Shown: piece by piece, positions 1 through 64,000 of the stretch | How the letters are laid out: each line of letters starts with the position of its first letter | Position numbering within the stretch: the first letter of the stretch is position 1 | Assembly (NCBI GenBank): GCA_937924775.1 | Contig: CALDUT010000011.1 | Coordinates: 62,001 to 126,000, forward strand | Source: an uncultured Gemmata sp. | GTDB lineage: Bacteria; Planctomycetota; Planctomycetia; Gemmatales; Gemmataceae | Length of the DNA stretch: 64,000 bases | Direction of reading: 5' to 3' | Notes under the pieces: model-generated | The model's database searches: none | The model's input: only the letters and a program-made list of their open reading frames with translations | What the model was told of the DNA's origin: nothing | Program-made: the position numbers and the translations under genes

Positions 1-322
1 AAGAGTCGACCCCCACGGCATAAGGGAAACCGCGACGGAATTCGAAATGCCGCCAACTGAAGCCAGGGGGCAGTGGTTTGGGCAGCGTGTCCGCGAATAA
101 CCAACCGGTGGTGATATCGGGAAAGCTGCAGCGGGCGTGGAGCCATTGGGGGCTATCGAGCGGCTGAGTGGCCAGAGCAATCTGGGTGCGAATGAACTGC
201 GACCGGAGTTGGTCGCGGGCGTTGCCGGTTTCGTCGAGCAGGTCGGCGAAAACCAACCGTGGCGTGTCATCCTCGGGGTTGGCGCAGATGACGTCATAGA
301 GGGCTTTATACAAAGGGTTCAT
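1..322 (-). CDS. TIGR02996 domain protein (N-terminal part, runs off window)
   Basis: Reading the minus strand from the ATG at 322 gives an open frame to the window edge. The N-terminus reads MNPLYKALYDVICANPEDD followed by TPRLVFADLLDETG and later SQFIRTQIAL. This is the pattern of the TIGR02996 repeat-companion domain, which is expanded in Gemmata and relatives: 'I..P.DD..RLV.AD.L.E.G', then 'R.QFIR.Q'. Its function is unknown; the domain usually heads leucine-rich or similar repeat proteins. About 107 residues are visible and the C-terminal part is outside the window. The gene diverges from the CNNM gene at 596. Family call is secure by pattern; the exact start is less so. Confidence 0.8.
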   Translation of the reverse strand, partial: MNPLYKALYDVICANPEDDTPRLVFADLLDETGNARDQLRSQFIRTQIALATQPLDSPQWLHARCSFPDITTGWLFADTLPKPLPPGFSWRHFEFRRGFPYAVGVDS

Positions 323-595
323 GCGTCCGTCGTCGATTCGAGAACGAGCCAGCCGGAACCTGTTGTTCCACTGTACGTCGAAGTTCCCTCCAGCGCCTAT
401 GCCAGTGGCGCAAGAAATTCGGACCCGGGGACGGAACAACTACCCAACGGGCCCTGTGCGGAAACCATGGTGGAGAAATCGGGGGGCTCGTGGCCGTGGT
501 CGTTTTGGCAGTACAATAGGCTATGGTCTCGCGGTGGCATCGGGCAACTGCGGCCAAGCTCCGGCGGAGGTGGTGGGAAACGACTTCCGTCATTG

Positions 596-1822
596 ATGAG
601 TGTGACAACGATTTTATCCTTCGCATCGGCAGTTTCCGTTGTTTCGCCCCTCGTTCTCTTCGCCGATTCCGGCGGGACATGGGATGTAACCCGACTGATC
701 GTGGGCGTGGTTGCGATCCCCATCTTGGTGGCTATCAACGGCTATTTTGTGGCCGCGGAGTTCGCGTTGGTCGCCATGCGACGAACGCGGGTGGAGGAAT
801 TGGTCAATCAGGGGAAACCTGGGGCTTCTGCGCTCTTGCAAGCGATCACCGATTTGGACCGGAGCGTGGCCGCGTGCCAGTTGGGTATCACCATGGCCAG
901 CCTCGCGTTGGGCTTTGTCAGCGAACCGGCTATTCATCACTTATTACAACCGTTATTTGCGGATTGGCCCGCGCCGTGGGCCCGGTTGGCGTCCATTCTT
1001 CTGACTCTGACCATCATTACTTACATGCATGTCGTGTTTGGCGAGCAGATGCCGAAACTGGCGGCCTTGCAGGAAAGCGAACGGGTGGGTTTGTGGGTGG
1101 CCCGCCCAGTCACGCTGCTGGCACGTTTGACCGGGCCGCTCATTCGGCTCATGAATGGCTCGAGTGCATGGTTTCTCCGCCGTTTGGGTTACCAGGCTCA
1201 CGGGGAAGCGGGGGAAATTCACACCGTCGATGAACTGCGGCTGCTGGTGGAAGACACCCAGGAAGCCGGCTTGCTCGATCCCGATCAGGCCGATATGGTT
1301 TTGAACGTTTTCGCACTCACCAACAAAACCGTACGCGATTGCATGGTGCCGCGCGAGAAAATGTCGATTTTGGATGTCGCCACCCCGCCGGACAAAGTAC
1401 TGGAGACGGTGCGGCTCGGGGCTCACACACGCCTGCCCGTTTACGAAGGAAGCCCCGACAACATCATTGGCATCGTCAACACCAAAGACCTGTTCTTCCT
1501 CTTTAGCACCTCTGGGGCCGTAGTTCTGGAAGATGCCCTTTATCCCGCAACGTTTCTCGATCCGTACGAACCAGTGGCCAACGCGTTCCGTCTGTTCCGT
1601 AAGTCGCACCGGCCGATGGCCATAGTTCGCGACAACACTGGCCAGGTACTGGGGCTTTTAACACTCGAGGACGTTCTGGAAGAGATCGTGGGCGACATCG
1701 AGGATGAACATGATGTCCCGGTGCCGAAGCTGAAGATCGCCCGCCGGTTGGCCGCCATCAACAAATCGGGACCGCAAGCGCTGCCCAAGTCGCGTGCGTC
1801 GGATGTTCACAGTGGCCGTTGA
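596..1822 (+). CDS. CNNM/CBS-domain membrane protein (HlyC/CorC-related)
   Basis: A 408-residue membrane protein. The N-terminal half is a CNNM (DUF21) domain with hydrophobic segments near residues 20-55, 95-120 and 130-155, including NGYFVAAEFALVAMRRTR and FGEQMPKL, both typical of the family. The C-terminal half is a CBS pair: TVRDCMVPREKMSILD, TRLPVYEG, IIGIVNTKDL, then AIVRDNTGQVLGLLTLEDVLEE. The usual CorC_HlyC domain after the CBS pair is missing; the protein ends in a short basic tail. Relatives are linked to Mg2+/Co2+ efflux, but the substrate here is unknown. The frame is open upstream to 137. I chose the ATG at 596 because the upstream part is low-complexity and overlaps the region facing the divergent gene. 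Confidence 0.85.
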   Translation: MSVTTILSFASAVSVVSPLVLFADSGGTWDVTRLIVGVVAIPILVAINGYFVAAEFALVAMRRTRVEELVNQGKPGASALLQAITDLDRSVAACQLGITMASLALGFVSEPAIHHLLQPLFADWPAPWARLASILLTLTIITYMHVVFGEQMPKLAALQESERVGLWVARPVTLLARLTGPLIRLMNGSSAWFLRRLGYQAHGEAGEIHTVDELRLLVEDTQEAGLLDPDQADMVLNVFALTNKTVRDCMVPREKMSILDVATPPDKVLETVRLGAHTRLPVYEGSPDNIIGIVNTKDLFFLFSTSGAVVLEDALYPATFLDPYEPVANAFRLFRKSHRPMAIVRDNTGQVLGLLTLEDVLEEIVGDIEDEHDVPVPKLKIARRLAAINKSGPQALPKSRASDVHSGR

Positions 1823-1947
1823 TAACTCAGGCCGTGTGGAATGAACCTCTTCGTCCGAGGGAAAACTCGGCCGTGACGCCTACCAACTGGCCCCATGACC
1901 CATAAGCTGCGCTGGGGATTTATTTCTGTGTGGGAGAACGTCTTGTT

Positions 1948-3255
1948 ATGGCCGACATTCGGGCATTTCGCGGCTTTCGCTACGACCTGGGGCGTGTGGG
2001 CGCTCTGTCGGAGGTCGTGGCTCCACCCTACGACGTCATCGACGCCGCTTTGCAAGAGAAACTTTACTATCTCAGCCCCTATAATGCCATTCGCCTGGAA
2101 TTGACCCGCGACGAACCCACCGACAACGAACATTCCAACAAGTACACCCGCGCGGCCCAAACGCTCCGAGAATGGCTCGCCGACAACATCCTGCGGCAGG
2201 ATACTGCCCGCAGTTTGTACGTTTATGAACAAGAGTTTACGGTGGAAGGCCGGACCTTCATCCGCCGGGGATTCATGGCCCGCGTGCGGTTGGAACCTTT
2301 TGGCAGCGGCAAGATCTTTCCTCATGAACAAACTCTTTCCGGTCCCAAAGAAGACCGCTGGAAACTCTTCACCGCGACCGGCTTCAACATTTCGCCGATT
2401 TTTGGGCTTTATCCCGATCCGGCGGGAGAAGTTTTCCACCACCTCGAACCGCGGATCCGCTCCGCACCGCCGCTGGCAGCCAAAGACCATCTGGGTGTGG
2501 TTCATCGCTTATGGGTGGTGACCGATTCGGCCACCATCAGCCAGGTGATTGGGGCCATGGGGCCCAAACCGGTGTACATCGCCGATGGCCACCACCGTTA
2601 CGAAACCGGGCTGCGTTACCTGGAGCAACGCCGCGCCGCGGGGGAAGTTCCGGATGACGAAGCGCCCGCGAATTTCTGCCTGATGATGCTTGTGGGGATG
2701 AGCGATCCCGGTTTACTCATCCTGCCGACCCACCGGCTGGTCAGCGGCTGGACCACCTCCGTTACCGCAGCCCAGCTCGAAGCGGCCCTAGCTCCCGACT
2801 TCGACATCGTCGAACGGACCGGGAACAATCCCGAGGCCGCCTGGGAGTACATCCAGATGGACGGGGCGCAATCCACCTTGGGCTTTGGAACCGTGGCCGA
2901 TGGCCAATGGCTGGTGGCCAAGCTCCGCGACAGCCGCATCATGGCGGAACTGGCACCCGAACACAGTGAGGCGTGGCGCTCGCTGGGGGTGAGCATCTTG
3001 CACCAACTCGTTCTCCAACGATTGCTGCCCGCCCGCGTCGGTGGGGCACCGGTGTGCCAGTACGTTCACCTCCTGAGCGAAGTGACGCAGGCCGTGGCCC
3101 AGAAGGCGTGTCAATTGGCGTGTTTGGTTCCGCCAGCCACGATGGCCCACGTGGAGCAGATCGCGAGCCAGGGGGAAAAGATGCCCCCGAAATCGACTTA
3201 CTTTTACCCGAAGCTCCTCACGGGTTTGGTTTTCAACTCGCTGAAGAGAGATTGA
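1948..3255 (+). CDS. DUF1015 family protein
   Basis: A 435-residue soluble protein. The N-terminus is the DUF1015 signature: IRAFRGFRYD, VVAPPYDVID, LSPYNAIRLEL. Further conserved blocks are YVYEQEF, GFMARVRLEPFGSG, HEQTLSGPKEDRWKL, IADGHHRYETGLRY and LILPTHRLV. Biochemical function is not established; the GHHRYET block gives the family its 'HTH/serine kinase-like' database labels. The ATG at 1948 is preceded by GGGAGAA about 10 bases upstream. The next gene starts three bases after the stop, so the two are probably co-transcribed and translationally coupled. Confidence 0.9.
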   Translation: MADIRAFRGFRYDLGRVGALSEVVAPPYDVIDAALQEKLYYLSPYNAIRLELTRDEPTDNEHSNKYTRAAQTLREWLADNILRQDTARSLYVYEQEFTVEGRTFIRRGFMARVRLEPFGSGKIFPHEQTLSGPKEDRWKLFTATGFNISPIFGLYPDPAGEVFHHLEPRIRSAPPLAAKDHLGVVHRLWVVTDSATISQVIGAMGPKPVYIADGHHRYETGLRYLEQRRAAGEVPDDEAPANFCLMMLVGMSDPGLLILPTHRLVSGWTTSVTAAQLEAALAPDFDIVERTGNNPEAAWEYIQMDGAQSTLGFGTVADGQWLVAKLRDSRIMAELAPEHSEAWRSLGVSILHQLVLQRLLPARVGGAPVCQYVHLLSEVTQAVAQKACQLACLVPPATMAHVEQIASQGEKMPPKSTYFYPKLLTGLVFNSLKRD

Positions 3256-3257
3256 CA

Positions 3258-3641
3258 ATGCCCCGAACGCACTCCCCCGAACCGGCTGACGACGATTTTG
3301 ACGCCGGCGATAACTCCGGATTCTACAACGATCCCGACAACGAAAAATTCGATTCCCAAACCGATGACAACCCGGATGAAGCGTTCGATACGGAATACGA
3401 CGATGACGTCGCCGACCCAGACGCCTCTCCGGCTGGTGTCTATGCCGACGACGACCGGCCGACCATCCCCTGTCCGCATTGCCGAGCCGAAATCGACGAA
3501 GACAGCCCCCAGTGCCCCCGCTGTGGCTACTACCTCAGCGATGAGGATACCGAGCAGCCCAGCGAGCCGAAATCGGTGGTGTGGATGGTGCTGATGGGGC
3601 TGGCCTTGGCCGCCGCGGTGTCGTGGGTGGTCTGGGGGTGA
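3258..3641 (+). CDS. small acidic zinc-ribbon protein with C-terminal membrane anchor
   Basis: A 127-residue protein. Residues 1-70 are very rich in Asp and Glu and look disordered. A four-cysteine zinc ribbon follows (CPHC then CPRC about 13 residues later, near residues 74-93). The last ~20 residues are hydrophobic (WMVLMGLALAAAVSWVVWG), consistent with a tail anchor. The ATG is two bases after the DUF1015 stop, suggesting coupling. I recognise no named family beyond the zinc ribbon. Possible roles are as a membrane-tethered adaptor or metal-binding protein, with no direct evidence for either. Confidence 0.75.
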   Translation: MPRTHSPEPADDDFDAGDNSGFYNDPDNEKFDSQTDDNPDEAFDTEYDDDVADPDASPAGVYADDDRPTIPCPHCRAEIDEDSPQCPRCGYYLSDEDTEQPSEPKSVVWMVLMGLALAAAVSWVVWG

Positions 3642-3647
3642 CGCCGG

Positions 3648-4724
3648 CTATTCGAGGAGATTGTCACGGTACTGCCGGATGCGGTCGCGATACTTCCGCA
3701 CCTTCTCGTCGTCCTGTTGCCGCTCAAAGATGTGGACCAGCCGTAACAAGGCCTTGAAGACCTCTTCACGATCTTGGTTTAAGACATTTTCGATCATGAG
3801 GAATTCCCACTGGGCCTCGCGCGGTTTGTTATCGGTCAGATAAAGTTCGCCGATCATGGCAAAGCCGGTGGCGTGAACCAGGGGGTCTTTGGTGGCCTTC
3901 ATGATGTCCCGGATTTTGGCGATGCCTTGCCCCGCTTTATTGCCGGAAGCATGGGTGGCGGCCACTTCGTAGATGGTCAGGCGGTCTTTATTGGCCCCGG
4001 TGGCGGTTTTGAGGAGCGTGGCGGCGTTGGCGGAGGCCGTGGAGTAGGCGGTCTTGGCCCGGATGAGCAGATCGATTTCCTGGATGGCGGCTTCGAGTTT
4101 GGCGTCGGGGGGCATGTTGGCATTTTTGCTCAAACGGTTCCAGGTGCGCGCCGCGTCTTCGTACAGGCCGCGTTCGATCTGCAAACGGGCGCAGGCGACG
4201 GTTGCGGGCCACAGTTCCCAGCCGCTCTGTTGGGTGAGGAGGAACGTTGTCCAGTCGCGGATGACTTTGTCGGCTTGTTTCTCCCACTCAGGCCCCGGTG
4301 GCAGATTATCGGCGATCTTGTTGGTCAGGAGCAGTTCTTTGAATTCGAGATGGCGCTTGGTGCGTTCATCAAGACCGGGTTTGCCATTCAGCTGGCGGTA
4401 GATCGCTCGGGCAGCCTCGTATTCGCCGTTGGCTTCTTTGGTGAGCGCGGAACGGATACTACTGCGTTCGACACCGGGCAAATCGCCGATGGCTACCGCG
4501 AGGATATTTTTGGGATGAATTGGCTCGCCAGCTTTTTCACCGCGGAAAACCTGGAACCCCGCCACGCTGGCCTTCAGAAGGCCCTCGGCGGTTTTGGTGG
4601 AGCCGTCTTTGGCATCGCGGTAAACAACCTTATCAAAGATTTGCGGTTGTCCATAGGCGAGGGAATAACAAAGACCCATGAACAACCCTAAGGAAACCAT
4701 TCCACGCACACACACACGCTTCAT
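3648..4724 (-). CDS. secreted helical-repeat protein, function unknown
   Basis: A 358-residue protein with a signal peptide (MKRVCVRGMVSLGLFMGLCYSLAYGQ). A short beta-rich N-terminal domain (VVYRDAKDGSTKTAEGLL, IHPKNILAV) resembles the small domain that precedes helical repeats in other planctomycete proteins. The rest is alpha-helical and TPR-like: KEANGEYEAARAIYRQL, GLYEDAARTWNRLS, FAMIGELYLTDNKPREAQWEFL. The start is supported by AGGAA eight bases upstream. It lies downstream of, and on the same strand as, the much larger repeat protein at 4848-8369, which suggests related extracytoplasmic scaffolding roles. No enzymatic motif is visible. Confidence 0.75.
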   Translation of the reverse strand: MKRVCVRGMVSLGLFMGLCYSLAYGQPQIFDKVVYRDAKDGSTKTAEGLLKASVAGFQVFRGEKAGEPIHPKNILAVAIGDLPGVERSSIRSALTKEANGEYEAARAIYRQLNGKPGLDERTKRHLEFKELLLTNKIADNLPPGPEWEKQADKVIRDWTTFLLTQQSGWELWPATVACARLQIERGLYEDAARTWNRLSKNANMPPDAKLEAAIQEIDLLIRAKTAYSTASANAATLLKTATGANKDRLTIYEVAATHASGNKAGQGIAKIRDIMKATKDPLVHATGFAMIGELYLTDNKPREAQWEFLMIENVLNQDREEVFKALLRLVHIFERQQDDEKVRKYRDRIRQYRDNLLE

Positions 4725-4803
4725 CAGACGGTTCCTCAGTGTCAGGAGAACGACTATTCACTTGCAGTGGGGAGGAATTTGGGAATTCTGGAAAAGTTCC
4801 CGT

Positions 4804-4846
4804 TCCCCTTTCGGGGGACAGCGTTGGCAGTATCCCCAATGGGGAT
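4804..4846 (-). terminator. two tandem GC-rich hairpins after the large repeat protein
   Basis: Immediately after the minus-strand stop at 4848 there is a perfect 6-bp stem (ATCCCC 4832-4837 and GGGGAT 4841-4846). A second 5-bp stem follows (TCCCC 4804-4808 and GGGGA 4814-4818), then CTTTTCC on the minus strand. This fits a factor-independent terminator or 3' end stabiliser. The U tract is short. Confidence 0.45.
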
Positions 4847-4847
4847 G

Positions 4848-7800
4848 CTATTGATTCTCCGGCAGCGGTTCGAGAAAGAGCTTGCCGCCGTTGGCTTTGT
4901 AGGAGCCCACCACTTCGGGAGTGTCCTTCAGGAACGTCATGTACTTATTGTGGACATCTGGATACCATTCGCTGAGGGGCAGTTGCTGTTCCATGACCGC
5001 GACCTGCTTGCCGACATCCTCGTAAGTTTTCTTGAGTTTGTCGGGTGCCGCTTTGAGCAACTGCTGATTGGCTTTCACCACGCAGCGTTGCAAATCGAGG
5101 AAGGCATCGGCATAGGCATTGCGGTACTGCCGCATCTGCTCGGGCGAAGCTTCCGCCGGCGGTTTGATCAAGCGATTGCGTTGGAAGTTGCAGATGGTCA
5201 GCCATTCGCGATAGGCTTTATCCCATTCCACTTTAGCGGCTCGGAGATCGGTCAGACTTTGCGCTTTAGTCTCATAAACCGAGGCCAATTCGCGGCGGAA
5301 GTAAAACCGGCCATAACCCCAGTTGGGTTTGTCGTTGGTGCCGATGATTGCGGCAAGCATTTTTTCCGCGGCATCGAATTCGCTTTTCTCTTTGAGGGCG
5401 CGGGCAATGGTGAGCTGCGCCAGGGCGTAATCGCGAATCTGTTCCTGGATGCGGCCGCGCAGCTCCGCGGGGATCTCTTCGGGACGTTTGGTTTCCCAAC
5501 CGGCAAACTCAGGGGCGGGAATCGTCCGCAACATCTCGATGGCGCGGTCGTTTTCGCCCACGATTTGCAGTGTCTCCCCCAAAAAGAGGACCATTCGCGG
5601 TTCAAGGTTGGGTACAGTCGTGATCTTCTTGAGCAGTTCGGCCAGACCCGCGCCGAAAGCTTTCGCTTCCTCGGTTTTGCCCTCGTTCCGCAGGGTTTTC
5701 ATCTGCGCGGCCATCTCGCGGCCCAACAGTTCGAGAACAGGCAGGTTATCTTCGATAGTGCCGCCGGCTTTGATCATCACATCGAGAAGGCGGGCAGCTT
5801 CGGCAGATTTTGCTTGCCGCACTTTGAGCCGGAACGCGGCTAGAATCACATCCACGCGCGTTTTGTCGACGGTCGCAGCCAACTGGGCGATGCGGGCTTT
5901 CTGAATGTCTTCGTCATCCCCGCCGACACCTTGCGACCATTGCTTCATCTCGGCCGTGTAGACGGCGCCGTTTTTGGAAACGGCATCCAAGGTTGGCTGC
6001 AGGACCTTGGCCGCTTCGTCGAGCTTGGCGGCTTGTTCGGCTCCGGACAGCGTATCGGCCACGTCCATGATGGCGCGGGCCTTCAGATACACGGCCCGGG
6101 CGTGGACATCCTGCGCCAGCAATGTCAATTCCAGCCCGTCGTAGTTGAGGGATTTCTTCCCACCTTCGAGCTTGGTGAGGCAATCGTACGTCGGGATGAT
6201 TTTCAGCATCTCCTCGGCAATTTGCAGGGCTCGCTGGTAGCCGGGGTGGGTTTTCTCCGTGGCGGGGTCGGCCCGGCCTTGCAGAAACAGCAGCGAACCG
6301 ATGCGGCATTGGGCCGACACATAGTCGCGGACATCATCGACCAAGGCCGTCGGCGCAGGGCGCGGAACTTTACCCAGTTCCTGAAGGGCTTGGCGGAAGA
6401 GCTTCGCCTTGTCTTCATCGCTCAGCGGGCTGTTGCGAGCCAGGATCAGTTCGCGGGCAATGTAGCCCTGCAACAAGCGGACTTTAGCAATCTGCGCATA
6501 AACCGGCCGCACTCTCTGCAATACCGCAAAGGCTTCTGGCAGGCGCTTGTCTTCCAGCAGGATCGAGGCATGCTGATGCCGGGCGGCATCGGTGGCCATG
6601 TCGTTGGGGTATTTTTCCTCGAGAAGTTGCGCTACCTGCAGGGCTCGCTGGCGCAACTCCTGGCGTTTCTGTGCCGCTTCCTGGGGATCGTCGGTTGAAA
6701 CGGCGCGGCTGGCCGCCAGATAACTGGTCATCGCGAACAACCCGGCCACGGCGGCTTTACCCCCGGTGGATTTGATCGTTTTGGCAATCTGTTCACCCAG
6801 TTCGGCCGCTGACAGGTGATCGTTGACCAACTGATAGAAATAGACTAGCCGCAGCAGAACGTCGGTGACATCGGCGGGGTTGTCCTGGGGCGTGGCCAAC
6901 GCCCGGGCTCGCTCCAATAGGGCGATCACTTTGCGTCGGCGGTCATTGATTTCCGCAGCTTTCTTATTGATCTGGTCCTCGGTATTTTCCGGCAATGCTT
7001 CGGCTTTGGCGAGTTTGCTCAATTGGATCAGCGATGCCAGTTGCGCTTTCTCGAAGGTGTCATAACTTTCGGGGGGTTTTTCGGCTTCGCCCAACATCCG
7101 CACGACCACATTGATCCGTTGTCGCGACGCGCGTGAGGTGTAATCGTGGTCGGTGTGCGACAGTTCCCGATAGAGCTTTTCGGCTTCTTCGAGCTGTCGC
7201 CGCGCGGATGCGGGAATGTCTTTAGGCGGTTTGGGGTCTTTGGGGTTGATCGTTCGGCTGATGGTATCTTCCGCGAGTGTTTGGAAGATGCGAGCCAAGT
7301 AGTATTTGGCCGCGAATTCTTCGGGGCTGGGTTTGCGTGGGTTTGCGTAGGTTCGCAGCCAGTTGCGGATTTCTCGTTCGCTGTCTTCAAAGGCCTTAAC
7401 GGTGCGGGTCCGCAACGCTTCGAGGAAGTTACGCCGCAGTTGGAAGAAACGGGCGAGTCGTTTGCCGTCGGCCGAGGCCGGTTCGCGTGAGTCGGTGATG
7501 GCTTTCACTTCCGCCGCGGCATCGTTGGCTTTGCCTTGTTCGTAGAGAACTTCCGCGATCCATGCCCGGGCAATCCACACAGTGCGGCTACGCGGCGAGC
7601 CTTTGGCCATGGCTGTGAAGGTCGTTTTGGCCTGTTCCAGCAGTTTGTCGCGCGCGGCTTTATCAACGCCGCTGAGGAGTTCCTCCGGAACGTAGGTTTC
7701 CGCCGTGTTGAATTGATTGATGCCGACGGCCAGTTCCGCGTCGAACGCTTCTTGTTCGAGCCGGGCGCGCGTGGCCGGGTCGAGGCCGGGATCGTCGAGT

Positions 7801-8369
7801 TTAGCCCGGAGCAGCTTGGAAGCCTCTTCAAACCGCTTAGCCGCGGTCAAAAAGAGTGGTTGGGCTTTCAGAGCCTCCGCTTTTTGTTTACTCAGCAAGG
7901 CTTCGCGTTGAGCATTTTCCGCGGGATCGTTACCTCTAGGTGGAATGTCCATCCGCCGGGCTTGGTTGAGCTGTTCGCGCGCATCCATGGCCAAAAGCTT
8001 GGCCTCGGTCAGTAACCCTTCGGCCCGCCGCGGGTGCTTGGGGAACTGGATGAGGAATTCCTGGAGCGTGGCCTTGGCTTCCACAACCATTCCCAGGCGG
8101 GTTCCTTCGTCAGGCTCATCTTCCGATGCGGCCAGCAGGCACTTGGCCCGCTCCAGATTCAGGGCGGCCTTGTCGTCGCTCGACAGGGGCTTGTTTTCTA
8201 GCTCTTTGAGATACTCTAACGCCAAGTCGACATGGCCGTTTTCCCGCAGCCCGCGGACCAAATCGAGCGGACCCGGCGGTTGCCCCAGCACCGGCCCGAC
8301 ACCGACCAGCACGCTAACCACACTCAACCATCCGATCCACAGCCAACTGCGACAACGAGGGAACGACAT
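4848..8369 (-). CDS. large secreted TPR-like repeat protein, function unknown
   Basis: A 1173-residue protein. The chosen start (MSFPRCRSWLWIGWLSVVSVLVGVG) gives a clean signal peptide and has GGGAG six bases upstream; a 14-residue in-frame extension to 8411 is less likely. The mature part is almost wholly helical and charged, with TPR-like units such as LRENGHVDLALEYLKEL, EQGKANDAAAEV, AERAKCLLAA-type helices, LAQLTIARALKEKSEFDAAEKML and QEQIRDYALAQ. No catalytic motif or transmembrane segment is seen after the signal. It is probably periplasmic. The minus-strand neighbour at 3648 is a smaller protein of the same style. Confidence 0.75.
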   Translation of the reverse strand: MSFPRCRSWLWIGWLSVVSVLVGVGPVLGQPPGPLDLVRGLRENGHVDLALEYLKELENKPLSSDDKAALNLERAKCLLAASEDEPDEGTRLGMVVEAKATLQEFLIQFPKHPRRAEGLLTEAKLLAMDAREQLNQARRMDIPPRGNDPAENAQREALLSKQKAEALKAQPLFLTAAKRFEEASKLLRAKLDDPGLDPATRARLEQEAFDAELAVGINQFNTAETYVPEELLSGVDKAARDKLLEQAKTTFTAMAKGSPRSRTVWIARAWIAEVLYEQGKANDAAAEVKAITDSREPASADGKRLARFFQLRRNFLEALRTRTVKAFEDSEREIRNWLRTYANPRKPSPEEFAAKYYLARIFQTLAEDTISRTINPKDPKPPKDIPASARRQLEEAEKLYRELSHTDHDYTSRASRQRINVVVRMLGEAEKPPESYDTFEKAQLASLIQLSKLAKAEALPENTEDQINKKAAEINDRRRKVIALLERARALATPQDNPADVTDVLLRLVYFYQLVNDHLSAAELGEQIAKTIKSTGGKAAVAGLFAMTSYLAASRAVSTDDPQEAAQKRQELRQRALQVAQLLEEKYPNDMATDAARHQHASILLEDKRLPEAFAVLQRVRPVYAQIAKVRLLQGYIARELILARNSPLSDEDKAKLFRQALQELGKVPRPAPTALVDDVRDYVSAQCRIGSLLFLQGRADPATEKTHPGYQRALQIAEEMLKIIPTYDCLTKLEGGKKSLNYDGLELTLLAQDVHARAVYLKARAIMDVADTLSGAEQAAKLDEAAKVLQPTLDAVSKNGAVYTAEMKQWSQGVGGDDEDIQKARIAQLAATVDKTRVDVILAAFRLKVRQAKSAEAARLLDVMIKAGGTIEDNLPVLELLGREMAAQMKTLRNEGKTEEAKAFGAGLAELLKKITTVPNLEPRMVLFLGETLQIVGENDRAIEMLRTIPAPEFAGWETKRPEEIPAELRGRIQEQIRDYALAQLTIARALKEKSEFDAAEKMLAAIIGTNDKPNWGYGRFYFRRELASVYETKAQSLTDLRAAKVEWDKAYREWLTICNFQRNRLIKPPAEASPEQMRQYRNAYADAFLDLQRCVVKANQQLLKAAPDKLKKTYEDVGKQVAVMEQQLPLSEWYPDVHNKYMTFLKDTPEVVGSYKANGGKLFLEPLPENQ

Positions 8370-8610
8370 AGCGGCTCCCAATGGTGAAGAGGCGGAACTC
8401 CGGCAAAACACATTCTGGGTATTCTGACGTTATCCCAAATTATTTAGTTCCACTATGATGAATTCTCCCCGCGCCGCGGACAGAGTCAAGGGAATCGCAA
8501 TCCGTCTGACCTGAGGCGTTGAAGGGATTCGTCAGATTGTGGAAGATTCAAGCGGACATTGGAAAGATCTCGCCGCCGTTCGTTTTCGTCTCCGGACGAC
8601 GATGAAGCAC

Positions 8611-10026
8611 TCACGAATTCAGCGGTTGGCCCGCCCACGCCATCCGCGCCGCCTCGCCTACCGCTTCGCTCAACGTCGGGTGGCCATGCGGACACCGGGC
8701 GATGTCCTCGGCGCTACCGTGGAATTCCATGATTGTCACGCACTCGGCGATCAATTCCGAGGCACGCGGTCCCAGAATGTGAACACCTAGCACACGGTCG
8801 GTTGTCGCGTCGGCCAGAACTTTGACGAAGCCATCGGTTTCGTCCATCGCTTTGGCACGTCCGCTGGCAGTGAATTTGAATTTCCCCACGCGGTAATCGA
8901 TGCCTTGCTCTTTCAGTTGCTCCTCCGTGGCACCCACCGCAGCCACTTCGGGCCAAATGTAGATGATGCTGGGAATCGCGTTGTAGTTGATGTGGGGTTT
9001 CATCCCTGCGAGCCGTTCGGCGAATACCGCCCCCTCCTCGCTGGCTTTGTGGGCCAACATCGGGCCGGCAATCAGGTCACCGATCGCGTACACACCTGGT
9101 ACACTCGTGCGGAATTGGTCGTCGACTTCAACCCGGCCACTTTGGGGATCGACTTTCACCCCCGTCTCTTCCAAACCCAAGCCGGCGGTGTAGGGCCGCC
9201 GCCCCACGGCTACCAACACCTTGTCGCCGGTGAACTGGCGCAGGGTACCGTCTTTGGTTTGGGCCGTTACCGTGACGGTGCTTCCATGAACTTCGGCTCC
9301 GGTCACACGCGTCTGAGTATGAATCTCAAAACCTTGCTTGGTGAGGAGCTTGTGAACTTCCGCCGCGATCTCGCCATCGCACGCCGGCAGAATCCGCGGA
9401 AGAAATTCCAGCACCGTGACGCTGGCTCCCAACCGCTTCCACACCGAACCGAGTTCCAAACCGATGTAACCGGCGCCGACAACGATCAGATGCGGCGGCA
9501 CCGGGTTGAAGCTGAGGGCTTCGGTGGAACTGACAATGTGCGTCCCATCGAACTTCAGAAACGGCAGTTCGCTACTGGTGCTGCCAGTGGCCAGAAGCAC
9601 CGATCGGGCTTGAAGAATCGTTTGCGTCCCGTCGGCGGCGGTCACCTCCACTTCAGGCCCTGGCCGCAGCCGGCCCGTCCCGAACACCGGTGTAACGCCG
9701 TATTTTTTGAACAAAAAGCTAATACCCGCCGTGAGTTCACTCACCACTTTCTCTTTGCGTTGGAGCATTGTGGGTAGGTCGAGGGCCACACTGCCCACCT
9801 TGATGCCATGCCGGACGAGTTTGTGGAGTGTGGCCTCATACATCTCGGAGGAATCCAGCAAGGCTTTGCTGGGAATGCAACCGATGTTGAGGCAGGTACC
9901 CCCCAACGCCTTGTTTTCACGCTTCTCCACGCACGCAACTTTCATCTTCAGTTGGGCAGCACGAATCGCTGCGGTGTAGCCCCCCGGGCCACCGCCAATC
10001 ACCACCAAGTCATAATGCTCCGCCAT
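8611..10026 (-). CDS. lpdA: dihydrolipoyl dehydrogenase (E3)
   Basis: A 471-residue flavoprotein that reoxidises dihydrolipoamide with NAD+. The FAD-binding motif is at the N-terminus (VVIGGGPGGYTAA). The redox disulfide sits in GGTCLNIGCIPSKALL, near residues 44-50. The NAD-binding GAGYIGLELGSVW is near residue 185, the second FAD segment is GVYAIGDL, and the C-terminal active-site His-Glu pair is in HGHPTLSEAV. Length is normal. A GAGG lies just upstream of the ATG. It is the last gene of sucA-sucB-lpd, after a 226-bp AT-rich gap that could hold its own promoter, since E3 also serves other 2-oxoacid dehydrogenases. Confidence 0.97.
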   Translation of the reverse strand: MAEHYDLVVIGGGPGGYTAAIRAAQLKMKVACVEKRENKALGGTCLNIGCIPSKALLDSSEMYEATLHKLVRHGIKVGSVALDLPTMLQRKEKVVSELTAGISFLFKKYGVTPVFGTGRLRPGPEVEVTAADGTQTILQARSVLLATGSTSSELPFLKFDGTHIVSSTEALSFNPVPPHLIVVGAGYIGLELGSVWKRLGASVTVLEFLPRILPACDGEIAAEVHKLLTKQGFEIHTQTRVTGAEVHGSTVTVTAQTKDGTLRQFTGDKVLVAVGRRPYTAGLGLEETGVKVDPQSGRVEVDDQFRTSVPGVYAIGDLIAGPMLAHKASEEGAVFAERLAGMKPHINYNAIPSIIYIWPEVAAVGATEEQLKEQGIDYRVGKFKFTASGRAKAMDETDGFVKVLADATTDRVLGVHILGPRASELIAECVTIMEFHGSAEDIARCPHGHPTLSEAVGEAARMAWAGQPLNS

Positions 10027-10252
10027 GGGAACCTCAAAAGGACGAAATCGTTTCTTCTCTCAACAACGGTTGGTCTATGTCGTTTTCAATCAGCAAATCG
10101 TAGAATTCATATGCGTAATTATGAATGATGAAGCATCAATCAAATTCAGAGTTTATCAGATTATTATGACCTGCGTATTTGGCCGATAGGTTGTATTTCA
10201 ACTTGTGGATAATCGGTGTATCCGGTTGATTTTCAAGGTTGGTAAGTGATAA
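10027..10252 (-). promoter_or_regulatory. AT-rich gap between sucB and lpdA
   Basis: About 225 bases that are clearly more AT-rich than the flanking genes, with runs such as TATATAATTATCAC and ATAATAATC on the minus strand. No gene is visible. The composition suggests an internal promoter for lpdA. I could not single out a convincing -35/-10 pair. Confidence 0.3.
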
Positions 10253-11506
10253 TTATATATCCAGTAGCATCCGTTCGGGATTTTCGACACATTCCTTGAT
10301 ACGGACGAGAAATTGCACGGCTTCACGGCCGTCGATGATACGGTGATCATAACTGAGGGCTAAATACATCATTGGACGAATCGCAATCTGGTCGTTGATG
10401 ACCACGGGGCGTTTTTGAATCGTATGCATGCCGAGAATTGCCACCTGTGGGGGATTGAGGATCGGCGTACTCATGAGCGAACCAAAAATGCCACCATTGG
10501 TGATAGTAAAAGTCCCGCCTTCGAGATCGGTGACGGTGATCTTTCCCTCGCGGGCTTTCTTTGCCAGAAGCGCGATCTGCTTCTCAATCTCCGCGAAGCT
10601 CAATGCGTCGGCGTTGCGTATCACCGGAACCATCAGCCCTTTTTCTGTACTGACGGCAACGCCAATATCATAAAAATGCTGATGGATAATATCGTTACCA
10701 TCGATCCGGGCGTTCACCAACGGGAACGCCTTGAGGGCTTCAATAGCGGCTTTGACAAACACCGACATGAAGCCGAGTTTGATACCATGTTTCTTCTCAA
10801 ATTTCTCATTGTACTTGGCGCGTAACTCCTGAATCGCGGTCATGTCCGCTTCGTTGAAGGTGGTCAACGTCGCGGTCGTGTGTTGACTCTCTAAAAGCCG
10901 AGCGGCGATGTGGCGGCGAATGGGCGACATCGGTTCGCGGGTAATCCGCGGCAAACGTTTCCCAACGGTAATGGTCTCTTGGGTCGCTTCTTTCGCGGGT
11001 GTGCCGTTGGCGGTGGGAGCTTCGCCCACGGGCGCAGCAGCCGGCCGTGGAGTAACGGCCGGAGCCGCGACCACCGCTTGAAGGGCGTCTGCTTTGGTAA
11101 TGCGGCCAGCGCGGCCGGTTCCCGGCACTTGACTGGCGGGGATTCCGGCCTCGGCCAAAATACGCTGCGCGGCCGGGGAGGCGATCGCTTCCCGGGGCGG
11201 AGCAGCCACAGTCGTTGCGGGGGCCGCACGTGGCGTTAGCGTGGGAGCGGCCACCACCGGTTTTTGGCCCTCAGTATCAATATGCGCTATAACTGTACCA
11301 ATGTCAACTATTTCTCCCTCTTTGACCAAATGTTGGAGAATTCCGGAGGCTGGAGCTGCAACTTCCTGGGTGGCTTTGTCGGTCCCCATCTCGAAGAGGG
11401 GTTCATCGGCTTCAACGTAAGCTCCATCGGGTTTGAACCACCGATTGATGGTCGCTTCTGTAATCGATTCGCCGGCGGGGGGGACAATCACCTTTTCGAG
11501 GGCCAT
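10253..11506 (-). CDS. sucB: 2-oxoglutarate dehydrogenase E2, dihydrolipoyl succinyltransferase
   Basis: A 417-residue E2 core enzyme that transfers the succinyl group from lipoamide to CoA. Domains in order: an N-terminal lipoyl domain ([12 protein letters not shown], lipoyl Lys about residue 44 in GTDKATQEV); an Ala/Pro linker; an E3-binding domain near residues 108-146 ([20 protein letters not shown], then GRITKADAL); and a C-terminal catalytic domain ending [13 protein letters not shown] with the active-site His and Asp. GGAG lies six bases before the ATG. sucA is 111 bp upstream on the same strand. The succinyl rather than acetyl assignment rests on the sucA neighbour. Confidence 0.95.
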
Positions 11507-11617
11507 ACCGCGCTCCGGGTCAGCGACGGTCTCCGCGAGACCGCGGGGACCGTGGGGTGGTTTCAGGAAGGTTCGTCAAGTTGGGTGTCGTGGTGGAACG
11601 GACAAGCTGCTTTTGCC

Positions 11618-14521
11618 TCAAACTTTGGCCGTATCAGTGGTTACGCTGGGTGTTCCGTTGGGCGTACCGTTGTCGAGCCGGACCCAGCCGAAGCGGCCGG
11701 GGCCGATCGGCCCTGACGGAGTGGGGGCGAAGGCCCCTTCCACGAGGAGTTTTTGCTCTTGCTCGTGGATGTGGTGCGAGCCGGTGGCTGGGCTGGCGCT
11801 GGCATCGCGGCCGACATAGTCGAAGGGGAAGTTCATCGCTCGCAACCGCGGTTCGACGAATGTCCAGCCGCCCATGTTCTGCGATTCTTCCTGCACCCAC
11901 AGCCATTCCCGGGCGCGGCGATAACGGCTGAGGGTGGCTCCCAGTTTTTGCTCTGGCCATGGGTAGAATTGTTCCAGGCGGATGATGGCAACCGCTTGGG
12001 TGCCCAGTTCTTCGCGTTTCTTGGCCAGGTCGTAATACACCTTGCCGGAGCAAACGATGACCCGCGTGACGTTTTCGGGAACAACCTGTGTGTCATCGAG
12101 AACTTCATGAAAATGATGCCCGGCGGTGAATTCGCGAATGGGGGAGACGGCCGCGGGCAGCCGCAACAGGCTTTTGGGCGTCATGACCACCAGCGGCTTG
12201 CGGAAGTTGCGCCGCACCTGGCGACGCAGGAGGTGGAAATATTGGCTCGGGGTGGTGGGGTAAGCCACCTGGATATTGTCTTCAGCGCACATCTGGAGGA
12301 ACCGTTCCAGCCGGGCCGAGGAGTGTTCTGGACCTTGCCCTTCGTAAGCATGGGGTAGGAGCAACACCAACCCACTGGCGCGGTTCCACTTCGATTCACA
12401 CGACGTAAGGAATTGGTCGATAATGACTTGCGCTCCGTTGGCGAAATCGCCAAACTGCGCTTCCCACATCACCAAGGATTCCGGTTCATCGAGGGAATAG
12501 CCGAATTCAAAGCCCATGATCGCGGCTTCGGAGAGGGAACTGTCGTACACATCGAAGGGGGCTTGATCGGGGGCGACGTGGGCCAGTGGGTAATACTCGG
12601 CTCCCGTTTCGTAATCCACCACCACCGCGTGCCGTTGGGTGAAGGTGCCGCGGCGGCTGTCTTGGCCGCTGAGGCGGACCGGGGTGCCTTCCAGCACCAG
12701 CGAGCCGAACGCCAGCGCTTCCCCGGTGCCCCAATCGACTGCGGCCCGCTTGCGGATGTTCTCCGCCCGGCCCAACAGGGTTTTGATCAGATTCGGGTGA
12801 ACGGTGAAACCTTCGGGGAATGTGGCCAGCGCAGTGGCGATGCGGTCCAGGGCGTCGTCGGAGATGCCGGTATCCACCGGGGTGTGGGAGTAGCGGTTGG
12901 TGAAGCCTTTCCACCTTCCCCCGAAGCCTTCCATGCCGCGTTTGCGGCTAATACCTTGTTTTACCATCTCCTTGATTTCTTTGTGGGCGGCTTCCAGTCG
13001 TCGGCGGTAGTCGGCCACCAGGGTTTCGGCATTGCGGAGGATATCCGCCAGTTTTTCGTCGAATTCCCGGCCTAAGCCGGCGACCACTTCTTCTGTGACA
13101 CTCGGATCATCCGGTTGGCTGGCCAGCCGGGTCGCGTAAATCGTCGAAATCGGTAGTTTTTTCGCGATGACTTTCGCTTGGAGGGGTTGCGTATAACCGG
13201 GGTTATCGCCTTCATTGTGCCCCCAGCGGCGGTAACAGACCATATCGATGACCACATCGCGCTTGAAGGTTTGCCGGAATTCTAACGCCATCTCGGCCAT
13301 CGCGACGCAGGCTTCCGGGTCTTCGGCATTGACATGAAAGATGGGGGCCTGAACGAATTTGGCAATATCGGTGCAGTATTGGGTGCTGCGGCTGTCGCGG
13401 GGGTTGGTGGTGAACCCAATCTGATTGTTGACCACAATATGAATCGTTCCACCGGTGCGGTAACCGGCGAGATTCATGAGATTAAAGGTTTCCATGACGA
13501 CGCCCTGGCCGGCGAAAGCCGCGTCGCCATGAATGAGAATGGGCACGCCCGCGGTGCGGTCTTTATCGTTGTGCTGCCGCTGCTTGGCCCGGACTCGCCC
13601 TTGAACGACCGGCCCCACAATCTCCAGATGGCTGGGGTTGGGCGTGACGGACAGGTGAACCTTCCCTCCGCTGGCGGTTTCCACATCGGAGGAAAAGCCG
13701 AGGTGGTATTTCACGTCGCCGTCGCCATCGTAGGTGGATTGCGGCAGGTAGTTATCTTCAAATTCGTTGAAGATTTCCGCAAAGGGCTTGCCGAGCGTGT
13801 TGGCCAACACGTTCAACCGGCCGCGATGGGCCATACCGATGACGAATTCCTTCACGCCCAGGGAGGGAGCTCTTTCGATAATCGCATCGAGAATGGGGAT
13901 GAGGGTTTCTCCGCCTTCGAGGGAGAAGCGTTTTTGACCCACATACTTCGTGTGCAGGAATTTTTCAAACAGTTCCGCTTGATGCAGGGTGATGAGAATA
14001 CGGTATTTTTGCCGCAGTTTCAGCTGAGGACGGCCACCGGGGAGTTCGATCCGCTCAGCCAGCCATTTGCGCATCTCCAGGGAGTCGATGTGCATGAATT
14101 CGACACCGACGGTGCCACAATAGGCTTGCTCCAGAAGCTCCATCAGTTCGCGCAGCAACATCGGCTCTTGGCGACCGAAAATCATGCTGGCATCAACGGT
14201 TCGGTCGAGATCACTTTCAGAGAGACCGAAGTTTTCAAGCGCCAAGAGCGGATGCCGCGGCGGCGGCTCGGGCGATAGAGGATCGATGTGCGCTTGCAGG
14301 TGGCCGGCTTGGCGGTACCAGAACACTAGCCGCGTCACGCCGGTTTGCAGGCGGACATCCGGCGAAACCGGAAGTGTCTGATCGGCACTCGCGGCCCCGG
14401 GTAAGCGGCCAGCAAACTGCATGCCGGCGAAGAAGGCTTGCCATGTTGGATCGACAGAAGAGGGATCGGTTTGCCACGCCCGGAATTGTTCGTCAATGTA
14501 ATCGCTATTTTCGCTGTACAT
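11618..14521 (-). CDS. sucA: 2-oxoglutarate dehydrogenase E1 component
   Basis: A 967-residue thiamine-diphosphate enzyme of the TCA cycle. The N-terminal E2-binding segment is present (DYIDEQFRAWQTDPSSVDPTWQAFF), followed by a small linker domain and the E1 core. Core motifs include GMAHRGRLNVLANTLGKP, HGDAAFAGQGVVMETFNL, VNNQIGFTTNPRDSRS, WGHNEGDNP, SGQDSRRGTFTQRHAV and LPHAYEGQGPEHSSARLERFLQ. The C-terminal domain includes QEESQNMGGW. Length is typical of SucA/OdhA. GGAGCGAG lies just before the ATG. It is first in the operon with sucB and lpdA, so the complete 2-oxoglutarate dehydrogenase complex is encoded here. Confidence 0.97.
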   Translation of the reverse strand: MYSENSDYIDEQFRAWQTDPSSVDPTWQAFFAGMQFAGRLPGAASADQTLPVSPDVRLQTGVTRLVFWYRQAGHLQAHIDPLSPEPPPRHPLLALENFGLSESDLDRTVDASMIFGRQEPMLLRELMELLEQAYCGTVGVEFMHIDSLEMRKWLAERIELPGGRPQLKLRQKYRILITLHQAELFEKFLHTKYVGQKRFSLEGGETLIPILDAIIERAPSLGVKEFVIGMAHRGRLNVLANTLGKPFAEIFNEFEDNYLPQSTYDGDGDVKYHLGFSSDVETASGGKVHLSVTPNPSHLEIVGPVVQGRVRAKQRQHNDKDRTAGVPILIHGDAAFAGQGVVMETFNLMNLAGYRTGGTIHIVVNNQIGFTTNPRDSRSTQYCTDIAKFVQAPIFHVNAEDPEACVAMAEMALEFRQTFKRDVVIDMVCYRRWGHNEGDNPGYTQPLQAKVIAKKLPISTIYATRLASQPDDPSVTEEVVAGLGREFDEKLADILRNAETLVADYRRRLEAAHKEIKEMVKQGISRKRGMEGFGGRWKGFTNRYSHTPVDTGISDDALDRIATALATFPEGFTVHPNLIKTLLGRAENIRKRAAVDWGTGEALAFGSLVLEGTPVRLSGQDSRRGTFTQRHAVVVDYETGAEYYPLAHVAPDQAPFDVYDSSLSEAAIMGFEFGYSLDEPESLVMWEAQFGDFANGAQVIIDQFLTSCESKWNRASGLVLLLPHAYEGQGPEHSSARLERFLQMCAEDNIQVAYPTTPSQYFHLLRRQVRRNFRKPLVVMTPKSLLRLPAAVSPIREFTAGHHFHEVLDDTQVVPENVTRVIVCSGKVYYDLAKKREELGTQAVAIIRLEQFYPWPEQKLGATLSRYRRAREWLWVQEESQNMGGWTFVEPRLRAMNFPFDYVGRDASASPATGSHHIHEQEQKLLVEGAFAPTPSGPIGPGRFGWVRLDNGTPNGTPSVTTDTAKV

Positions 14522-14557
14522 TCACTCGCTCCGGGGTTGCCGACAGGCTTACTAGGG

Positions 14558-14746
14558 TTACTGATAGCACGGGCTTTCCGCGGGGCAAGGCAACTGGCCC
14601 GTGACTTCACCGCCATTGTACGCTGCAGACCAACCGTCCAAGGATTCTCGGATGCGACCGTTTCGAAACATTCCTTCGCGAACCCGCAGTACACCCACCG
14701 GTCCGCGGGGCGGTCGTTCAATTTCGAGGTAAGCGTAGGCCAACAT
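14558..14746 (-). CDS. possible 62-residue small protein upstream of sucA
   Basis: A short frame begins MLAYAYLEIERPPRGPVG and contains DGWSAAYNGGEV. The composition is protein-like, with balanced charged and aromatic residues and a GC-rich third position. It lies between the WD40 gene and sucA in the same direction, 36 bp before sucA. Against it: there is no ribosome-binding site, and a strong hairpin sits directly before the ATG. I recognise no family. It could be a real small protein, or simply leader sequence of the suc operon. Confidence 0.3.
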   Translation of the reverse strand: MLAYAYLEIERPPRGPVGVLRVREGMFRNGRIRESLDGWSAAYNGGEVTGQLPCPAESPCYQ

Positions 14747-14747
14747 T

Positions 14748-14775
14748 CAGCCGCGAATCCATAGGTTCGCGGCTG
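14748..14775 (-). terminator. strong hairpin downstream of the WD40 gene
   Basis: CAGCCGCGAA plus CC pairs with GGTTCGCGGCTG around an ATA loop, giving 12 bp with one bulged T. It lies about 60 bases after the WD40 gene stop and upstream of sucA. No T-tract follows, so it may be a processing or attenuation hairpin rather than a classical terminator. Confidence 0.45.
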
Positions 14776-14834
14776 GGTGGGGCAGTGCCGGTGAGTGAAT
14801 GGTTGGCGAGGGGGTGATGGAGGGCAACGAGGGC

Positions 14835-16319
14835 CTATTTCTTATCGTTTTTTTGAGTTTCCGCGTCGGGGGGCACCGCGGCTTTCAGCAAATTGCCGGT
14901 TTTGCCATTGTAGACGCGGACAATCCCATCTTCACAGCCGCTGGCGACCACCTCCCCATCGGGGCTGGCGCTGACCGCATAGACAAAGTCTGGCGCGCCG
15001 GTGAAGTTCCGCACTGTGCCGCCGTTTTCCGCGTTCCACAGCCGCACGGTGGTATCACCGCTGCCAGTAAGGAATTGACCGGTTTTGCCCACGAAAAACA
15101 GCGAGGTCACCTGTTTTTGATGCCCCTGCATGTCGCGGATTTTCTCACCTTTTTCATAATCCCACGTTTTGACGAAGTTATCCGCACCGCAAGAGGCCAG
15201 TTTTTTGCCGTCGGGCGTCCAGCCCACGCCCATGACGTGGTGGGTGTGCCCTTCAAAAGCCTTGGCGAATTTCATAGCACCGCCGGCTTGGGCCGGAACT
15301 TCCCACACTTTGACGAATTTATCGGCACTGCCGGTAGCGAGTAATTTCCCATCGGGCGAGAAGGCGACGGCAAAAACCGTGTCGCTGTGCCCGGCTTTCA
15401 CTTCGGCGAACAATTGGCCGGTTTCGCTGTCGAAGATTTTCACCTCGCCATCTTCGGTGGGGGCGCCGCCGCCGGTGGCCAATTTCTTCCCATCACTGCT
15501 GAAGGCGATGGCACAGACCCGATCCACGAAGCCGTCGAGGCGACGAATCGGTGTGCCGGTTTCCACATCCCAGAGAGTCAGTTCTTGGAAACTGCCAGTC
15601 GCCAGCCGTTTGCCATCGGGGCTGAAGGCCATCGATTCGACCAATGAGATGTGGGCAGCCTGGGCCGGTTGGCCGTTGGGCGTTTTCAGTTGCGGGTCGA
15701 TGAGAGTTTGGGCGTAAACCCAATCGAGGGTGTCTTTGCCGCCTTTTTTGTCAGCGGGCGTGATTTTCGCCGTGAACAGGTGAACGTGATTGCCGCGGCT
15801 GGCCGCGATGAGCTTGCCGTCGGGCGCCACGGCGACGGCACGCACCGGCTTGACCATCACCGGGGGCAAATTCACCACGATCTTTTCTTTCAGCTTAATA
15901 CTAGTGGGCGCTTTGGCCCCTTGGTCAATCCAGAGTTTGATTAACGTAACTTCTTTGGAGTTCAGGGGTTCCTCACTCTTGGGCGGCATGATGGGCTTCT
16001 TTTGCCGGGCACAGAAAAGAAACAGGTTGCTCTCCTCGGCTTTACCCGGCACCACCGCCGCGCCGCGTTTGCCCCCTTTAAGAACCTTCTCGTGCGTACT
16101 CATGTCGTATTTGCCTTCGGTGACGCTACCGGAATGGCAGACCAGACATTTGCTTTCAAAAATCGGCAGAATGTCCTTGTTGTAGTCGATCGGTTCGGAC
16201 CGTTTCAGGTCTTCCAGTGGGATCGGTGGCAAGTCGCTGGCTGTGTCGTTCTTCTTCGGCTCTTGGGCAGCGAGCGTAGCGACACACAGCACAACCGCAA
16301 GGAAACTGTAAGCACGCAT
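14835..16319 (-). CDS. secreted cytochrome c-domain / WD40 repeat protein
   Basis: A 494-residue planctomycete-type protein. The start MRAYSFLAVVLCVATLAAQ gives a signal peptide; an in-frame extension to 16358 has none. Residues ~40-130 form a PSCyt1-like cytochrome domain with one CxxCH heme site (CLVCHSG) after YNKDILPIFESK, and the MPPKSEEPL block expected to supply the Met ligand. From ~165 to the end there are about seven WD40 repeats (VAVAPDGKLIAAS, MAFSPDGKRLATGS, VAFSPDGKLLATGSADKFVKVW, RLWNAENG). It probably acts in the periplasm. Partners are unknown. It is followed by the hairpin at 14748. Confidence 0.88.
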   Translation of the reverse strand: MRAYSFLAVVLCVATLAAQEPKKNDTASDLPPIPLEDLKRSEPIDYNKDILPIFESKCLVCHSGSVTEGKYDMSTHEKVLKGGKRGAAVVPGKAEESNLFLFCARQKKPIMPPKSEEPLNSKEVTLIKLWIDQGAKAPTSIKLKEKIVVNLPPVMVKPVRAVAVAPDGKLIAASRGNHVHLFTAKITPADKKGGKDTLDWVYAQTLIDPQLKTPNGQPAQAAHISLVESMAFSPDGKRLATGSFQELTLWDVETGTPIRRLDGFVDRVCAIAFSSDGKKLATGGGAPTEDGEVKIFDSETGQLFAEVKAGHSDTVFAVAFSPDGKLLATGSADKFVKVWEVPAQAGGAMKFAKAFEGHTHHVMGVGWTPDGKKLASCGADNFVKTWDYEKGEKIRDMQGHQKQVTSLFFVGKTGQFLTGSGDTTVRLWNAENGGTVRNFTGAPDFVYAVSASPDGEVVASGCEDGIVRVYNGKTGNLLKAAVPPDAETQKNDKK

Positions 16320-16416
16320 CGGACGCACCCTTGGATGGTTTTCCCAGTCGGAAATCAAAATCGGGGAGATCGACTCCCGCGAATCAGACGTTCACAAACT
16401 GTACAGAATGGCAAGT

Positions 16417-16435
16417 CTGTCCAAAATCTGGACAG
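16417..16435 (-). terminator. hairpin after the large PPC protein gene
   Basis: CTGTCC (16417-16422) pairs perfectly with GGACAG (16430-16435) around a 7-base loop. On the minus strand it directly follows the stop at 16437 and has TTTT within the loop. It is a terminator candidate; no long T run follows the stem. Confidence 0.4.
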
Positions 16436-16436
16436 G

Positions 16437-19085
16437 CTATTGTTTCTTCGGTTCAGCCACAACGTTGAGGTTGATCTTCGCTTCGTGGACGATCGGGTAT
16501 TGGTTGGCATACATCGCGGTGACGGTGATCGTCGCGTTGGCGATGGAGCCGGGTTTGGCATCGGCCGCGGCTTGGAGTGGAAGTTTCACTTCGTCCTGAT
16601 TGGCGGGGATCGTCACTTCCGGGGCGGTAATGCCCATAGTTCCAGGGGGGAACTCGAGCTTGACTTTGAACTCGCCGCGATAGTCGTATTGCCGGTCCAC
16701 TTTCACGAGGATCTCGCCCTTGTCACCGACTTTGAGGGTGTTATTGGGCAGGTTGGTGACGTTCAGCTTGGCCACCGCCGTGGGCAGAATGCGAATGGGA
16801 ATGGGCGGTGCGAAGGCATCCACCGGCACCGGTTGTTTCTGTTTGCCCATCGGGTCTTTCTGATAGGGCACCTGGGCGGTTCCGCGAATCACGAGGGTGT
16901 AGGTGCCCGGCGGGGCGTTGGGTCGGACATCGAGGTTGGCCAGAACATCCGGTTTGTCTTTGGTGGGTTGCGCGGGGAACTGCACGGTGAACGGGGCATT
17001 CTGCTGTTGTTGCAGAAGCGGTTCGGCCACCAGAGCGACATTGGGTTTCTCAGGCACCGACCAATCGGCCTTCACGGGGATACTGGCTTTATCCCCCTGT
17101 TTGAGGATGATCAGCGGGCCCTTAGCTTTGGTTTCTTGGCCGGTGGCGGGCCGGATGGTAGCGTTGGGGACATCGGCGGTGAGGCTGAAGGGGGCTTTCT
17201 CACCGCGAATCGCCAAAACGAGGGAGCGGTCGAGCCGGGAGACAACCGGGGAGTTGGCATCCAGCTGCGGTAAGCCCCAGATCACCGAGGCCGAACGTGC
17301 CGTGCGAACGAGTTTTTGGCCTTCGGGGGTTGTTCCGGTTATGGTCACCCGCAGGGGGGTGGTGACCGGGGCGGCATCAGGGGCAATGGTTAGCACAAGC
17401 ACTCCCCAACGGGCAGCGGGTCCGAGGGTGAGGGGGGCTGCCGTGACACCCGGCGGCAGGCCGTCGACGGAGACTGCCACTTCACCCGCGTAACCGTCGA
17501 TCCGGTGGACGAATAACCAATAGGCCTGATTTCCCCCTAGCCACGCCGCAGAGCCGGTCTGGAACAACCGGCCGTAGGGCATGATGACCGCCCGAAAATC
17601 CGGTTGGGCCGGCCCGATCCGCAGCCGGTAGGCGCTGGTGGGGCCGGGGGCGAGAGAGGCGTCGCGGATACCGATGACGACATAGTATTTCCCATCGTCA
17701 GGCGCGGTGAAGGAATACACCGGCGGGTCGCCGTTGCGGGTGAAGAAGGCGTTGGGATGGAGGCTGTCGTTATCGTCATCGAGTTCGCCGCTTAGGTCCC
17801 GCTGGGGGTCTTTGCCGTCGCGGATGGAGAAGTAGAAGTCGCCGATGGAACCGATGCGTTCGGCCGTCAGCTCCACGAGCAGCCGTTCACCCTTTTTCGC
17901 GGTGAAGGCAATCCAATCCTTCTGTCCGCGATGAGACAGAAAGCCGGCGACTTCACCAGGGACGGGGACAGTGGCGTCGTTGGGCCCCGGTTGCGATTGG
18001 GGCCGCACCGTAAGCCGATCGCGTGCCAGGTAGAGGACAACCGGATTGGAGACACCATGTGGCGATGGGAGCGAGTAGGCAAAGCCATCCTGAAGGGCGG
18101 TGGCTGGGTCGATCCGTGTCGCACTGGTGAGATGCGTCGCGGCCTCCGCCGGCGGGGTGACGCTCACCGTGAGTTGGTCGAGGGGTCGGCCATCGACCGT
18201 GAACGGGGAGGGCTTACCGTTGGGCAGATTGCGGCCATACAGGGTCACTTCGGTCGTCTTCCCCAATTCGACAACCGGGGGAAAGACCGCGTCGATCCAG
18301 GGGGCCGTCGTCACACTCAGCCGGTAGAAGAAATCGCCCCCCCCGGCGGTGTAAGTGAATTGGCAAACCCGTATCAGATAATCGCCAGCGGCGGGAAGAA
18401 CCACATCGACGAGCGCGTCGTTATCGCGATAGTTCCGGTTGGCGGCCAACCGGCGTCCCCCGATGTCGTAAACTTCCACCAGGGGTGTGGCTTTGCTGTC
18501 GATCGACGACGTCAGGCACGAAATAATGACACGTTGTCCCTTTGGGCCCGTGAATGAGCAGTAATCCACATCCGTCGGGTTGGCAATCACGCCGTTGACG
18601 ATGGTCCCCAGTTCGATCTTCTGGGCTTCGGCCACATCGTTGTTGGGTTCCTGTTCATTCACTTCCTTCTGATCGCTGACGACAAACGCCCGCGGGTTAC
18701 TCACCCCCCATTTGCCCACAAAACGGACATCGTGAAGGCCCCGCGGCACATCGGCACTGGCGGTGACTTTGAACTTGTGCGGCCCGCCGGGGTTCACTTT
18801 CGGCGGGGGGATGGTTTTCTTGGGGTCTTTGGGATCGGGTTGGGGGTCTTTGGGGGGGGCGAGGTATTCGCCCTTCAAGCCGGGATGCGAAAACAGCAGT
18901 TGTTCAGGCTCTTCCAGATCGAACCCGGTGACGGTCACTTCCACCGTCGTTCCCGCTTTCAGACCGATCGGAAAGACCTGTTGCAGGCGGGGGGAAGGCA
19001 GTCCCGGTGGGGGTTGTCCAATCGCTGAGCCGGCACTGGCCCACGACCAAACTACCAGAAGCCAACCGAACATCAGCCGGCGCAT
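16437..19085 (-). CDS. large secreted PPC (pre-peptidase C-terminal)-domain protein
   Basis: An 882-residue protein with a signal peptide (MRRLMFGWLLVVWSWASAGSAIGQ). An N-terminal Ig-like domain (VFPIGLKAGTTVEVTVTGFDLEEP) is followed by a PPC domain (EQEPNNDVAEAQKIELGTIVNGVI, DVDYCSF, AAGDYLIRV) at about residues 145-235. A second PPC-like unit is near residue 385 (VPGEVAGFLSHRGQKDWIAFTAKKG, DDDNDSLHPNAFFTRNGDPPVYSF). Several Ig-like beta domains complete the C-terminus. No protease domain is present. Such proteins are common in planctomycetes, often beside DUF1549/DUF1553 and DUF1501 genes. It is probably a periplasmic or surface binding protein. Confidence 0.85.
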   Translation of the reverse strand: MRRLMFGWLLVVWSWASAGSAIGQPPPGLPSPRLQQVFPIGLKAGTTVEVTVTGFDLEEPEQLLFSHPGLKGEYLAPPKDPQPDPKDPKKTIPPPKVNPGGPHKFKVTASADVPRGLHDVRFVGKWGVSNPRAFVVSDQKEVNEQEPNNDVAEAQKIELGTIVNGVIANPTDVDYCSFTGPKGQRVIISCLTSSIDSKATPLVEVYDIGGRRLAANRNYRDNDALVDVVLPAAGDYLIRVCQFTYTAGGGDFFYRLSVTTAPWIDAVFPPVVELGKTTEVTLYGRNLPNGKPSPFTVDGRPLDQLTVSVTPPAEAATHLTSATRIDPATALQDGFAYSLPSPHGVSNPVVLYLARDRLTVRPQSQPGPNDATVPVPGEVAGFLSHRGQKDWIAFTAKKGERLLVELTAERIGSIGDFYFSIRDGKDPQRDLSGELDDDNDSLHPNAFFTRNGDPPVYSFTAPDDGKYYVVIGIRDASLAPGPTSAYRLRIGPAQPDFRAVIMPYGRLFQTGSAAWLGGNQAYWLFVHRIDGYAGEVAVSVDGLPPGVTAAPLTLGPAARWGVLVLTIAPDAAPVTTPLRVTITGTTPEGQKLVRTARSASVIWGLPQLDANSPVVSRLDRSLVLAIRGEKAPFSLTADVPNATIRPATGQETKAKGPLIILKQGDKASIPVKADWSVPEKPNVALVAEPLLQQQQNAPFTVQFPAQPTKDKPDVLANLDVRPNAPPGTYTLVIRGTAQVPYQKDPMGKQKQPVPVDAFAPPIPIRILPTAVAKLNVTNLPNNTLKVGDKGEILVKVDRQYDYRGEFKVKLEFPPGTMGITAPEVTIPANQDEVKLPLQAAADAKPGSIANATITVTAMYANQYPIVHEAKINLNVVAEPKKQ

Positions 19086-19279
19086 GGGTCAGATCTCCGC
19101 GAAGAGGTTGAGGGTTGCTGGGGGTGGGGTCCGATCGCGGTTGAAAGAAAGCAGGGGTAGGCGGGATCTTTCATATCGTAAAGCTTTCGTTGGGTTGGGT
19201 CAAGCCGATCGTTGAGTTCGTTCCCCGCAACGGCTAAGATCGTGCCGTGGCCTCTTTCACACCAACCCAGGAGTCACTC

Positions 19280-20428
19280 ATGTGGCGGTGGCAATCGGTC
19301 GGCATCGTGGCCCTCGGCGTGTTCGCGGGGAGCGTTTGGGGGCTGTATGCTCCCGTAGAAATTCAGAACGTACCAGTGGAGCGGCTGACGAAGAACCTGG
19401 AAGAAGCCGTCAAGAAGAATCCCAAGGATGTGACAGCGCTTCTCAACCTCGCCCGGGTCCACGCGATGGCCTACGCGCTGCGTTCCCAAGAGGTTCCGGT
19501 CGATGTCAAAAATCCCACGACGGTCTGGTTCGGATATGAGCCGCCGATCGTCCCCTTCAATCAAATCACCCCCACCGAGGACAAAAAGAAGCTTGAAGCC
19601 GCCCAACAGCACCTCGAAAAAGCGTTGAAACTGTATGCCGATGCCGCCAAACTGAAACCCGACGACCTGCGCATCCAACTGGGCTATGCGTGGCTGTTGT
19701 CTCAAACCGACAAGAAACAAGAAGCGATCCGAGCCTTGCGCGCGGTGATCGAAAAAGCCTGGGAGAAAGAAAAGGACCTGATGGCGTTGGGGCTGGGCGG
19801 TCACACCATCACCGCGGAAGGGGGCAGTTACCTGATCCCTCTCCTTGATAAGGACAAGGACAAGGACGAAGTTGCCACGCTGAGCGAACGCATCAAGAAA
19901 CTCAAGGACCTCCCCCGGCCGATCACCCCTATTGCCATTCCCCTGCAAAACGGTTTAACCGCCCCCGACATCGAAGATCGCTCCGCGAGCGTGACCTTCG
20001 ATGCCGATGGCAGCGGGCTGCGGAAAAAGTGGACGTGGATTCGCCCCAACGCGGCTTGGCTCGTCTACGACCCGAAACACACCGGCCAGGTGTCTTCCGC
20101 CTTACAGCTCTTCGGGAACGTCACCTTCTGGCTATTCTGGGAAACCGGCTACGACGCTCTGGCCGCTCTCGACGACAACCGCGATGGCCAACTCCGTGAC
20201 GCGGAATTGGCCGGGCTGGCCCTGTGGCACGATGCCAACAGCAACGGTCGCTGCGACCCGGGCGAAGTGAAACCCCTCGCTCATCATGGGATCGTGGCCC
20301 TCTCGTGCCGCTATGAACGTGATCCGAAACATCCCGAGGCCATTGCCTGCGCTCCTGTTGGTGTGACCTTCCAAGACGGCACCACCCGACCCACCTTCGA
20401 CATCCTCCTGCATCCAGCCCGTAAATGA
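19280..20428 (+). CDS. secreted TPR protein with EF-hand-like calcium loops
   Basis: A 382-residue protein. The ATG at 19280 has AGGAG six bases upstream; the frame extends to 19247. The N-terminus is a signal peptide or anchor (MWRWQSVGIVALGVFAGSVWGLYA). TPR-like helices follow (LEEAVKKNPKDVTALLNLARVHAMAYAL, LKLYADAAKLKPDDLRIQLGYAWLL). Near residues 297-330 are two dockerin/EF-hand-like loops, DDNRDGQLRDAEL and DANSNGRCDPGEV, likely to bind Ca2+. The gene ends 77 bp before fwdD on the same strand, separated by a hairpin, so it is probably not part of the fwd unit. Function unknown. Confidence 0.78.
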   Translation: MWRWQSVGIVALGVFAGSVWGLYAPVEIQNVPVERLTKNLEEAVKKNPKDVTALLNLARVHAMAYALRSQEVPVDVKNPTTVWFGYEPPIVPFNQITPTEDKKKLEAAQQHLEKALKLYADAAKLKPDDLRIQLGYAWLLSQTDKKQEAIRALRAVIEKAWEKEKDLMALGLGGHTITAEGGSYLIPLLDKDKDKDEVATLSERIKKLKDLPRPITPIAIPLQNGLTAPDIEDRSASVTFDADGSGLRKKWTWIRPNAAWLVYDPKHTGQVSSALQLFGNVTFWLFWETGYDALAALDDNRDGQLRDAELAGLALWHDANSNGRCDPGEVKPLAHHGIVALSCRYERDPKHPEAIACAPVGVTFQDGTTRPTFDILLHPARK

Positions 20429-20460
20429 AATAGACAGTGAACCCAGTAGGAATCCGTCAT

Positions 20461-20488
20461 ACCGGCTGCTACAATAACGGCAGCCGGT
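20461..20488 (+). promoter_or_regulatory. perfect inverted repeat just upstream of fwdD
   Basis: ACCGGCTGC (20461-20469) and GCAGCCGGT (20480-20488) form a perfect 9-bp stem around a 10-base loop that contains a -10-like TACAAT. It ends 17 bases before the fwdD start. It could be an operator, a 5' leader hairpin or the terminator of the preceding gene; no T-tract follows. Confidence 0.4.
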
Positions 20489-20505
20489 TACATGCCGAGG
20501 TCGCC

Positions 20506-20847
20506 GTGAGTCAGCGTTTTCTGTTGATGCCAATTCGTTCCAATAAACAGGGGGTGCAAATCAACGTGGGCAAAGACAGCGACGAATACCAGGCGATTGT
20601 TAACACGTTGCAGATGCACCCCGATGATATGAAAGAACTGGGGATCACCACCGGGGCCCTGGTCCGCGTCACCACCGCGGTGGGGGCCGCCGAATTTCAC
20701 TGCAAAGAAGCCAATGTACCGCGGGGAATGCTGTTTGTCCCCTACGGTCCGCCCACCTGCCAACTGTACGGAGGGGATACCGATGGCACCGGCATGCCCA
20801 CCTCGAAAGGCTGGGAAGTGGAAGTCGAAGTGATTCGTCCTCACTAG
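20506..20847 (+). CDS. fwdD: formylmethanofuran dehydrogenase subunit D (molybdopterin dinucleotide-binding)
   Basis: A 113-residue protein matching the small MGD-binding subunit FwdD/FmdD: an early INVGKDSDEY, then MHPDDMKELGITTGALVRV, and the diagnostic C-terminal block GMLFVPYGPPTCQLYGG, TDGTGMP, KGWEVEVE. It completes the metallopterin site of FwdB. The GTG at 20506 is chosen because GAGG lies five bases upstream; the frame also opens at a GTG at 20437. Note the naming trap: FhcD of methylotrophs is the formyltransferase, a different protein. It is first in the cluster. A separate FwdD subunit argues that the FwdB partner carries the pterin cofactor. Confidence 0.88.
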   Translation: MSQRFLLMPIRSNKQGVQINVGKDSDEYQAIVNTLQMHPDDMKELGITTGALVRVTTAVGAAEFHCKEANVPRGMLFVPYGPPTCQLYGGDTDGTGMPTSKGWEVEVEVIRPH

Positions 20848-20855
20848 GAACTCCT

Positions 20856-21005
20856 ATGAACAGGGATCCTCAAGAACGCGATGCCCAACAGCAAGCGGCC
20901 CTCCGACCGATCCGAGCCGACGAACCACCGTGGGAAGAGATCGAAGCGGGCCGTTTCATGCCGCGGCGCATTCGTGGCAGCTTCCGAGGGCGAGCACTGG
21001 GGTGA
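20856..21005 (+). CDS. small conserved-looking ORF inside the fwd cluster (49 residues)
   Basis: A frame absent from longer-ORF predictions starts with ATG eight bases after the fwdD stop, with GGAA in between, and ends TGA at 21003-21005. It encodes 49 residues: a charged, Gln-rich first third, then PPWEEIEAGRFMPRRIRG and SFRGRALG. Codon use resembles the neighbours. It fills much of the otherwise unexplained 250-bp gap between fwdD and fwdB, on the same strand. I recognise no family. It could be an accessory or assembly peptide for the Fwd complex; a chance frame cannot be excluded. Confidence 0.5.
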   Translation: MNRDPQERDAQQQAALRPIRADEPPWEEIEAGRFMPRRIRGSFRGRALG

Positions 21006-21019
21006 GCTTTCGTGGCCCC

Positions 21020-21038
21020 CTCGTCCAGTTCGGACGAG
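21020..21038 (+). promoter_or_regulatory. hairpin in the fwdB leader
   Basis: CTCGTCC (21020-21026) pairs perfectly with GGACGAG (21032-21038) around AGTTC. It sits between the small ORF and fwdB. It may modulate fwdB translation or mark an RNA processing site. The role is unknown. Confidence 0.3.
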
Positions 21039-21098
21039 TTCCCCCCCTCGGACCAAGCGATGGCGAAATAAATTCCCTCCAACCTCGATCCACACCGT

Positions 21099-22505
21099 AT
21101 GACGACCACCCGCACTGCAGACGCACCCCCCCAGCACAAACAGGAATTGACGGTCGTTCAACACGCCACCTGCACCTTCTGCGGTTGCGTGTGCGACGAC
21201 ATCGAGCTGCGCGCCAACCACGAACGCATCGTCGAAACGAAACGGGCGTGTTTTTTGGGCGAAGCATGGTTCAAGCACCATACCGCCGAGCGACTGTACC
21301 CGGATGCGCTGATCGACGGCCGACCCGCCAGCTACGACGAAGCCGTGGAAGTGGCCGCGGAAATTCTCTATTCCGCGAACATGCCGCTGGTGTATGGCCT
21401 CAGCAACACCACCTGCGAGGCCCAGCGTGAAGCGGTTTGGCTGGCAGAACTCGTCGGCGGGGTCATCGATAGCCACACGTCGCTTTGACACGGCCCGACA
21501 GAAATCGCCGCCCAGTTGGGTGGTAAGGTGTCGTGTACGTTGGGCGAAGTCAAAAACCGTGCGGATTTCATCATTTACTGGGGCGGGAACCCGGCGGAGT
21601 GTCATCCACGGCACTTCACCCGCTACACCCTCACCCAGAAGGGGAAATTCCTGCCCCGTGGTCGCAAGGATCGCACGATGGTGCTGGTTGATATTCGAGA
21701 GACATCCAGTGCCAAAGCCGCCGACATTTTTCTGCAAGTGCGGCCCGGCAAAGACTTTGAGATGATCACCATCCTCCGGGCCCTGATCAAGAATCAGGAA
21801 GTGGCCCCGGAAGCCGCGGCAGAAACCGGACTGACCCTAGACCAACTGCAGGATTTGGTGAACCGGATGAAAGCCGCGAAATTCGGCGTCCTCTTCTTTG
21901 GTATGGGGCTGTCCATGACCCGCGGCAAGCACATGAATAGCGCTGCGGCCCTCACCCTCGCGGCCGAGATGAATGCCTTCACCAAGTTTGTCGCCATGCC
22001 GATGCGCGGACATGGCAACGTGACCGGAGCCGATGTCGTTCTGCGTTACACGCTCTGCTACCCGTTTGGGATCAATCTCAGCCGCGGCTATCCCCGTTTC
22101 AACCCCGGGGAATTTTCGACGATCGACCTGCTGGTACGCGGGGATAACGACGCCACGCTCGTGATCGGGGCCGATCCCGGGGCCACCATGCCCAAACCCG
22201 CGATCGAACACCTCCGCCGTACCCCGACCATTGTTCTCGACCCGAAAGTGACACACACCAGCCGGCTGGCACGCGTCCACTTCACCACCGCCCCCGCCGG
22301 CATCAGCGCCCCGGGCACGGCCTACCGCATGGACGAAGTGCCGCTGCCGCTCCGCCCGGCCCTGAAGTCGCCCTATTTGAGCGATGAGGACGTTCTCAAA
22401 CGCATCATCGCGGCGGTACAGAAAAAACCGGCGTGGTATCCGCCCACACCCCCAGGCCAAGCCGTGCCGTACAGCCGGGAACCCGCGAACGGACAGCTCG
22501 CGTAA
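21099..22505 (+). CDS. fwdB: formylmethanofuran dehydrogenase subunit B, predicted selenoprotein (in-frame UGA at codon 130)
   Basis: Catalytic Mo/W subunit, 468 residues if the TGA at 21486-21488 is read as selenocysteine. Before it lie the [4Fe-4S] ligands (C25, C28, C32, C51 in CTFCGCVCDD and RACFLGEAWF). After it the same frame continues HGPTEIAAQLGG, SCTLGEVKNRADFIIYWGGNP and HPRHFTRY, all family signatures. In characterised archaeal FwdB the residue before His-Gly-Pro is the Cys that ligates W or Mo (Sec in FwuB of Methanopyrus), so the UGA falls exactly on the catalytic ligand. His131 and Arg303 (MRGHGN) match the other active-site residues. No clear ribosome-binding site precedes the ATG. 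A nonsense mutation or sequencing error is the alternative, but the frame, the position and the following hairpin argue against it. Confidence 0.85.
21496..21533 (+). promoter_or_regulatory. bacterial SECIS-like hairpin following the fwdB UGA
   Basis: Right after the UGA, CGACA (21496-21500) pairs with TGTCG (21529-21533). An upper stem GCCGCCC (21507-21513) pairs with GGGTGGT (21518-21524), using two G-U pairs, around a four-base loop AGUU (21514-21517). The apical loop starts 25 bases after the UGA and has G as its second base. This fits the known bacterial SECIS rules: loop 16-37 bases downstream, with a G in the first two loop positions. It lies inside the coding region, as bacterial SECIS elements do. 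Confidence 0.65.
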
Positions 22506-22560
22506 TCCAACACCGCCGCGGACCCACCCCTGGCGTGACCCATTTGCTGAGACAAGGCTT

Positions 22561-24198
22561 ATGCTGCGTATCACCAACGGGACAATTTACGACCCGAAAA
22601 ATGGCGTCCACGGTGTGGTCCAGGATGTGTGCATAGCCGATGGCAAAATCGTCGCCGATGTGCCCGCGTATGCCCGCACCATCGACGCTGCGGGCATGAT
22701 CGTTTTTCCCGGCGGGGTCGATGTCCACACGCATGTGGCCGGGGCCGCCCTCAACTTCGCCCGTGGCCTGATCCCCGAACAGCACCGGAAAGCCCGCCCG
22801 ATCTTCCATTCGCCGCAGTGCCGCGCAGGCTTAGCGGGCAGTACGCCCACCACCTTCGCCACAGGCTACGTATACGCCGGCATGGGCTGGACCACCGCCA
22901 ACGAAGCCGCGGTGCCCATCCTCAGCGCCAAACATACCCACGAAGAACTCGCCGACACCCCCATCCTTGACAAATGCGCCTGTGTGTTGATGGCGAATAA
23001 CGAGATTCTCCTCGATTTGCTCGAAAACGGTGAATTCGAACGGGCGAAAGAACTCACCGCATGGCAGGTGTGGGCGGCCAAAGCCTATGGCGTCAAAGCG
23101 GTCAACCCCGGCGGTGTGGCCGGCTGGAAGTGGGGTAAAGACTGCAAAGGGCTCGACGAACTGGTCCCCGGTTATCGCCGGGTCACGCCGCGAACGATCA
23201 TCAAAGCCCTCGCCGACATCATCGATCGACTCGCCTTGCCCCACCCACTGCACATCCACTGCAACAACCTCGGCGCTCCGGGCAACTACACCACCACGCT
23301 AGAGACGATGAAAACCCTCGAAGGCCACCGCGCCCACATGGCCCACTTGCAATACCATGCCTACGGCGGCGACGATTGGTTCACCATGCGTTCGGCCAGC
23401 GTGCCCATCGCGGACTATTTCAACGCTCACCCCAACCTCACCTGCGATGCTGGCGCGGTATTATTTGGTAATACCGTCACCATCACCGCCGATGGCCCCT
23501 GGCAGCACCTACTGTACGAACTGACCGGCAAAAAATGGGGCAATCTCGATGTCGAGAACGAAACCGGTTGTGGGGTCGTACCTTACGTCTATAAAGAAAA
23601 GAATCTCGTCAATGCGGTGCAGTGGGCCGTCGGTCTAGAACTGATGCTCCTCATCAACGACCCCTGGCGGGTCAGCCTCACCACCGACCACCCCAACGGT
23701 GCGTGCTTCTGGCGTTACCCCGAAATCCTCCGGCTGCTCATGGACCGCGACTTTCGCCGCGAGGAATTGAAAAAACTCCCTGAGAAAGCCCTCTCCCGCA
23801 TGGTGTTGCCCGAACTCGATCGCGAATATACGCTCAGCGAAATCGCCATCATCACCAGCGCTGGCCCGGCCCGTACCCTCGGACTCGACCACAAGGGCCA
23901 CTTGGGCGTTGGAGCCGACGCCGACATCGCCATTTACAACGCTCACTCCAACCCCATGGAGATGTTCGCTTACCCGCGGTTCGTTATCAAAAGTGGACAA
24001 ATTATCATCGAAGAGGGGGAACTCCGCAATAGCATCGACGGCCATCAGTATGTTGCCCAACCTCACTACGATGCGAGTATTGAAGACTACCTCCGCCCGC
24101 TCTTTCAGCAGTATTACACCCTGTCGTTCGAAAACTATCCGGTGGATGAAAGCCGCGTACACGGCATGCATGTGACAAGGTGCTACCCTGAACGGTAA
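22561..24198 (+). CDS. fwdA: formylmethanofuran dehydrogenase subunit A (amidohydrolase)
   Basis: A 545-residue zinc amidohydrolase that interconverts formate and formylmethanofuran. The start MLRITNGTIYDPKNG is typical, with AAGG five bases before the ATG; the open frame reaches 22384 but the extension is non-homologous. Metal-site motifs are GVDVHTHVAG (H56, H58), GVKAVNPGG (probable carboxylated Lys near 179), HIHCNNLG (H231, H233), AHLQYHAYGGDD, and SLTTDHPNGACFW with the catalytic Asp. The C-terminal LGVGADADIAIY is usual for amidohydrolases. Length is normal. It follows fwdB by 55 bp. In archaea FwdA receives formate through a tunnel from FwdB. Confidence 0.95.
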   Translation: MLRITNGTIYDPKNGVHGVVQDVCIADGKIVADVPAYARTIDAAGMIVFPGGVDVHTHVAGAALNFARGLIPEQHRKARPIFHSPQCRAGLAGSTPTTFATGYVYAGMGWTTANEAAVPILSAKHTHEELADTPILDKCACVLMANNEILLDLLENGEFERAKELTAWQVWAAKAYGVKAVNPGGVAGWKWGKDCKGLDELVPGYRRVTPRTIIKALADIIDRLALPHPLHIHCNNLGAPGNYTTTLETMKTLEGHRAHMAHLQYHAYGGDDWFTMRSASVPIADYFNAHPNLTCDAGAVLFGNTVTITADGPWQHLLYELTGKKWGNLDVENETGCGVVPYVYKEKNLVNAVQWAVGLELMLLINDPWRVSLTTDHPNGACFWRYPEILRLLMDRDFRREELKKLPEKALSRMVLPELDREYTLSEIAIITSAGPARTLGLDHKGHLGVGADADIAIYNAHSNPMEMFAYPRFVIKSGQIIIEEGELRNSIDGHQYVAQPHYDASIEDYLRPLFQQYYTLSFENYPVDESRVHGMHVTRCYPER

Positions 24199-24324
24199 AA
24201 GTCACTATGGATATGAGCTTTGTAATAATTGCCGCAGTGACTATGCCGTTTTAGGGATATGAAAATGACAGAAAGGTCACTTCAGACATTCACTCCGTGA
24301 TATTTCTTGCTAGCCTTCTGCCTT
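24199..24324 (+). promoter_or_regulatory. repeat-bearing AT-rich gap between fwdA and fwdC
   Basis: In a compact cluster this 126-bp gap is AT-rich and carries AGTCACT (24200-24206) with its inverse AGTGACT (24236-24242), plus a direct repeat GGATATGA (24209-24216 and 24255-24262). Further GTCACT and TTCACT copies follow. This suggests a regulator-binding region or separate promoter for fwdC. No gene over 15 codons is present. Confidence 0.35.
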
Positions 24325-25170
24325 ATGCTCACTCTCACTCTGAAATCCGCGCTCACGGTTCCCTTGGAAGCGGAAGTGCTGTCTCCCGATGTGCTGGCGG
24401 GACTTTCCCCGGCGGCCATCCGCACGCTGCCCGTGATGCTAGGCAAACGCCAGCAGCGGCTGGAGGACCATTTCGAGATTGACGGCCACGGCAGCGACGA
24501 GATCGAGCTGCGCGGGGACTTGAGCAAAGTCAAATGGATCGGCCGGGGCATGACCCGCGGTCGTATCCGCGTGGTGGGCCATGCGGGTATGCACCTGGGA
24601 GCCTACATGCATGGCGGCGTTATTGAAGTCACCGGCAACGCCACCGATTGGGTCGGCGGCGAGATGAGCGGAGGGCTCATTCATATTCGCGGTCACGCCG
24701 GGCAGCAGCTTGGGGCGGCCTACCGCGGCAGTGCCACCGGTATGACCGGTGGCACCATTCTGGTGGAAGGCAGTGCCGGTGTTGAAATCGGTATGCGGAT
24801 GAAACGCGGCCTGATCGCCATTCGCGGACCGGTCCGCGATTTCGCCGGGCTGCAGATGAAAGGCGGCACGATCGTGTTGATGAGCGGTGGCGAACTGCGC
24901 ACCGGGGCCTGGATGCACCGGGGCACGATCATTTCCCTCCAACCGCTCCATCTCCTGCCCACATTCACCGCCACCTGTGTGTATCAACCCACTTTTCTGG
25001 CCCTTTATGCCAAATACCTGGCCCGGTTTGGTTTCACGCTGCCCTTAGGAAACTACCGGCGGCATATGGGCGACGCCAGCGTTCCGGGAAAAGGCGAAAT
25101 CCTGGTTTGGCAACCGCCGGCGGAACGCACATCCGCGGCCCCAGGGCCACTGGACGGGGCCGCCGGGTAG
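24325..25170 (+). CDS. fwdC: formylmethanofuran dehydrogenase subunit C
   Basis: A 281-residue beta-helical subunit. The N-terminus MLTLTLKSALTVPLEAEVLSP is family-typical. The core has repeated 'GxxxGxxMxxGxI' units, for example VVGHAGMHLGAYMHGGVIEV, GNATDWVGGEMSGGLIHI and MRMKRGLIAIRGPVRDFAG. This parallel beta-helix is shared with FwdC and the glutamate synthase alpha C-terminal domain. The C-terminus (TFTATCVYQPTFLALYAKYL) fits bacterial FhcC. The ATG at 24325 is preferred over a TTG at 24307 although no ribosome-binding site is evident. It is the last gene of the cluster; no formyltransferase gene follows, unlike fhcCDAB of methylotrophs. Confidence 0.9.
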   Translation: MLTLTLKSALTVPLEAEVLSPDVLAGLSPAAIRTLPVMLGKRQQRLEDHFEIDGHGSDEIELRGDLSKVKWIGRGMTRGRIRVVGHAGMHLGAYMHGGVIEVTGNATDWVGGEMSGGLIHIRGHAGQQLGAAYRGSATGMTGGTILVEGSAGVEIGMRMKRGLIAIRGPVRDFAGLQMKGGTIVLMSGGELRTGAWMHRGTIISLQPLHLLPTFTATCVYQPTFLALYAKYLARFGFTLPLGNYRRHMGDASVPGKGEILVWQPPAERTSAAPGPLDGAAG

Positions 25171-25325
25171 ACGATGGGTGACTCCAGCCCCCCCGACTTT
25201 TTCCCGAAACCGTCGCCAATCCCACGCCGGCTTCCAGAACACACTGTTTCTCGCTGTCCAACGCAAATTCCCGTCGCACACCCAGGAGATGACGCCGGAT
25301 GCAAGTACGTCATCTTCTCCGGCCC

Positions 25326-26624
25326 TCAGGGCTTCCACCACGCATCGAGTTTGCGGGTCAATGCCGCGACCGTGGCTGGGTGCTGGGCGGCCCGATTCTC
25401 GGTTTCGTTCGGGTCGTTGGTCAAATCGTAAAGCTCTGGAGCTGCCCCGGGCACGTTCGTGGCCTGGGGCACAATCAGTTTCCAATTTTTCTCGATGATC
25501 CAGCGGTATTGGACGTTGGCCGCGGGATTGTGGATGTCGATGGCGTTGTGTTCAAAAATTGCTCCGTAAAGGGTCTCGCGGGCCGCGACGGCGGCGGCAT
25601 CGAGCAGGTTCAGCCCGGGCATCTCCGCGGTGGGCTTCGCCCCGACAGCGTGCAGGATGGTGGGGACTAAATCGATGGAATGGGCCAGATGCTCGCTGCG
25701 GCTCGGTTTCACATGCCCCGGCCAGCGGATGAGGATGGGGGTGCGAATGCCGCCATCGTAAGGGGATCGCTTCGATTTGGGAGCGAAATTGCTGGAATCT
25801 TCACTTTGAATCCAGCCGTTGTCGTGCAGGTAAATCACCAGGGTGTTGTCGGCCTGCCCATTTTTTTTAAGCCGCTCCAGAAGCTCACCCACGGTTTCAT
25901 CGAACCATTCGCACATCGCCCAATACCGAGCCACATATTCCGATCGGGTTTTGGTTGCGTATTTTTGGAACAGCCGCTCGGGGGGATTGTGAGGCGTATG
26001 CGGCATCATTGGGGCATACCAGAGGAAGAAGGGCTTGCGTTCGCGGTGGGCTTTGTCGAGGAAATCGAAGACCGGTTGCAGCCCTTGGCGACCAATTTTC
26101 AGACCGTCGTCGCCGTGTCGGCCGCCTTTGGCCGGATCCCCGTGGGTCATCCCTTCGGTGAAGCCGCAGCGGCAAGCGTTGCCTTCCCACCACTTACCCA
26201 CCTGGAGGCTGATAAAGCCCTCTTTTTCCAACAGTTGGGCCAGATTGGGGGATTTGTGGAAGATCGCGACCATTTCCTCGCGGAGTTTGAGGTAGCCGGG
26301 GTCTTTCATGGCCTGCCCGGCTTTGAGACCTTTGGGCAGCGGTGGATCGTTGGAGGTGATTTTGTGCTGATGAGGATAAAGCCCGGTCATCATCGTGGCG
26401 AGGCTGGCCCGGCATAAGCTGCTGGGCACATAGCCGCGGGGAAATACGAGCGATTCCGACGCCAAACGGTCCAAATGGGGTGTTTGGATGTGCTGGTGAC
26501 CCATGAAGCCGTAATCGGTCCAGGCTTGGTCGTCGCCTACAAGCAACAGCACATTCGGGGGAGCGGCCCCACTGGTCTGTACAAATATTAGAATACTGAT
26601 TAGCGTAGTCAGAATTCGTCCCAT
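25326..26624 (-). CDS. secreted sulfatase with Ser-type active-site motif
   Basis: A 432-residue alkaline-phosphatase-superfamily sulfatase. The start MGRILTTLISILIFVQTSGAA gives a signal peptide; the longer frame to 26915 reads as a shadow. Metal-site and fold motifs are NVLLLVGDDQAWTDYG, PSSLCRASLATMMTG, WYAPMMPHTPHNPP and VIYLHDNGW. In the formylglycine motif the position normally held by Cys is Ser, and the third position is Leu rather than Pro (SSLCR), so maturation would need an anSME-type enzyme if it is active. Substrate unknown. It lies in tandem with a second sulfatase and is convergent with fwdC. Confidence 0.88.
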   Translation of the reverse strand: MGRILTTLISILIFVQTSGAAPPNVLLLVGDDQAWTDYGFMGHQHIQTPHLDRLASESLVFPRGYVPSSLCRASLATMMTGLYPHQHKITSNDPPLPKGLKAGQAMKDPGYLKLREEMVAIFHKSPNLAQLLEKEGFISLQVGKWWEGNACRCGFTEGMTHGDPAKGGRHGDDGLKIGRQGLQPVFDFLDKAHRERKPFFLWYAPMMPHTPHNPPERLFQKYATKTRSEYVARYWAMCEWFDETVGELLERLKKNGQADNTLVIYLHDNGWIQSEDSSNFAPKSKRSPYDGGIRTPILIRWPGHVKPSRSEHLAHSIDLVPTILHAVGAKPTAEMPGLNLLDAAAVAARETLYGAIFEHNAIDIHNPAANVQYRWIIEKNWKLIVPQATNVPGAAPELYDLTNDPNETENRAAQHPATVAALTRKLDAWWKP

Positions 26625-26748
26625 GACTCTGGCCCTCTCCCTGTTGGTGATCGTCGAGAATCTCCCCTGTGATCGGTTTCTCAGGTTGCGGAAAACGACC
26701 GGCGCTGAGAACGGCCAAGCTATCGTTACCGAAAGTGCCAGTGGCGGA

Positions 26749-26780
26749 AGACCGCGCCGCGGTATTACCGCCGGGGGTCT
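26749..26780 (-). terminator. hairpin between the two sulfatase genes
   Basis: GCGGT (26759-26763) pairs with ACCGC (26767-26771), nested in AGACC (26749-26753) with GGTCT (26776-26780). It lies about 55 bases after the stop of the upstream sulfatase. There is no T-tract, so it is a weak terminator candidate. Confidence 0.3.
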
Positions 26781-26836
26781 GTGAAAGTCAGATTCCGCGG
26801 CGGCGTGGGGGCAAGTGCGTACAGCGGGAAAAGTCG

Positions 26837-28294
26837 TCACTTCTTCTTGGGCAGAAGGGCTTTCATTTGCTGCACGACCATGGCGTACTGCGGGTCGTCG
26901 GCGAGGTTTTTCCATTCGTGGGGGTCGTTTTCATAGTCGTACAATTGTGCGCCCTTGCTGCCGCCGTCCCACTCGGTGTAGCGGTAGCGTTCTGTCCGAA
27001 CACTGTAACCCATGTACCAGGGATTTTTGCCAGTGGTTTCTCCAGTGACGGTGGGAGTGCCTCGGCTGACCTGGGTATACGCGGGGCGGTTCCAGGGAGC
27101 CGCGGGATTGTCGAGCAGGGGTTTGAGACTCACCCCATCCAGTCGCGGCACCTTCGGGTCGTTTCCATCGGGTACCGGTAAGCCGCACAAATCGGCCAAG
27201 GTGGCGTGCAGATCGACCAATTCTACGGTCCGGCCGCAGGCTTTCCCATTCCCGCGGGCTCGGGGATCGTAAATGATCAGTGGCACCCGGGCGGAATTCT
27301 CGAACAAACTCATTTTCTGCCACAACCCATGCTCGCCCAAATGATAGCCGTGATCGCTCAGAAACACGACGATGGTTTTGTTGGCCAGTTGCAATCGTTC
27401 GAGGGCCTCCAGAACCCGGCCCACTTGGGCATCCATGAACGTGGTCGAGGCGTAATAGGCTTGCAACGCTTGGCGGCGCAGTTCGTCGGTGAGTTTCTCT
27501 TGCTCTTTTTTGTGGCTAGCGAAGGCGGCGGCCGGGTGCTGTTGCCAATGATGGGCCGGCACCTTCGGCAGTGTGATCTTCTCCCGGGGGTACATCTCAA
27601 AGTATTTTTTGGGGGCCACATAGGGCGTATGCGGCCGGAAGAAACCGCAGGCGATGAAAAACGGCTTGTCGTGGTGTTCTTCGAGCAGCTTGATAGTAGC
27701 GTCGGCGCTCATCCCGTCGGTTTGTTCGGCGTCGGTGCCGTCGGCGGCCAGCCAACTGAGGGTTCCTCCGTAGCGGGCCGAGCCTTTCGCGGTGGGGTTG
27801 AGCGTGAAGATCAGGTCTTTCTCTTCATCATCTTTGTCGCGGCCGCGGGGATTGATCGTCTTCGTCCAGGAGGGTTTGTCGTCGAGGCCGTCGGTGCCAA
27901 TTTGGGCGGGCACCCCGTAGTGGTAGAGCTTACCGACCCGAACCACGGTGTAGCCCGCTTTTTGGAAGGTTTGCCCAAGGCTTTGAGCGTCGGGCACATT
28001 TTTGCGGAATTGGGTGGCATTTTCATAAACTCGCAGCGTATCAGGCCGCAGGCCGGTCAGAAAACTTGCCCGCGACGGATTGCACAGCGGGAACTGACAG
28101 TAGGCCCGGTCGAAACGCACCCCTTTGGCGGCCAACTTGTCGATATGAGGCGATTGGCATAGTGTGCTGCCATAACAGCCGAGGGTGGTGTTGGTCAGAT
28201 CGTCGGAGACGATGAACAGCACGTTCATTTTCTCCGCCGCCGCGGCCGGTCCGCTGAACAGGATGAGGGCCACGAGAGGAAACCATCGCGTCAT
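26837..28294 (-). CDS. secreted sulfatase, iduronate-2-sulfatase-like
   Basis: A 485-residue sulfatase with a signal peptide (MTRWFPLVALILFSGPAAAAE). Motifs are NVLFIVSDDL; the classical Cys-type formylglycine site CNPSRASFLTG near residue 71; GYFxxGKxYH-like VVRVGKLYHYG; FIACGFFRPHTPYVAP; VVFLSDHGYHLGEHGLWQK; and the C-terminal RTERYRYTEWDGG and LYDYENDPHEWKNLADD. The RPH and HLGEH blocks are typical of iduronate-2-sulfatase-like (S1_7) enzymes. GGGAG lies just before the ATG. It probably degrades sulfated polysaccharide outside the cytoplasm; the true substrate is not readable. Confidence 0.92.
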   Translation of the reverse strand: MTRWFPLVALILFSGPAAAAEKMNVLFIVSDDLTNTTLGCYGSTLCQSPHIDKLAAKGVRFDRAYCQFPLCNPSRASFLTGLRPDTLRVYENATQFRKNVPDAQSLGQTFQKAGYTVVRVGKLYHYGVPAQIGTDGLDDKPSWTKTINPRGRDKDDEEKDLIFTLNPTAKGSARYGGTLSWLAADGTDAEQTDGMSADATIKLLEEHHDKPFFIACGFFRPHTPYVAPKKYFEMYPREKITLPKVPAHHWQQHPAAAFASHKKEQEKLTDELRRQALQAYYASTTFMDAQVGRVLEALERLQLANKTIVVFLSDHGYHLGEHGLWQKMSLFENSARVPLIIYDPRARGNGKACGRTVELVDLHATLADLCGLPVPDGNDPKVPRLDGVSLKPLLDNPAAPWNRPAYTQVSRGTPTVTGETTGKNPWYMGYSVRTERYRYTEWDGGSKGAQLYDYENDPHEWKNLADDPQYAMVVQQMKALLPKKK

Positions 28295-28415
28295 GGCGGA
28301 AGCTCCCTAGGAGACAATAACGGAATAACCGATGGGCAGCGAGTGAAGCACCCGTGGGCCGGGGCTCAGTAGCGGCGGTAGGGCCAGTGTGTGTGAGCAC
28401 CCGGTCCCCGTCAGC

Positions 28416-28435
28416 GGACCGGCTTCGTCCGGTCC
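28416..28435 (-). terminator. hairpin downstream of the DUF1080 gene
   Basis: GGACCGG (28416-28422) and CCGGTCC (28429-28435) form a perfect 7-bp stem with a 6-base loop, 111 bases after the DUF1080 stop and upstream of the sulfatase. No T run follows. The rest of this 252-bp gap (28295-28546) holds no visible gene. Confidence 0.35.
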
Positions 28436-28546
28436 GGGGGGAACCAGCCTGGTCAGGGCCCTTGTCGGACAGAAACCCAGGCCCGGTCCGTTTCATCCAG
28501 GGACCAACGGGTTTTCTGGCGTTGTGCGTCGATTGGCGAGCCTAGC

Positions 28547-29614
28547 TCACTTCATCGGAACCACCCACACATTGCGGAACACGACCGGGTCGCTGTGATC
28601 TTGCAATTGCAGCGGTCCGGGCGTTGGTTCTTCTTTTTTGCCGCCGGGGGTTTCTTTGGTGAATTCCACGTTATCGTGAATTTTCACACCGTTATGATAA
28701 ATCGTGGCCCGGGCGTTCTTGATCTTGTTGCCGGCGGCATCGAACTGGGCTGGGGTGAATTCAATGTCGTACGTCTGCCAGACCATCGGTGGTAAGCACA
28801 TGTTCACCAAGGGTTTATGCTGCTGATAGATGCCGCCGCATTCGTTGTTTTCACCACTGAGGCCGAAACTGTCGAGAATTTGACACTCGTAGCGGTCCTG
28901 GAGGTATACGCCGCTATTGCCCCGGGCTTGCCCAGTGCTGTTGGGCATCCACGGCAGGCGGAATTCGATATGGGCTTTGAACGCCCCAAACTTCTCCCGG
29001 GTGGTGATATTGCCGCGGAGGTCCTGGCCGTTGTGCATCAACCGGGCGACAGTCAGGAACTTCCCGTCGGACAGTTCGTACACACGCCCGTTGAGCCAAT
29101 TCTTTTCGTCGCCCGGCTCACGGAATAGCACGACCGCGTCGGCCGGTGGCTTTTCCCCCAACGTTTTCGACTTCCGCTCGACTTTGTTCAGAGTGAGCGT
29201 CTGATCACCGTAGGAAACGATGAACTTACCGTTGGCAATGGTGGCGGTGGACGTTTCATTGTCGCGTTTCATGGTGATGACCACTTTCCCGTCTTTGGTT
29301 TCGCCGGTGCCGGCGAGAGTGTCGTTGAGGTCGCCACCGGCGCCGGGAAGCCCGCCGCGGATGGCTTTGACGACGAATTTCCCACCCCCGCGAGCGACCA
29401 CTTGCACGCCGAACGTTTTGCCGCTGGGATTGGTGCCTTCGTACTCGCCTTGAATGGCGAAATCCGGGTCTTTGGCGGCTTCTTGCGGGTCGGCAATGGC
29501 GATACGTTGTTTCTTGGGCGGTTGCGTCTGGGCGGGTAGCGATGGGCTGGCGATCAGCAGAGCCGCCGCCAGACCACTGAGAGCGAATAACCGAGCCAGG
29601 GTGCGTCGGAACAT
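28547..29614 (-). CDS. secreted DUF1080 (3-keto-disaccharide hydrolase-like) protein
   Basis: A 355-residue protein. The start MFRRTLARLFALSGLAAALLIAS gives a signal peptide. Residues ~45-150 form a small beta-rich domain (EGTNPSGKTFGVQVVARGGG, AGTGETKDGKVVITM). The C-terminal ~190 residues are a DUF1080 lectin-like fold: FGAFKAHIEFRLPWMPNSTGQARGN, SGVYLQDRYECQILDSFG, WQTYDIEFTPAQFD, IYHNGVKIHDNVE and PLQLQDHSDPVVFRNVWVVP. DUF1080 proteins are glycoside-hydrolase or lectin-like and abundant in planctomycetes. It diverges from the PQQ dehydrogenase gene at 29788, with a shared promoter region of ~170 bp. Confidence 0.9.
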   Translation of the reverse strand: MFRRTLARLFALSGLAAALLIASPSLPAQTQPPKKQRIAIADPQEAAKDPDFAIQGEYEGTNPSGKTFGVQVVARGGGKFVVKAIRGGLPGAGGDLNDTLAGTGETKDGKVVITMKRDNETSTATIANGKFIVSYGDQTLTLNKVERKSKTLGEKPPADAVVLFREPGDEKNWLNGRVYELSDGKFLTVARLMHNGQDLRGNITTREKFGAFKAHIEFRLPWMPNSTGQARGNSGVYLQDRYECQILDSFGLSGENNECGGIYQQHKPLVNMCLPPMVWQTYDIEFTPAQFDAAGNKIKNARATIYHNGVKIHDNVEFTKETPGGKKEEPTPGPLQLQDHSDPVVFRNVWVVPMK

Positions 29615-29787
29615 CAGGGGGGCCTCGGGAGAGAAGTTGTTTTCTGCATCGGCCATTGTCCGCTGGGAGAACCGGTCGTCAAGCGGTTATCGCGGCTTTT
29701 CCGCCAGCGTCGCGACGAGGACAGTTGGCGAACGGCGGGCCGGTCGGTTACACTCACAGCGTCGGCCCGTTCCTGGATGGGTTCTTC

Positions 29788-32700
29788 ATGATGTGGATTT
29801 GTCATCACTGGAAGCTGCAAGTGGGGTTGGTTACGGCACTGACTTGGGCCTTGGGGTTGTTCCCAGCCGGCGGCCACAGCGGCGACCACGACCCGCCCCC
29901 CCGCGCGGAACGCCAACCGTGGACCACGTCCCAGATCGTCGGTAGTCCTGATCCGCCGCCGCAGTATCGCTCGGTCCGGGTCTTTCCCAACGCCCAGTTC
30001 CAACGGCCCGACCTGATCGCCCGCTGCCCCGGCAGCGACCGGCTGTTCATCGGGGAACAAGCCGGCGTGATCTATTCGCTGGATCTAACCAATCCCCAGG
30101 CCAAACCCGATCTTTTTGTCGATCTGCGGAAAGACTACGCCGACCTGGTACCCAACCCCAACGCCAAAGGGATTGGCGAACTGTATGGATTGGTATTTCA
30201 TCCCGACTTTGCGAAGAATCGTTTCTGTTATGTGTGCTACACACTGGAGAAAAAGGACGGGTGGAAAGGCGATTTGACCGACGGTTCGCGGGTGTCCCGC
30301 TTCCGTGTGACCACTACCAATCCGCCACGGATCGATCCCAAGAGCGAACAGGTCATCCTCACCTTCGTCGGCGGTGGGCACAACGGCGGCGACCTGCACT
30401 TTGGCCCCGATGGCATGCTGTACATCTCCACCGGTGATGCCCGCGGCCCCAACCCGCCCGATCCCCTCAACACCGGGCAGGATTGTTCCGATTTGCTGTC
30501 CTCGATTCTGCGGATTGATGTCAATCGTCAGGAGGATGGTAAGAATTATGCGATTCCCCGCGACAATCCGTTCCGCAACATGAAGGACGTTCGCCCGGAG
30601 ATTTGGGCCTTTGGCTTTCGCAACCCCTGGCGGATGAGCTTCGACCGCCAAACCGGTGATCTGTGGGTGGGCGATGTGGGTTGGGAATTGTGGGAGATGG
30701 TCCATAAGGTCGAAAAAGGCGGGAATTATGGTTGGAGTATTGTCGAAGGGCGGCAGCCCATCAAGCCCGACCAGAAGATCGGGCCGACGCCCATCCGCGC
30801 ACCGATGATTGAAATTCCTCACACCCTGGGGGCCAGCGTCACCGGCGGCTACGTTTATCGCGGAAAGAAGTTGCCCGAGTTGGTGGGGGCGTACATCTTC
30901 GGCGACTGGGAAACCCGACGGATCTGGGCGGCCCGCTTCGCAAACGACCGGCTGACAGAAATGACGGAGATCGTCAAGCCGACCGTCCGCGTGTCCGCCT
31001 TCGGGGAAGATAATGCCGGCGAACTTTACTATGTCGATTATGATAGTGGTTTTTTGTATACACTAGCGAGGAATGAGGCCGGTTATGCGAATACGCAGTT
31101 CCCCACCACGCTGAGTGCCACCGGGTTGTTCGCGAATGTGGAGAAGCTCCAGCCGGCCGCTGGGGTAATCCCGTTTGTCATCAACTCGCGGCAATGGCAG
31201 GATGGGGCCGACGCGGACTATCACCTCGCCCTGCCGGGGCTGTCCCATGTCCGCTTTTTCGACACCCCTCGGCCACTGCCGGGGCAGGTCTATTGGCACA
31301 ACTTCCGCAGTCAGTTTCCGCCCGGCGCAGTGCTCGTAAAAACCCTCACTCTCCCGGTTTTTGATCCGCAGGGAAAACTCCAGCGCCGGCGAATCGAAAC
31401 GCAAATTCTTCACCACGATGGCGAAGATTGGCGCGGATATTCCTACGCGTGGCGCGACGATCAACGCGACGCCGACCTGGTCCGCGCCGAGGGCGACGAA
31501 AAGGTATTCACGGTTCCCATTCGCCACAAAAACTTGCCGAATAAGGACTTAGAAGAATTGGGGCGGCGGGAATTGGTCTGGACTTTTCACAGCCGCGCCC
31601 AATGTATGAGCTGCCACCATGCGTGGTCGGAATATGCCTTGGCGTTCAACCTGCGGCAGCTCAACCGCCCGGTGAATGGCGCGAAGGCCAACGCCTCGTC
31701 CCAACTGGTGCAACTGGCCGCTGCTGGCTTTATCCGGCGGATCGCTGCGGACGACCGCGAACTACCGCCCTTGGATGAGAAAACGGTGAGAAAACAGCCG
31801 GCCTTCGCGGCCCTGGACAGCGCGGCACCGCTCGATGTTCGCGTCCGCAGTTATTTGCACACCAACTGCGCCCATTGTCACCGCTTCGGAGGCGGCGGCG
31901 GGCAGGTGGTGTTGGAACTGGATTTTGCCAAACCCCTCAAGGACACCGGGATTTACGATGTCAAACCCCGGCAGGGGGACTTTGGCCTTCCCGATGCGCG
32001 GATTCTGGCCCCGGGCGACCCTTACCGCAGTGTGCTGTTCTACCGCATGGCGAAGTTCGGTCGCGGGCGCATGCCCCATCTGGGTTCGGAAGTTCCCGAC
32101 ATCGCCGCCCTGGATTGTGTAGCGGAATGGATCGCGGGGTTGGGTACGCCGCCGAAGCCTTGGCGTGTCCCGCCGCCGGATTGGCAACAGTTCGACACTG
32201 CCCTGCGGTCGTTTCCCGCGGCCTGGCCATTTGCTCGGGCTTTGGCCCTCCGCTCTGGAAACACCGAACAAACTAACCAACTCCTGGCCGCGTTGGCCAA
32301 AACTCCGGTCAACCCCCTCCGGGAACTGTTCGACGGGTATTTACCTGCCGATCCCCAGGGCCGCAAACTTGGTTCCAACCCCCGCCCCGCGACCATCCTG
32401 GCTTTTGCCGGAAACGCCCAGCGCGGCGAAGAACTCTTCTTCAATACCCAGTTGAAATGTGTCAGTTGCCACAAAATCGGCGATCGCGGTACGTCGTTGG
32501 GGCCGGACCTGTCGCGTATTGGAGCCGAACGCACGCGGGCCGAGTTGCTCGATAGCCTGCTATACCCCTCGGCCCGCATTGATCCGCAGTACGCGGCCTT
32601 CAATATCCGCACCAAAGACGATAAGACCTACACCGGTATCATCACCCGGCGGAATGACGTGGAGTTGGTATTCCGCGACGCGAACAATCGCGAAATCACC

Positions 32701-32826
32701 CTCGATGCCGACGAGGTGGACAGCGTCCGGCCATCCCGTTTGTCGCTCATGCCCGACGGTCTGCTCAGTGGCTTAACTGCCCAAGAAGCCGCCGATCTGC
32801 TCGACTATTTGGCTTCCCGGAAGTAG
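29788..32826 (+). CDS. PQQ-type sugar dehydrogenase fused to a multi-heme c region
   Basis: A 1012-residue exported protein. An N-terminal hydrophobic segment (LQVGLVTALTWALGLFPAG) is followed by a beta-propeller of the glucose/sorbosone dehydrogenase family, residues ~50-430: GELYGLVFHPDFAKN, GGHNGGDLHFGPDGMLYISTGD, RNPWRMSFD, GDVGWELWEMV, GGNYGWSIVEG, TGGYVYRG. Three CxxCH sites follow: CMSCH near 606, CAHCH near 694 and CVSCH near 891; the last lies in a TIGR02603-type domain (GEELFFNTQLKCVSCHKIGDRG, RLSLMPDGLLSGLT). The ATG at 29788 fits the signal; the frame opens at 29656. It probably oxidises sugars or alcohols in the periplasm and passes electrons through the hemes. Confidence 0.88.
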   Translation: MMWICHHWKLQVGLVTALTWALGLFPAGGHSGDHDPPPRAERQPWTTSQIVGSPDPPPQYRSVRVFPNAQFQRPDLIARCPGSDRLFIGEQAGVIYSLDLTNPQAKPDLFVDLRKDYADLVPNPNAKGIGELYGLVFHPDFAKNRFCYVCYTLEKKDGWKGDLTDGSRVSRFRVTTTNPPRIDPKSEQVILTFVGGGHNGGDLHFGPDGMLYISTGDARGPNPPDPLNTGQDCSDLLSSILRIDVNRQEDGKNYAIPRDNPFRNMKDVRPEIWAFGFRNPWRMSFDRQTGDLWVGDVGWELWEMVHKVEKGGNYGWSIVEGRQPIKPDQKIGPTPIRAPMIEIPHTLGASVTGGYVYRGKKLPELVGAYIFGDWETRRIWAARFANDRLTEMTEIVKPTVRVSAFGEDNAGELYYVDYDSGFLYTLARNEAGYANTQFPTTLSATGLFANVEKLQPAAGVIPFVINSRQWQDGADADYHLALPGLSHVRFFDTPRPLPGQVYWHNFRSQFPPGAVLVKTLTLPVFDPQGKLQRRRIETQILHHDGEDWRGYSYAWRDDQRDADLVRAEGDEKVFTVPIRHKNLPNKDLEELGRRELVWTFHSRAQCMSCHHAWSEYALAFNLRQLNRPVNGAKANASSQLVQLAAAGFIRRIAADDRELPPLDEKTVRKQPAFAALDSAAPLDVRVRSYLHTNCAHCHRFGGGGGQVVLELDFAKPLKDTGIYDVKPRQGDFGLPDARILAPGDPYRSVLFYRMAKFGRGRMPHLGSEVPDIAALDCVAEWIAGLGTPPKPWRVPPPDWQQFDTALRSFPAAWPFARALALRSGNTEQTNQLLAALAKTPVNPLRELFDGYLPADPQGRKLGSNPRPATILAFAGNAQRGEELFFNTQLKCVSCHKIGDRGTSLGPDLSRIGAERTRAELLDSLLYPSARIDPQYAAFNIRTKDDKTYTGIITRRNDVELVFRDANNREITLDADEVDSVRPSRLSLMPDGLLSGLTAQEAADLLDYLASRK

Positions 32827-32838
32827 AGGATAGGTTCT

Positions 32839-34029
32839 ATGACGATTCGTTTCCTGACCCGCGGCCTAGTGGCACTGAGCCTGTTTTTCTGGTCGTGGAG
32901 CGTCACGACGCTCGGGCAAGAGAAAAGTGTCAGACCGGGGATTAATGACCCTTTCAAGAACCCCGATGTGACCAAGTATGTCAAAACCTTCGAGGGCGAA
33001 AGCCGCGAAGTGTACGCTAACCGCGAAAAGATCGTGGCTGAGTGTGGCATCCAGCCCGGCATGGTGGTGGCGGATGTCGGTGCGGGCACAGGGCTTTTCA
33101 CGCGGCTGTTCGCCCCGGCCGTCGGGCCCCGGGGCAAGGTGATTGCCGTGGATATTTCCGAAAAATTCCTCGATCACATCGCGAAAACCTGCCGGGAAGC
33201 GAAAATCACCAATGTCGAAACCTTGCAATGTTCCGATACTTCGACTCAACTGCCGCCCAACACGGTTGATCTTGTGTTTATTTGTGATACTTACCACCAC
33301 TTCGAATATCCGTATCGGACGATGCAGAGCATTCATCACGCCCTGAAGCCGGGTGGGCGGGTGGTCCTGATCGATTTTCACCGGATTCCAGGGAAAAGTT
33401 CTGACTTCATTCTTGGCCACGTTCGCGCCGGCCGGGAGGTATTCGTCAAGGAAATTGAGGAGGTTGGCTTCAAGCCAGTGCGGGAAGTTCCAGACCTGCT
33501 CAAAGAAAACTACATGATCATCTTTGAGAAGGTGGAAGCGAAGAAGGGGCAACCGCAGGGAGCCAAGCTCTTCCCGGTGATTGAAGGTTACGGCGGGGTG
33601 TTCGCCGTAGGGGGGGAGGAAGGACCGCGCAAGGGGAGCAAAGTCGTTTTCGACATCACCGCCGAGGCCCAAGAAGCTGGGCAGCCCATTCCCGGCTTGG
33701 AGCGGGCCGCGTTGCTCTACAATCTTGCTGGTCAGGCGGGCCTGCAACCCGCCGACCTCGACGTCGTCATCATCCTGCATGGTGCGACCACGCGCTACGC
33801 CCTCAGCGACGCAGCCTACCAAAAGCAATTCGGCAGTGCGAATCCCCATGCGGAGTTGATCCGCCGGCTCCAGAAGGCCGGGGCCAAAATTTACGTCTGC
33901 GGACAGTCATTGGCCCGCAATGGTCTTGATCCCCAAGCCGTGTCGTCGGAACTGGGGATCGTTTCCGCTGCCCTGACCGCGGTGATGAACAAACAAGCCG
34001 CGGGCTATGCCTACATCCCGGCTCATTAG
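32839..34029 (+). CDS. exported SAM-methyltransferase-like / DsrE-like fusion protein
   Basis: A 396-residue protein with a clear signal peptide (MTIRFLTRGLVALSLFFWSWSVTTLGQ). Residues ~60-215 are a class I methyltransferase fold with the SAM motif VVADVGAGTGLFTRLF, acidic VIAVDISEKFL, and LKPGGRVVLIDFHR. Residues ~245-396 resemble DsrE/DsrF-like proteins: KVVFDITAEAQ, GLERAALLYNLAGQAG, DLDVVIILHGATTRYAL, HAELIRRLQKAGAKIYVCGQSLARNG, ALTAVMNKQAAGYAYIPAH. AGAGGATAGG precedes the ATG. SAM is not expected in the periplasm, so an exported methyltransferase is unusual. The gene follows the PQQ dehydrogenase by 12 bp and may share its operon. Confidence 0.82.
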   Translation: MTIRFLTRGLVALSLFFWSWSVTTLGQEKSVRPGINDPFKNPDVTKYVKTFEGESREVYANREKIVAECGIQPGMVVADVGAGTGLFTRLFAPAVGPRGKVIAVDISEKFLDHIAKTCREAKITNVETLQCSDTSTQLPPNTVDLVFICDTYHHFEYPYRTMQSIHHALKPGGRVVLIDFHRIPGKSSDFILGHVRAGREVFVKEIEEVGFKPVREVPDLLKENYMIIFEKVEAKKGQPQGAKLFPVIEGYGGVFAVGGEEGPRKGSKVVFDITAEAQEAGQPIPGLERAALLYNLAGQAGLQPADLDVVIILHGATTRYALSDAAYQKQFGSANPHAELIRRLQKAGAKIYVCGQSLARNGLDPQAVSSELGIVSAALTAVMNKQAAGYAYIPAH

Positions 34030-34125
34030 AGCCGGTTCTGTTCACCGCCGGCCGAACGGCTCCATCAGCGGCAACCGGTCGTCGGGGCGACATCGACCGG
34101 CGACCCGTCGCTCAAGGGATACTCA

Positions 34126-34596
34126 ATGATTCGCGCGGCCACACCCGCTGACGTACCGGCTATCGCCCAGCTTATCCGCGAATTGGCGGAGTACGAACGC
34201 CTGACCCATACTGTCGTTCTGACGGAAGCCGACTTACAGCAGCACCTTTTCGGCGAACGACCGTATGCCGAAGTGCTGGTGGCGGAAGAAGCGGGAACGA
34301 TCGTCGGTTTTGCGTTGTTCTTTCACAACTACTCGACCTTCCGCGGAAAACCCGGTATTTACCTCGAAGACCTTTTTGTGATTCCTTCCGCCCGCGGTCA
34401 GGGGTACGGGAAAGCCCTGCTGCGGGCGATCGCCCAGTTGGCCGTCGAACGCGGCTGTGCCCGGGTGGCGTGGGCGGTGTTGAATTGGAATACCCCAGCG
34501 ATCGCCTTCTACCAAGCGCTCGGAGCAACGCCGCTCAATGAATGGACCGTTTATCGGCTCACCGGCGACGCCCTTGAGCGCTTGGCCCGCTCGTGA
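34126..34596 (+). CDS. GNAT family N-acetyltransferase
   Basis: A 156-residue acetyltransferase. Acetyl-CoA binding motif A is GIYLEDLFVIPSARGQGYGKALLRAIAQ (R/Q-x-x-G-x-G/A at SARGQGYG). The C-terminal NWNTPAIAFYQALGATPLNEWTVYRL block is typical of the diamine/spermidine acetyltransferase (SAT1)-like branch, as is the N-terminal MIRAATPADVPAIAQLIRELAEYE. Substrate unknown. AGGGA lies about six bases before the ATG. It lies 96 bp after the exported methyltransferase gene. Confidence 0.9.
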   Translation: MIRAATPADVPAIAQLIRELAEYERLTHTVVLTEADLQQHLFGERPYAEVLVAEEAGTIVGFALFFHNYSTFRGKPGIYLEDLFVIPSARGQGYGKALLRAIAQLAVERGCARVAWAVLNWNTPAIAFYQALGATPLNEWTVYRLTGDALERLARS

Positions 34597-34686
34597 GTAA
34601 CCGTCCGGCCCCGACTTGGCTGAACCGAGAGCGGCAAGTGTCCACAGGACGCATACGGTGACCATCCGTAACCGTCCGGCCCCGAC
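34597..34686. repeat. 19-bp direct repeat pair
   Basis: GTAACCGTCCGGCCCCGAC occurs at 34597-34615 and again at 34668-34686, 71 bases apart, in the gap after the GNAT gene. Neither copy is coding. It could be a duplication remnant or a small interspersed repeat; no other copy was noticed in the window. Confidence 0.6.
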
Positions 34687-34781
34687 ACGGTCGAACGGGG
34701 GTCAGACACGGTTGCCTCGCAGTCCCGGCCAACGACCGGCCCTGGAATCAAGCGCGGTTCGGGGGGTACCAACTCCAGGGG

Positions 34782-34815
34782 GTTACAGACTTCCTTCGTT
34801 ACAGACTTCCTTCGT
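34782..34815. repeat. 16-bp tandem duplication across the stop of the HisA-like gene
   Basis: GTTACAGACTTCCTTCGT starts at 34782 and again at 34798, a direct tandem duplication with period 16. The right copy contains the stop and last codons of the minus-strand HisA-like gene; the left copy is just outside. The reading frame is unaffected. Confidence 0.7.
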
Positions 34816-35533
34816 ACAACGCGGTGGCCACCAGCACGCCATCCACGCCGATTTCACCTAACTGTTGAATATCATGGCGGTTACGAATCCCACCGCCAGC
34901 TAGAAGATCCAATTCCGGCCACTCGCAGCGTATGGCCTGCAACAGGGCGTGGGTGCCGCTGCCTCCTTTTCGACCCACCCGGGCCAAGTCCAACACGATC
35001 ACGGTGCGCACCCCCATCTTCACCACCCGGCGGGCCAACGTGAGAATGTCGCGGTCGTGGGCCAGCCCCCAGCCGGACCAATTCCCGAACAGTTGGCCAT
35101 GATGAAGATCGATTGAGAAAGCGACCCGGCGGTGCAACGGTTCCAGAAGGGTTTCATGGAGAATTTCGGGTATGCGGCAGGTCTCGAACCCAACCACCGG
35201 TTGCAAATGGGGCACTGTGGGCAGTTCCAGAACATTCATGCGGCCCAAGCCGGCATCGAGCCATGTGGGTACGGGGCAAGCGTCTAGAATCGCATGTGTG
35301 GCTGGGGCCAGCCCGCGACCGAAGCGAATCGCGTCCAGATCGGCGATGTAGAGCTCGTTGGCCCCGGAGCGTTGTAACAGGGCTTTCGCCACATCCACCG
35401 GGGCCGAACGACCCGTGATCGGGAAGCCAATGGGGCGGTACTGATCGCGTTGGCCGCCGATGGCCCGAACCACGCAGTGGCCCATCACATCGACCACAGG
35501 AATGATCCGCGGCTTTGTGCGCTCCAGTAACAT
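34799..35533 (-). CDS. HisA/HisF-related TIM-barrel protein
   Basis: A 244-residue protein starting MLLERTKPRIIPVVDVMGH (ATG at 35533; the frame is open to 35662 with another ATG at 35572). HisA-like features are IIPVVDVMGHCVVRAIGG at strand 1, ANELYIADLDAI, PTWLDAGLG, VAFSIDLHHGQL, VIVLDLARVGRKGG and LDLLAGGGIRNRHDI. It differs from true HisA in spacing and lacks the ProFAR-type GWR. It resembles the hisAF_rel (TIGR00734) family, found in methanogens and in bacteria with tetrahydromethanopterin C1 enzymes. Its nearness to the fwd cluster (about 10 kb) fits a cofactor-related role, but this is inference. It is alone on its strand and divergent from lpxD. Confidence 0.72.
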   Translation of the reverse strand: MLLERTKPRIIPVVDVMGHCVVRAIGGQRDQYRPIGFPITGRSAPVDVAKALLQRSGANELYIADLDAIRFGRGLAPATHAILDACPVPTWLDAGLGRMNVLELPTVPHLQPVVGFETCRIPEILHETLLEPLHRRVAFSIDLHHGQLFGNWSGWGLAHDRDILTLARRVVKMGVRTVIVLDLARVGRKGGSGTHALLQAIRCEWPELDLLAGGGIRNRHDIQQLGEIGVDGVLVATALYEGSL

Positions 35534-35955
35534 GCTTCTAGCAATCCCACGAGGACTTTTTGCGTTGGCCATTGTGGCGACCACGCACCGTGCCGTGCCA
35601 CGGGGCCCCGTTCGGCATTCGCCGGATAATCTTACCATAGTTGGGTTTACGACAATTTCCAAGTTCCTACGAGGGGGAATTGGGACCGCTTGTCTTCCAG
35701 AGTGAGAGAGCCATCCTCAGGATCGGAAATGTCGTCTGCCGCTCTTGCCAACTGCTCTGAGCGTCAAAATCGGTACAACCCTCTGTTCCGAAATGGTCTG
35801 GGGTAGCGAATCCGCTGGTTTCGCTTCCTGGCGGGGGTCGATACAACGAAGAAAGTTACTTGTCCTGCGATCAGGGGTTGTGCAATTTGGGCTTGTCTGA
35901 TTCGTGTACTTTCGCTAGTTTCCCGCCACTTCCGAGCCAGTAGAAGGGATTCGCC
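35534..35955. other. intergenic region between HisA-like gene and lpxD
   Basis: A 422-bp divergent gap that should contain promoters for both flanking genes. An 11-bp palindrome, ATCCT-C-AGGAT, lies at 35713-35723. AGAAGGGA at about 35941-35948 is the probable ribosome-binding site for lpxD. No convincing gene or RNA was seen. Confidence 0.4.
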
Positions 35956-36981
35956 GTGAGAGTCACACTCCAACAATTGGCCGATTGGGTTGGTGGTGAG
36001 GTCATCGGCGACCCGGATTTGGTGATCTCCAATGCCCGCACCCTGCATGAAGCCGAACCGGGCGACATCACCTTTCTGGAATCGGAGAAAAACTTAGCGG
36101 CGTGGCGAGCCAGCCGGGCATCTGCCGCGGTGGTGCCCCAGTCGGTGGCCAGCCACGATCGACCGGTCATTCGCGTCAATGATCCGCTGATGGCGTTTGT
36201 GCAGATAGTTCAGCAATTGCGGCAGTCGGCCCCGGAACCGGCCGGGGGTATTCATCCCAGCGCCATTATTCATCCGCAAGTTCAGTTGGCGTCGGGAGTT
36301 ACAGTAGGGCCGCTGGCTATTATCGGGGAAGGAACCATCATCGGGGAAAACTCCGTGATCCACGCCGGGGCCATCATCGGCCGCCGTTGCACTGTTGGCA
36401 GCAACACGCACATTCACCCCCGCGTGGTGATTTACGACAATTGCCGCATTGGCAACCGCGTGGCAATTCATGCCGGCAGCGTGATCGGTGCCGACGGATT
36501 CGGCTATCGGGTTCAAAATGGCCGCCACATCAAAGTTCCCCAATTGGGATGGGTGGAAATCGAAGACGATGTGGAAATAGGGGCCTGTTCCACCATCGAC
36601 CGGGGGACTTTTGGGGCGACGCGCATTGGCGCAGGAACGAAAATCGACAATTTGGTGATGATTGGCCATAATTGCCGCATCGGTAAGCACAACGTCCTCT
36701 GCGGGCAGGTGGGCATTGCCGGCTCGTGTACCACGGGGGATTATGTGGTCATGGCGGGGCAGGTGGGCGTGGCGGATCATGTGACCATTGGTGAACAGGT
36801 GGTGGTCGGTGCCGGCTCTGGGGTCCCGAACGACATCCCCGCGCACAGTAACGTGTTGGGTTATCCCGCGATCCCGATTTCCGAAGAACGGCGGATGTTG
36901 ATTGGCTTGAAGAAACTGCCGGAGTTGCGCAACGATGTCAAACGCATTAAAAAGCTGTTAGGTTTGGAGGATCGGGAATGA
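35956..36981 (+). CDS. lpxD: UDP-3-O-acylglucosamine N-acyltransferase
   Basis: A 341-residue acyltransferase of lipid A synthesis. It adds the second acyl chain to UDP-3-O-acylglucosamine using acyl-ACP. The N-terminal uridine-binding domain (MRVTLQQLADWVGGEVIGD, EPGDITFLESEKN) is followed by a left-handed beta-helix of hexapeptide repeats from about residue 98. The helix includes GPLAIIGEGTIIGENSVI, IGADGFGYR, CSTIDRGTFGATRIGAG and MIGHNCRIGKHNVLCGQVG with the catalytic His. The C-terminal helix is LIGLKKLPELRNDVKRIKKL. It starts with GTG after AGAAGGGA and overlaps lpxI by four bases (ATGA). Confidence 0.96.
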   Translation: MRVTLQQLADWVGGEVIGDPDLVISNARTLHEAEPGDITFLESEKNLAAWRASRASAAVVPQSVASHDRPVIRVNDPLMAFVQIVQQLRQSAPEPAGGIHPSAIIHPQVQLASGVTVGPLAIIGEGTIIGENSVIHAGAIIGRRCTVGSNTHIHPRVVIYDNCRIGNRVAIHAGSVIGADGFGYRVQNGRHIKVPQLGWVEIEDDVEIGACSTIDRGTFGATRIGAGTKIDNLVMIGHNCRIGKHNVLCGQVGIAGSCTTGDYVVMAGQVGVADHVTIGEQVVVGAGSGVPNDIPAHSNVLGYPAIPISEERRMLIGLKKLPELRNDVKRIKKLLGLEDRE

Positions 36982-37889
36982 CCCCCGGGTTGATGCCGTT
37001 GGGGAGTACGGAACCGGTGGTCTTCGATCGCCGGGAACCGGTGGGTTTGGTGGCCTGCGCGGGGCGTTTCCCGGTCGTTGTTGCCGAGAAGGCTCGCGAA
37101 TGTGGGATCCCGGTGGTCGGCTTGGGGCTGGCCGGGATGGCCGATCCGCGCTTGAAGGACCTGTGCTGGCGTTTCGTGTGGCTGCACCGCTTTGCCTTGG
37201 GGCGGGTGATTCGCACCTTCCAGCGCCTGGGCGTCAAGCGTTGGACGATGGCCGGGAAATTCGAGAAACGCTTGCTATTTCGCCCCTGGTGGTGGTGGCG
37301 GCTGTGGCCGGATTGGCATTTTTTGCGGTTATGGCTATGGCGCCCGCGTCCGGCCAATAATGACGACACCCTGCTGTTGGGCTTGATTGCAGAATTCCGC
37401 CGCTATGGCTTGGAATGTGTGTCCGCCTTGGATTTGTGTCCGGAGTTGCTTGTGAAGGAAGGTCATTTAACCCACCGGCGACCCACGTCGAGCGAATGGC
37501 GAGACATCGCGTTTGGCTGGCATTTGGCTCGAGAAATGGGTCGTTTGGATGTAGGTCAGAGTGTCATGGTCCGGGATCGGGCCGTTTTGGCGGTCGAGGC
37601 CATTGAGGGGACTGATCAGGCCATTCTGCGGGCTGGGGAATTGTGCCGCCGGGGTGGATTCGTCGTCGTCAAAATTGCTAAACCCCAACAGGATAAGCGT
37701 TTCGACGTTCCCACAGTCGGTCCGCGAACGATTGAAACCATGCACGCGGCCGGAGCCACCGCGCTGGCCATTGAAGCGGGACGAACGATCCTGCTTGATG
37801 AATCGGTCACGATCGCCCTGGCGAATCGCTATGGGATCGCCATCACCAGTTTGGTAGCCCCGGTCAGCGACGGGGCGTTCGCGGGTTAG
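36978..37889 (+). CDS. lpxI: UDP-2,3-diacylglucosamine pyrophosphatase LpxI
   Basis: A 303-residue DUF1009/LpxI protein. It hydrolyses UDP-2,3-diacylglucosamine to lipid X in genomes that lack LpxH. N-terminal domain: PVGLVACAGRFPVVVAEKARECG, GVKRWTMAGKFEK. C-terminal domain: AREMGRLDVGQSVMVRDRAVLAVEAIEGTDQAILRAG and GPRTIETMHAAGATALAIEAGRTILLD, both diagnostic. A Trp/Arg-rich stretch (RPWWWWRLWPDWHFLRLWLW) near residues 96-115 is unusual and may touch the membrane. It overlaps lpxD by ATGA, so the two are translationally coupled. This supports a lipid A-containing outer membrane. Confidence 0.95.
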   Translation: MTPGLMPLGSTEPVVFDRREPVGLVACAGRFPVVVAEKARECGIPVVGLGLAGMADPRLKDLCWRFVWLHRFALGRVIRTFQRLGVKRWTMAGKFEKRLLFRPWWWWRLWPDWHFLRLWLWRPRPANNDDTLLLGLIAEFRRYGLECVSALDLCPELLVKEGHLTHRRPTSSEWRDIAFGWHLAREMGRLDVGQSVMVRDRAVLAVEAIEGTDQAILRAGELCRRGGFVVVKIAKPQQDKRFDVPTVGPRTIETMHAAGATALAIEAGRTILLDESVTIALANRYGIAITSLVAPVSDGAFAG

Positions 37890-38038
37890 AACCGAAACGC
37901 TGTTCCCCAATCCCCCGGGGCGCGGGTATAACTAATAAGCGGAACTCCTGTCGGACGAATCGGTTGCAGCCGTTGCGGGGCTGACCCATCGACCGAAGTC
38001 CCAGTGTTGCCGACCTCTTCCATGCGGTGCGCCCACCT

Positions 38039-39523
38039 ATGGGGTTCATGTCCTTCCGACTGCCGAATCCTCTGCCCCCCGCGGCCCGCGCGGCTCTGCC
38101 GGCCTCGGTTCTGGCAGCCTCTCGCGGCTACGACGACTGCACGCCCGTGCCCACCCAAGTGGACCTCACCGACAACGAGCTAACCCTGCGCCGCAGCCAC
38201 GACGAAAGCGGGTATGTGATCGTGCCCTGGCCAGTGGAACCCTTCGGCACCCTTGCGGTGACCACCACCACCCTCCGCGAACGGGAAGAACCCTACCGCC
38301 TACTGATCGAACTGGCGCGTGGCAAATTGAATCAAGTTCGCCTGCAAACGGCCGGATGGCAGGATATCGGCATGATCACCGCCGCGGAGTACGATCAGGC
38401 CTTAGCCGCCGCCACGCGGCTTTTGGGCCGCGCCATCCATGCCGCGACGGCCGCCGAAGCCGACGAATTGGCCGGTTCAGTACTGCAAGAAGTGTATCGC
38501 CTCGCCGATCAACTGACCCACACCTACATCGAGCAGCTGCTCGCCACCCGGCACGATGAAGAAGGCCTTCTGGATACATGGTTTGCGGCTCGGCATCGCC
38601 ACGAACTGAGCGGTTCGGCGCTCGAGCGTTACACCCAATGCTTCAACGCGGCCAGTGTCGGCTTGCGCTGGCGCGACGTGCAACCCCAGGAATCCCAGTA
38701 CGATTGGACCCAGCCGGATGCCGCCGTGGCCGCTGCCGCCGCCGCCGGGTTACCGATCACCCTCGGCCCGCTCATCGACCTCGACGCCGGGGCCATTCCC
38801 GCGTGGGCCCGGAATTGGGAAGCCGATCTGCCTACTTTGGCGGCGTACATGTGTGATTATGTGGAAACGGCCATCCACCGCTACAAGCATCAGGTGCAGC
38901 GTTGGATCATCTGCGCAGGCTTCAACCATGCCGATGCCCTGGGGCTGATCGACGACGACCGGCTGCGGCTGGCCTATCGCCTGTTTGAAGCCGCCACGCA
39001 AATTGATTCTCACCTGGATTTGATTCTGAGTGTGGCCCAACCATGGGGCGATTATCTGCGTTCGGACGATCAGACCATCGCGCCGCTAACGTTTCCCGAT
39101 GATCTGGTGCGGGCCGGCATCCGCTTGGCCGCGGTGGAAGTGGAGATTCGCCTCGGGGCGTCGTCGCGGGCCAGCCTGCCACGTGATTTGCTCGATACCG
39201 CCCGGCTGCTCGATGTCTTTGGCCGCTTGGGGCCGCCTTTGGAAGTAGTCCTCAGCGTTCCCTCGGCCGGGGCCATCTCGCCTTTGCCCGCGGCCGCTGA
39301 GTGGCCCCTTCCGCCCACACCCGACCACCAAGCCCGCTGGGGGGCGGCCGTCGCGACGCTGGCGCTAGCGTGGCCACGTGTCCGCAGCTTGACCTGGGAT
39401 TCTTGGAGTGATACCGACGCTGACCTCACACCCCACAGCGGCCTGCTGGATGCTACCGGGCGGCCCCAACCACTCCTGACGCACTTTGCCAATCTCCGCG
39501 CCGAGCATCTTCGAGACCTGTAA
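38039..39523 (+). CDS. GH10-like TIM-barrel protein, possibly catalytically altered
   Basis: A 494-residue protein with no signal peptide. The N-terminal ~180 residues are mostly helical with charged, Ala-rich stretches. The C-terminal ~300 look like a glycoside hydrolase family 10-type barrel: FNAASVGLRWRDVQPQESQYDWTQPD, LPITLGPLIDL, WARNWE, YVETAIHRYKHQVQRWIICAGFNHADAL. In active GH10 enzymes the last block holds 'NE' with the acid/base Glu; here it reads NH. The nucleophile region could be AAVEVEIRLG. It may be a non-catalytic or repurposed homologue. The ATG at 38039 is a guess; a second is at 38048. Confidence 0.65.
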   Translation: MGFMSFRLPNPLPPAARAALPASVLAASRGYDDCTPVPTQVDLTDNELTLRRSHDESGYVIVPWPVEPFGTLAVTTTTLREREEPYRLLIELARGKLNQVRLQTAGWQDIGMITAAEYDQALAAATRLLGRAIHAATAAEADELAGSVLQEVYRLADQLTHTYIEQLLATRHDEEGLLDTWFAARHRHELSGSALERYTQCFNAASVGLRWRDVQPQESQYDWTQPDAAVAAAAAAGLPITLGPLIDLDAGAIPAWARNWEADLPTLAAYMCDYVETAIHRYKHQVQRWIICAGFNHADALGLIDDDRLRLAYRLFEAATQIDSHLDLILSVAQPWGDYLRSDDQTIAPLTFPDDLVRAGIRLAAVEVEIRLGASSRASLPRDLLDTARLLDVFGRLGPPLEVVLSVPSAGAISPLPAAAEWPLPPTPDHQARWGAAVATLALAWPRVRSLTWDSWSDTDADLTPHSGLLDATGRPQPLLTHFANLRAEHLRDL

Positions 39524-39554
39524 TTTCTCTCGGGCCTCAAATCTGGTACTTCTT

Positions 39555-39571
39555 AGGGGACGAAAACCCCT
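39555..39571 (+). terminator. hairpin after the GH10-like gene
   Basis: AGGGG (39555-39559) pairs with CCCCT (39567-39571) around a 7-base A-rich loop, 32 bases after the stop. A fairly T-rich stretch follows. It is a plausible factor-independent terminator, though the stem is short. Confidence 0.4.
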
Positions 39572-39587
39572 TGGCTTACTTCCGGTT

Positions 39588-39624
39588 TTCTTGGCGTGTG
39601 CAATCGGTCATAATACGTTAGAAT
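39588..39624 (+). promoter_or_regulatory. possible promoter before the kinase leader
   Basis: This is an AT-richer patch in a GC-rich gap. TTCTTG (39588-39593) is 17 bases before TAATAC (39611-39616), and TAGAAT follows at 39619-39624. Either hexamer could serve as a -10 for the kinase transcript. The match to the -35 consensus is weak. Confidence 0.3.
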
Positions 39625-39988
39625 AGCGGGAGAGATTCGCACAGCCACCCACGTCGTGGGTGATGAAGCCGCTGGGGACTCGTAACCGGCCGCCGGAGGG
39701 GTGACGAAAAATCGCCGGGCATCAGTACCTGTTCTGCCGGTAGGATCTGCACCGCGAAGAGCCAGCGCCCCGACACGGGTCCTGCAACTGCGGAGCTGTT
39801 ACTTTCTTGAGATGGTGACGTGAGAACCTACGAGAACCACGGTGGAACCGGGGTTCTGAAAACCGCTTTGGGGAGGAAACCGCCCAAAGCCCAATTCCGT
39901 AGGGTACGTCTGCAACGTCGGGCTCGCGGCATCCCAGGAGTGCATCGGACTTTCCCCCAAGACGCGAATTACGATCGGAGGCTCCCCG
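39625..39988 (+). ncRNA. long structured leader or small RNA candidate upstream of the kinase
   Basis: This is about 364 non-coding bases with repeated stem potential. CACCCA/TGGGTG lies at 39646-39662. AGGATC around 39742 can pair with GGTCCT around 39778, enclosing GCG/CGC. AGAACC-A-CGGT-GGA-ACCG-G-GGTTCT forms a hairpin at 39834-39858. GCTTTGGG (39866-39873) pairs with CCCAAAGC (39884-39891). GGAGG just before 39989 is the kinase ribosome-binding site. I compared it by eye with c-di-GMP, glycine, ZTP, SAH, cobalamin and 6S patterns and found no match. It may be a novel leader, a small RNA, or simply GC-rich spacer. Confidence 0.3.
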
Positions 39989-41128
39989 ATGACGGAGTCG
40001 GACCGTCCGGCCAGTGATCCGCAAACCCCTGCTGATCCAACCCCGCCGCTCCGTAGCGTCGCGGGTTTCCGGTTATTGCGCAAAATCGGCCAAGGCGGCA
40101 TGAGTGCCGTCTACCAAAGCTACGATGTGGCCGCCCAACGCCCGGTGGCGGTGAAAATTCTGGCCGATCACCTCGCGGGACAGCCGGAGTTCGTGGGCCG
40201 CTTCTACCGCGAAGCCCGCTTGAGCCGTGTGCTAGAACATCCGCACATTGTCCAGGGGTATGCCTCGGGGTTCGACCCGGAGGTGGGGAAACACTATTTG
40301 GTTCTCGAATTCATCGATGGACCCACCGCCCATGAAGCTCTCAGCCACATCGGGCGGCTGAGTGTTGGTATGGTGGTGAAAATCGGCATCGACATGGCGT
40401 GGGCACTTGCCTTCCTCCACGAGCGGCAGTACGTTCACCGCGATGTCAAACCGGATAATATTCTGCTACATCCCGAGGGGCACGCGAAACTCGCCGATTT
40501 GGGCCTGGCCAAACGCCTCAACGACGATTCCCAGCTCACCTCGATTCATCAGGGGGTCGGCACCACCTATTACATGCCGTATGAACAAGCGGTGAATGCC
40601 AACCTGGTGGATGGCCGCAGCGACATCTTCGCCCTGGGAGCCAGTCTCTACCACCTGTTGGCCGGGGATGTCCCGTTTCCCGGGGCCACACACGATGAAG
40701 TGATTCGCGAGAAATGGCAGGGCACCTTCCGCCCTTTGCGGGATCTGAATCCGGCGGTTCCGCCGGCCGTGGCCCAACTGATCGAAGCCACCTTGGCATG
40801 CGATCCCCGCGCCCGGATTCAGCGGGCCGAGGACCTGGCCGAAGCCCTCGCCGCCACGGGGTTAGCGGCATCTTGGCCGGTTGGTGGGCCCGGGCGGTGG
40901 TTCGGCACCGGGGGGGCTGAGGGGGGGGACGAGGAATCGCCCACCCGCGTGGACCATGCCCCACCCTGGGCTCCGCCGGCGGGCAGTGGGTCGAGCCCGA
41001 TGGGCTCTGGGACGCTGGCGTCCCACGCATCAGCGCCAGCGCCGCGGCGGCCCCCCTGGTCGGGGGTGGTGGGCACGGGGGCGGTGGCCTTTCCCTTCCT
41101 GATGGCCCTGGGGCGCTGGTGGAGTTGA
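39989..41128 (+). CDS. Hanks-type Ser/Thr protein kinase
   Basis: A 379-residue kinase. Conserved elements are the Gly loop IGQGGMSAVY (residues 33-42), VAVKIL with the ATP Lys at 56, HRDVKPDNILL with catalytic Asp152, DLG (170-172) replacing the usual DFG, GTTYYMPYEQ and DGRSDIFALGASLYHLL. After about residue 295 comes a Pro/Gly/Ser-rich tail ending in a short hydrophobic stretch (VVGTGAVAFPFLMALGRWW) that could anchor it in the membrane. No PASTA, TPR or other sensor domain is present. GGAGG lies upstream of the ATG. DLG is common among bacterial kinases, so activity is likely. Targets unknown. Confidence 0.92.
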   Translation: MTESDRPASDPQTPADPTPPLRSVAGFRLLRKIGQGGMSAVYQSYDVAAQRPVAVKILADHLAGQPEFVGRFYREARLSRVLEHPHIVQGYASGFDPEVGKHYLVLEFIDGPTAHEALSHIGRLSVGMVVKIGIDMAWALAFLHERQYVHRDVKPDNILLHPEGHAKLADLGLAKRLNDDSQLTSIHQGVGTTYYMPYEQAVNANLVDGRSDIFALGASLYHLLAGDVPFPGATHDEVIREKWQGTFRPLRDLNPAVPPAVAQLIEATLACDPRARIQRAEDLAEALAATGLAASWPVGGPGRWFGTGGAEGGDEESPTRVDHAPPWAPPAGSGSSPMGSGTLASHASAPAPRRPPWSGVVGTGAVAFPFLMALGRWWS

Positions 41129-41397
41129 TCGCCACCGAAGCGGTCGTGGTCGGCGACGCGGATAGCCCCGTGATGGCCTGATATTTCCCCGGTTTCGCGG
41201 CCGGTGCCGCGATGGGCCTCCGTGCCTTGGCTGTGGGTCCGGTTGCCCATCGTTGCCGGGGTTGATGCATCTGCCATTGGCCTTTCACTTCTCCAGTTCC
41301 AATAATCTCCTCGATGCGGGTGAAAGTCCTTTCCGGGCCAAGCCCGGGTTTTACCGTCCGAGTGGCCGATCGGACAAGAACCACACAAGGGTAAAGG

Positions 41398-42378
41398 ATG
41401 GCCGCGGTGAATCCCTCGATGGCCGTTGCGCGGTTCTGTTTGATCGCTTCCGCTGTGCTGTGGAGCCTCGGTAGCGTGTTTATGCGCTTGCTCATTGAAC
41501 CCCTCGGTTGGGGGTTGGATGAACCTCGCCTCAGCCCGCTATTGATCGCTTTTTACCGGGGCATTTTTGGTGGCTTGGTTGTGCTGGCGCTGGTGCGTCG
41601 GGCCGACATGCGCTTCCGTCCGGCGATGGCGGGGATGGTTGTGGCGTTCACTTTGATGAGCGGAATGTATCTGTCCGCGTTGGGGTTAGGGCCGGCCGCA
41701 AATGCCATTTTTCTGCAGAACACCGCACCGCTGTGGGTTTTTGTGCTGGCGGTGCTATTTCTGGGCGAACGGGGCGATCGTCGCGGTTGGCAAACCGTGC
41801 TGATCGGCGCGGCGGGAGCGATCGTTATCGTGGTGGGGAACTGGCCCCGCGATTTGCCCCCGGAGGAGCAGCGGTTACAAATTCTCTTGTTATTCATGGG
41901 TTTGGGAAGCGGGGTTGTTTATGCTCTGGTGGTCTTGTTTCTGCGGGCATTGCGGGAATTGGCGCCGGCGTGGCTGGTGGCGTGGAATCTGTTGGGTACC
42001 GCGGTCACATTGGGACTTTTTGTACTCGTGAAAGACGGCCCCGAGGCGTTCCTCACATGGATTGGAACGCCCAGCTCAGCGCAGTTGGCGGTGCTGGCGA
42101 TCTTTGGTAGCGTTCAGATGGCCCTGCCGTATTGGCTTTTCACCCGCGGCTTGCGGACTGCGACCCCCCAGGAAGCGGCCATCATCACCCTCATCGAACC
42201 GCTCTTGAACCCCATTTGGGCTTTTCTCATCACTCCGGAGAAAGACACACCGACGGTATGGATGCTCACCGGGGGCGGGTTGATCCTCTTTGCGCTGGTC
42301 TGGCGGTATTTGCCAGGGGCCGATCGAGATCGATCCCCCGGTGCCCGAAAGCCCGACCCTATCTCTGATGCGCAATAG
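41398..42378 (+). CDS. EamA/DMT family transporter
   Basis: A 326-residue membrane protein with about ten hydrophobic segments in two EamA halves. The first half is FCLIASAVLWSLGSVFMRLL, LLIAFYRGIFGGLVVLALV, NAIFLQNTAPLWVFVLAVLFLGE and VLIGAAGAIVIVVGNW. The second is LLFMGLGSGVVYALVVLFLRAL, WLVAWNLLGTAVTLGLFVLV, GSVQMALPYWLFTRGL and AAIITLIEPLLNPIWAFLI. The ENTAPLW-like and TLIEPLLNPIWAF blocks are typical of the family. AAGG is close to the ATG. The substrate cannot be read. The preceding 269-bp gap (41129-41397) shows no gene. Confidence 0.92.
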   Translation: MAAVNPSMAVARFCLIASAVLWSLGSVFMRLLIEPLGWGLDEPRLSPLLIAFYRGIFGGLVVLALVRRADMRFRPAMAGMVVAFTLMSGMYLSALGLGPAANAIFLQNTAPLWVFVLAVLFLGERGDRRGWQTVLIGAAGAIVIVVGNWPRDLPPEEQRLQILLLFMGLGSGVVYALVVLFLRALRELAPAWLVAWNLLGTAVTLGLFVLVKDGPEAFLTWIGTPSSAQLAVLAIFGSVQMALPYWLFTRGLRTATPQEAAIITLIEPLLNPIWAFLITPEKDTPTVWMLTGGGLILFALVWRYLPGADRDRSPGARKPDPISDAQ

Positions 42379-42475
42379 TCCAACAAAAATGCAGACTAAC
42401 CGCTGAAATTGCGGTATTCTGGGAATGAAAAAATTGCGAAAAAATCTTAACCGGACCTGCTACTGACATACCATC

Positions 42476-43783
42476 ATGCCTCTTCACTTGGCTATCTTTG
42501 AGTGCGATGTGACTCCGCCGGAGGATCACCCGCTATGTGGTGGGTGGATTATGCCCGTCCGCGGAGTGGATGATCCGCTGAAAGCTCTGGGCGTGGTCCT
42601 TTGGGGGTCATCGTCGCCGGTGGTTCTTTGTGCGGTGGATTGGGTGGGGTTGCGCAATGAGGCGTTTCGTGTCTGGCGGGCGGCCTTGGCCGAAGCGGCC
42701 CACACGGCCCCCGAGCGGGTGTCGCTGCATACGGTTCACCCGCATAACGCCCCGTTTGCGGATTTGGAAGCGCAGAAGCTCATCGAAGCGGCGAAGGCCC
42801 CGAAGTTGCTCGATGTGAAGTTTTACCACGACTGCGTAAAACGCACGGCCGCTGCGGCGAAAGCTGCGCTGATGCACGCGGTGGAGTTCACCCACATCGG
42901 CACCGGGGCCGCGGAGGTCAAAGAGGTGGCATCCAACCGCCGGGTGTTGGGGGACGACGGCAAGGTGAAGTTCACTCGCACCAGTGCGACAAAAAACAAA
43001 GAAGCACGCGATGCCCCCGAGGGGCTCATCGACCCCTACTTGCGCACCCTCAGCTTCTGGAACCGCGACAAACCCTTAGCGGCCCTGCATTTCTACGCTT
43101 GTCACCCCATGAGCTACTATGGCGATGGCCGCGTCAGTGCCGATTTCTGTGGCTTGGCGCGGCAAAAGTTCCACGACGAAACCCGCGTCTTTCAAGTGTA
43201 CTTCAACGGTTGTGGCGGGAACATCACCGCGGGCAAATATAACGACGGGTCCCAGGAAAACCGGCCGATTCTCCGCGACCGCATTTACGCCGCGATGGTC
43301 GCGGCGTGGAAGAACACCACCACCCAAGCCGTCAAGGATTTTGCCTGGCGTTTTGAGCCGGTGAAGTTGCCACCCCGCAAAGAGCCTTCCTTCAGCGCAG
43401 AGGAAAGCCGCAAGACTTTGGCCGACACCAAAGCCCCCACGGCCAAACGCAACAACGCCGCGTTGCAACTGGCGTGGCTCCAACGTCAACACATTCCCAT
43501 CGAAGTCAATTGCCTCGACTTCCACAATAAAGTGCTGACGCTGTTTCTGCCCGGTGAAGCTTTCGTTGAGTACCAATTGGCCGCGCAGAAGATGCGACCG
43601 GACGCCCTGGTGCAGGTGGCGGCCTACGGTGACGATGGGCCTGGCTACCTCCCCACCGCGAAAGCCTACCTCGAAGGCGGTTACGAACCCACCGTCGCCC
43701 TCGCCGGCCCCGAATCCGAAGAGATTCTACTTACAACCATTCGTAAACTCTTGCGCGCGGATGCGAAGGAGGACCAGAAGTGA
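42476..43783 (+). CDS. neutral ceramidase-like protein
   Basis: A 435-residue protein related to the N-terminal domain of neutral/alkaline non-lysosomal ceramidases and widespread in planctomycetes. Features are the start LAIFECDVTPP, GGWIMPVRGVDDPLKALGVVL, VVLCAVDWVGL, LHTVHPHNAP (in place of the SHTHSGP metal block), ALHFYACHPMSYYGDGRVSADF, YFNGCGGNITAGKY and LTLFLPGEAFVEYQL. No signal peptide is visible. Metal ligands appear partly preserved (HPHNAP, ACHPM). It ends in a four-base GTGA overlap with the next gene, which carries a related domain, so the two are co-translated. Substrate unknown. Confidence 0.83.
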   Translation: MPLHLAIFECDVTPPEDHPLCGGWIMPVRGVDDPLKALGVVLWGSSSPVVLCAVDWVGLRNEAFRVWRAALAEAAHTAPERVSLHTVHPHNAPFADLEAQKLIEAAKAPKLLDVKFYHDCVKRTAAAAKAALMHAVEFTHIGTGAAEVKEVASNRRVLGDDGKVKFTRTSATKNKEARDAPEGLIDPYLRTLSFWNRDKPLAALHFYACHPMSYYGDGRVSADFCGLARQKFHDETRVFQVYFNGCGGNITAGKYNDGSQENRPILRDRIYAAMVAAWKNTTTQAVKDFAWRFEPVKLPPRKEPSFSAEESRKTLADTKAPTAKRNNAALQLAWLQRQHIPIEVNCLDFHNKVLTLFLPGEAFVEYQLAAQKMRPDALVQVAAYGDDGPGYLPTAKAYLEGGYEPTVALAGPESEEILLTTIRKLLRADAKEDQK

Positions 43784-46700
43784 AACTCCTTTTGGCCTGT
43801 CTGTCTCTGCTCGTCACGGTCGTCAGCTTGAACGCGGCCGATAAGCCGGCCTTCAAAGCGGGGGTGGCCACGAAAGTCATCACCCCCACCGACAATATCT
43901 GGATGGCCGGTTATGCCGCCCGCACCAAACCCGCGGAAGGCAAGCTCCACGACCTCTATGCCAAAGCCCTCTGTCTTGAAGACGCGACCGGCAAGCGGCT
44001 GGTCTTGGTCACCACCGATCTGATTGGGATTCCGCGCTCGCTGGGCGAACGCGTGGCTGCCGCGGTGGAAAAACAATTCGGTATTCCCCGGGAAGCGCTC
44101 ATTCTCAGTGCCTCGCACACCCATTGCGGCCCCGTGTTGCGGGAAAACCTCTTCGACATGTACCCCATGTCGAAAGAGGACGCGGCCAAAGTGATGGAGT
44201 ACACGAACAAGCTCGAAGGCGAATTGATCGCGCTGGTGGGGGCGGCGCTCAAGAACTTGCAGCCGGTGTCGCTCAAACACGGCGCGGGGAAAGCCACCTT
44301 CGCCATGAACCGCCGCCAACCCACGGAGAAGGGCATCATCAACGGTCGCAATCCCGCTGGGCCGGTCGATCATACAGTGCCCGTGCTGGTCGTCGAAACC
44401 CGCGATGGCCGACCGCTGGCCTTGGTCTTCGGCTACGCCTGCCACAACACCACCTTGAGTTTCTATCAGTGGTGTGGCGACTATGCGGGCTTTGCCCAGA
44501 TCGCGGTCGAGAAGGCCCTGCCCGGCACGACCGCCATGTTCTGGACCGGCTGCGGCGGTGACGCCAATCCGCTGCCCCGCGGGAAAGTGGAACAGGCCGA
44601 GCAGTACGGCCAAGAACTGGCCGAGGCGGCCCTTGCGGCCATGAAGAAAGCTCAACCGATTCAGGGCCACTTCGCCGCCCGCTACGAAACGATCGCTCTG
44701 AGATTCGATCAGCTGCCCACCCAAGAACAACTCAAGGCCGACCTGCTCAGCAACAATCGCGCGCTGCAAAAGCGTGCGGAACGGCTGCTCCAGGAATGGG
44801 AAACCCAGGGCCGATTGACAGACCACTACCCCCATTATCCCATCCAGGCGTGGGCCCTGGGCGATCAGGTGTTGCTCGTTGCGCTGGGGGGAGAGGTTGT
44901 CATCGACTACGCGATCCGCATCAAGAAGGAAGTGCCCACCAGCCGCGCGGTGTGGGTGATGGCGTATGCCAACGATGTCATGTCGTACATCCCCTCGGCT
45001 CGTGTGTTGCAAGAAGGCGGTTATGAAGCAGATTCATCCCAGATTTACTATGGCCTGCCGGCCCGGTACAGTCCCACGATCGAAGAGGCCATTATCGCGA
45101 AAGTGAAGGAACTGACCCAAGCGGTGGCTCCCCTCAAGAAAGCCCCGGGGCCAAAAACGCCGCAGGAAGAAAAAGACACCTTCCGCCTCGATGATCGCTT
45201 TCGCATCGATCTGGTGGCATGTGAACCCGCGGTGGTCGATCCGGTGGCGATGTGTTTTGATGCCCGAGGGCGGATGTTCGTGTGCGAGATGCGCGGATAC
45301 CCCAACGGGGGGGTCGGTACCGGGAAGGAAACCCGCGGCCAGATCAAGTGCCTTGAAGACCGCGACGGCGACGGCTACTTCGAGACCGTGACCACCTTCG
45401 CCGCTGGGCTCCGCTTCCCCATGGGGATTGCCCCGTACAAAAACGGTGTGATTGTCGCCGTGGCCCCCGACATTCTCTTCCTGGAAGACACCACCGGCGA
45501 CGGCCAAGCCGACACAACCACCGTTCTCTACACCGGCTTTGAGGTGCGCAACATTCAGCAGATGGTCAACAGCCTCCAGTGGGGCCTCGATGGCTGGCTC
45601 TACGGCATCGCCGGCAACGATGGCGGCACCATCACTTCGCCGCAGAAGAAAGAGATGCCGCCGCTGGTGCTGCGCAATCGCGGGTTTCGCTTCCGACCGG
45701 ACGTTCCTGGCAGCATTGAACCGACCAGCTCCGGCGGTCAATACGGCCTGACTGCCGACGATTACGGCCGCTGGTTCACCGCGACCAACAGCCAGCACAT
45801 CCGGCAGATTGTGCTGCCCGATCACTATTTGAAGCGAAACCCCTATCTGGCCGTGGCCGCAGTGACCCTCGATATTGCCGAACATGGGGCGGCCGCCCGC
45901 GTCTTCCGCATCAGTGATTTTGAACCGTGGCGGGTCGAACGCACCACGCGCCGCGCCGGCTCGGCCGATGCCAAACGCTTCCCTGCGACGGAACTGGTCC
46001 CCGGCGGCTACTTCACGTCGGCGTGCAGTCCGTTGGTGTACACCGCCGACCTGTTTGCCCCGGAATTCCGCGGCAATAACTTCGTCTGCTGTCCGGCGAA
46101 TAACCTCATCCACCGGGAGCTTCTGCGGGAGAATGGTTCGGTCTTCAAAGCCGTTCGCGCCTACGAAGATCGGGAATTTCTCGCTTCCACCGACAATTGG
46201 TTCCGCCCGGTGTATCTGAGTATTGGCCCCGATGGAGCAATGTACGTTCTCGACTTCTACCGCGAAGTGATTGAAACGCCCTTGTCACTGCCCGACGACA
46301 TCAAGCAGCAACTGAATCTCGAAAGCCGTGGCCGCGGTCGCATCTGGCGGATTGCGCCCAAGGATTTTCAGCCGGCGAAGATGCCCAACTTCAGTGCATT
46401 GTCACCCGAACAACTGACCCAGGAATTGCTTAGCCTCAATTCGTGGCGGCGGCTCACCGCGCAGCGGTTGCTCTTGGAACGCCACGATGCGAAGAATCCG
46501 TGGAACGTCCACCGCGAAACCATCCGCGCCGCCCGGGGTACGCCGGCGTTGAGTCATCTGCTCTGGACCCTTCATCACCTCAACCCCACGGAGGTTTCCC
46601 GGTGGCTGAGCGAGGCCCTCGCCGATCCAGTGACGGGCAACCGCGAGCAAGCCCTGCGTTTGGTCGAAGCGTACATGGCCCAGTCCGCGGACTTGCGCCA

Positions 46701-48009
46701 GCAGGTGGCTCGGATGGTGACTGATCCGTCGCCGCAGGTCCGCTTCCAACTGGCGTTCTCGGCCGGGGCCTTACCTCCACGCGAGGCCGCGGCTGTGCTA
46801 GCCGCGATTCTAGCTACGGATGCCCGCGATCCGTGGACCGTTACCGCGGCGCTCAGCTCCGCCACGGCATGTGGCCTGGAGTTGCTCGAAACCCTCTTGG
46901 CCCACGACAAGCCAAATCTCACCGTTGTCGCCCGTTTGGCCACAATGATTGGAGCGAAGGGGAATGTCCAGGAGATCACCCGGGTGCTGCAATGGGTGGC
47001 CGACGGGGCCGACCCGCTCCTGCTCGATGGCTTGGGGCAGGGGATGCGGGGGTCCAAGTCGCCATTGCCGCGGTGGTGGAGTCAGCCGCCCGCGGAAGCC
47101 CGCGCGGTGATGGCCCGGCTCCGCAGCCGCTTCGACCAGGCCGCGGCCCGGGTTCGCGATACGAACGACACCATCGCCCGCCGCGTTCAGGCGGCCCAGG
47201 TTCTGGCTTACGGTCCCTATGAGCTGGCCGCGGCACTCACCGATCAACTGACCCCCACCACACCGCCCGAGGTGCAAATCGCCATCATCAGAATGCTGTC
47301 CAGCCATACCGACCACTCGGTGAGCGAACGGCTGTTGAAAAACTGGTCCAGTTACGGCCCCAGCATCCGGCAAGAAGCTCTGGCCGCACTGCTCAGCCGT
47401 CCCGAACGTGCGTTGGCCCTGTTTGAAGCGGTGGAAGCGAAGACGGTGAGTGTCAATGAATTCACACCAGCCCAAATTCAAGAACTCCAGAACCACCCGA
47501 ACGCGACGATCCGCGCCAAAGCCGCGACCGCGTTCCAACGCAGCGCGACCGATCGCGCCCAAGTCGTGAAAAGTTACCTTTCGGCGCTGGAACTCAAAGG
47601 CAATCCGGCCCAAGGCCGGCAGGTGTTCCAAAAAACGTGTGCCGCGTGCCACAAACTCGATGGCGTCGGCAACGATGTCGGCGCGAATCTCGTGGCCACG
47701 TTACCGAGCAAATCGGGCGATGATCTGCTCGTCGCAATCTTCGACCCCAACCGGGAAGTCGATCCACGCTATGTGGCCTACACCGTGGTGACCAGTGATG
47801 AACGCGTGTTGCAAGGCGTGATCGCCACCGAAACGCCTACCAGCCTCACCTTGCGGCTTGCTGATGGCAAGGAAGAAGTGATTTTGCGATCGAATGTGGC
47901 TACCCTCCGTTCGACCGGCCGTTCCCTCATGCCGGAGGGTTTGGAAAAGGAACTGAGTCATCAGGATGTGGCAGATTTGTTCGCGTATTTACGCCGTGTT
48001 GTCCGCTGA
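43780..48009 (+). CDS. ceramidase-like domain fused to a PVC-type heme-binding protein
   Basis: A 1409-residue secreted protein (signal MKLLLACLSLLVTVVSLNA). Residues ~20-455 are a ceramidase-like domain with LILSASHTHCGPVL near 112, FGYACHNTTLSFYQW, FWTGCGGDANPLPRG, VLLVALGGEVVIDYAI and VMAYANDVMSYIPS. From ~468 to 870 it is a PVC-type N-terminal beta-propeller (FRLDDRFRIDLVACEP, MCFDARGRMFVCEMRGYP, LRFPMGIAPYKNGV, YGLTADDYGRWF, YVLDFYREVIETP). HEAT-like helices follow. The C-terminal TIGR02603-type cytochrome has CAACHKLDG (C1287) and SLMPEGLEKELS. Ceramidase-like and PVC heme proteins are normally separate genes, so this is a notable fusion. It starts with GTG overlapping the previous stop. 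Confidence 0.87.
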   Translation: MKLLLACLSLLVTVVSLNAADKPAFKAGVATKVITPTDNIWMAGYAARTKPAEGKLHDLYAKALCLEDATGKRLVLVTTDLIGIPRSLGERVAAAVEKQFGIPREALILSASHTHCGPVLRENLFDMYPMSKEDAAKVMEYTNKLEGELIALVGAALKNLQPVSLKHGAGKATFAMNRRQPTEKGIINGRNPAGPVDHTVPVLVVETRDGRPLALVFGYACHNTTLSFYQWCGDYAGFAQIAVEKALPGTTAMFWTGCGGDANPLPRGKVEQAEQYGQELAEAALAAMKKAQPIQGHFAARYETIALRFDQLPTQEQLKADLLSNNRALQKRAERLLQEWETQGRLTDHYPHYPIQAWALGDQVLLVALGGEVVIDYAIRIKKEVPTSRAVWVMAYANDVMSYIPSARVLQEGGYEADSSQIYYGLPARYSPTIEEAIIAKVKELTQAVAPLKKAPGPKTPQEEKDTFRLDDRFRIDLVACEPAVVDPVAMCFDARGRMFVCEMRGYPNGGVGTGKETRGQIKCLEDRDGDGYFETVTTFAAGLRFPMGIAPYKNGVIVAVAPDILFLEDTTGDGQADTTTVLYTGFEVRNIQQMVNSLQWGLDGWLYGIAGNDGGTITSPQKKEMPPLVLRNRGFRFRPDVPGSIEPTSSGGQYGLTADDYGRWFTATNSQHIRQIVLPDHYLKRNPYLAVAAVTLDIAEHGAAARVFRISDFEPWRVERTTRRAGSADAKRFPATELVPGGYFTSACSPLVYTADLFAPEFRGNNFVCCPANNLIHRELLRENGSVFKAVRAYEDREFLASTDNWFRPVYLSIGPDGAMYVLDFYREVIETPLSLPDDIKQQLNLESRGRGRIWRIAPKDFQPAKMPNFSALSPEQLTQELLSLNSWRRLTAQRLLLERHDAKNPWNVHRETIRAARGTPALSHLLWTLHHLNPTEVSRWLSEALADPVTGNREQALRLVEAYMAQSADLRQQVARMVTDPSPQVRFQLAFSAGALPPREAAAVLAAILATDARDPWTVTAALSSATACGLELLETLLAHDKPNLTVVARLATMIGAKGNVQEITRVLQWVADGADPLLLDGLGQGMRGSKSPLPRWWSQPPAEARAVMARLRSRFDQAAARVRDTNDTIARRVQAAQVLAYGPYELAAALTDQLTPTTPPEVQIAIIRMLSSHTDHSVSERLLKNWSSYGPSIRQEALAALLSRPERALALFEAVEAKTVSVNEFTPAQIQELQNHPNATIRAKAATAFQRSATDRAQVVKSYLSALELKGNPAQGRQVFQKTCAACHKLDGVGNDVGANLVATLPSKSGDDLLVAIFDPNREVDPRYVAYTVVTSDERVLQGVIATETPTSLTLRLADGKEEVILRSNVATLRSTGRSLMPEGLEKELSHQDVADLFAYLRRVVR

Positions 48010-48137
48010 GGGAGAGAGCCCGCAATGGGTGACGTCGCCCGCACAAACACCGCGCAGGCGGCGGAGGAGTGATTAGCGGTCCACGGTGACCTTTGGGCCG
48101 ACAACCGACGATGAACCGGCTCTTCGGCGGCAGCGGA

Positions 48138-48154
48138 GCGGGGCGGCTCCCCGC
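48138..48154. terminator. bidirectional hairpin between convergent genes
   Basis: GCGGGG (48138-48143) and CCCCGC (48149-48154) form a stem with a 5-base loop in the 162-bp space between the convergent heme-fusion and DUF1980 genes. The position fits a shared terminator. There are no T-tracts. Confidence 0.35.
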
Positions 48155-48171
48155 CCGACGCGGCGGGAATC

Positions 48172-49179
48172 TCAGAATTCGTATTCGTTGCGGACTTCGA
48201 CGCGGCGGATGTCATCTTCTCCAATGCCCCCCAGAACCAGCACGGGGGTGTAGCGGTCCTGGCCGGGGGCTTTGATGAACTGAATCACCCCCTTTACCCG
48301 CACCCAATCGAAGTCATTGAAACCATTGACCGCCAAGGGTGCAATGATGCGGACCTTGAGCGGCACCGTATCGGCCCCGCAGCAGGTCATTTTCAGACGG
48401 AAGAGGGTGAATTCTTTGTCGTCGAGGCGTTTGAAGCGGCCTTCCATGATCGCGGTTTGCCCCGAGTAGGCTTTGCGTTTGTCCGGGTCGTAGGCGGCTT
48501 CGTTGAGGGTGTTGAAGCGCATTTCTTCCCCGGCTCCAGGCAGAGGAATGTATTTCACCTCACCATTGGGGGTGGTGATCTCTTTGATTTCCATGCCCGT
48601 GGGGTGAACCAGAACCTGAATGCGCGTACCGTCGGGTTCGATCGTCAGTTTGTCCGAAGGCCGGGCCGATTCCTCCGCGAGTTTTTTGAGCGTTTCTGGG
48701 TCGAGGGCCACGTCGTTGCCAGCTTTACGGAGTTGCCATTCCATGCTGAAGCCGGAATTGGGAATGCCAAAGGCATACAGCAGAATCGGGAATGCCAAAA
48801 TCAGCATCCGTGTGAAAACCCACGACAGATCATGACTGTGCCCGTGGTCATCAGAGGCGATGTCGCTGCCGGGCAAACCGGGCAGGTGGTTGCAGGCTGC
48901 GGTGTGAACATGATTCTCCTGACAGTTCATTGTATCGGCGGCTTGCAGGGTACCGGCTTCACGCCATACCACAATCGCGCGAATCACGATCAGCACCAGC
49001 ACCGCGATGCTGCCCGCCAGGACGGCCGAATGAAATTGCGGGGCCAAAATGTGAATCAGCATGCCGTTGAGGTACATCGACACGCCCACAAATCCCAAAC
49101 CGCCGCACACGAGAATCGTGAGCAACTGCTCAGTGAAATAATCCCGTGGCGACTGACACCCCCAATGACTATGAGCCAT
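48172..49179 (-). CDS. DUF1980 / TIGR03943 family membrane protein (YcgQ-like)
   Basis: A 335-residue protein starting MAHSHWGCQSPRDYF (GAGAGGG upstream; the open frame to 49527 overlaps the permease and is a shadow). Two N-terminal membrane segments (LLTILVCGGLGFVGVSMYLNG, AVLAGSIAVLVLIVIRAIVV) are followed by a His/Cys-rich loop (NCQENHVHTAACNHL, DDHGHSHD) and a third segment (MLILAFPILLYAFG). The C-terminal soluble domain is typical of DUF1980: YSGQTAIMEGRFKRLDDKEFTLFRLKMTCCGADTVPL and DWVRVKGVIQF. YcgQ-like proteins pair with a DUF318 permease and are usually zinc-regulated. That partner is directly upstream, ending 96 bp before this start. Confidence 0.87.
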   Translation of the reverse strand: MAHSHWGCQSPRDYFTEQLLTILVCGGLGFVGVSMYLNGMLIHILAPQFHSAVLAGSIAVLVLIVIRAIVVWREAGTLQAADTMNCQENHVHTAACNHLPGLPGSDIASDDHGHSHDLSWVFTRMLILAFPILLYAFGIPNSGFSMEWQLRKAGNDVALDPETLKKLAEESARPSDKLTIEPDGTRIQVLVHPTGMEIKEITTPNGEVKYIPLPGAGEEMRFNTLNEAAYDPDKRKAYSGQTAIMEGRFKRLDDKEFTLFRLKMTCCGADTVPLKVRIIAPLAVNGFNDFDWVRVKGVIQFIKAPGQDRYTPVLVLGGIGEDDIRRVEVRNEYEF

Positions 49180-49274
49180 GGTTTGCCCTCTCACACCCGA
49201 CCGGTACGCTCTCGTTCCATTGTACGCAGCGAATGCCAACGGCTGAGCGGCGTGATGGCCGCTGGCGCTTCGTC

Positions 49275-50252
49275 TCAAACCCCGGCCGGTAGACCGGTCC
49301 AGTTGTTCGCCTGATAAATCAGGTGGACTAACACGCACACAGCCAGTGTCAGCAGCACCTCGCACAGGACAATTGTTACAATCAGCCGCACGCGGAATAC
49401 GCGGGTGTACATCAGCAGCAGCTTGATGTCGAGCATGGGCCCGAAGACGAGAAACGCCAGTTTGGCCGTGATGTGCAATTTCGTGAAACTGGCGGCAACA
49501 AACGCATCGGCTTCGCTGCACAGGCACATCAAAAAGCCCAACAGCATCATGGCTGGGATCGAAAGAAACGGCTGATCACGTGAGAAACTCTCGATCTGCT
49601 GCTCAGTGACATACGACCGCACCACCGCGGCCAACACCGCCCCCAGAATCAGGAACATGGTGATATCCACAAAATCGTGGAGTGCTGTGGAGGAAATGTT
49701 GCCGATCCGAGTAAACCCCGACGGCCGGGGCGCGGGCCGACCGTTGGCCTCATTCGCGGAACGGCTCTCCGGTTCGGGACTTGCCGGCGGAATCGCCAGC
49801 GGATGGAGAAGGGCATAGCCATATTTACGATATTGCAGATGAACGATCAGGCCGGTAATGGTGGCAATGACAAAGGCCATCCCCACGCGCAACCCCACCA
49901 TTTCGGGGCCAATGCCATGATCCCGGAAGGCAATCCAGGTGCTGAAAATGACCACCCCGTTGATGATGGGGCCGGCCAGCATGTAGGCAATACAGCACGA
50001 CAGCGGTAACCCCTTGCGTAAAAGCCGCCGCATCACCACCACGATGCCACACTCACACATCGGAAAAAGCAGCCCCAAGGCAGCCCCGATCATCACCGCC
50101 GGCACCACGGCGGAGGGCAAAAAGCGTGTGATGAATTCCTGGGGGAGAAACTCTTCCAGAATCCCCGCGACAATCGCCCCGAGGATAATGAACGGCAGCG
50201 CTTCCCATAGAATCGAGCTGAAGATCTTCAGAAAGTCGAGTATTGGCTCCAC
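49275..50252 (-). CDS. DUF318 permease (YcgR/YraQ-like)
   Basis: A 325-residue membrane protein starting with GTG at 50252 after a strong GGAGAAGGGG. About eight membrane segments: ILWEALPFIILGAIVAGILEE, VPAVMIGAALGLLFPMCECGIVV, YMLAGPIINGVVIFSTWIAF, VGMAFVIATITGLIVHL, then after a Pro-rich cytosolic loop FVDITMFLILGAVLAAVV, IPAMMLLGFLMCLCSEADAFVAAS, LAFLVFGPMLDIKLLLMY and IVLCEVLLTLAVCVLV. FPMCECG and CLCSEADAF are hallmark blocks of the family, which is probably metal-handling. It pairs with the DUF1980 gene downstream. The ABC-3 permease lies 70 bp upstream. Confidence 0.9.
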   Translation of the reverse strand: MEPILDFLKIFSSILWEALPFIILGAIVAGILEEFLPQEFITRFLPSAVVPAVMIGAALGLLFPMCECGIVVVMRRLLRKGLPLSCCIAYMLAGPIINGVVIFSTWIAFRDHGIGPEMVGLRVGMAFVIATITGLIVHLQYRKYGYALLHPLAIPPASPEPESRSANEANGRPAPRPSGFTRIGNISSTALHDFVDITMFLILGAVLAAVVRSYVTEQQIESFSRDQPFLSIPAMMLLGFLMCLCSEADAFVAASFTKLHITAKLAFLVFGPMLDIKLLLMYTRVFRVRLIVTIVLCEVLLTLAVCVLVHLIYQANNWTGLPAGV

Positions 50253-50322
50253 CGGACTACCCCTTCTCCGGGACGCTCGGACAAGATTATTACGCGGTTA
50301 ACACGGGTTGGGGTTCGCGCCA

Positions 50323-51327
50323 TCACGGGCAAGGGCCAAACGGATGGTCCACCCCGCAAGGGTCGTTGGGGTTGTGCAGGGGGCGGCGGAATTGCGGCGC
50401 GCCGAAAATCGGGGCAAAGCGGTTCCACACCGCCGCCGCGGCCATCGAGGCAAAAAACAGCCCGACCGTCGCCACCACGATCACCCCACTGGGGCCAAAA
50501 CTGACGTTCCGCACACTGCCCAGCGTCAGCGTAAAACGCGAACTGACCCAATACCCCACCAGGCCTGCGGTTAAGCTAAAGGCCACGGTCAGCCAGAACA
50601 TTTGCCGCAGATTACGCGACACATTCGCTGCCGCCGCCGCCGGCACCACCAACAGGGCGTTGATGAGCAAGGCCCCGACCGCTTTGATCGACAAATTGAC
50701 CACCAAAGCCAACAGCACGATGAACAGATAATTGTTCATCGTCACACTCATCCGCCGTGTCCGCGCCAGGCTCGGGTTGAAACTGGCGAACATCAACTGG
50801 TTGTACCGCCATACAAACACCGCGGTCACCAGGACCAGGGCCACCATCAACAGGCAGAGATCACTCTCGGGGATCAAAAACAGGTTGCCAAAGAGGAAGG
50901 TTTCAAGGTCCACATTGCTGACTTCACGAACCAACCGCACCAGCATCGCGCCAAAACCTAAGGCCAGTGCGAAAAAAACGCCGATGACGGTGTCGTGGGC
51001 CAGCCCGGTGCGATCGCGGACGTAAACCATGGCCGCTCCGATGGCGATGCCAAAAAGGACCATCACCAGCGGGACCAGCCACGTGGCGGTTTCGCGGCTG
51101 CTGTCGCTAAACACCACACTCAAATAACCCAACGCGATCCCGGCGAAGGCACAGTGCGCCATGGCGTCGCTGAAAAACGCCATGCGGTTGCCCACCACCA
51201 TCGCCCCGACCATACCGCACAACAAACACATCACCACGAGCGTGATGAGGCATTTGACCACGAACAATTCCGTGCCCAGCGTCAACGCCAGCCAGCGGAT
51301 CAGCTCGCCCAGATAGACGTCCGGCAT
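50323..51327 (-). CDS. ABC-3 metal ABC transporter permease (Zn/Mn type)
   Basis: A 334-residue membrane protein of the ZnuB/MntB family with eight or nine membrane segments. Typical blocks are CGMVGAMVVGNRMAFFSDAMAHCAFAG, HDTVIGVFFALALGFGAML, VDLETFLFGNLFLI, VVNLSIKAVGALLINALLVVPAAAA and AFSLTAGLVGYWVS. The last ~25 residues form an unusual Cys/His/Pro tail (HNPNDPCGVDHPFGPCP). A TGAGG precedes the ATG. The ATPase and binding protein that should accompany it are not adjacent: the upstream gene, 10 bp away, is an aminotransferase. Its place beside DUF1980/DUF318 suggests zinc. Confidence 0.9.
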   Translation of the reverse strand: MPDVYLGELIRWLALTLGTELFVVKCLITLVVMCLLCGMVGAMVVGNRMAFFSDAMAHCAFAGIALGYLSVVFSDSSRETATWLVPLVMVLFGIAIGAAMVYVRDRTGLAHDTVIGVFFALALGFGAMLVRLVREVSNVDLETFLFGNLFLIPESDLCLLMVALVLVTAVFVWRYNQLMFASFNPSLARTRRMSVTMNNYLFIVLLALVVNLSIKAVGALLINALLVVPAAAAANVSRNLRQMFWLTVAFSLTAGLVGYWVSSRFTLTLGSVRNVSFGPSGVIVVATVGLFFASMAAAAVWNRFAPIFGAPQFRRPLHNPNDPCGVDHPFGPCP

Positions 51328-51337
51328 GGGTGAGGCC

Positions 51338-52729
51338 TCAACTCAGCATGCGTTGAGCGGCGCGGTGCATGAGGTCCATGGCATCGCGGGCTTCCCGCGG
51401 GGTGATGATCAGGGGCGGGGCCACCCGCACGACTTTCTTCGACAGCGGCCCCAACAAGTGAATGCCATCCTGTTGCGGACCATCGCCTAAGTAACAGGCC
51501 AGCACAAACGCGTTGGCCCACTCGGACGCCGTTCGGCCGGCGTGTTCCTGGAACTCCACCCCCCAAACCATGCCACCGCGTTCGCCGCGGACGTGGGCGA
51601 CACACGGGAATTCGTGGAGTTGCACCAATCCGCGCTCGATGATCGCCGAGCTATCCTGCATAGCCCCCAGAACATCGTGGGCCGCGAATTCGTCGAGAGT
51701 GGCCAAGACCGACGCACAGCATAACGGGTTAGCGCTCCAGGTGTCCGAACCTTCGCCATAGTCGAGGGCTCCGAGGATATCGGCCCGGCCGACCGCGGCG
51801 GCCACCGGAACGCCGTTGCCCAACCCTTTGCCCAACACGACGATGTCGGGTTCAATCCCGTAGGTGGTGAAGGCGAACAGCGAGCCGGTGCGGCCGAAGT
51901 TGGATTGCACCTCATCGAGAATGAAGACGATATCGTGTTCGCGGCAAAACCGCTCCAGCAGTTGCAGATACGCTTTGGGTGGGTGGTACGAACCGCCGCC
52001 GCCCAGATACGGTTCGGTGATCAGTGTGCCGAGTTTGCGGCCGAATTGGTGGAAGAGCGCTTCGAGTTCCTTCTGGTAGGGGGTGGGGTCGAAGGGTTCA
52101 TCCCGCAGGCGCAGATCGCGGCATTCGTACATCGGGAAGCTGATGAAGCGGACGCGAGGATCGCGTTCGGCATCGGTTTCGCTGCCGGTGACGGCATTGG
52201 CCAGTCCCTTTTTCCCATGGAAGCCGTAACGGGTGGCGATGATCATGGGCCGGGAGCGATCGCGGGCCAGGGCCGCCCACAGGGCTTTCTGAATCGCTTC
52301 CGAACCGGACGCGGCCCACAGGACCTGTTCCATGCGTCCGCCGCCGGGGGCACGTCGCAGCACCTCCAGCAGACGCGTATTGGCTTGCGTTTCGATGGCG
52401 GTGATGGCGTTGTACGCGGTCAGGGGGGCCGCGGGGAGGAAGCCCTGGGGAGCACCCGGACGCGTCGGGGGATTCTCCCAGCCCATGTAGTGCTGAAACC
52501 GCTGCATCCACGATTCGGGGTTGTGGCCCAGATTGGAAACCAGCACACCCGAGGTGAAGTCGTACAAGCGGCGGCCTTCGGGGGTCCAATGGAAAACACC
52601 GGCACTGGCCGCCAGGACCGCCTGGGTGGGTGTGAAGGTTCGCAGAGCGTGGGGTTCGGTGCGCGTGTTGATGCGGCGGATTTCGTTGGAAGCGTTCTCG
52701 TGGAGATGCTGAATCGGGGGCGGGGGCAT
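51338..52729 (-). CDS. class III PLP-dependent aminotransferase
   Basis: A 463-residue enzyme. The start MPPPPIQHLHENASNEIRRINTRTEP is supported by GGGAGA upstream; the frame to 52930 is an extension. Class III motifs are FHWTPEGRRLYDFTSGVLVSNLGH, WAASGSEAIQKALWAALA (phosphate site), YGFHGKKGLANAV, TLITEPYLGGGGSYHP, DIVFILDEVQSNFGRTGSLFAF (cofactor Asp), DIVVLGKGLGNGVPVAAAVG (Schiff-base Lys in GKGLGNG), TWSANPLCCASVLATL, and the C-terminal RVAPPLIITPREARDAMD. Relatives include 4-aminobutyrate, ornithine and diaminobutyrate transaminases; I cannot assign the amino donor. It ends 10 bp before the ABC permease. Confidence 0.92.
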   Translation of the reverse strand: MPPPPIQHLHENASNEIRRINTRTEPHALRTFTPTQAVLAASAGVFHWTPEGRRLYDFTSGVLVSNLGHNPESWMQRFQHYMGWENPPTRPGAPQGFLPAAPLTAYNAITAIETQANTRLLEVLRRAPGGGRMEQVLWAASGSEAIQKALWAALARDRSRPMIIATRYGFHGKKGLANAVTGSETDAERDPRVRFISFPMYECRDLRLRDEPFDPTPYQKELEALFHQFGRKLGTLITEPYLGGGGSYHPPKAYLQLLERFCREHDIVFILDEVQSNFGRTGSLFAFTTYGIEPDIVVLGKGLGNGVPVAAAVGRADILGALDYGEGSDTWSANPLCCASVLATLDEFAAHDVLGAMQDSSAIIERGLVQLHEFPCVAHVRGERGGMVWGVEFQEHAGRTASEWANAFVLACYLGDGPQQDGIHLLGPLSKKVVRVAPPLIITPREARDAMDLMHRAAQRMLS

Positions 52730-52773
52730 CGGGAAGTCTCCCAAGGACTGAAGCAGCGAGCCGTTCTTCGGGC

Positions 52774-54066
52774 TTATACCCGTGCGGGGTAGAGGACCTG
52801 TGGCGTGGCGTTCCCGGGTTCGGAAAGGACCAAACCACCGGCGGGGCTGTTCACTTTCACGACACAGCCGGGCACACCGGCCGCGGTGCGGGCAAGAATC
52901 GCTTCCAACGCCTGAACGATCGCGACACAATGGCGATCCGCGCTCAGGTCGTTGTACGTCAAAGCCTGCATCTGCTGGAGCCGTTGCGGTCGCTCCGCGG
53001 GTGGGCCGCCATATTCGACAAACGCCACTTCCTGAAAAAAACGTTCAATCACCTCGATTCCGTAACCGCGTTGCGTCCGTTCGCCCCACGGTTCGAGGAA
53101 CGTTCCATTATAATGATAATTCGGGGTGTATTTCAGTTCGCCCGGTGTGCGGTTTTCCACGGTCAATTCCACGCCACGTTTACGCTGATGCGCGTTCCAA
53201 ACCGCGTTATCGAAGCGGAATTGTACTTCCTGTTCCACATAACCGGGGAAATTGTCCGGGGTGACCCAACTGGTATGAATGTCGAACGCAGCTTCGCGTC
53301 CCTCGGGATACTGGTAGACCACCTGCAATTGGACCGAATCCCAGGTGGGGCCGTCAGCCGGGCCGATTAATCCCCGTTGCCCGGTGGCCGTGATGCGATC
53401 CAGCCGCCAGCCGGGGCCGAAGCTGAAGTCGATGAGCTTCAGATAATGCACCGCGACATAGGTTGCGGGGTTACGCCCGGCGATCCACTCCGCGAACTGA
53501 CCGCCGCTGATCGATTTGGGCTCCAGCAGCGAGCAGTAGCCATTGTTCACATGCTGCAGGATGCCATCCTGATAGAGCGTCCGGAGCTTTTTGTGGTCGG
53601 GATCCGCCAGTTTGTGATAGACGACTTTCGCTAGAACTCCTTGCCGTGCAGCGAGTTGAGTCAGTTCGTCGAGTTCGGTGAGGGAGAGTACTGAGGGCTT
53701 CTCGATCAGCACATGCTTGCCGGCGGCCAGGGCCGCTCGGGCGGGGGCGAAGTGCCGGTCGTCCGGGGTGGCCACGCACACCGCATCGACCCCGCTTTCC
53801 AGAAGCCGTGCGACCGCGTCAGGACCGGCGAAGTTGGCAAAAGGCTGGCTTTGCCCCGCCGGGGAGGCCAAGTAGCGGGCCGCGCGGGTGCCGGTCCGCG
53901 AGGCCACGGCCGCCAGTTTCACCGCGACAGGGCCGGTGGCGGGGGAATAGAGCGGCTGGTGAGCCCGCGTTTCAAACACCGGGCGGTAGGTTTCATCGAA
54001 AATCATGCCGAAACCCACCATCCCGCAGCGGATTGTCGGCAGCGTGGCCTGCGAAAGCGTCTGCAT
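52774..54066 (-). CDS. Gfo/Idh/MocA family oxidoreductase
   Basis: A 430-residue NAD(P)-dependent oxidoreductase. The N-terminal Rossmann fold has CGMVGFGMIFDETYRP; DAVCVATPDDRHFAPARAALAAGKHVLIEKP gives the family EKP signature near residues 121-123. The C-terminal beta-sheet domain includes GRNPATYVAVHYLKLIDF and EQEVQFRFDNAVW. It lacks a signal peptide. The gene lies 44 bp upstream of the aminotransferase on the same strand, so the pair may act together on a sugar or amino-sugar: oxidation, then transamination, as in nucleotide-sugar pathways. That is only an inference from context. Confidence 0.9.
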   Translation of the reverse strand: MQTLSQATLPTIRCGMVGFGMIFDETYRPVFETRAHQPLYSPATGPVAVKLAAVASRTGTRAARYLASPAGQSQPFANFAGPDAVARLLESGVDAVCVATPDDRHFAPARAALAAGKHVLIEKPSVLSLTELDELTQLAARQGVLAKVVYHKLADPDHKKLRTLYQDGILQHVNNGYCSLLEPKSISGGQFAEWIAGRNPATYVAVHYLKLIDFSFGPGWRLDRITATGQRGLIGPADGPTWDSVQLQVVYQYPEGREAAFDIHTSWVTPDNFPGYVEQEVQFRFDNAVWNAHQRKRGVELTVENRTPGELKYTPNYHYNGTFLEPWGERTQRGYGIEVIERFFQEVAFVEYGGPPAERPQRLQQMQALTYNDLSADRHCVAIVQALEAILARTAAGVPGCVVKVNSPAGGLVLSEPGNATPQVLYPARV

Positions 54067-54204
54067 ATTGCAATGATAGTAACCCGAAGCCGCGACTGTT
54101 AGTCGGTGGCCATCGAGTTCTCAACTCGCTGGGCCTGGGGGGACGTCATCTGAGGATGGCCCCCCGCGGTCGTAGCGGGGCTGGCTTGTGGTGGCGTGGA
54201 GCCG

Positions 54205-54570
54205 TCACCGGTGGAAGAACCCGTGTTTGCGGAAACGGTGACCACTGCTGGCCGGCACCAGTGGGTAGCCCTCGCCGACGATCACAGGGCCAATGCTTGG
54301 ATACACCATGGTGAAAAAGCCATTTTGCCGGGTGACAGCACCACCGCCCAGGAGCCAATCGCCCGTGTCGTAGGTGTAGTAGCCGTTGGTCCCGGTGACG
54401 ACGCCACCGCTTTTATAGATCGGAATCGCCGGCCCCGGCGGACCATTGTACGTGGGCGGGGGCGGAACGGGATTGGGGTGAGGGGGGGGGTAACTCGGCG
54501 TCGGTTGGGCCACCACCGAAGAAACACCTACGGTCGCGAGTACGACCACTGCCAGGAGGCTGCGCGTCAT
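54205..54570 (-). CDS. small secreted Pro/Gly/Tyr-rich protein
   Basis: A 121-residue protein with a signal peptide (MTRSLLAVVVLATVGVSSVVAQ) and AAAGGAA upstream of the ATG. The mature part begins with a Pro-rich stretch (YPPPHPNPVPPPPTYNGPPGP), then Gly/Tyr/Thr-rich short repeats (GGVVTGTNGYYTYDTGDWLLGGG), ending in a basic His/Arg tail (GHRFRKHGFFHR). I recognise no family. The composition suggests a wall or surface-associated structural protein. The 252-bp gap upstream (54571-54822) shows no gene. Confidence 0.65.
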   Translation of the reverse strand: MTRSLLAVVVLATVGVSSVVAQPTPSYPPPHPNPVPPPPTYNGPPGPAIPIYKSGGVVTGTNGYYTYDTGDWLLGGGAVTRQNGFFTMVYPSIGPVIVGEGYPLVPASSGHRFRKHGFFHR

Positions 54571-54822
54571 GCTGTGGTTCCTTTCGGAAAACAAGGGGCC
54601 GACATCTAGAGTTTGCACGTTCCGCCCCCCAGAAGCGAGCGGGAACACCCCGCTACGCGGCTCCGACGGCCACAAGGCCCCTTCCAGCTCGGACTATTGC
54701 ATTTCTTCATACAATCGCTAACATTGGCCTGCTTGCGCCCGCTGGGTTCTTGAGTATCCTCGGGGACCACTCAGGCGAGGGAGCGAGTTTTCTGGTCGCA
54801 ACGCGGATTACGGCCGCTTCTT

Positions 54823-56436
54823 CTAGGGGGGCGGATTGGCCGCGGTCGGGCCGAGCCACAGATCGGCGGTGGTTTCGTCGAAATTCGGCAGGGGGGCACG
54901 GGCATGGCGGGTGAGTGCTGGAGCATCCTTCACCGTGCCGACAATGCGGAAGGCCGTATTGACGGGTTTTTCCGCAGTCAGCGTGAGCGTGATCGTATTG
55001 GGGTCGGGTTTAGGGGGTGGGGTGGTGGCGAACTTCACACCCTCGGGCAGACCTTCCACGGTCAGTTCAACTGGTTGCTGAAATCCGCGGAGGCGGTTGA
55101 TCTTCACCGGGATTGTGGCTGGCTGTTCGGGAGAGAGGGCAAAGCGGTCGGTGGCCACGGTCAGGTCATAGTCCGGTTCGGAAAGGACCCGCACGAGAAC
55201 GACATGCCGCGAACCGCCGCCTCCGTACAGATCGGTGATCGCGAGGGTGTAGAGTCCGTCGGCCGGGGGCGTGAAAGCCAAAGCCACATCGGCATTGATC
55301 TTACCTGGCTCGGCCCGGGCCAGGGCTTGATTCTGCGGATCGAGAACCCGCACCACCGGGTTGACCTCCCAATGCCAGGAGCGGCTTTCCACCTGAAGGG
55401 TGAGGTTTTGCCCCTTTTTTGCGTGAAAAGGGATTCGTACAGTGCCCTTTTTCTCTTCGATCCGCGTCGTCAGGGAGAAGGGCGGTTGCAGATTCTCCGG
55501 TGGTAACAGCGGTGGGCGCAGACCATAGCCAGGGTGGGGTTCACACCGGATGCGCAAGGGATTCGCCCAGTCCTGGTGAAAAATTGTACCGAATCGGGGA
55601 TCGTGCGGATCGCGGACCAAGCGGAAGGGGCCAACCGGTTGGTTCCAGCCGGCCACTTGGAGGCTGGCCACGTCGGATTCGCGAACCGCATGCGGCATGG
55701 CGTAATCGGCATAGGGTCCGGTGGTGAGCGTCAGCCGGTAAACCCCGGCATCGGTGCCGAAGTAGCCGATGTGGGCGTCGGGGGTTGCCGGGAACGCATA
55801 GACGCGCACCAAGTAGGTTCCATCCCGCGGGGCGGTGAAGGCGATCTGTGGGTCCAGCCCGCGGAAGTCGTTGTTTTCTTCTAGCACAAATCCTTCTGCG
55901 GAAAGAACTTGCATCATACAATCGAGGGGAGATCGCAGGCGCTGATGGCCTTCGAGAGCCGCGAGCAGGGTTTGGCCACGCTTCAAGGTGACCGCGTAGC
56001 AATCAACATCCCCGTTTTTGTCGAGTTTGCCGTTGACGGTGGCCGGGAGGGCCGCGAGCCGTTGCGGTTTTTTGAAGTCGTCGTTGGGTTCTTGTTCGGC
56101 CACCTCGGGCAACAAACCGACGATGAACGGCCGCGGGGCGCTAGCGCCCTGGGCGTTGTAGGCCCGCAGCCAGTAAACGCCGGGGGGTATGTCGGCATCG
56201 ACGGTAATTTGGAAACGGTTTTTTTCTGCGGTGGGCTTCCCGGCCAACGCCGCGTGGCTGGCCCAGAGCTGGGTGGCCGCATCGAGTGTGCCAGCGAGGG
56301 TGACTTTCACGGTGGTCCCGCGTTGGGCGCCGGCGGGTTCCACATAGCTCAGTGTGGGTGGGGCGGCCAACACCGGAGGCACCAACAATCCCCCCCCCAG
56401 AATCACCACCAGTGTTCGTAGCCACCGCCGGGACAT
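54823..56436 (-). CDS. secreted PPC-domain protein
   Basis: A ~537-residue secreted protein (MSRRWLRTLVVILGGGLLVPPVLAAPP; an ATG four codons earlier at 56448 is also possible). An Ig-like N-terminal domain (VEPAGAQRGTTVKVTLAGTLDAATQLW) is followed by a PPC domain (EQEPNDDFKKPQRLAALPATVNGKL, NGDVDCYAVTLKRGQTLLAALEG, GTYLVRVYAFPAT) and a second beta unit (GTVRIPFHAKKGQNLTLQVESRSW, PADGLYTLAITDL). The layout matches the larger PPC protein at 16437. It follows the DUF1501 gene in a DUF1549/DUF1553 - DUF1501 - PPC series, a recurrent planctomycete gene set of unknown function. Confidence 0.87.
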   Translation of the reverse strand: MSRRWLRTLVVILGGGLLVPPVLAAPPTLSYVEPAGAQRGTTVKVTLAGTLDAATQLWASHAALAGKPTAEKNRFQITVDADIPPGVYWLRAYNAQGASAPRPFIVGLLPEVAEQEPNDDFKKPQRLAALPATVNGKLDKNGDVDCYAVTLKRGQTLLAALEGHQRLRSPLDCMMQVLSAEGFVLEENNDFRGLDPQIAFTAPRDGTYLVRVYAFPATPDAHIGYFGTDAGVYRLTLTTGPYADYAMPHAVRESDVASLQVAGWNQPVGPFRLVRDPHDPRFGTIFHQDWANPLRIRCEPHPGYGLRPPLLPPENLQPPFSLTTRIEEKKGTVRIPFHAKKGQNLTLQVESRSWHWEVNPVVRVLDPQNQALARAEPGKINADVALAFTPPADGLYTLAITDLYGGGGSRHVVLVRVLSEPDYDLTVATDRFALSPEQPATIPVKINRLRGFQQPVELTVEGLPEGVKFATTPPPKPDPNTITLTLTAEKPVNTAFRIVGTVKDAPALTRHARAPLPNFDETTADLWLGPTAANPPP

Positions 56437-56502
56437 CGTTTTCCCCATACCTGTTGTCGATCACAACTCGTGGATTGCCTGAAGGTGTTGGCAAGCCGTG
56501 GG

Positions 56503-57855
56503 TTACATCAATTCTTGGATGGGTGTGGGGTCGCTGACCAGGTGGGTGGGCCGGCCATTGGGCGTATAGAGGATTTTGCCGGGGTCGATGCCCAATTTGG
56601 TGTATACAGTCGATACGAAGTTTTCTGGGGACAGAACCCGCTCGATGGCAGAGAAACCTTTGCGGTCGGTAGCTCCGACAACGGTTCCACCCGGTGTGCC
56701 ACCACCGGCAAACAGCACACTCATGGCGTTGGACCAATGGTCGCGACCCGGTTTGGTATGCCCCGGCAAGGTGGAAATCTTGGGGGTACGGCCAAATTCG
56801 CCCAGAGCGATCACGAGGGTTTCCTTCAGCAGCCCGCGGTCGTCGAGGTCGTTGATGAGAGCGGCCACGGAGTGATCCCACGCTGGCAGGCGCTTGCTGA
56901 GAGCACCGAAGAGGTCGGCGTGATGGTCCCAGCCGCCGTCGTAGACCGTGATGAACGGCACCCCGGCTTCGACCAAGCGCCGGGCCAGGAGCAACCGTTG
57001 GCCGAAACTGTTACGCCCGTAGGCATCGCGGACTTTCGCGGGTTCGCGGGCGATGTCGAAGGCGGCCTGGGCTTCCTTCGAATGGATAAGGTCATAGGCC
57101 TGCTTGTAATGCTCATCCAGAGCCAGGGCGGGATCCCCAGCGGCTTTATCCAGGAACCGTTGGAGATTGTCCACTTCGTTGCGAATTCTGCTGCGGTCGT
57201 CGAAGCGTTCGCCGGTCAGCCCCTCGGGCAGAACTACGTCCCGTACTTTGAAACCGGGGCTGTTGGGGTCGCCACCGACCACAAACGGGGCGTACTTCGC
57301 CCCCAAGAAGTTCGGCCCACCCGACCGCGACATGCTCGGCATCGAGAAGTAAGCGGGCAGCCCTTTTTGGGGGGGCTTCTCGTGGGCCACCACCGAACCC
57401 AGGCTCGGATGGAAGCTGACGAAGGCCCCACAGCCCACCGGAATGCGCGGCGGGGCTCCGGTCATCATGTAGTGGTTGCCGGCCCCATGATTGCCTTGAT
57501 CGTGCCGGATCGAGCGGATCAGGGCGTATTTCTTGAGATTCTTGGCCAACTGCACCATGTGTTCGGAGAACAGCACCCCGGGGACCGCGGTAGGGATGGC
57601 CTGGAACTCGCCACGATATTCTTCTGGGGCTTCCGGTTTAGGGTCGAAGGTTTCAAAGTGGGTGGGGCCACCGTCCATCCAGATGAGGATACACGACTTG
57701 GCCTGAGCAGCCAGAGCGTTCGCGTCGGGTTTGTCAGGTTTAGCCAGGGCCCGGACCCGCAGTGCGGTCATCAGTCCGCCACCGAGGATCGCACCGAGCC
57801 CCAGTTGCAGCGTATCACGGCGTGTTACGCCATTGCAATTGGTATAAAACCCCAT
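56503..57855 (-). CDS. DUF1501 family protein
   Basis: A 450-residue protein. The N-terminus has a twin-arginine-type signal (TRRDTLQLGLGAILGGGL), suggesting Tat export. DUF1501 blocks are KSCILIWMDGGPTHFETFDPKPEAPEEYRGEF, IPGVLFSEH-like VPGVLFSEHMVQLAKN, RSIRHDQGNHGAGNHYMMTG, FGQRLLLARRLVEAGVPFITVYDGGWDHH, LVIALGEFGRTPKIS and GRDHWSNAMSVLFAGGG. The family belongs to the alkaline phosphatase/sulfatase superfamily and keeps metal-binding-like Asp/His residues here. TGAGGTGA precedes the ATG. It lies between the DUF1549/DUF1553 gene and the PPC gene, probably in one operon. Confidence 0.92.
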   Translation of the reverse strand: MGFYTNCNGVTRRDTLQLGLGAILGGGLMTALRVRALAKPDKPDANALAAQAKSCILIWMDGGPTHFETFDPKPEAPEEYRGEFQAIPTAVPGVLFSEHMVQLAKNLKKYALIRSIRHDQGNHGAGNHYMMTGAPPRIPVGCGAFVSFHPSLGSVVAHEKPPQKGLPAYFSMPSMSRSGGPNFLGAKYAPFVVGGDPNSPGFKVRDVVLPEGLTGERFDDRSRIRNEVDNLQRFLDKAAGDPALALDEHYKQAYDLIHSKEAQAAFDIAREPAKVRDAYGRNSFGQRLLLARRLVEAGVPFITVYDGGWDHHADLFGALSKRLPAWDHSVAALINDLDDRGLLKETLVIALGEFGRTPKISTLPGHTKPGRDHWSNAMSVLFAGGGTPGGTVVGATDRKGFSAIERVLSPENFVSTVYTKLGIDPGKILYTPNGRPTHLVSDPTPIQELM

Positions 57856-57932
57856 AGTTCACCTCATAAATCAATAATATTGTCAGCTCTTCGATTCCTC
57901 GGGGTAAGCTATTTCACCCACGGTGGATTGTC

Positions 57933-60134
57933 TTAATCGTTGAAGATGAACTCCGGGGTGTTGATGAGCGCCCACAGCAGGTCTTCGGTGGCGCTGCGGC
58001 GGGAGGCTCCGGGCTTCGCAAAGCGTTTCAGGGCGTTGGTCCGTTCGCTGTCAGTCGGATAGCGGCAGTAGGCAAGCAGGTACAGTTCTTCGATGATTTC
58101 GGCGGGAGTTTGGGAACTTGTGGCCAGCCTGGCACAGCGGCCATCGTCGGCGGTGACCTTCCGGTGCAGGGCCGGGGAGTTCATCAGGTGGAGGGCTTGA
58201 ACGACGGTGGTTTCGCTGGTGCGTTCGCAGGGCGGGTCCTGGTTGGGGTCGGGGCGGCCAAAACTATCGAGGAAGATCGATTGGGACCGCACCGTCCACA
58301 GTTCCATGGCCCGTGAGCCGGGGGGCATGGCTTCGAAGCGTTCGGGGATACCCGTGATGTCGCAGACCATATCGAGCAGAACTTCCGCCCGCAGCCGTTG
58401 CCGGTAATGGCGTGAGTAGTTCCGCAGATCGGCTGCGTTGCTCTCATTGGGTGTGGTGGAGAGCTGGTAGGCGTAGCTGGTGGCCAGAGTGCGAATGAGT
58501 TTCTTCAGATCGTAGCGATTATCGCGGAAGTGGTGGGCCAGCGCCTCGAGCAATTCCGGGTTGCTGGGCGGATTGGTGGCCCGGAGATCGTCGACGGGCT
58601 CGACAATACCGCGGCCCATCAGGTCGGCCCATATTCGGTTGACTATCACCTTGGCGAAATAGGGGTTGTCCGGAGCTGTGATCCAATCGGCCAGAACCTC
58701 CCGGGGGTCTTGATCGGGGGGAAGATCGAGCGGTTGGCCGAGGAGTGGGGTGGGCATCATAGCTTCGCCGGTGACCGGGTGTTTGACAGGGCCGGCTCGC
58801 CGTCCGGTCGGGGGGCCCAGGTACACCGCTTCTTCCCCCCCGCTGATCGGGGCAGAAATGCCAGCTCCCTTGCGACCAATCCGCCCAAAAAATGCAGCGA
58901 AGCCGTAGAAATCGTCTTGGCCCCACACTTCAAACGGGTGGTGGTGGCATTTAGCACAGTCCAGCCGCACTCCGAGGAACAGTTGGCTGACCAGCGTGGT
59001 CAGTTCGTCCGGTTCCCGGCGATTGCGGTAGAACACCGTGGCCCCGTTGGTCCAGGTGCTGCCATTGGCGGTGAGGATGTCTCGCACGAATTGATCGTAG
59101 GGTTTATTCTCGCGAAAACTGCGGCGAATCCATTGATCGAAGTTGTAAGTGGCTTTCATGCCCACATGGTAGGGGTTGGGGCGGAGCAGGTCGGCCCATT
59201 TGTTGGCCCAAAAGTCGGCGTATTCCGGCCGTTCGAGCAGGGCGTCGATGAGTCTGGCTCGTTTGTGCGGATCGGCGTTGGCCAGGAAACGGCGGGTTTC
59301 CGCGGGCGTGGGCAGCCGGCCGATGATGTCCAGATACGCTCGGCGGTGGAATTGCGCATCGGTCGAGCGTTCGGACGGGGTGATGTTGAGCTGTTGCAAT
59401 TTCTTCCAGATCAACTCATCGATGAAATTGTGACGAGGTAATTTCTCATAAACGGCCGCATCGACAGGGTGGGGCCGCGGAATGAGGACGTTGCAGATGG
59501 CGAACTTTTCCGCGAAACGGGCCATGATGGCGGCTTCCCCCGGGATGGGTCCGGCGGTGATCACCCCTTCGGGGCTGACACGGGCATAGACGCTTTCGCT
59601 GGAGGAGAATTGGGCCAGACGCGTTACATCCTCCTGCGTGCCGTCGGAGTAGAACGCGGTGACTTTCAGCGGCTGCGTTTCGGAGAATTTCATCAACCGT
59701 TGTGTGGGCGAAACGGTGATTTTCTCCAGTTTTGGGGCGTCGGCTGGCGTACGCGGAGTGCCGGCAGCGATCCACTGTTCGAGGCTGCGGTACTCCGGGC
59801 TTTGCGGGTCGAGCTTTTTGCCGCCGCCGTGCGGGACCTGACCGGTGGCTTTCCGCAAAAGCAAACTGAATCGCGGATTGGCTGGGAAAATACGCCGTCC
59901 ACGCGCTTCGGTGGTGATGGCGTGGTAATCGAAATCGTGGTCGTAGGCCAATAGCGACAGCGCAAAGCCGTTTTGCCCCCGGGCTTTGCCGTGGCAGGCC
60001 CCGGCATTGCAGCCGTAGCGGGTGAGAATCGGCTGAATGTCGCGTTCAAAAGTGGGGCTGCGGCCCGGATTCGCCGCGTGGCCCGTATTGGGAAGAGCAC
60101 TCAGCAATACGCAAATACAGAGGATTAACCGCAT
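57933..60134 (-). CDS. DUF1549/DUF1553 cytochrome-like protein (PSCyt2/PSD1) with Ig-like domain
   Basis: A 733-residue secreted protein (signal MRLILCICVLLSALPNTGHAA). The N-terminus has the C-x4-CH heme-type site CNAGACHGKARGQNGF within FERDIQPILTRYG. Residues ~140-215 are a Big2/Ig-like domain (TQPLKVTAFYSDGTQEDVTRLAQF). DUF1549 follows (FIDELIWKKLQQLNITPSERSTDAQFHRRAYLDIIGRLPT), with DCAKCHHHPFEVWGQDDFYGFAAFF. The C-terminal DUF1553 is TAPDNPYFAKVIVNRIWADLMGRGIVEPVDDLRATNPPSNPELL. It heads the three-gene set with DUF1501 and PPC. These proteins are abundant in planctomycetes; redox or polysaccharide-related functions have been proposed, not shown. Confidence 0.93.
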   Translation of the reverse strand: MRLILCICVLLSALPNTGHAANPGRSPTFERDIQPILTRYGCNAGACHGKARGQNGFALSLLAYDHDFDYHAITTEARGRRIFPANPRFSLLLRKATGQVPHGGGKKLDPQSPEYRSLEQWIAAGTPRTPADAPKLEKITVSPTQRLMKFSETQPLKVTAFYSDGTQEDVTRLAQFSSSESVYARVSPEGVITAGPIPGEAAIMARFAEKFAICNVLIPRPHPVDAAVYEKLPRHNFIDELIWKKLQQLNITPSERSTDAQFHRRAYLDIIGRLPTPAETRRFLANADPHKRARLIDALLERPEYADFWANKWADLLRPNPYHVGMKATYNFDQWIRRSFRENKPYDQFVRDILTANGSTWTNGATVFYRNRREPDELTTLVSQLFLGVRLDCAKCHHHPFEVWGQDDFYGFAAFFGRIGRKGAGISAPISGGEEAVYLGPPTGRRAGPVKHPVTGEAMMPTPLLGQPLDLPPDQDPREVLADWITAPDNPYFAKVIVNRIWADLMGRGIVEPVDDLRATNPPSNPELLEALAHHFRDNRYDLKKLIRTLATSYAYQLSTTPNESNAADLRNYSRHYRQRLRAEVLLDMVCDITGIPERFEAMPPGSRAMELWTVRSQSIFLDSFGRPDPNQDPPCERTSETTVVQALHLMNSPALHRKVTADDGRCARLATSSQTPAEIIEELYLLAYCRYPTDSERTNALKRFAKPGASRRSATEDLLWALINTPEFIFND

Positions 60135-60230
60135 AAGGTGGGATCAAGCGGGAGAACAGTAGTATTTTTGGTAGGCCCAGCGCTACTATACCTAAAATCC
60201 CTACTCCACGCTAGCACCATTTTGCCCAAA

Positions 60231-60869
60231 TCAGGGCCCCGCCTGCCGAGCCTGGGCGATAAAACGCCTCACCAATTCCCCATCCTTGACCCCGGCGGAA
60301 CGCTCCACGCCACTGGCGACATCGACACCCCACGGCCGCACGGTGGCGATCGCCTCCCCTACATTTTCCGGGGTCAGACCCCCCGCCAAAATCAGCGGCA
60401 CGCCCACATCGAAGCCACGCAGCAGGGGCCACGGGACCGTATGCCCGGTGCCGCCATACTGGCCGTCCACGCGGGCATCAATCAGAATCGCGCCGGGGCG
60501 GACATTCGCTTGTACGGCGTCGGTCACGAAACGTCGGATGGCGTCGAGGTCGGCGCTTTCCCGCACGCGAAAGGCCGGAATGTGAGCGAACGGGAAGGTA
60601 TCCTCGCCCGAGGGGGGATCGTAGGTTTGGACGGCGCGCAGCCCCAGTTGATACGCGATGGCACACACTTGCCGCACCGGCTGGCCGACGAAGACCCCCA
60701 CCGGCGTGGTGAACGGCGGTAACGCCCGGAGGATCGCCGCGGCTTGGGCCGGCGACACAAACCGGGGCGATGGCGGGTAGAAGTTCAACCCAATCGCATC
60801 GGCCCCCGCCTCGGCGGCCAACCGGGCATCGTCGGGGGTCGTGACACCGCAAATTTTGATGCGAACCAT
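60231..60869 (-). CDS. trpF: phosphoribosylanthranilate isomerase
   Basis: A 212-residue TIM barrel of tryptophan biosynthesis, catalysing the Amadori rearrangement of phosphoribosylanthranilate. Motifs are MVRIKICGVTTPDDARLAAEAGADAIG with the catalytic Cys, GLNFYPPSPRFVSPAQA, VGVFVG, AILIDARVDGQYGGTGHTV with the catalytic Asp, LILAGGLTPENVGEAI and GVDVASGVERSAGVKD for phosphate binding. The ATG at 60869 is preferred; the frame includes four more codons. No other trp gene is nearby, as is usual for dispersed planctomycete trp genes. Confidence 0.96.
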   Translation of the reverse strand: MVRIKICGVTTPDDARLAAEAGADAIGLNFYPPSPRFVSPAQAAAILRALPPFTTPVGVFVGQPVRQVCAIAYQLGLRAVQTYDPPSGEDTFPFAHIPAFRVRESADLDAIRRFVTDAVQANVRPGAILIDARVDGQYGGTGHTVPWPLLRGFDVGVPLILAGGLTPENVGEAIATVRPWGVDVASGVERSAGVKDGELVRRFIAQARQAGP

Positions 60870-60968
60870 TTGACTCGCCAAAAATATTGCGCAGAATATC
60901 AGTAGTGTTACTTTGAACAGAAAATTTGGACGGCCGACATTCGATGTCGGTTGTGGTATTTTGGCGCG

Positions 60969-62288
60969 TTATGGGGGGGGAGCCAATTCGATGCACACGA
61001 TCTCATGGGGGCCGCCTTTCTGCCACGCCTCGGCACCATCGGTTTTCGCGAATACGAACCGGTCGGCGAAGGCCGGGTGCCCCCACACGGCGCCGTTGAG
61101 TACCTTCGTGCGCGATTGTTCTTCGTAGCCTTGGGGTGTCAGCTGGGCTAGCACCAGCTCGCCGGCGGCATTGAGAGCCAGAATGCGGTTGGAGTTGCCC
61201 AGCCACACGATGCTCGCGTGCGGGTTGCGGCCGGCGGGTGTCAGGGTGTTGTTGTCGTCCCAGCGTTTCTTGCCGGTGGCCAGTTCCAAGCAGGTCAGGC
61301 CGTAGCCGCGGTCGATGGTGTAGATGTGCTTGTCGCGGTACAGCGGTTGGGCCATCAGCCCGCGGAGGTTTTTGCCATCGGTCCAAATAACCTCGGCCTC
61401 GGTGGGTTTGTCCCCGAGCCGGATAGCCTTTGAACCCTCCCAATATCCGGTGACAAAGACAATGCCGTCGTGGAACACCGGCGGCGCGATGGAGACGCCA
61501 TAAGTGACTTTGTACGGTACTTTCCACAGGGGCCGGCCGGTTTCCGCGGCCACGCCGTGGATATGTTCTGGTGTCCAGATCACCACCTGCTGGCCACTGG
61601 GGGCGTCGATGACCACCGGAGTGCAGTAGCCCGCAGGGTCGTCGAGGGCCCGCCAGATTTCTTTGCCCGTGTTGCGGTCGAAGGCGATCAGACAGCCGCC
61701 GTCTGGGGCCCCTAAGTGAACGATGAGCTTCTCGCCATCGACCACCGGCGAGCCGGCGAAGCCCCACTGCGGTACACGGGCTTTGAATTGGCCGACGGTG
61801 TCGTGCTGCCAGAGGATTTTCCCAGTGTGGGCCTCGAAGCAGATCAGATGGCCGACGGCTCCTAATGTGTACACTTTGCCATCATGGATGGTGGGCGAAG
61901 AGCGTGGGCCGTTGGCGTACCCGCCGAGAGGCCCATAGCGCACTGGGTACTTGTACGACCACAGAAGCTTGCCGGTGGCAGCCTCGAAACACAGCACACG
62001 CTCTGTCGCATCGGGCTTGTCGCCGTCCAGTTTCTGACGGGGTTCTTCCAGGTCCATGGTGTACACGCGACCGTTGGCCGCGGTGATGCCGGCGTAGCCG
62101 CCACCGATGGGTTGCCGCCACACCACTTTGAGGCCGCCGGCCGGCCATTTGTCGGGCAGCGGCGGGGCGTTCCAGGTTCCATCACCGCGGACTCCGCGCC
62201 ACCGCGGCCAATCTTCCCCCTGTGCCGCCGGCAGCAGGGTCACTGTGAAGATACTTGTGAGGGTAAAACGCCATGCTAAACGTATCAT
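60969..62288 (-). CDS. secreted PQQ-binding-like beta-propeller repeat protein
   Basis: A 439-residue protein with a signal peptide (MIRLAWRFTLTSIFTVTLLPAAQG). The body starts DWPRWRGVRGDGTW, a common planctomycete opening, and has repeated propeller blades: GYAGITAANGRVYTMDLE, VLCFEAATGKLLWSYKYP, VYTLGAVGHLICFEAHTGKILWQHD, CLIAFDRNTGKEIWRALDD, VAAETGRPLWKVPYK and LTCLELATGKKRWDD. There is no heme motif. Such proteins resemble BamB and PQQ-enzyme propellers but lack clear catalytic residues, so activity is uncertain. Its ATG overlaps the stop of the upstream oxidoreductase gene (62285-62288), giving translational coupling. Confidence 0.9.
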   Translation of the reverse strand: MIRLAWRFTLTSIFTVTLLPAAQGEDWPRWRGVRGDGTWNAPPLPDKWPAGGLKVVWRQPIGGGYAGITAANGRVYTMDLEEPRQKLDGDKPDATERVLCFEAATGKLLWSYKYPVRYGPLGGYANGPRSSPTIHDGKVYTLGAVGHLICFEAHTGKILWQHDTVGQFKARVPQWGFAGSPVVDGEKLIVHLGAPDGGCLIAFDRNTGKEIWRALDDPAGYCTPVVIDAPSGQQVVIWTPEHIHGVAAETGRPLWKVPYKVTYGVSIAPPVFHDGIVFVTGYWEGSKAIRLGDKPTEAEVIWTDGKNLRGLMAQPLYRDKHIYTIDRGYGLTCLELATGKKRWDDNNTLTPAGRNPHASIVWLGNSNRILALNAAGELVLAQLTPQGYEEQSRTKVLNGAVWGHPAFADRFVFAKTDGAEAWQKGGPHEIVCIELAPPP

Positions 62289-63187
62289 CGTTGCAGCGTC
62301 TCCGCAGTTGCGTGATTGGCTCCACTTTTGTTGGCAGCTTCGATGAAGGCCACAATCTCGATGGTTTCACTGATGTCGAGGGGGGCTTGGCCGGTCTTGA
62401 ACATTGCGACCACTTGCTTGAGCAGTTCGCGGTAGATGAATTTTGTGCCAACATTCACTGCGCGGATGTTTTTTTCGGCAAATCCGGTAAAGCCGTAGGC
62501 CGTTGGCCCACTGCGGTTGCCCCGCAGGGTGGCCACGCGGCCATCCTTCCAGGCTCCAGTCACCACATCCACATCTTTCTGATGCGTACAGGTGACGCGT
62601 TCACAACCTGGGCCCATCAGCGTGTAGAGAATCTCGACCGCGTGAATGCCATAGTGGAACAACCCTGGATTACGCTCTGGTATGGACGACAGCGACGCCG
62701 GGCCATACACTGTGCAGCCCTTCAATGGTCCACGCTGGGCGTCGGTGGCGTATTCCACCACTTCTGGAGCATACCGCAACGACGACGACGAGAAGATCGG
62801 CACCTTCTTTTGGGCGGCCAGCTCCGCAATCTTCTTCGCATCGGTCACCGAACAGGCGTAGGGTTTATCAATGAAGCAGGGAATGCCCGCTTCCAAAAAC
62901 GGCTTGGCTCGTTCGTAATGAACGGTGCCATCGAGCGACATGATCAGCATCCCATCGACTTTGCCGATCATGTCTTCGGGTTTTTCGACCAGGGGCACGC
63001 CGAACTTTTTCATCTGTTCGGTGAAGCCGGGGATGCGCTCGGGCGACAACTTCGATTCTCCGGGGCAGGCGATCACAACTTTCGCACCCTCGACAAACTG
63101 CTCATTGTCGGTGCCAATGTGGTTGAGGCGGGTTGTGAACGCCACACAGTGCGACGTGTCGAAATCCAGCATTCCCAGTTTGATCAT
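62285..63187 (-). CDS. Gfo/Idh/MocA family oxidoreductase
   Basis: A 300-residue NAD(P)-dependent oxidoreductase of planctomycete type. The N-terminus is KLGMLDFDTSHCVAFTTRLNHIG, an atypical Rossmann start (LDFDTSH in place of the Gly-rich loop). It is followed by VDGMLIMSLDGTVHYERAKPFLEAGIPCFIDKPYACSVTDAKKIAELA, where DKP replaces the usual EKP. Then come SSSLRYAPEVVEY and GLFHYGIHAVEILYTLMGPGCERV, the His-containing active-site helix. Substrate unknown. It overlaps the propeller gene by four bases (ATGA). GGAAACC precedes the ATG. Confidence 0.88.
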   Translation of the reverse strand: MIKLGMLDFDTSHCVAFTTRLNHIGTDNEQFVEGAKVVIACPGESKLSPERIPGFTEQMKKFGVPLVEKPEDMIGKVDGMLIMSLDGTVHYERAKPFLEAGIPCFIDKPYACSVTDAKKIAELAAQKKVPIFSSSSLRYAPEVVEYATDAQRGPLKGCTVYGPASLSSIPERNPGLFHYGIHAVEILYTLMGPGCERVTCTHQKDVDVVTGAWKDGRVATLRGNRSGPTAYGFTGFAEKNIRAVNVGTKFIYRELLKQVVAMFKTGQAPLDISETIEIVAFIEAANKSGANHATAETLQR

Positions 63188-63242
63188 GGTTGGTTTCCAG
63201 GCAAGCCGGGCCGTATCGCCAAGGGGCGGGAGGCAATCGGGC

Positions 63243-64000
63243 CTATTCGCGCCGGAGGGCGGGAATCACCGGAACGCGCAGGATACCCGCCGTGGCTACC
63301 ACCATCACCGCGAAGCCGACCATCAGCACCAGGCCCAGCATCACGGCGAGGTTGGCCCACGGTACCGTGGCCCCCCCCGCCACATGCGGGGCCACCGACA
63401 CCAACGCGGCCGCCACACCGGCGAGCAACCCCAATACTAACAGGAAGACATTCTCCACGAGAACAAGAAATTGAATCGTTCGCGGACGATAACCCACGGC
63501 CCGTAAGAGGGCCAGTTCGCCCAGGCGTTCCCACACCCCGCGGAGAATCACCACGGCCAAACCCAATACGCCCAGCAGCAAGCCCAACCCCCCCAGGAGT
63601 TGAAATGTGGACAGATACGCCCCGATCACCGCCTGATAGGTGGCCACACGCTCGCGGGTGGAGCTGGCCGTCAGTCCGTTGACACGCAAGCCGATTTGCA
63701 AAAGGCGGGCCACCGCGTCTTCTGTTCCAGCCGCGGTGCGTATCAGGAAGGCCCGGTAGCCCGTGTGTTGGGGGAACGCGCGGGCAAAGTGCGAATCGCT
63801 CGTGATCAGTTCACTTTGGAACGGACTATCCACGAGGGTGGCGACGATGCGGAAGGTGAGGTCGCGGCCGTCGTCGCCGGGCATGATGAAAGTATCGCCC
63901 ACGGCTTTTTTGAGCATCCATTGCGCGGTGTTCTGTTCACACACCACCGGAATTTCGTTCGGTTGGTCGTAGGTCAGCAAAAGCCGCCACGGGTTGGCTT
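63243..64000 (-). CDS. FtsX-like ABC transporter permease (C-terminal part, runs off window)
   Basis: The frame is open from the stop at 63243 to the window edge; codons beyond 63980 still read ANPWRLLLTYDQPNEIPVV, so the gene continues outside. The visible ~250 residues hold a periplasmic MacB_PCD-like part (MPGDDGRDLTFRIVATLVDSPFQSELITSD) and three FtsX membrane segments: FQLLGGLGLLLGVLGLAVVILRGV, QFLVLVENVFLLVLGLLAGVAAALVSV and AVMLGLVLMVGFAVMVVATAGILRV. The conserved cytosolic loop ERLGELALLRAVGYRPRTIQFLV is present. The family works with an ATPase in lipoprotein or lipid export. The partner is outside the window. Confidence 0.9.
   Translation of the reverse strand, partial: ANPWRLLLTYDQPNEIPVVCEQNTAQWMLKKAVGDTFIMPGDDGRDLTFRIVATLVDSPFQSELITSDSHFARAFPQHTGYRAFLIRTAAGTEDAVARLLQIGLRVNGLTASSTRERVATYQAVIGAYLSTFQLLGGLGLLLGVLGLAVVILRGVWERLGELALLRAVGYRPRTIQFLVLVENVFLLVLGLLAGVAAALVSVAPHVAGGATVPWANLAVMLGLVLMVGFAVMVVATAGILRVPVIPALRRE

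Follow-up and report, generated by a model that had tools for sequence, protein, structure and literature searches.

A UGA codon, very probably read as selenocysteine, at the metal-ligand position of formylmethanofuran dehydrogenase subunit B in an uncultured Gemmata and many related planctomycetes

The gene for formylmethanofuran dehydrogenase subunit B (fwdB) of an uncultured Gemmata sp. contains an in-frame UGA that is very probably a selenocysteine (Sec) codon. The enzyme, which processes carbon compounds, is chiefly familiar from methanogenic archaea. The gene was found in a stretch of 64,000 nucleotides of contig CALDUT010000011.1, hereafter called the window, within the gene order fwdD-B-A-C. 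The best explanation, which we hold with high confidence, is SECIS- and SelB-directed insertion of Sec130 into the predicted catalytic Mo/W subunit, FwdB, of the formylmethanofuran dehydrogenase that this cluster would encode. As for its parts, the decoding of codon 130 as Sec appears very likely, and a working Sec-containing formylmethanofuran dehydrogenase is a likely product. What the DNA presents directly is the position and conservation of the UGA, the constraint on the hairpin and its codons, the decoding machinery and the operon, as well as the fact that the genome has only one fwdB match. An initial annotation of the window had proposed that this planctomycete makes a Sec-containing FwdB, and the proposal is now supported by the machinery, by the UGA kept in close relatives and by a hairpin that conforms to published rules.

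Results

An in-frame UGA at the metal-ligand codon of fwdB

Read through the UGA, the product matches the NCBIfam profile TIGR03129 (formylmethanofuran dehydrogenase subunit B) with 486 bits against a cut-off of 328, over profile positions 2–420 of 421; with TIGR01591 (formate dehydrogenase alpha) it scores 53.6 bits against a cut-off of 666. The frame (Table 1) contains a single TGA, at codon 130, in the context DSHTSL-U-HGPTEIAAQLGGKVSCTLGEVKNRADF, and ends on TAA. That this TGA is the only one in the frame had been stated in the initial annotation and stands; the segment TLGEVKNRADF, said there to come right after HGPT, does not, as EIAAQLGGKVSC lies between the two.

The assignment of the UGA to the metal-ligand codon was borne out by alignment with solved structures. 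Codon 130 falls on the Cys preceding His-Gly-Pro in the archaeal FwdB 5t5i_B (Cys118, counted along the alignment) and on a residue printed as X in the solved structure 9sfi_Q, which at this column is presumably Sec. The window protein has U130-H131-G132-P133 and also R303, which by counting is aligned to Arg288 of 5t5i_B, a residue that we take to have a catalytic role. Its N-terminal Cys motif is found with all four residues (C25, C28, C32 and C51) in each of the 91 Sec genes whose sequence extends to the N-terminal end and likewise in 42 non-Sec genes, and is not discriminating because the latter carry it too. An AlphaFold model of FwdB, made with a 16-row alignment (A1), was poor (pLDDT 63.8, with residues 125–145 below 50). 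Comparison of the post-UGA part of fwdB with plasmids gave 27 records, every one below 60% identity.

Table 1. Features of the fwd locus in the window
Feature	Position	Strand	Basis or remark
fwdD homologue	ORF 20437-20847, likely start ATG 20527 (20527..20847)	+	NCBIfam NF042908
fwdB, predicted selenocysteine form	21099..22505	+	TIGR03129; 468 residues if the UGA is translated as Sec
N-terminal Cys motif C25-x2-C28-x3-C32...C51, presumed [4Fe-4S] ligands	21171..21251	+	aligned to archaeal Cys motif
In-frame TGA, very probable Sec codon 130, Mo/W ligand position	21486..21488	+	frame, homologues, structure alignment
Bacterial SECIS hairpin (predicted)	stem 21507-21513/21518-21524, loop AGUU 21514-21517	+	25 nt past UGA, inside CDS
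fwdA (formylmethanofuran dehydrogenase subunit A)	22561..24198	+	TIGR03121, 694 bits
fwdC	24307..25170	+	TIGR03122, 257 bits

Conservation of the UGA among relatives

Of the 95 family genomes surveyed, 46 (among them the source genome of the window) have a FwdB that exceeds the cut-off and contains a single TGA. All 46 loci have the TGA at the aligned ligand codon, mostly within S-L-U-H-G-P-T-E-[IV]-A-A-Q-L-[GS]-G, and these Sec genes score 469–504 bits. A further 60 FwdB genes of the family exceed the cut-off, and 27 of them were read (12 from a Cys-type branch, 12 from the rest and 3 adjoining a Sec gene); the remainder score at most 439 bits. A second FwdB over the cut-off, one without the TGA, is present in 20 of the 46 Sec genomes and absent from 26, among them the source genome, whose single FwdB match is the Sec form. 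There is no overlap between the 46 Sec genomes and the 12 genomes of the Cys-type branch. One genome (G093) has two Sec fwdB matches (L055 and L091), the second being a fragment whose 5' part is missing near the contig start.

Outside this survey, 25 of 392 genomes in a sample of the phylum, with up to four candidates scored per genome, pass the FwdB cut-off and 10 have the TGA form, namely the source genome and nine from five other family codes. Named genomes, searched with patterns that exclude the ligand position, contain 440 stretches encoding a relative. The TGA is at the codon in 80 of 80 of the best 80 of these 440, a figure that is no frequency for FwdB overall because Sec sequences make up most of the alignment and because the best 80 stand nearest. 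Titles among these best 80 of 440 include Gemmata, Gemmataceae, Rhodopirellula, Rubripirellula, Pirellulaceae and Phycisphaeraceae, and five belong to metagenome-assembled genomes (MAGs) labelled Acidobacteria, labels that may be wrong. The nearest named relative among them is a 'Gemmata sp.' MAG with a FwdB 92% identical to that of the window, in agreement with the planctomycete host supposed in the initial annotation.

At codon 130, the 134 distinct homologues read have TGA (92), Cys (24), Gly (11), Ser (3), Thr (2), Asn (1) or Glu (1); six rows without an alignable ligand column (L117–L121 and one in L179) were left out of this count. Aligning the FwdB of relatives at this codon had been proposed as a check, and it showed that close relatives keep the UGA: TGA is found in all 92 genes at least 72% identical to the window protein (window included) and in none of the 42 at 61% identity or less. 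Cys at the ligand codon in 24 of the 42 non-Sec homologues is the UGA/Cys pairing expected of a selenoprotein gene. A nonsense mutation, a pseudogene or a sequencing error would have to explain the identical codon in 92 distinct genes across many assemblies, whose frames run on for 286–338 codons past the TGA, as well as a window frame with no second stop. We regard its probability as next to negligible, in keeping with the earlier argument that a random nonsense mutation was unlikely. A standard ORF caller cuts fwdB in two, and the Sec trait is therefore easily missed.

SECIS hairpin and codon constraint

Candidate SECIS elements were judged by the rules of PMC13188914 (loop of 3–9 nt, stem of 4–16 bp, spacing of 16–37 nt, a G within the first two loop positions, MFE at most −7.5), applied by a script of our own instead of the bSECISearch program that had been suggested for the downstream region. 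A conforming hairpin was found, with a 4-nt loop, 7 bp, the 25-nt spacing of Table 1 and −11.7 kcal/mol. Of the 92 Sec genes, 90 pass these rules; so do 2 of the 42 non-Sec paralogues and 207 (2.3%) of 8961 background codons from 13 window ORFs, 44 (0.5%) of the 8961 being as stable as the window hairpin.

The codons at +9 (CAG) and +10 (TTG) after the UGA are the same in all 46 family genes and in all 92 genes overall, and their bases make up the closing pair and the AGUU loop of the hairpin. TTG accounts for 17% of the Leu codons in the family genes. Among the 46 family genes, 5 of 268 synonymous columns are monomorphic, and +10 is the only one to be so among 26 conserved Leu columns. The upper six stem pairs are formed in all 92 genes except for a G-G mismatch in L183 and L201, the two genes that fail the rules, both of which are Sec fwdB loci of Acidobacteria-labelled MAGs. 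The lowest pair is G-A in 8 of the 92, and one compensatory change in the stem, C-G to T-A (L076 = L163), changes Gly to Ser in the protein. Against synonymous shuffles, the window hairpin has a z of −0.86, with 23% of shuffles as stable; the family mean is −1.28 and that of 27 non-Sec paralogues +0.54. Local-fold stability at the window hairpin gave a z of −1.31. The window hairpin is not unusually stable, and it is the invariant codons and the loop rules that carry the case for a SECIS element.

These data also bear on the reading of the UGA as an ordinary stop with two products, of 129 aa and about 329 aa, the latter from TTG 21516, where a mechanically listed ORF does begin inside fwdB 3' of the UGA. 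The break would, however, sit precisely at the metal ligand, close relatives keep the UGA and have neither TAA nor TAG there, and the codons past the UGA are constrained at the RNA level; we find such a split hardly credible.

Selenocysteine machinery

The source genome (G000; 4.79 Mb, 97% complete) encodes tRNA-Sec (72.9 bits, anticodon TCA), selA (567.6 bits), selB (410 bits, profile 2–579 of 581) and selD (388 bits). Thus, all four of the genes that the initial annotation had named for a genome check, selA, selB, selC and selD, were found. A selA over the cut-off occurs in 42 of the 46 family genomes with a UGA fwdB versus 43 of the 49 without, and the co-occurrence does not discriminate because selA is nearly as common where the UGA gene is missing. 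In four of the 46 UGA-gene genomes (G014, G030, G032 and G039), selA was not found over the cut-off. The three PF00384 matches in the source genome, the third of which is the post-UGA part of fwdB, have no internal stop. Separately, longer frames with a single in-frame TGA gave weak matches elsewhere (G071:C1:5830246, G068:C35:7654, G070:C38:19717 and others); these are perhaps Sec formate dehydrogenases.

Sequence alone cannot name the inserted residue, and a different amino acid might be placed at the UGA through suppression or reassignment. This we consider very improbable given that tRNA-Sec and selA, selB and selD are present, that the hairpin follows bacterial SECIS rules and that Cys occupies the codon in over half of the other homologues read. 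In addition, TGA is the terminator of 17 of the 37 window ORFs of at least 250 aa (a mechanical list that includes the post-UGA part of fwdB and an antisense ORF), and UGA is therefore not reassigned throughout. Nonsense mutation or error, an ordinary stop with two products and general reassignment of UGA were thus rejected, on the conservation of the UGA, the RNA-level constraint and the TGA stops.

The fwd operon and the classes of FwdB

The fwdD homologue of the window matches NF042908 with 63.5 bits (E 2e-17), under the curated cut-off of 175, and residues 2–533 of FwdA match 8rja_A. The gene order of the window is common among the Sec loci compared, and 49 of 137 Sec rows, many of them from short loci, have an ftr-like gene (named by eye) nearby on one strand or the other. 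Directly 3' of the operon are two genes that by eye are sulfatase-like (25326–26915 and 26837–28294 (−)), and genes of their similarity group recur in 14 of the 81 neighbourhoods compared, the window included.

A fwdD at most 1.5 kb upstream was found for 115 of the 128 Sec rows that have at least 1 kb of upstream sequence, for 16 of 25 rows with Cys and for 2 of the 18 ligand-less ones with enough room (rows not de-duplicated), and for none of six rows without an aligned ligand column. The two ligand-less rows (L177 and L178) are both in tandem with a Sec gene; at these loci (L033 = L177 and L039 = L178), a Thr-ligand fwdB paralogue stands between fwdD and the Sec fwdB. At another locus (L059 = L129), the Sec fwdB and, next in tandem, a divergent Cys fwdB with 57% identity to that of the window are a possible selenium-dependent isoenzyme pair.

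A tree was built by a quick method from 82 rows (37 Sec genes out of the 92, the full set of 42 others and 3 archaeal), with the UGA column entered as a gap and with long branches present. The Sec genes form one branch (SH-aLRT 96) with none of the 42 others inside, and its sister branch consists of one Cys and three ligand-less genes; the Cys label needs six changes on the tree and the ligand-less label seven.

All 92 Sec genes and all 19 nearer Cys genes have H131, G132, P133, R303, H305 and N307. Among 18 ligand-less genes, H131 is kept in 16, R303 in 16, P133 in 10, G132 in 6 and N307 in 6, and position 305 is mainly Phe, Pro, Leu or Ser. This pattern suggests that the Sec and nearer Cys forms may be redox enzymes and the ligand-less forms Fhc-like scaffolds. 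H131, R303 and the Cys motif alone are no proof of redox activity, since the ligand-less paralogues mostly keep them.

Discussion

Proposed function

In the mechanism that we propose, SelB and tRNA-Sec(UCA) would decode the UGA under the direction of the downstream SECIS hairpin, and Sec130 would replace the metal-ligand Cys of FwdB. The metal site of this subunit would interconvert CO2 and formate, and FwdA would join formate to methanofuran (or methylofuran), or release it from the carrier. Ftr and Mch, whose genes lie at other sites of the genome, would carry the formyl unit to or from tetrahydromethanopterin (H4MPT). The source genome has two ftr (fhcD) genes that differ from each other (L122 and L123, with 444 and 313 bits) and one mch, which would put the enzyme within H4MPT-linked C1 transfer. 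That the genes are expressed and that the protein binds metal and is redox-active are predictions from sequence, as is any direction of the reaction; for the direction, our guess is oxidation of formyl-methanofuran to CO2, as the final step of C1 oxidation.

The electron partner was sought in the neighbourhood and in the source genome. No ferredoxin gene was recognised by eye among the neighbour clusters found in at least 4 of 81 loci, and no FwdF/FwdG-type protein in the neighbour clusters or in seven frames read from the 14 PF12838 matches of the source genome. By eye, these seven frames resemble NuoI, SdhB, glycolate-oxidase, complex-III-type and cNMP-binding iron-sulphur proteins.

It is conceivable that Sec is inserted and that the complex is a formyl hydrolase only, like bacterial FhcABCD, with a relic Mo/W site. 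Fhc is a known bacterial homologue without Mo/W; in methylotrophic bacteria, as PMC10100899 describes it, the metal-free complex frees formate from the formyl carrier. Next to the genes, no subunit dedicated to electron transfer was recognised, and the residues that the ligand-less paralogues mostly keep (H131, R303 and the Cys motif) would fit a hydrolase as well. The ligand, G132, P133, H305 and N307, however, are kept in the 92 Sec and 19 nearer Cys genes and variable in the 18 ligand-less ones, and fwdD is retained with the Sec form; moreover, that 92 genes should retain a Sec codon and a SECIS element with no redox use is implausible. We therefore judge the hydrolase-only reading unlikely, and a redox-active Fwd enzyme, rather than a methylotroph Fhc hydrolase, the most likely identity of the complex.

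Beyond the window, we lean towards the view that a large bacterial clade may possess an archaeal-type, Sec- and Mo/W-dependent formylmethanofuran dehydrogenase that acts with a non-archaeal electron partner at the redox end of H4MPT-linked C1 metabolism. If this is true, C1 flow would be selenium-dependent in genomes with no other FwdB, the source genome included, and Sec would be fixed in place; no gene read within the clade has changed to Cys. With its strictly kept SECIS and no Cys change seen inside it, the clade offers a test case for Sec retention.

Comparison with known systems

The Sec-containing FwdB of Methanopyrus kandleri is named FwuB. The window gene resembles it and other Sec-containing archaeal FwdB in family (TIGR03129) and in the UHxP motif, and differs in that the archaeal genes use an archaeal SECIS whereas the window gene has a bacterial, in-frame one. 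Unlike the archaeal Fwd systems, the window side has no FwdF/FwdG recognised by eye, and archaeal FwdB and the Sec branch are separate on the tree, which has three archaeal rows only. The alpha subunits of formate dehydrogenases (E. coli FdhF and others) have a Sec ligand before His-x-Pro and a bacterial SECIS just downstream; the window FwdB is alike in both respects but belongs to a different family of the superfamily.

FhcB is a homologous bacterial subunit, likewise involved in C1 transfer with H4MPT/methanofuran. It is described as lacking Mo/W, and bacterial FwdB as gained from archaea (PMC10100899); the window FwdB, in contrast, has at the ligand position a UGA that we read as Sec. The Sec branch includes none of the ligand-less planctomycete paralogues, and its sister branch holds three of them. 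PMC7331816 mentions that its 2020 set lacks bacterial representatives of FwdB. According to a statement in PMC5020050, fwdD is not present in Planctomycetes, whereas the Sec fwdB loci described here do have a fwdD homologue.

FwdB is a verified selenoprotein family (PMC13188914, PMC9312934); planctomycetes are not mentioned in the main texts of these two papers. Sec-FwdB in planctomycetes has been known since 2016 from PMC4807772, which reports fmdB as a selenoprotein in planctomycete P2 (Rhodopirellula sp.) within an operon fmdD-fmdB-fmdA-fmdC, Sec fmdB in several archaea and two unclassified bacteria, and three planctomycetes with Gly forms. No other report of Sec-FwdB in planctomycetes was recognised by title or abstract among the matches listed, which mostly exclude subscription journals. 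The P2 system is like that of the window in having Sec in FmdB, the same gene order and a planctomycete host; it carries Sec and Cys forms, whereas the only FwdB match of the source genome is the Sec form. The account in PMC4807772 concerns one planctomycete genome, as opposed to 92 distinct genes and a test of SECIS constraint here. Our analysis adds breadth, the constraint at the RNA level and a division of FwdB by ligand and by fwdD, and it indicates that the Sec-FwdB trait is common to many Gemmata relatives. That many planctomycetes have a Sec-bearing form accompanied by fwdD suggests that the redox enzyme, in a selenium-dependent version, exists in bacteria as well.
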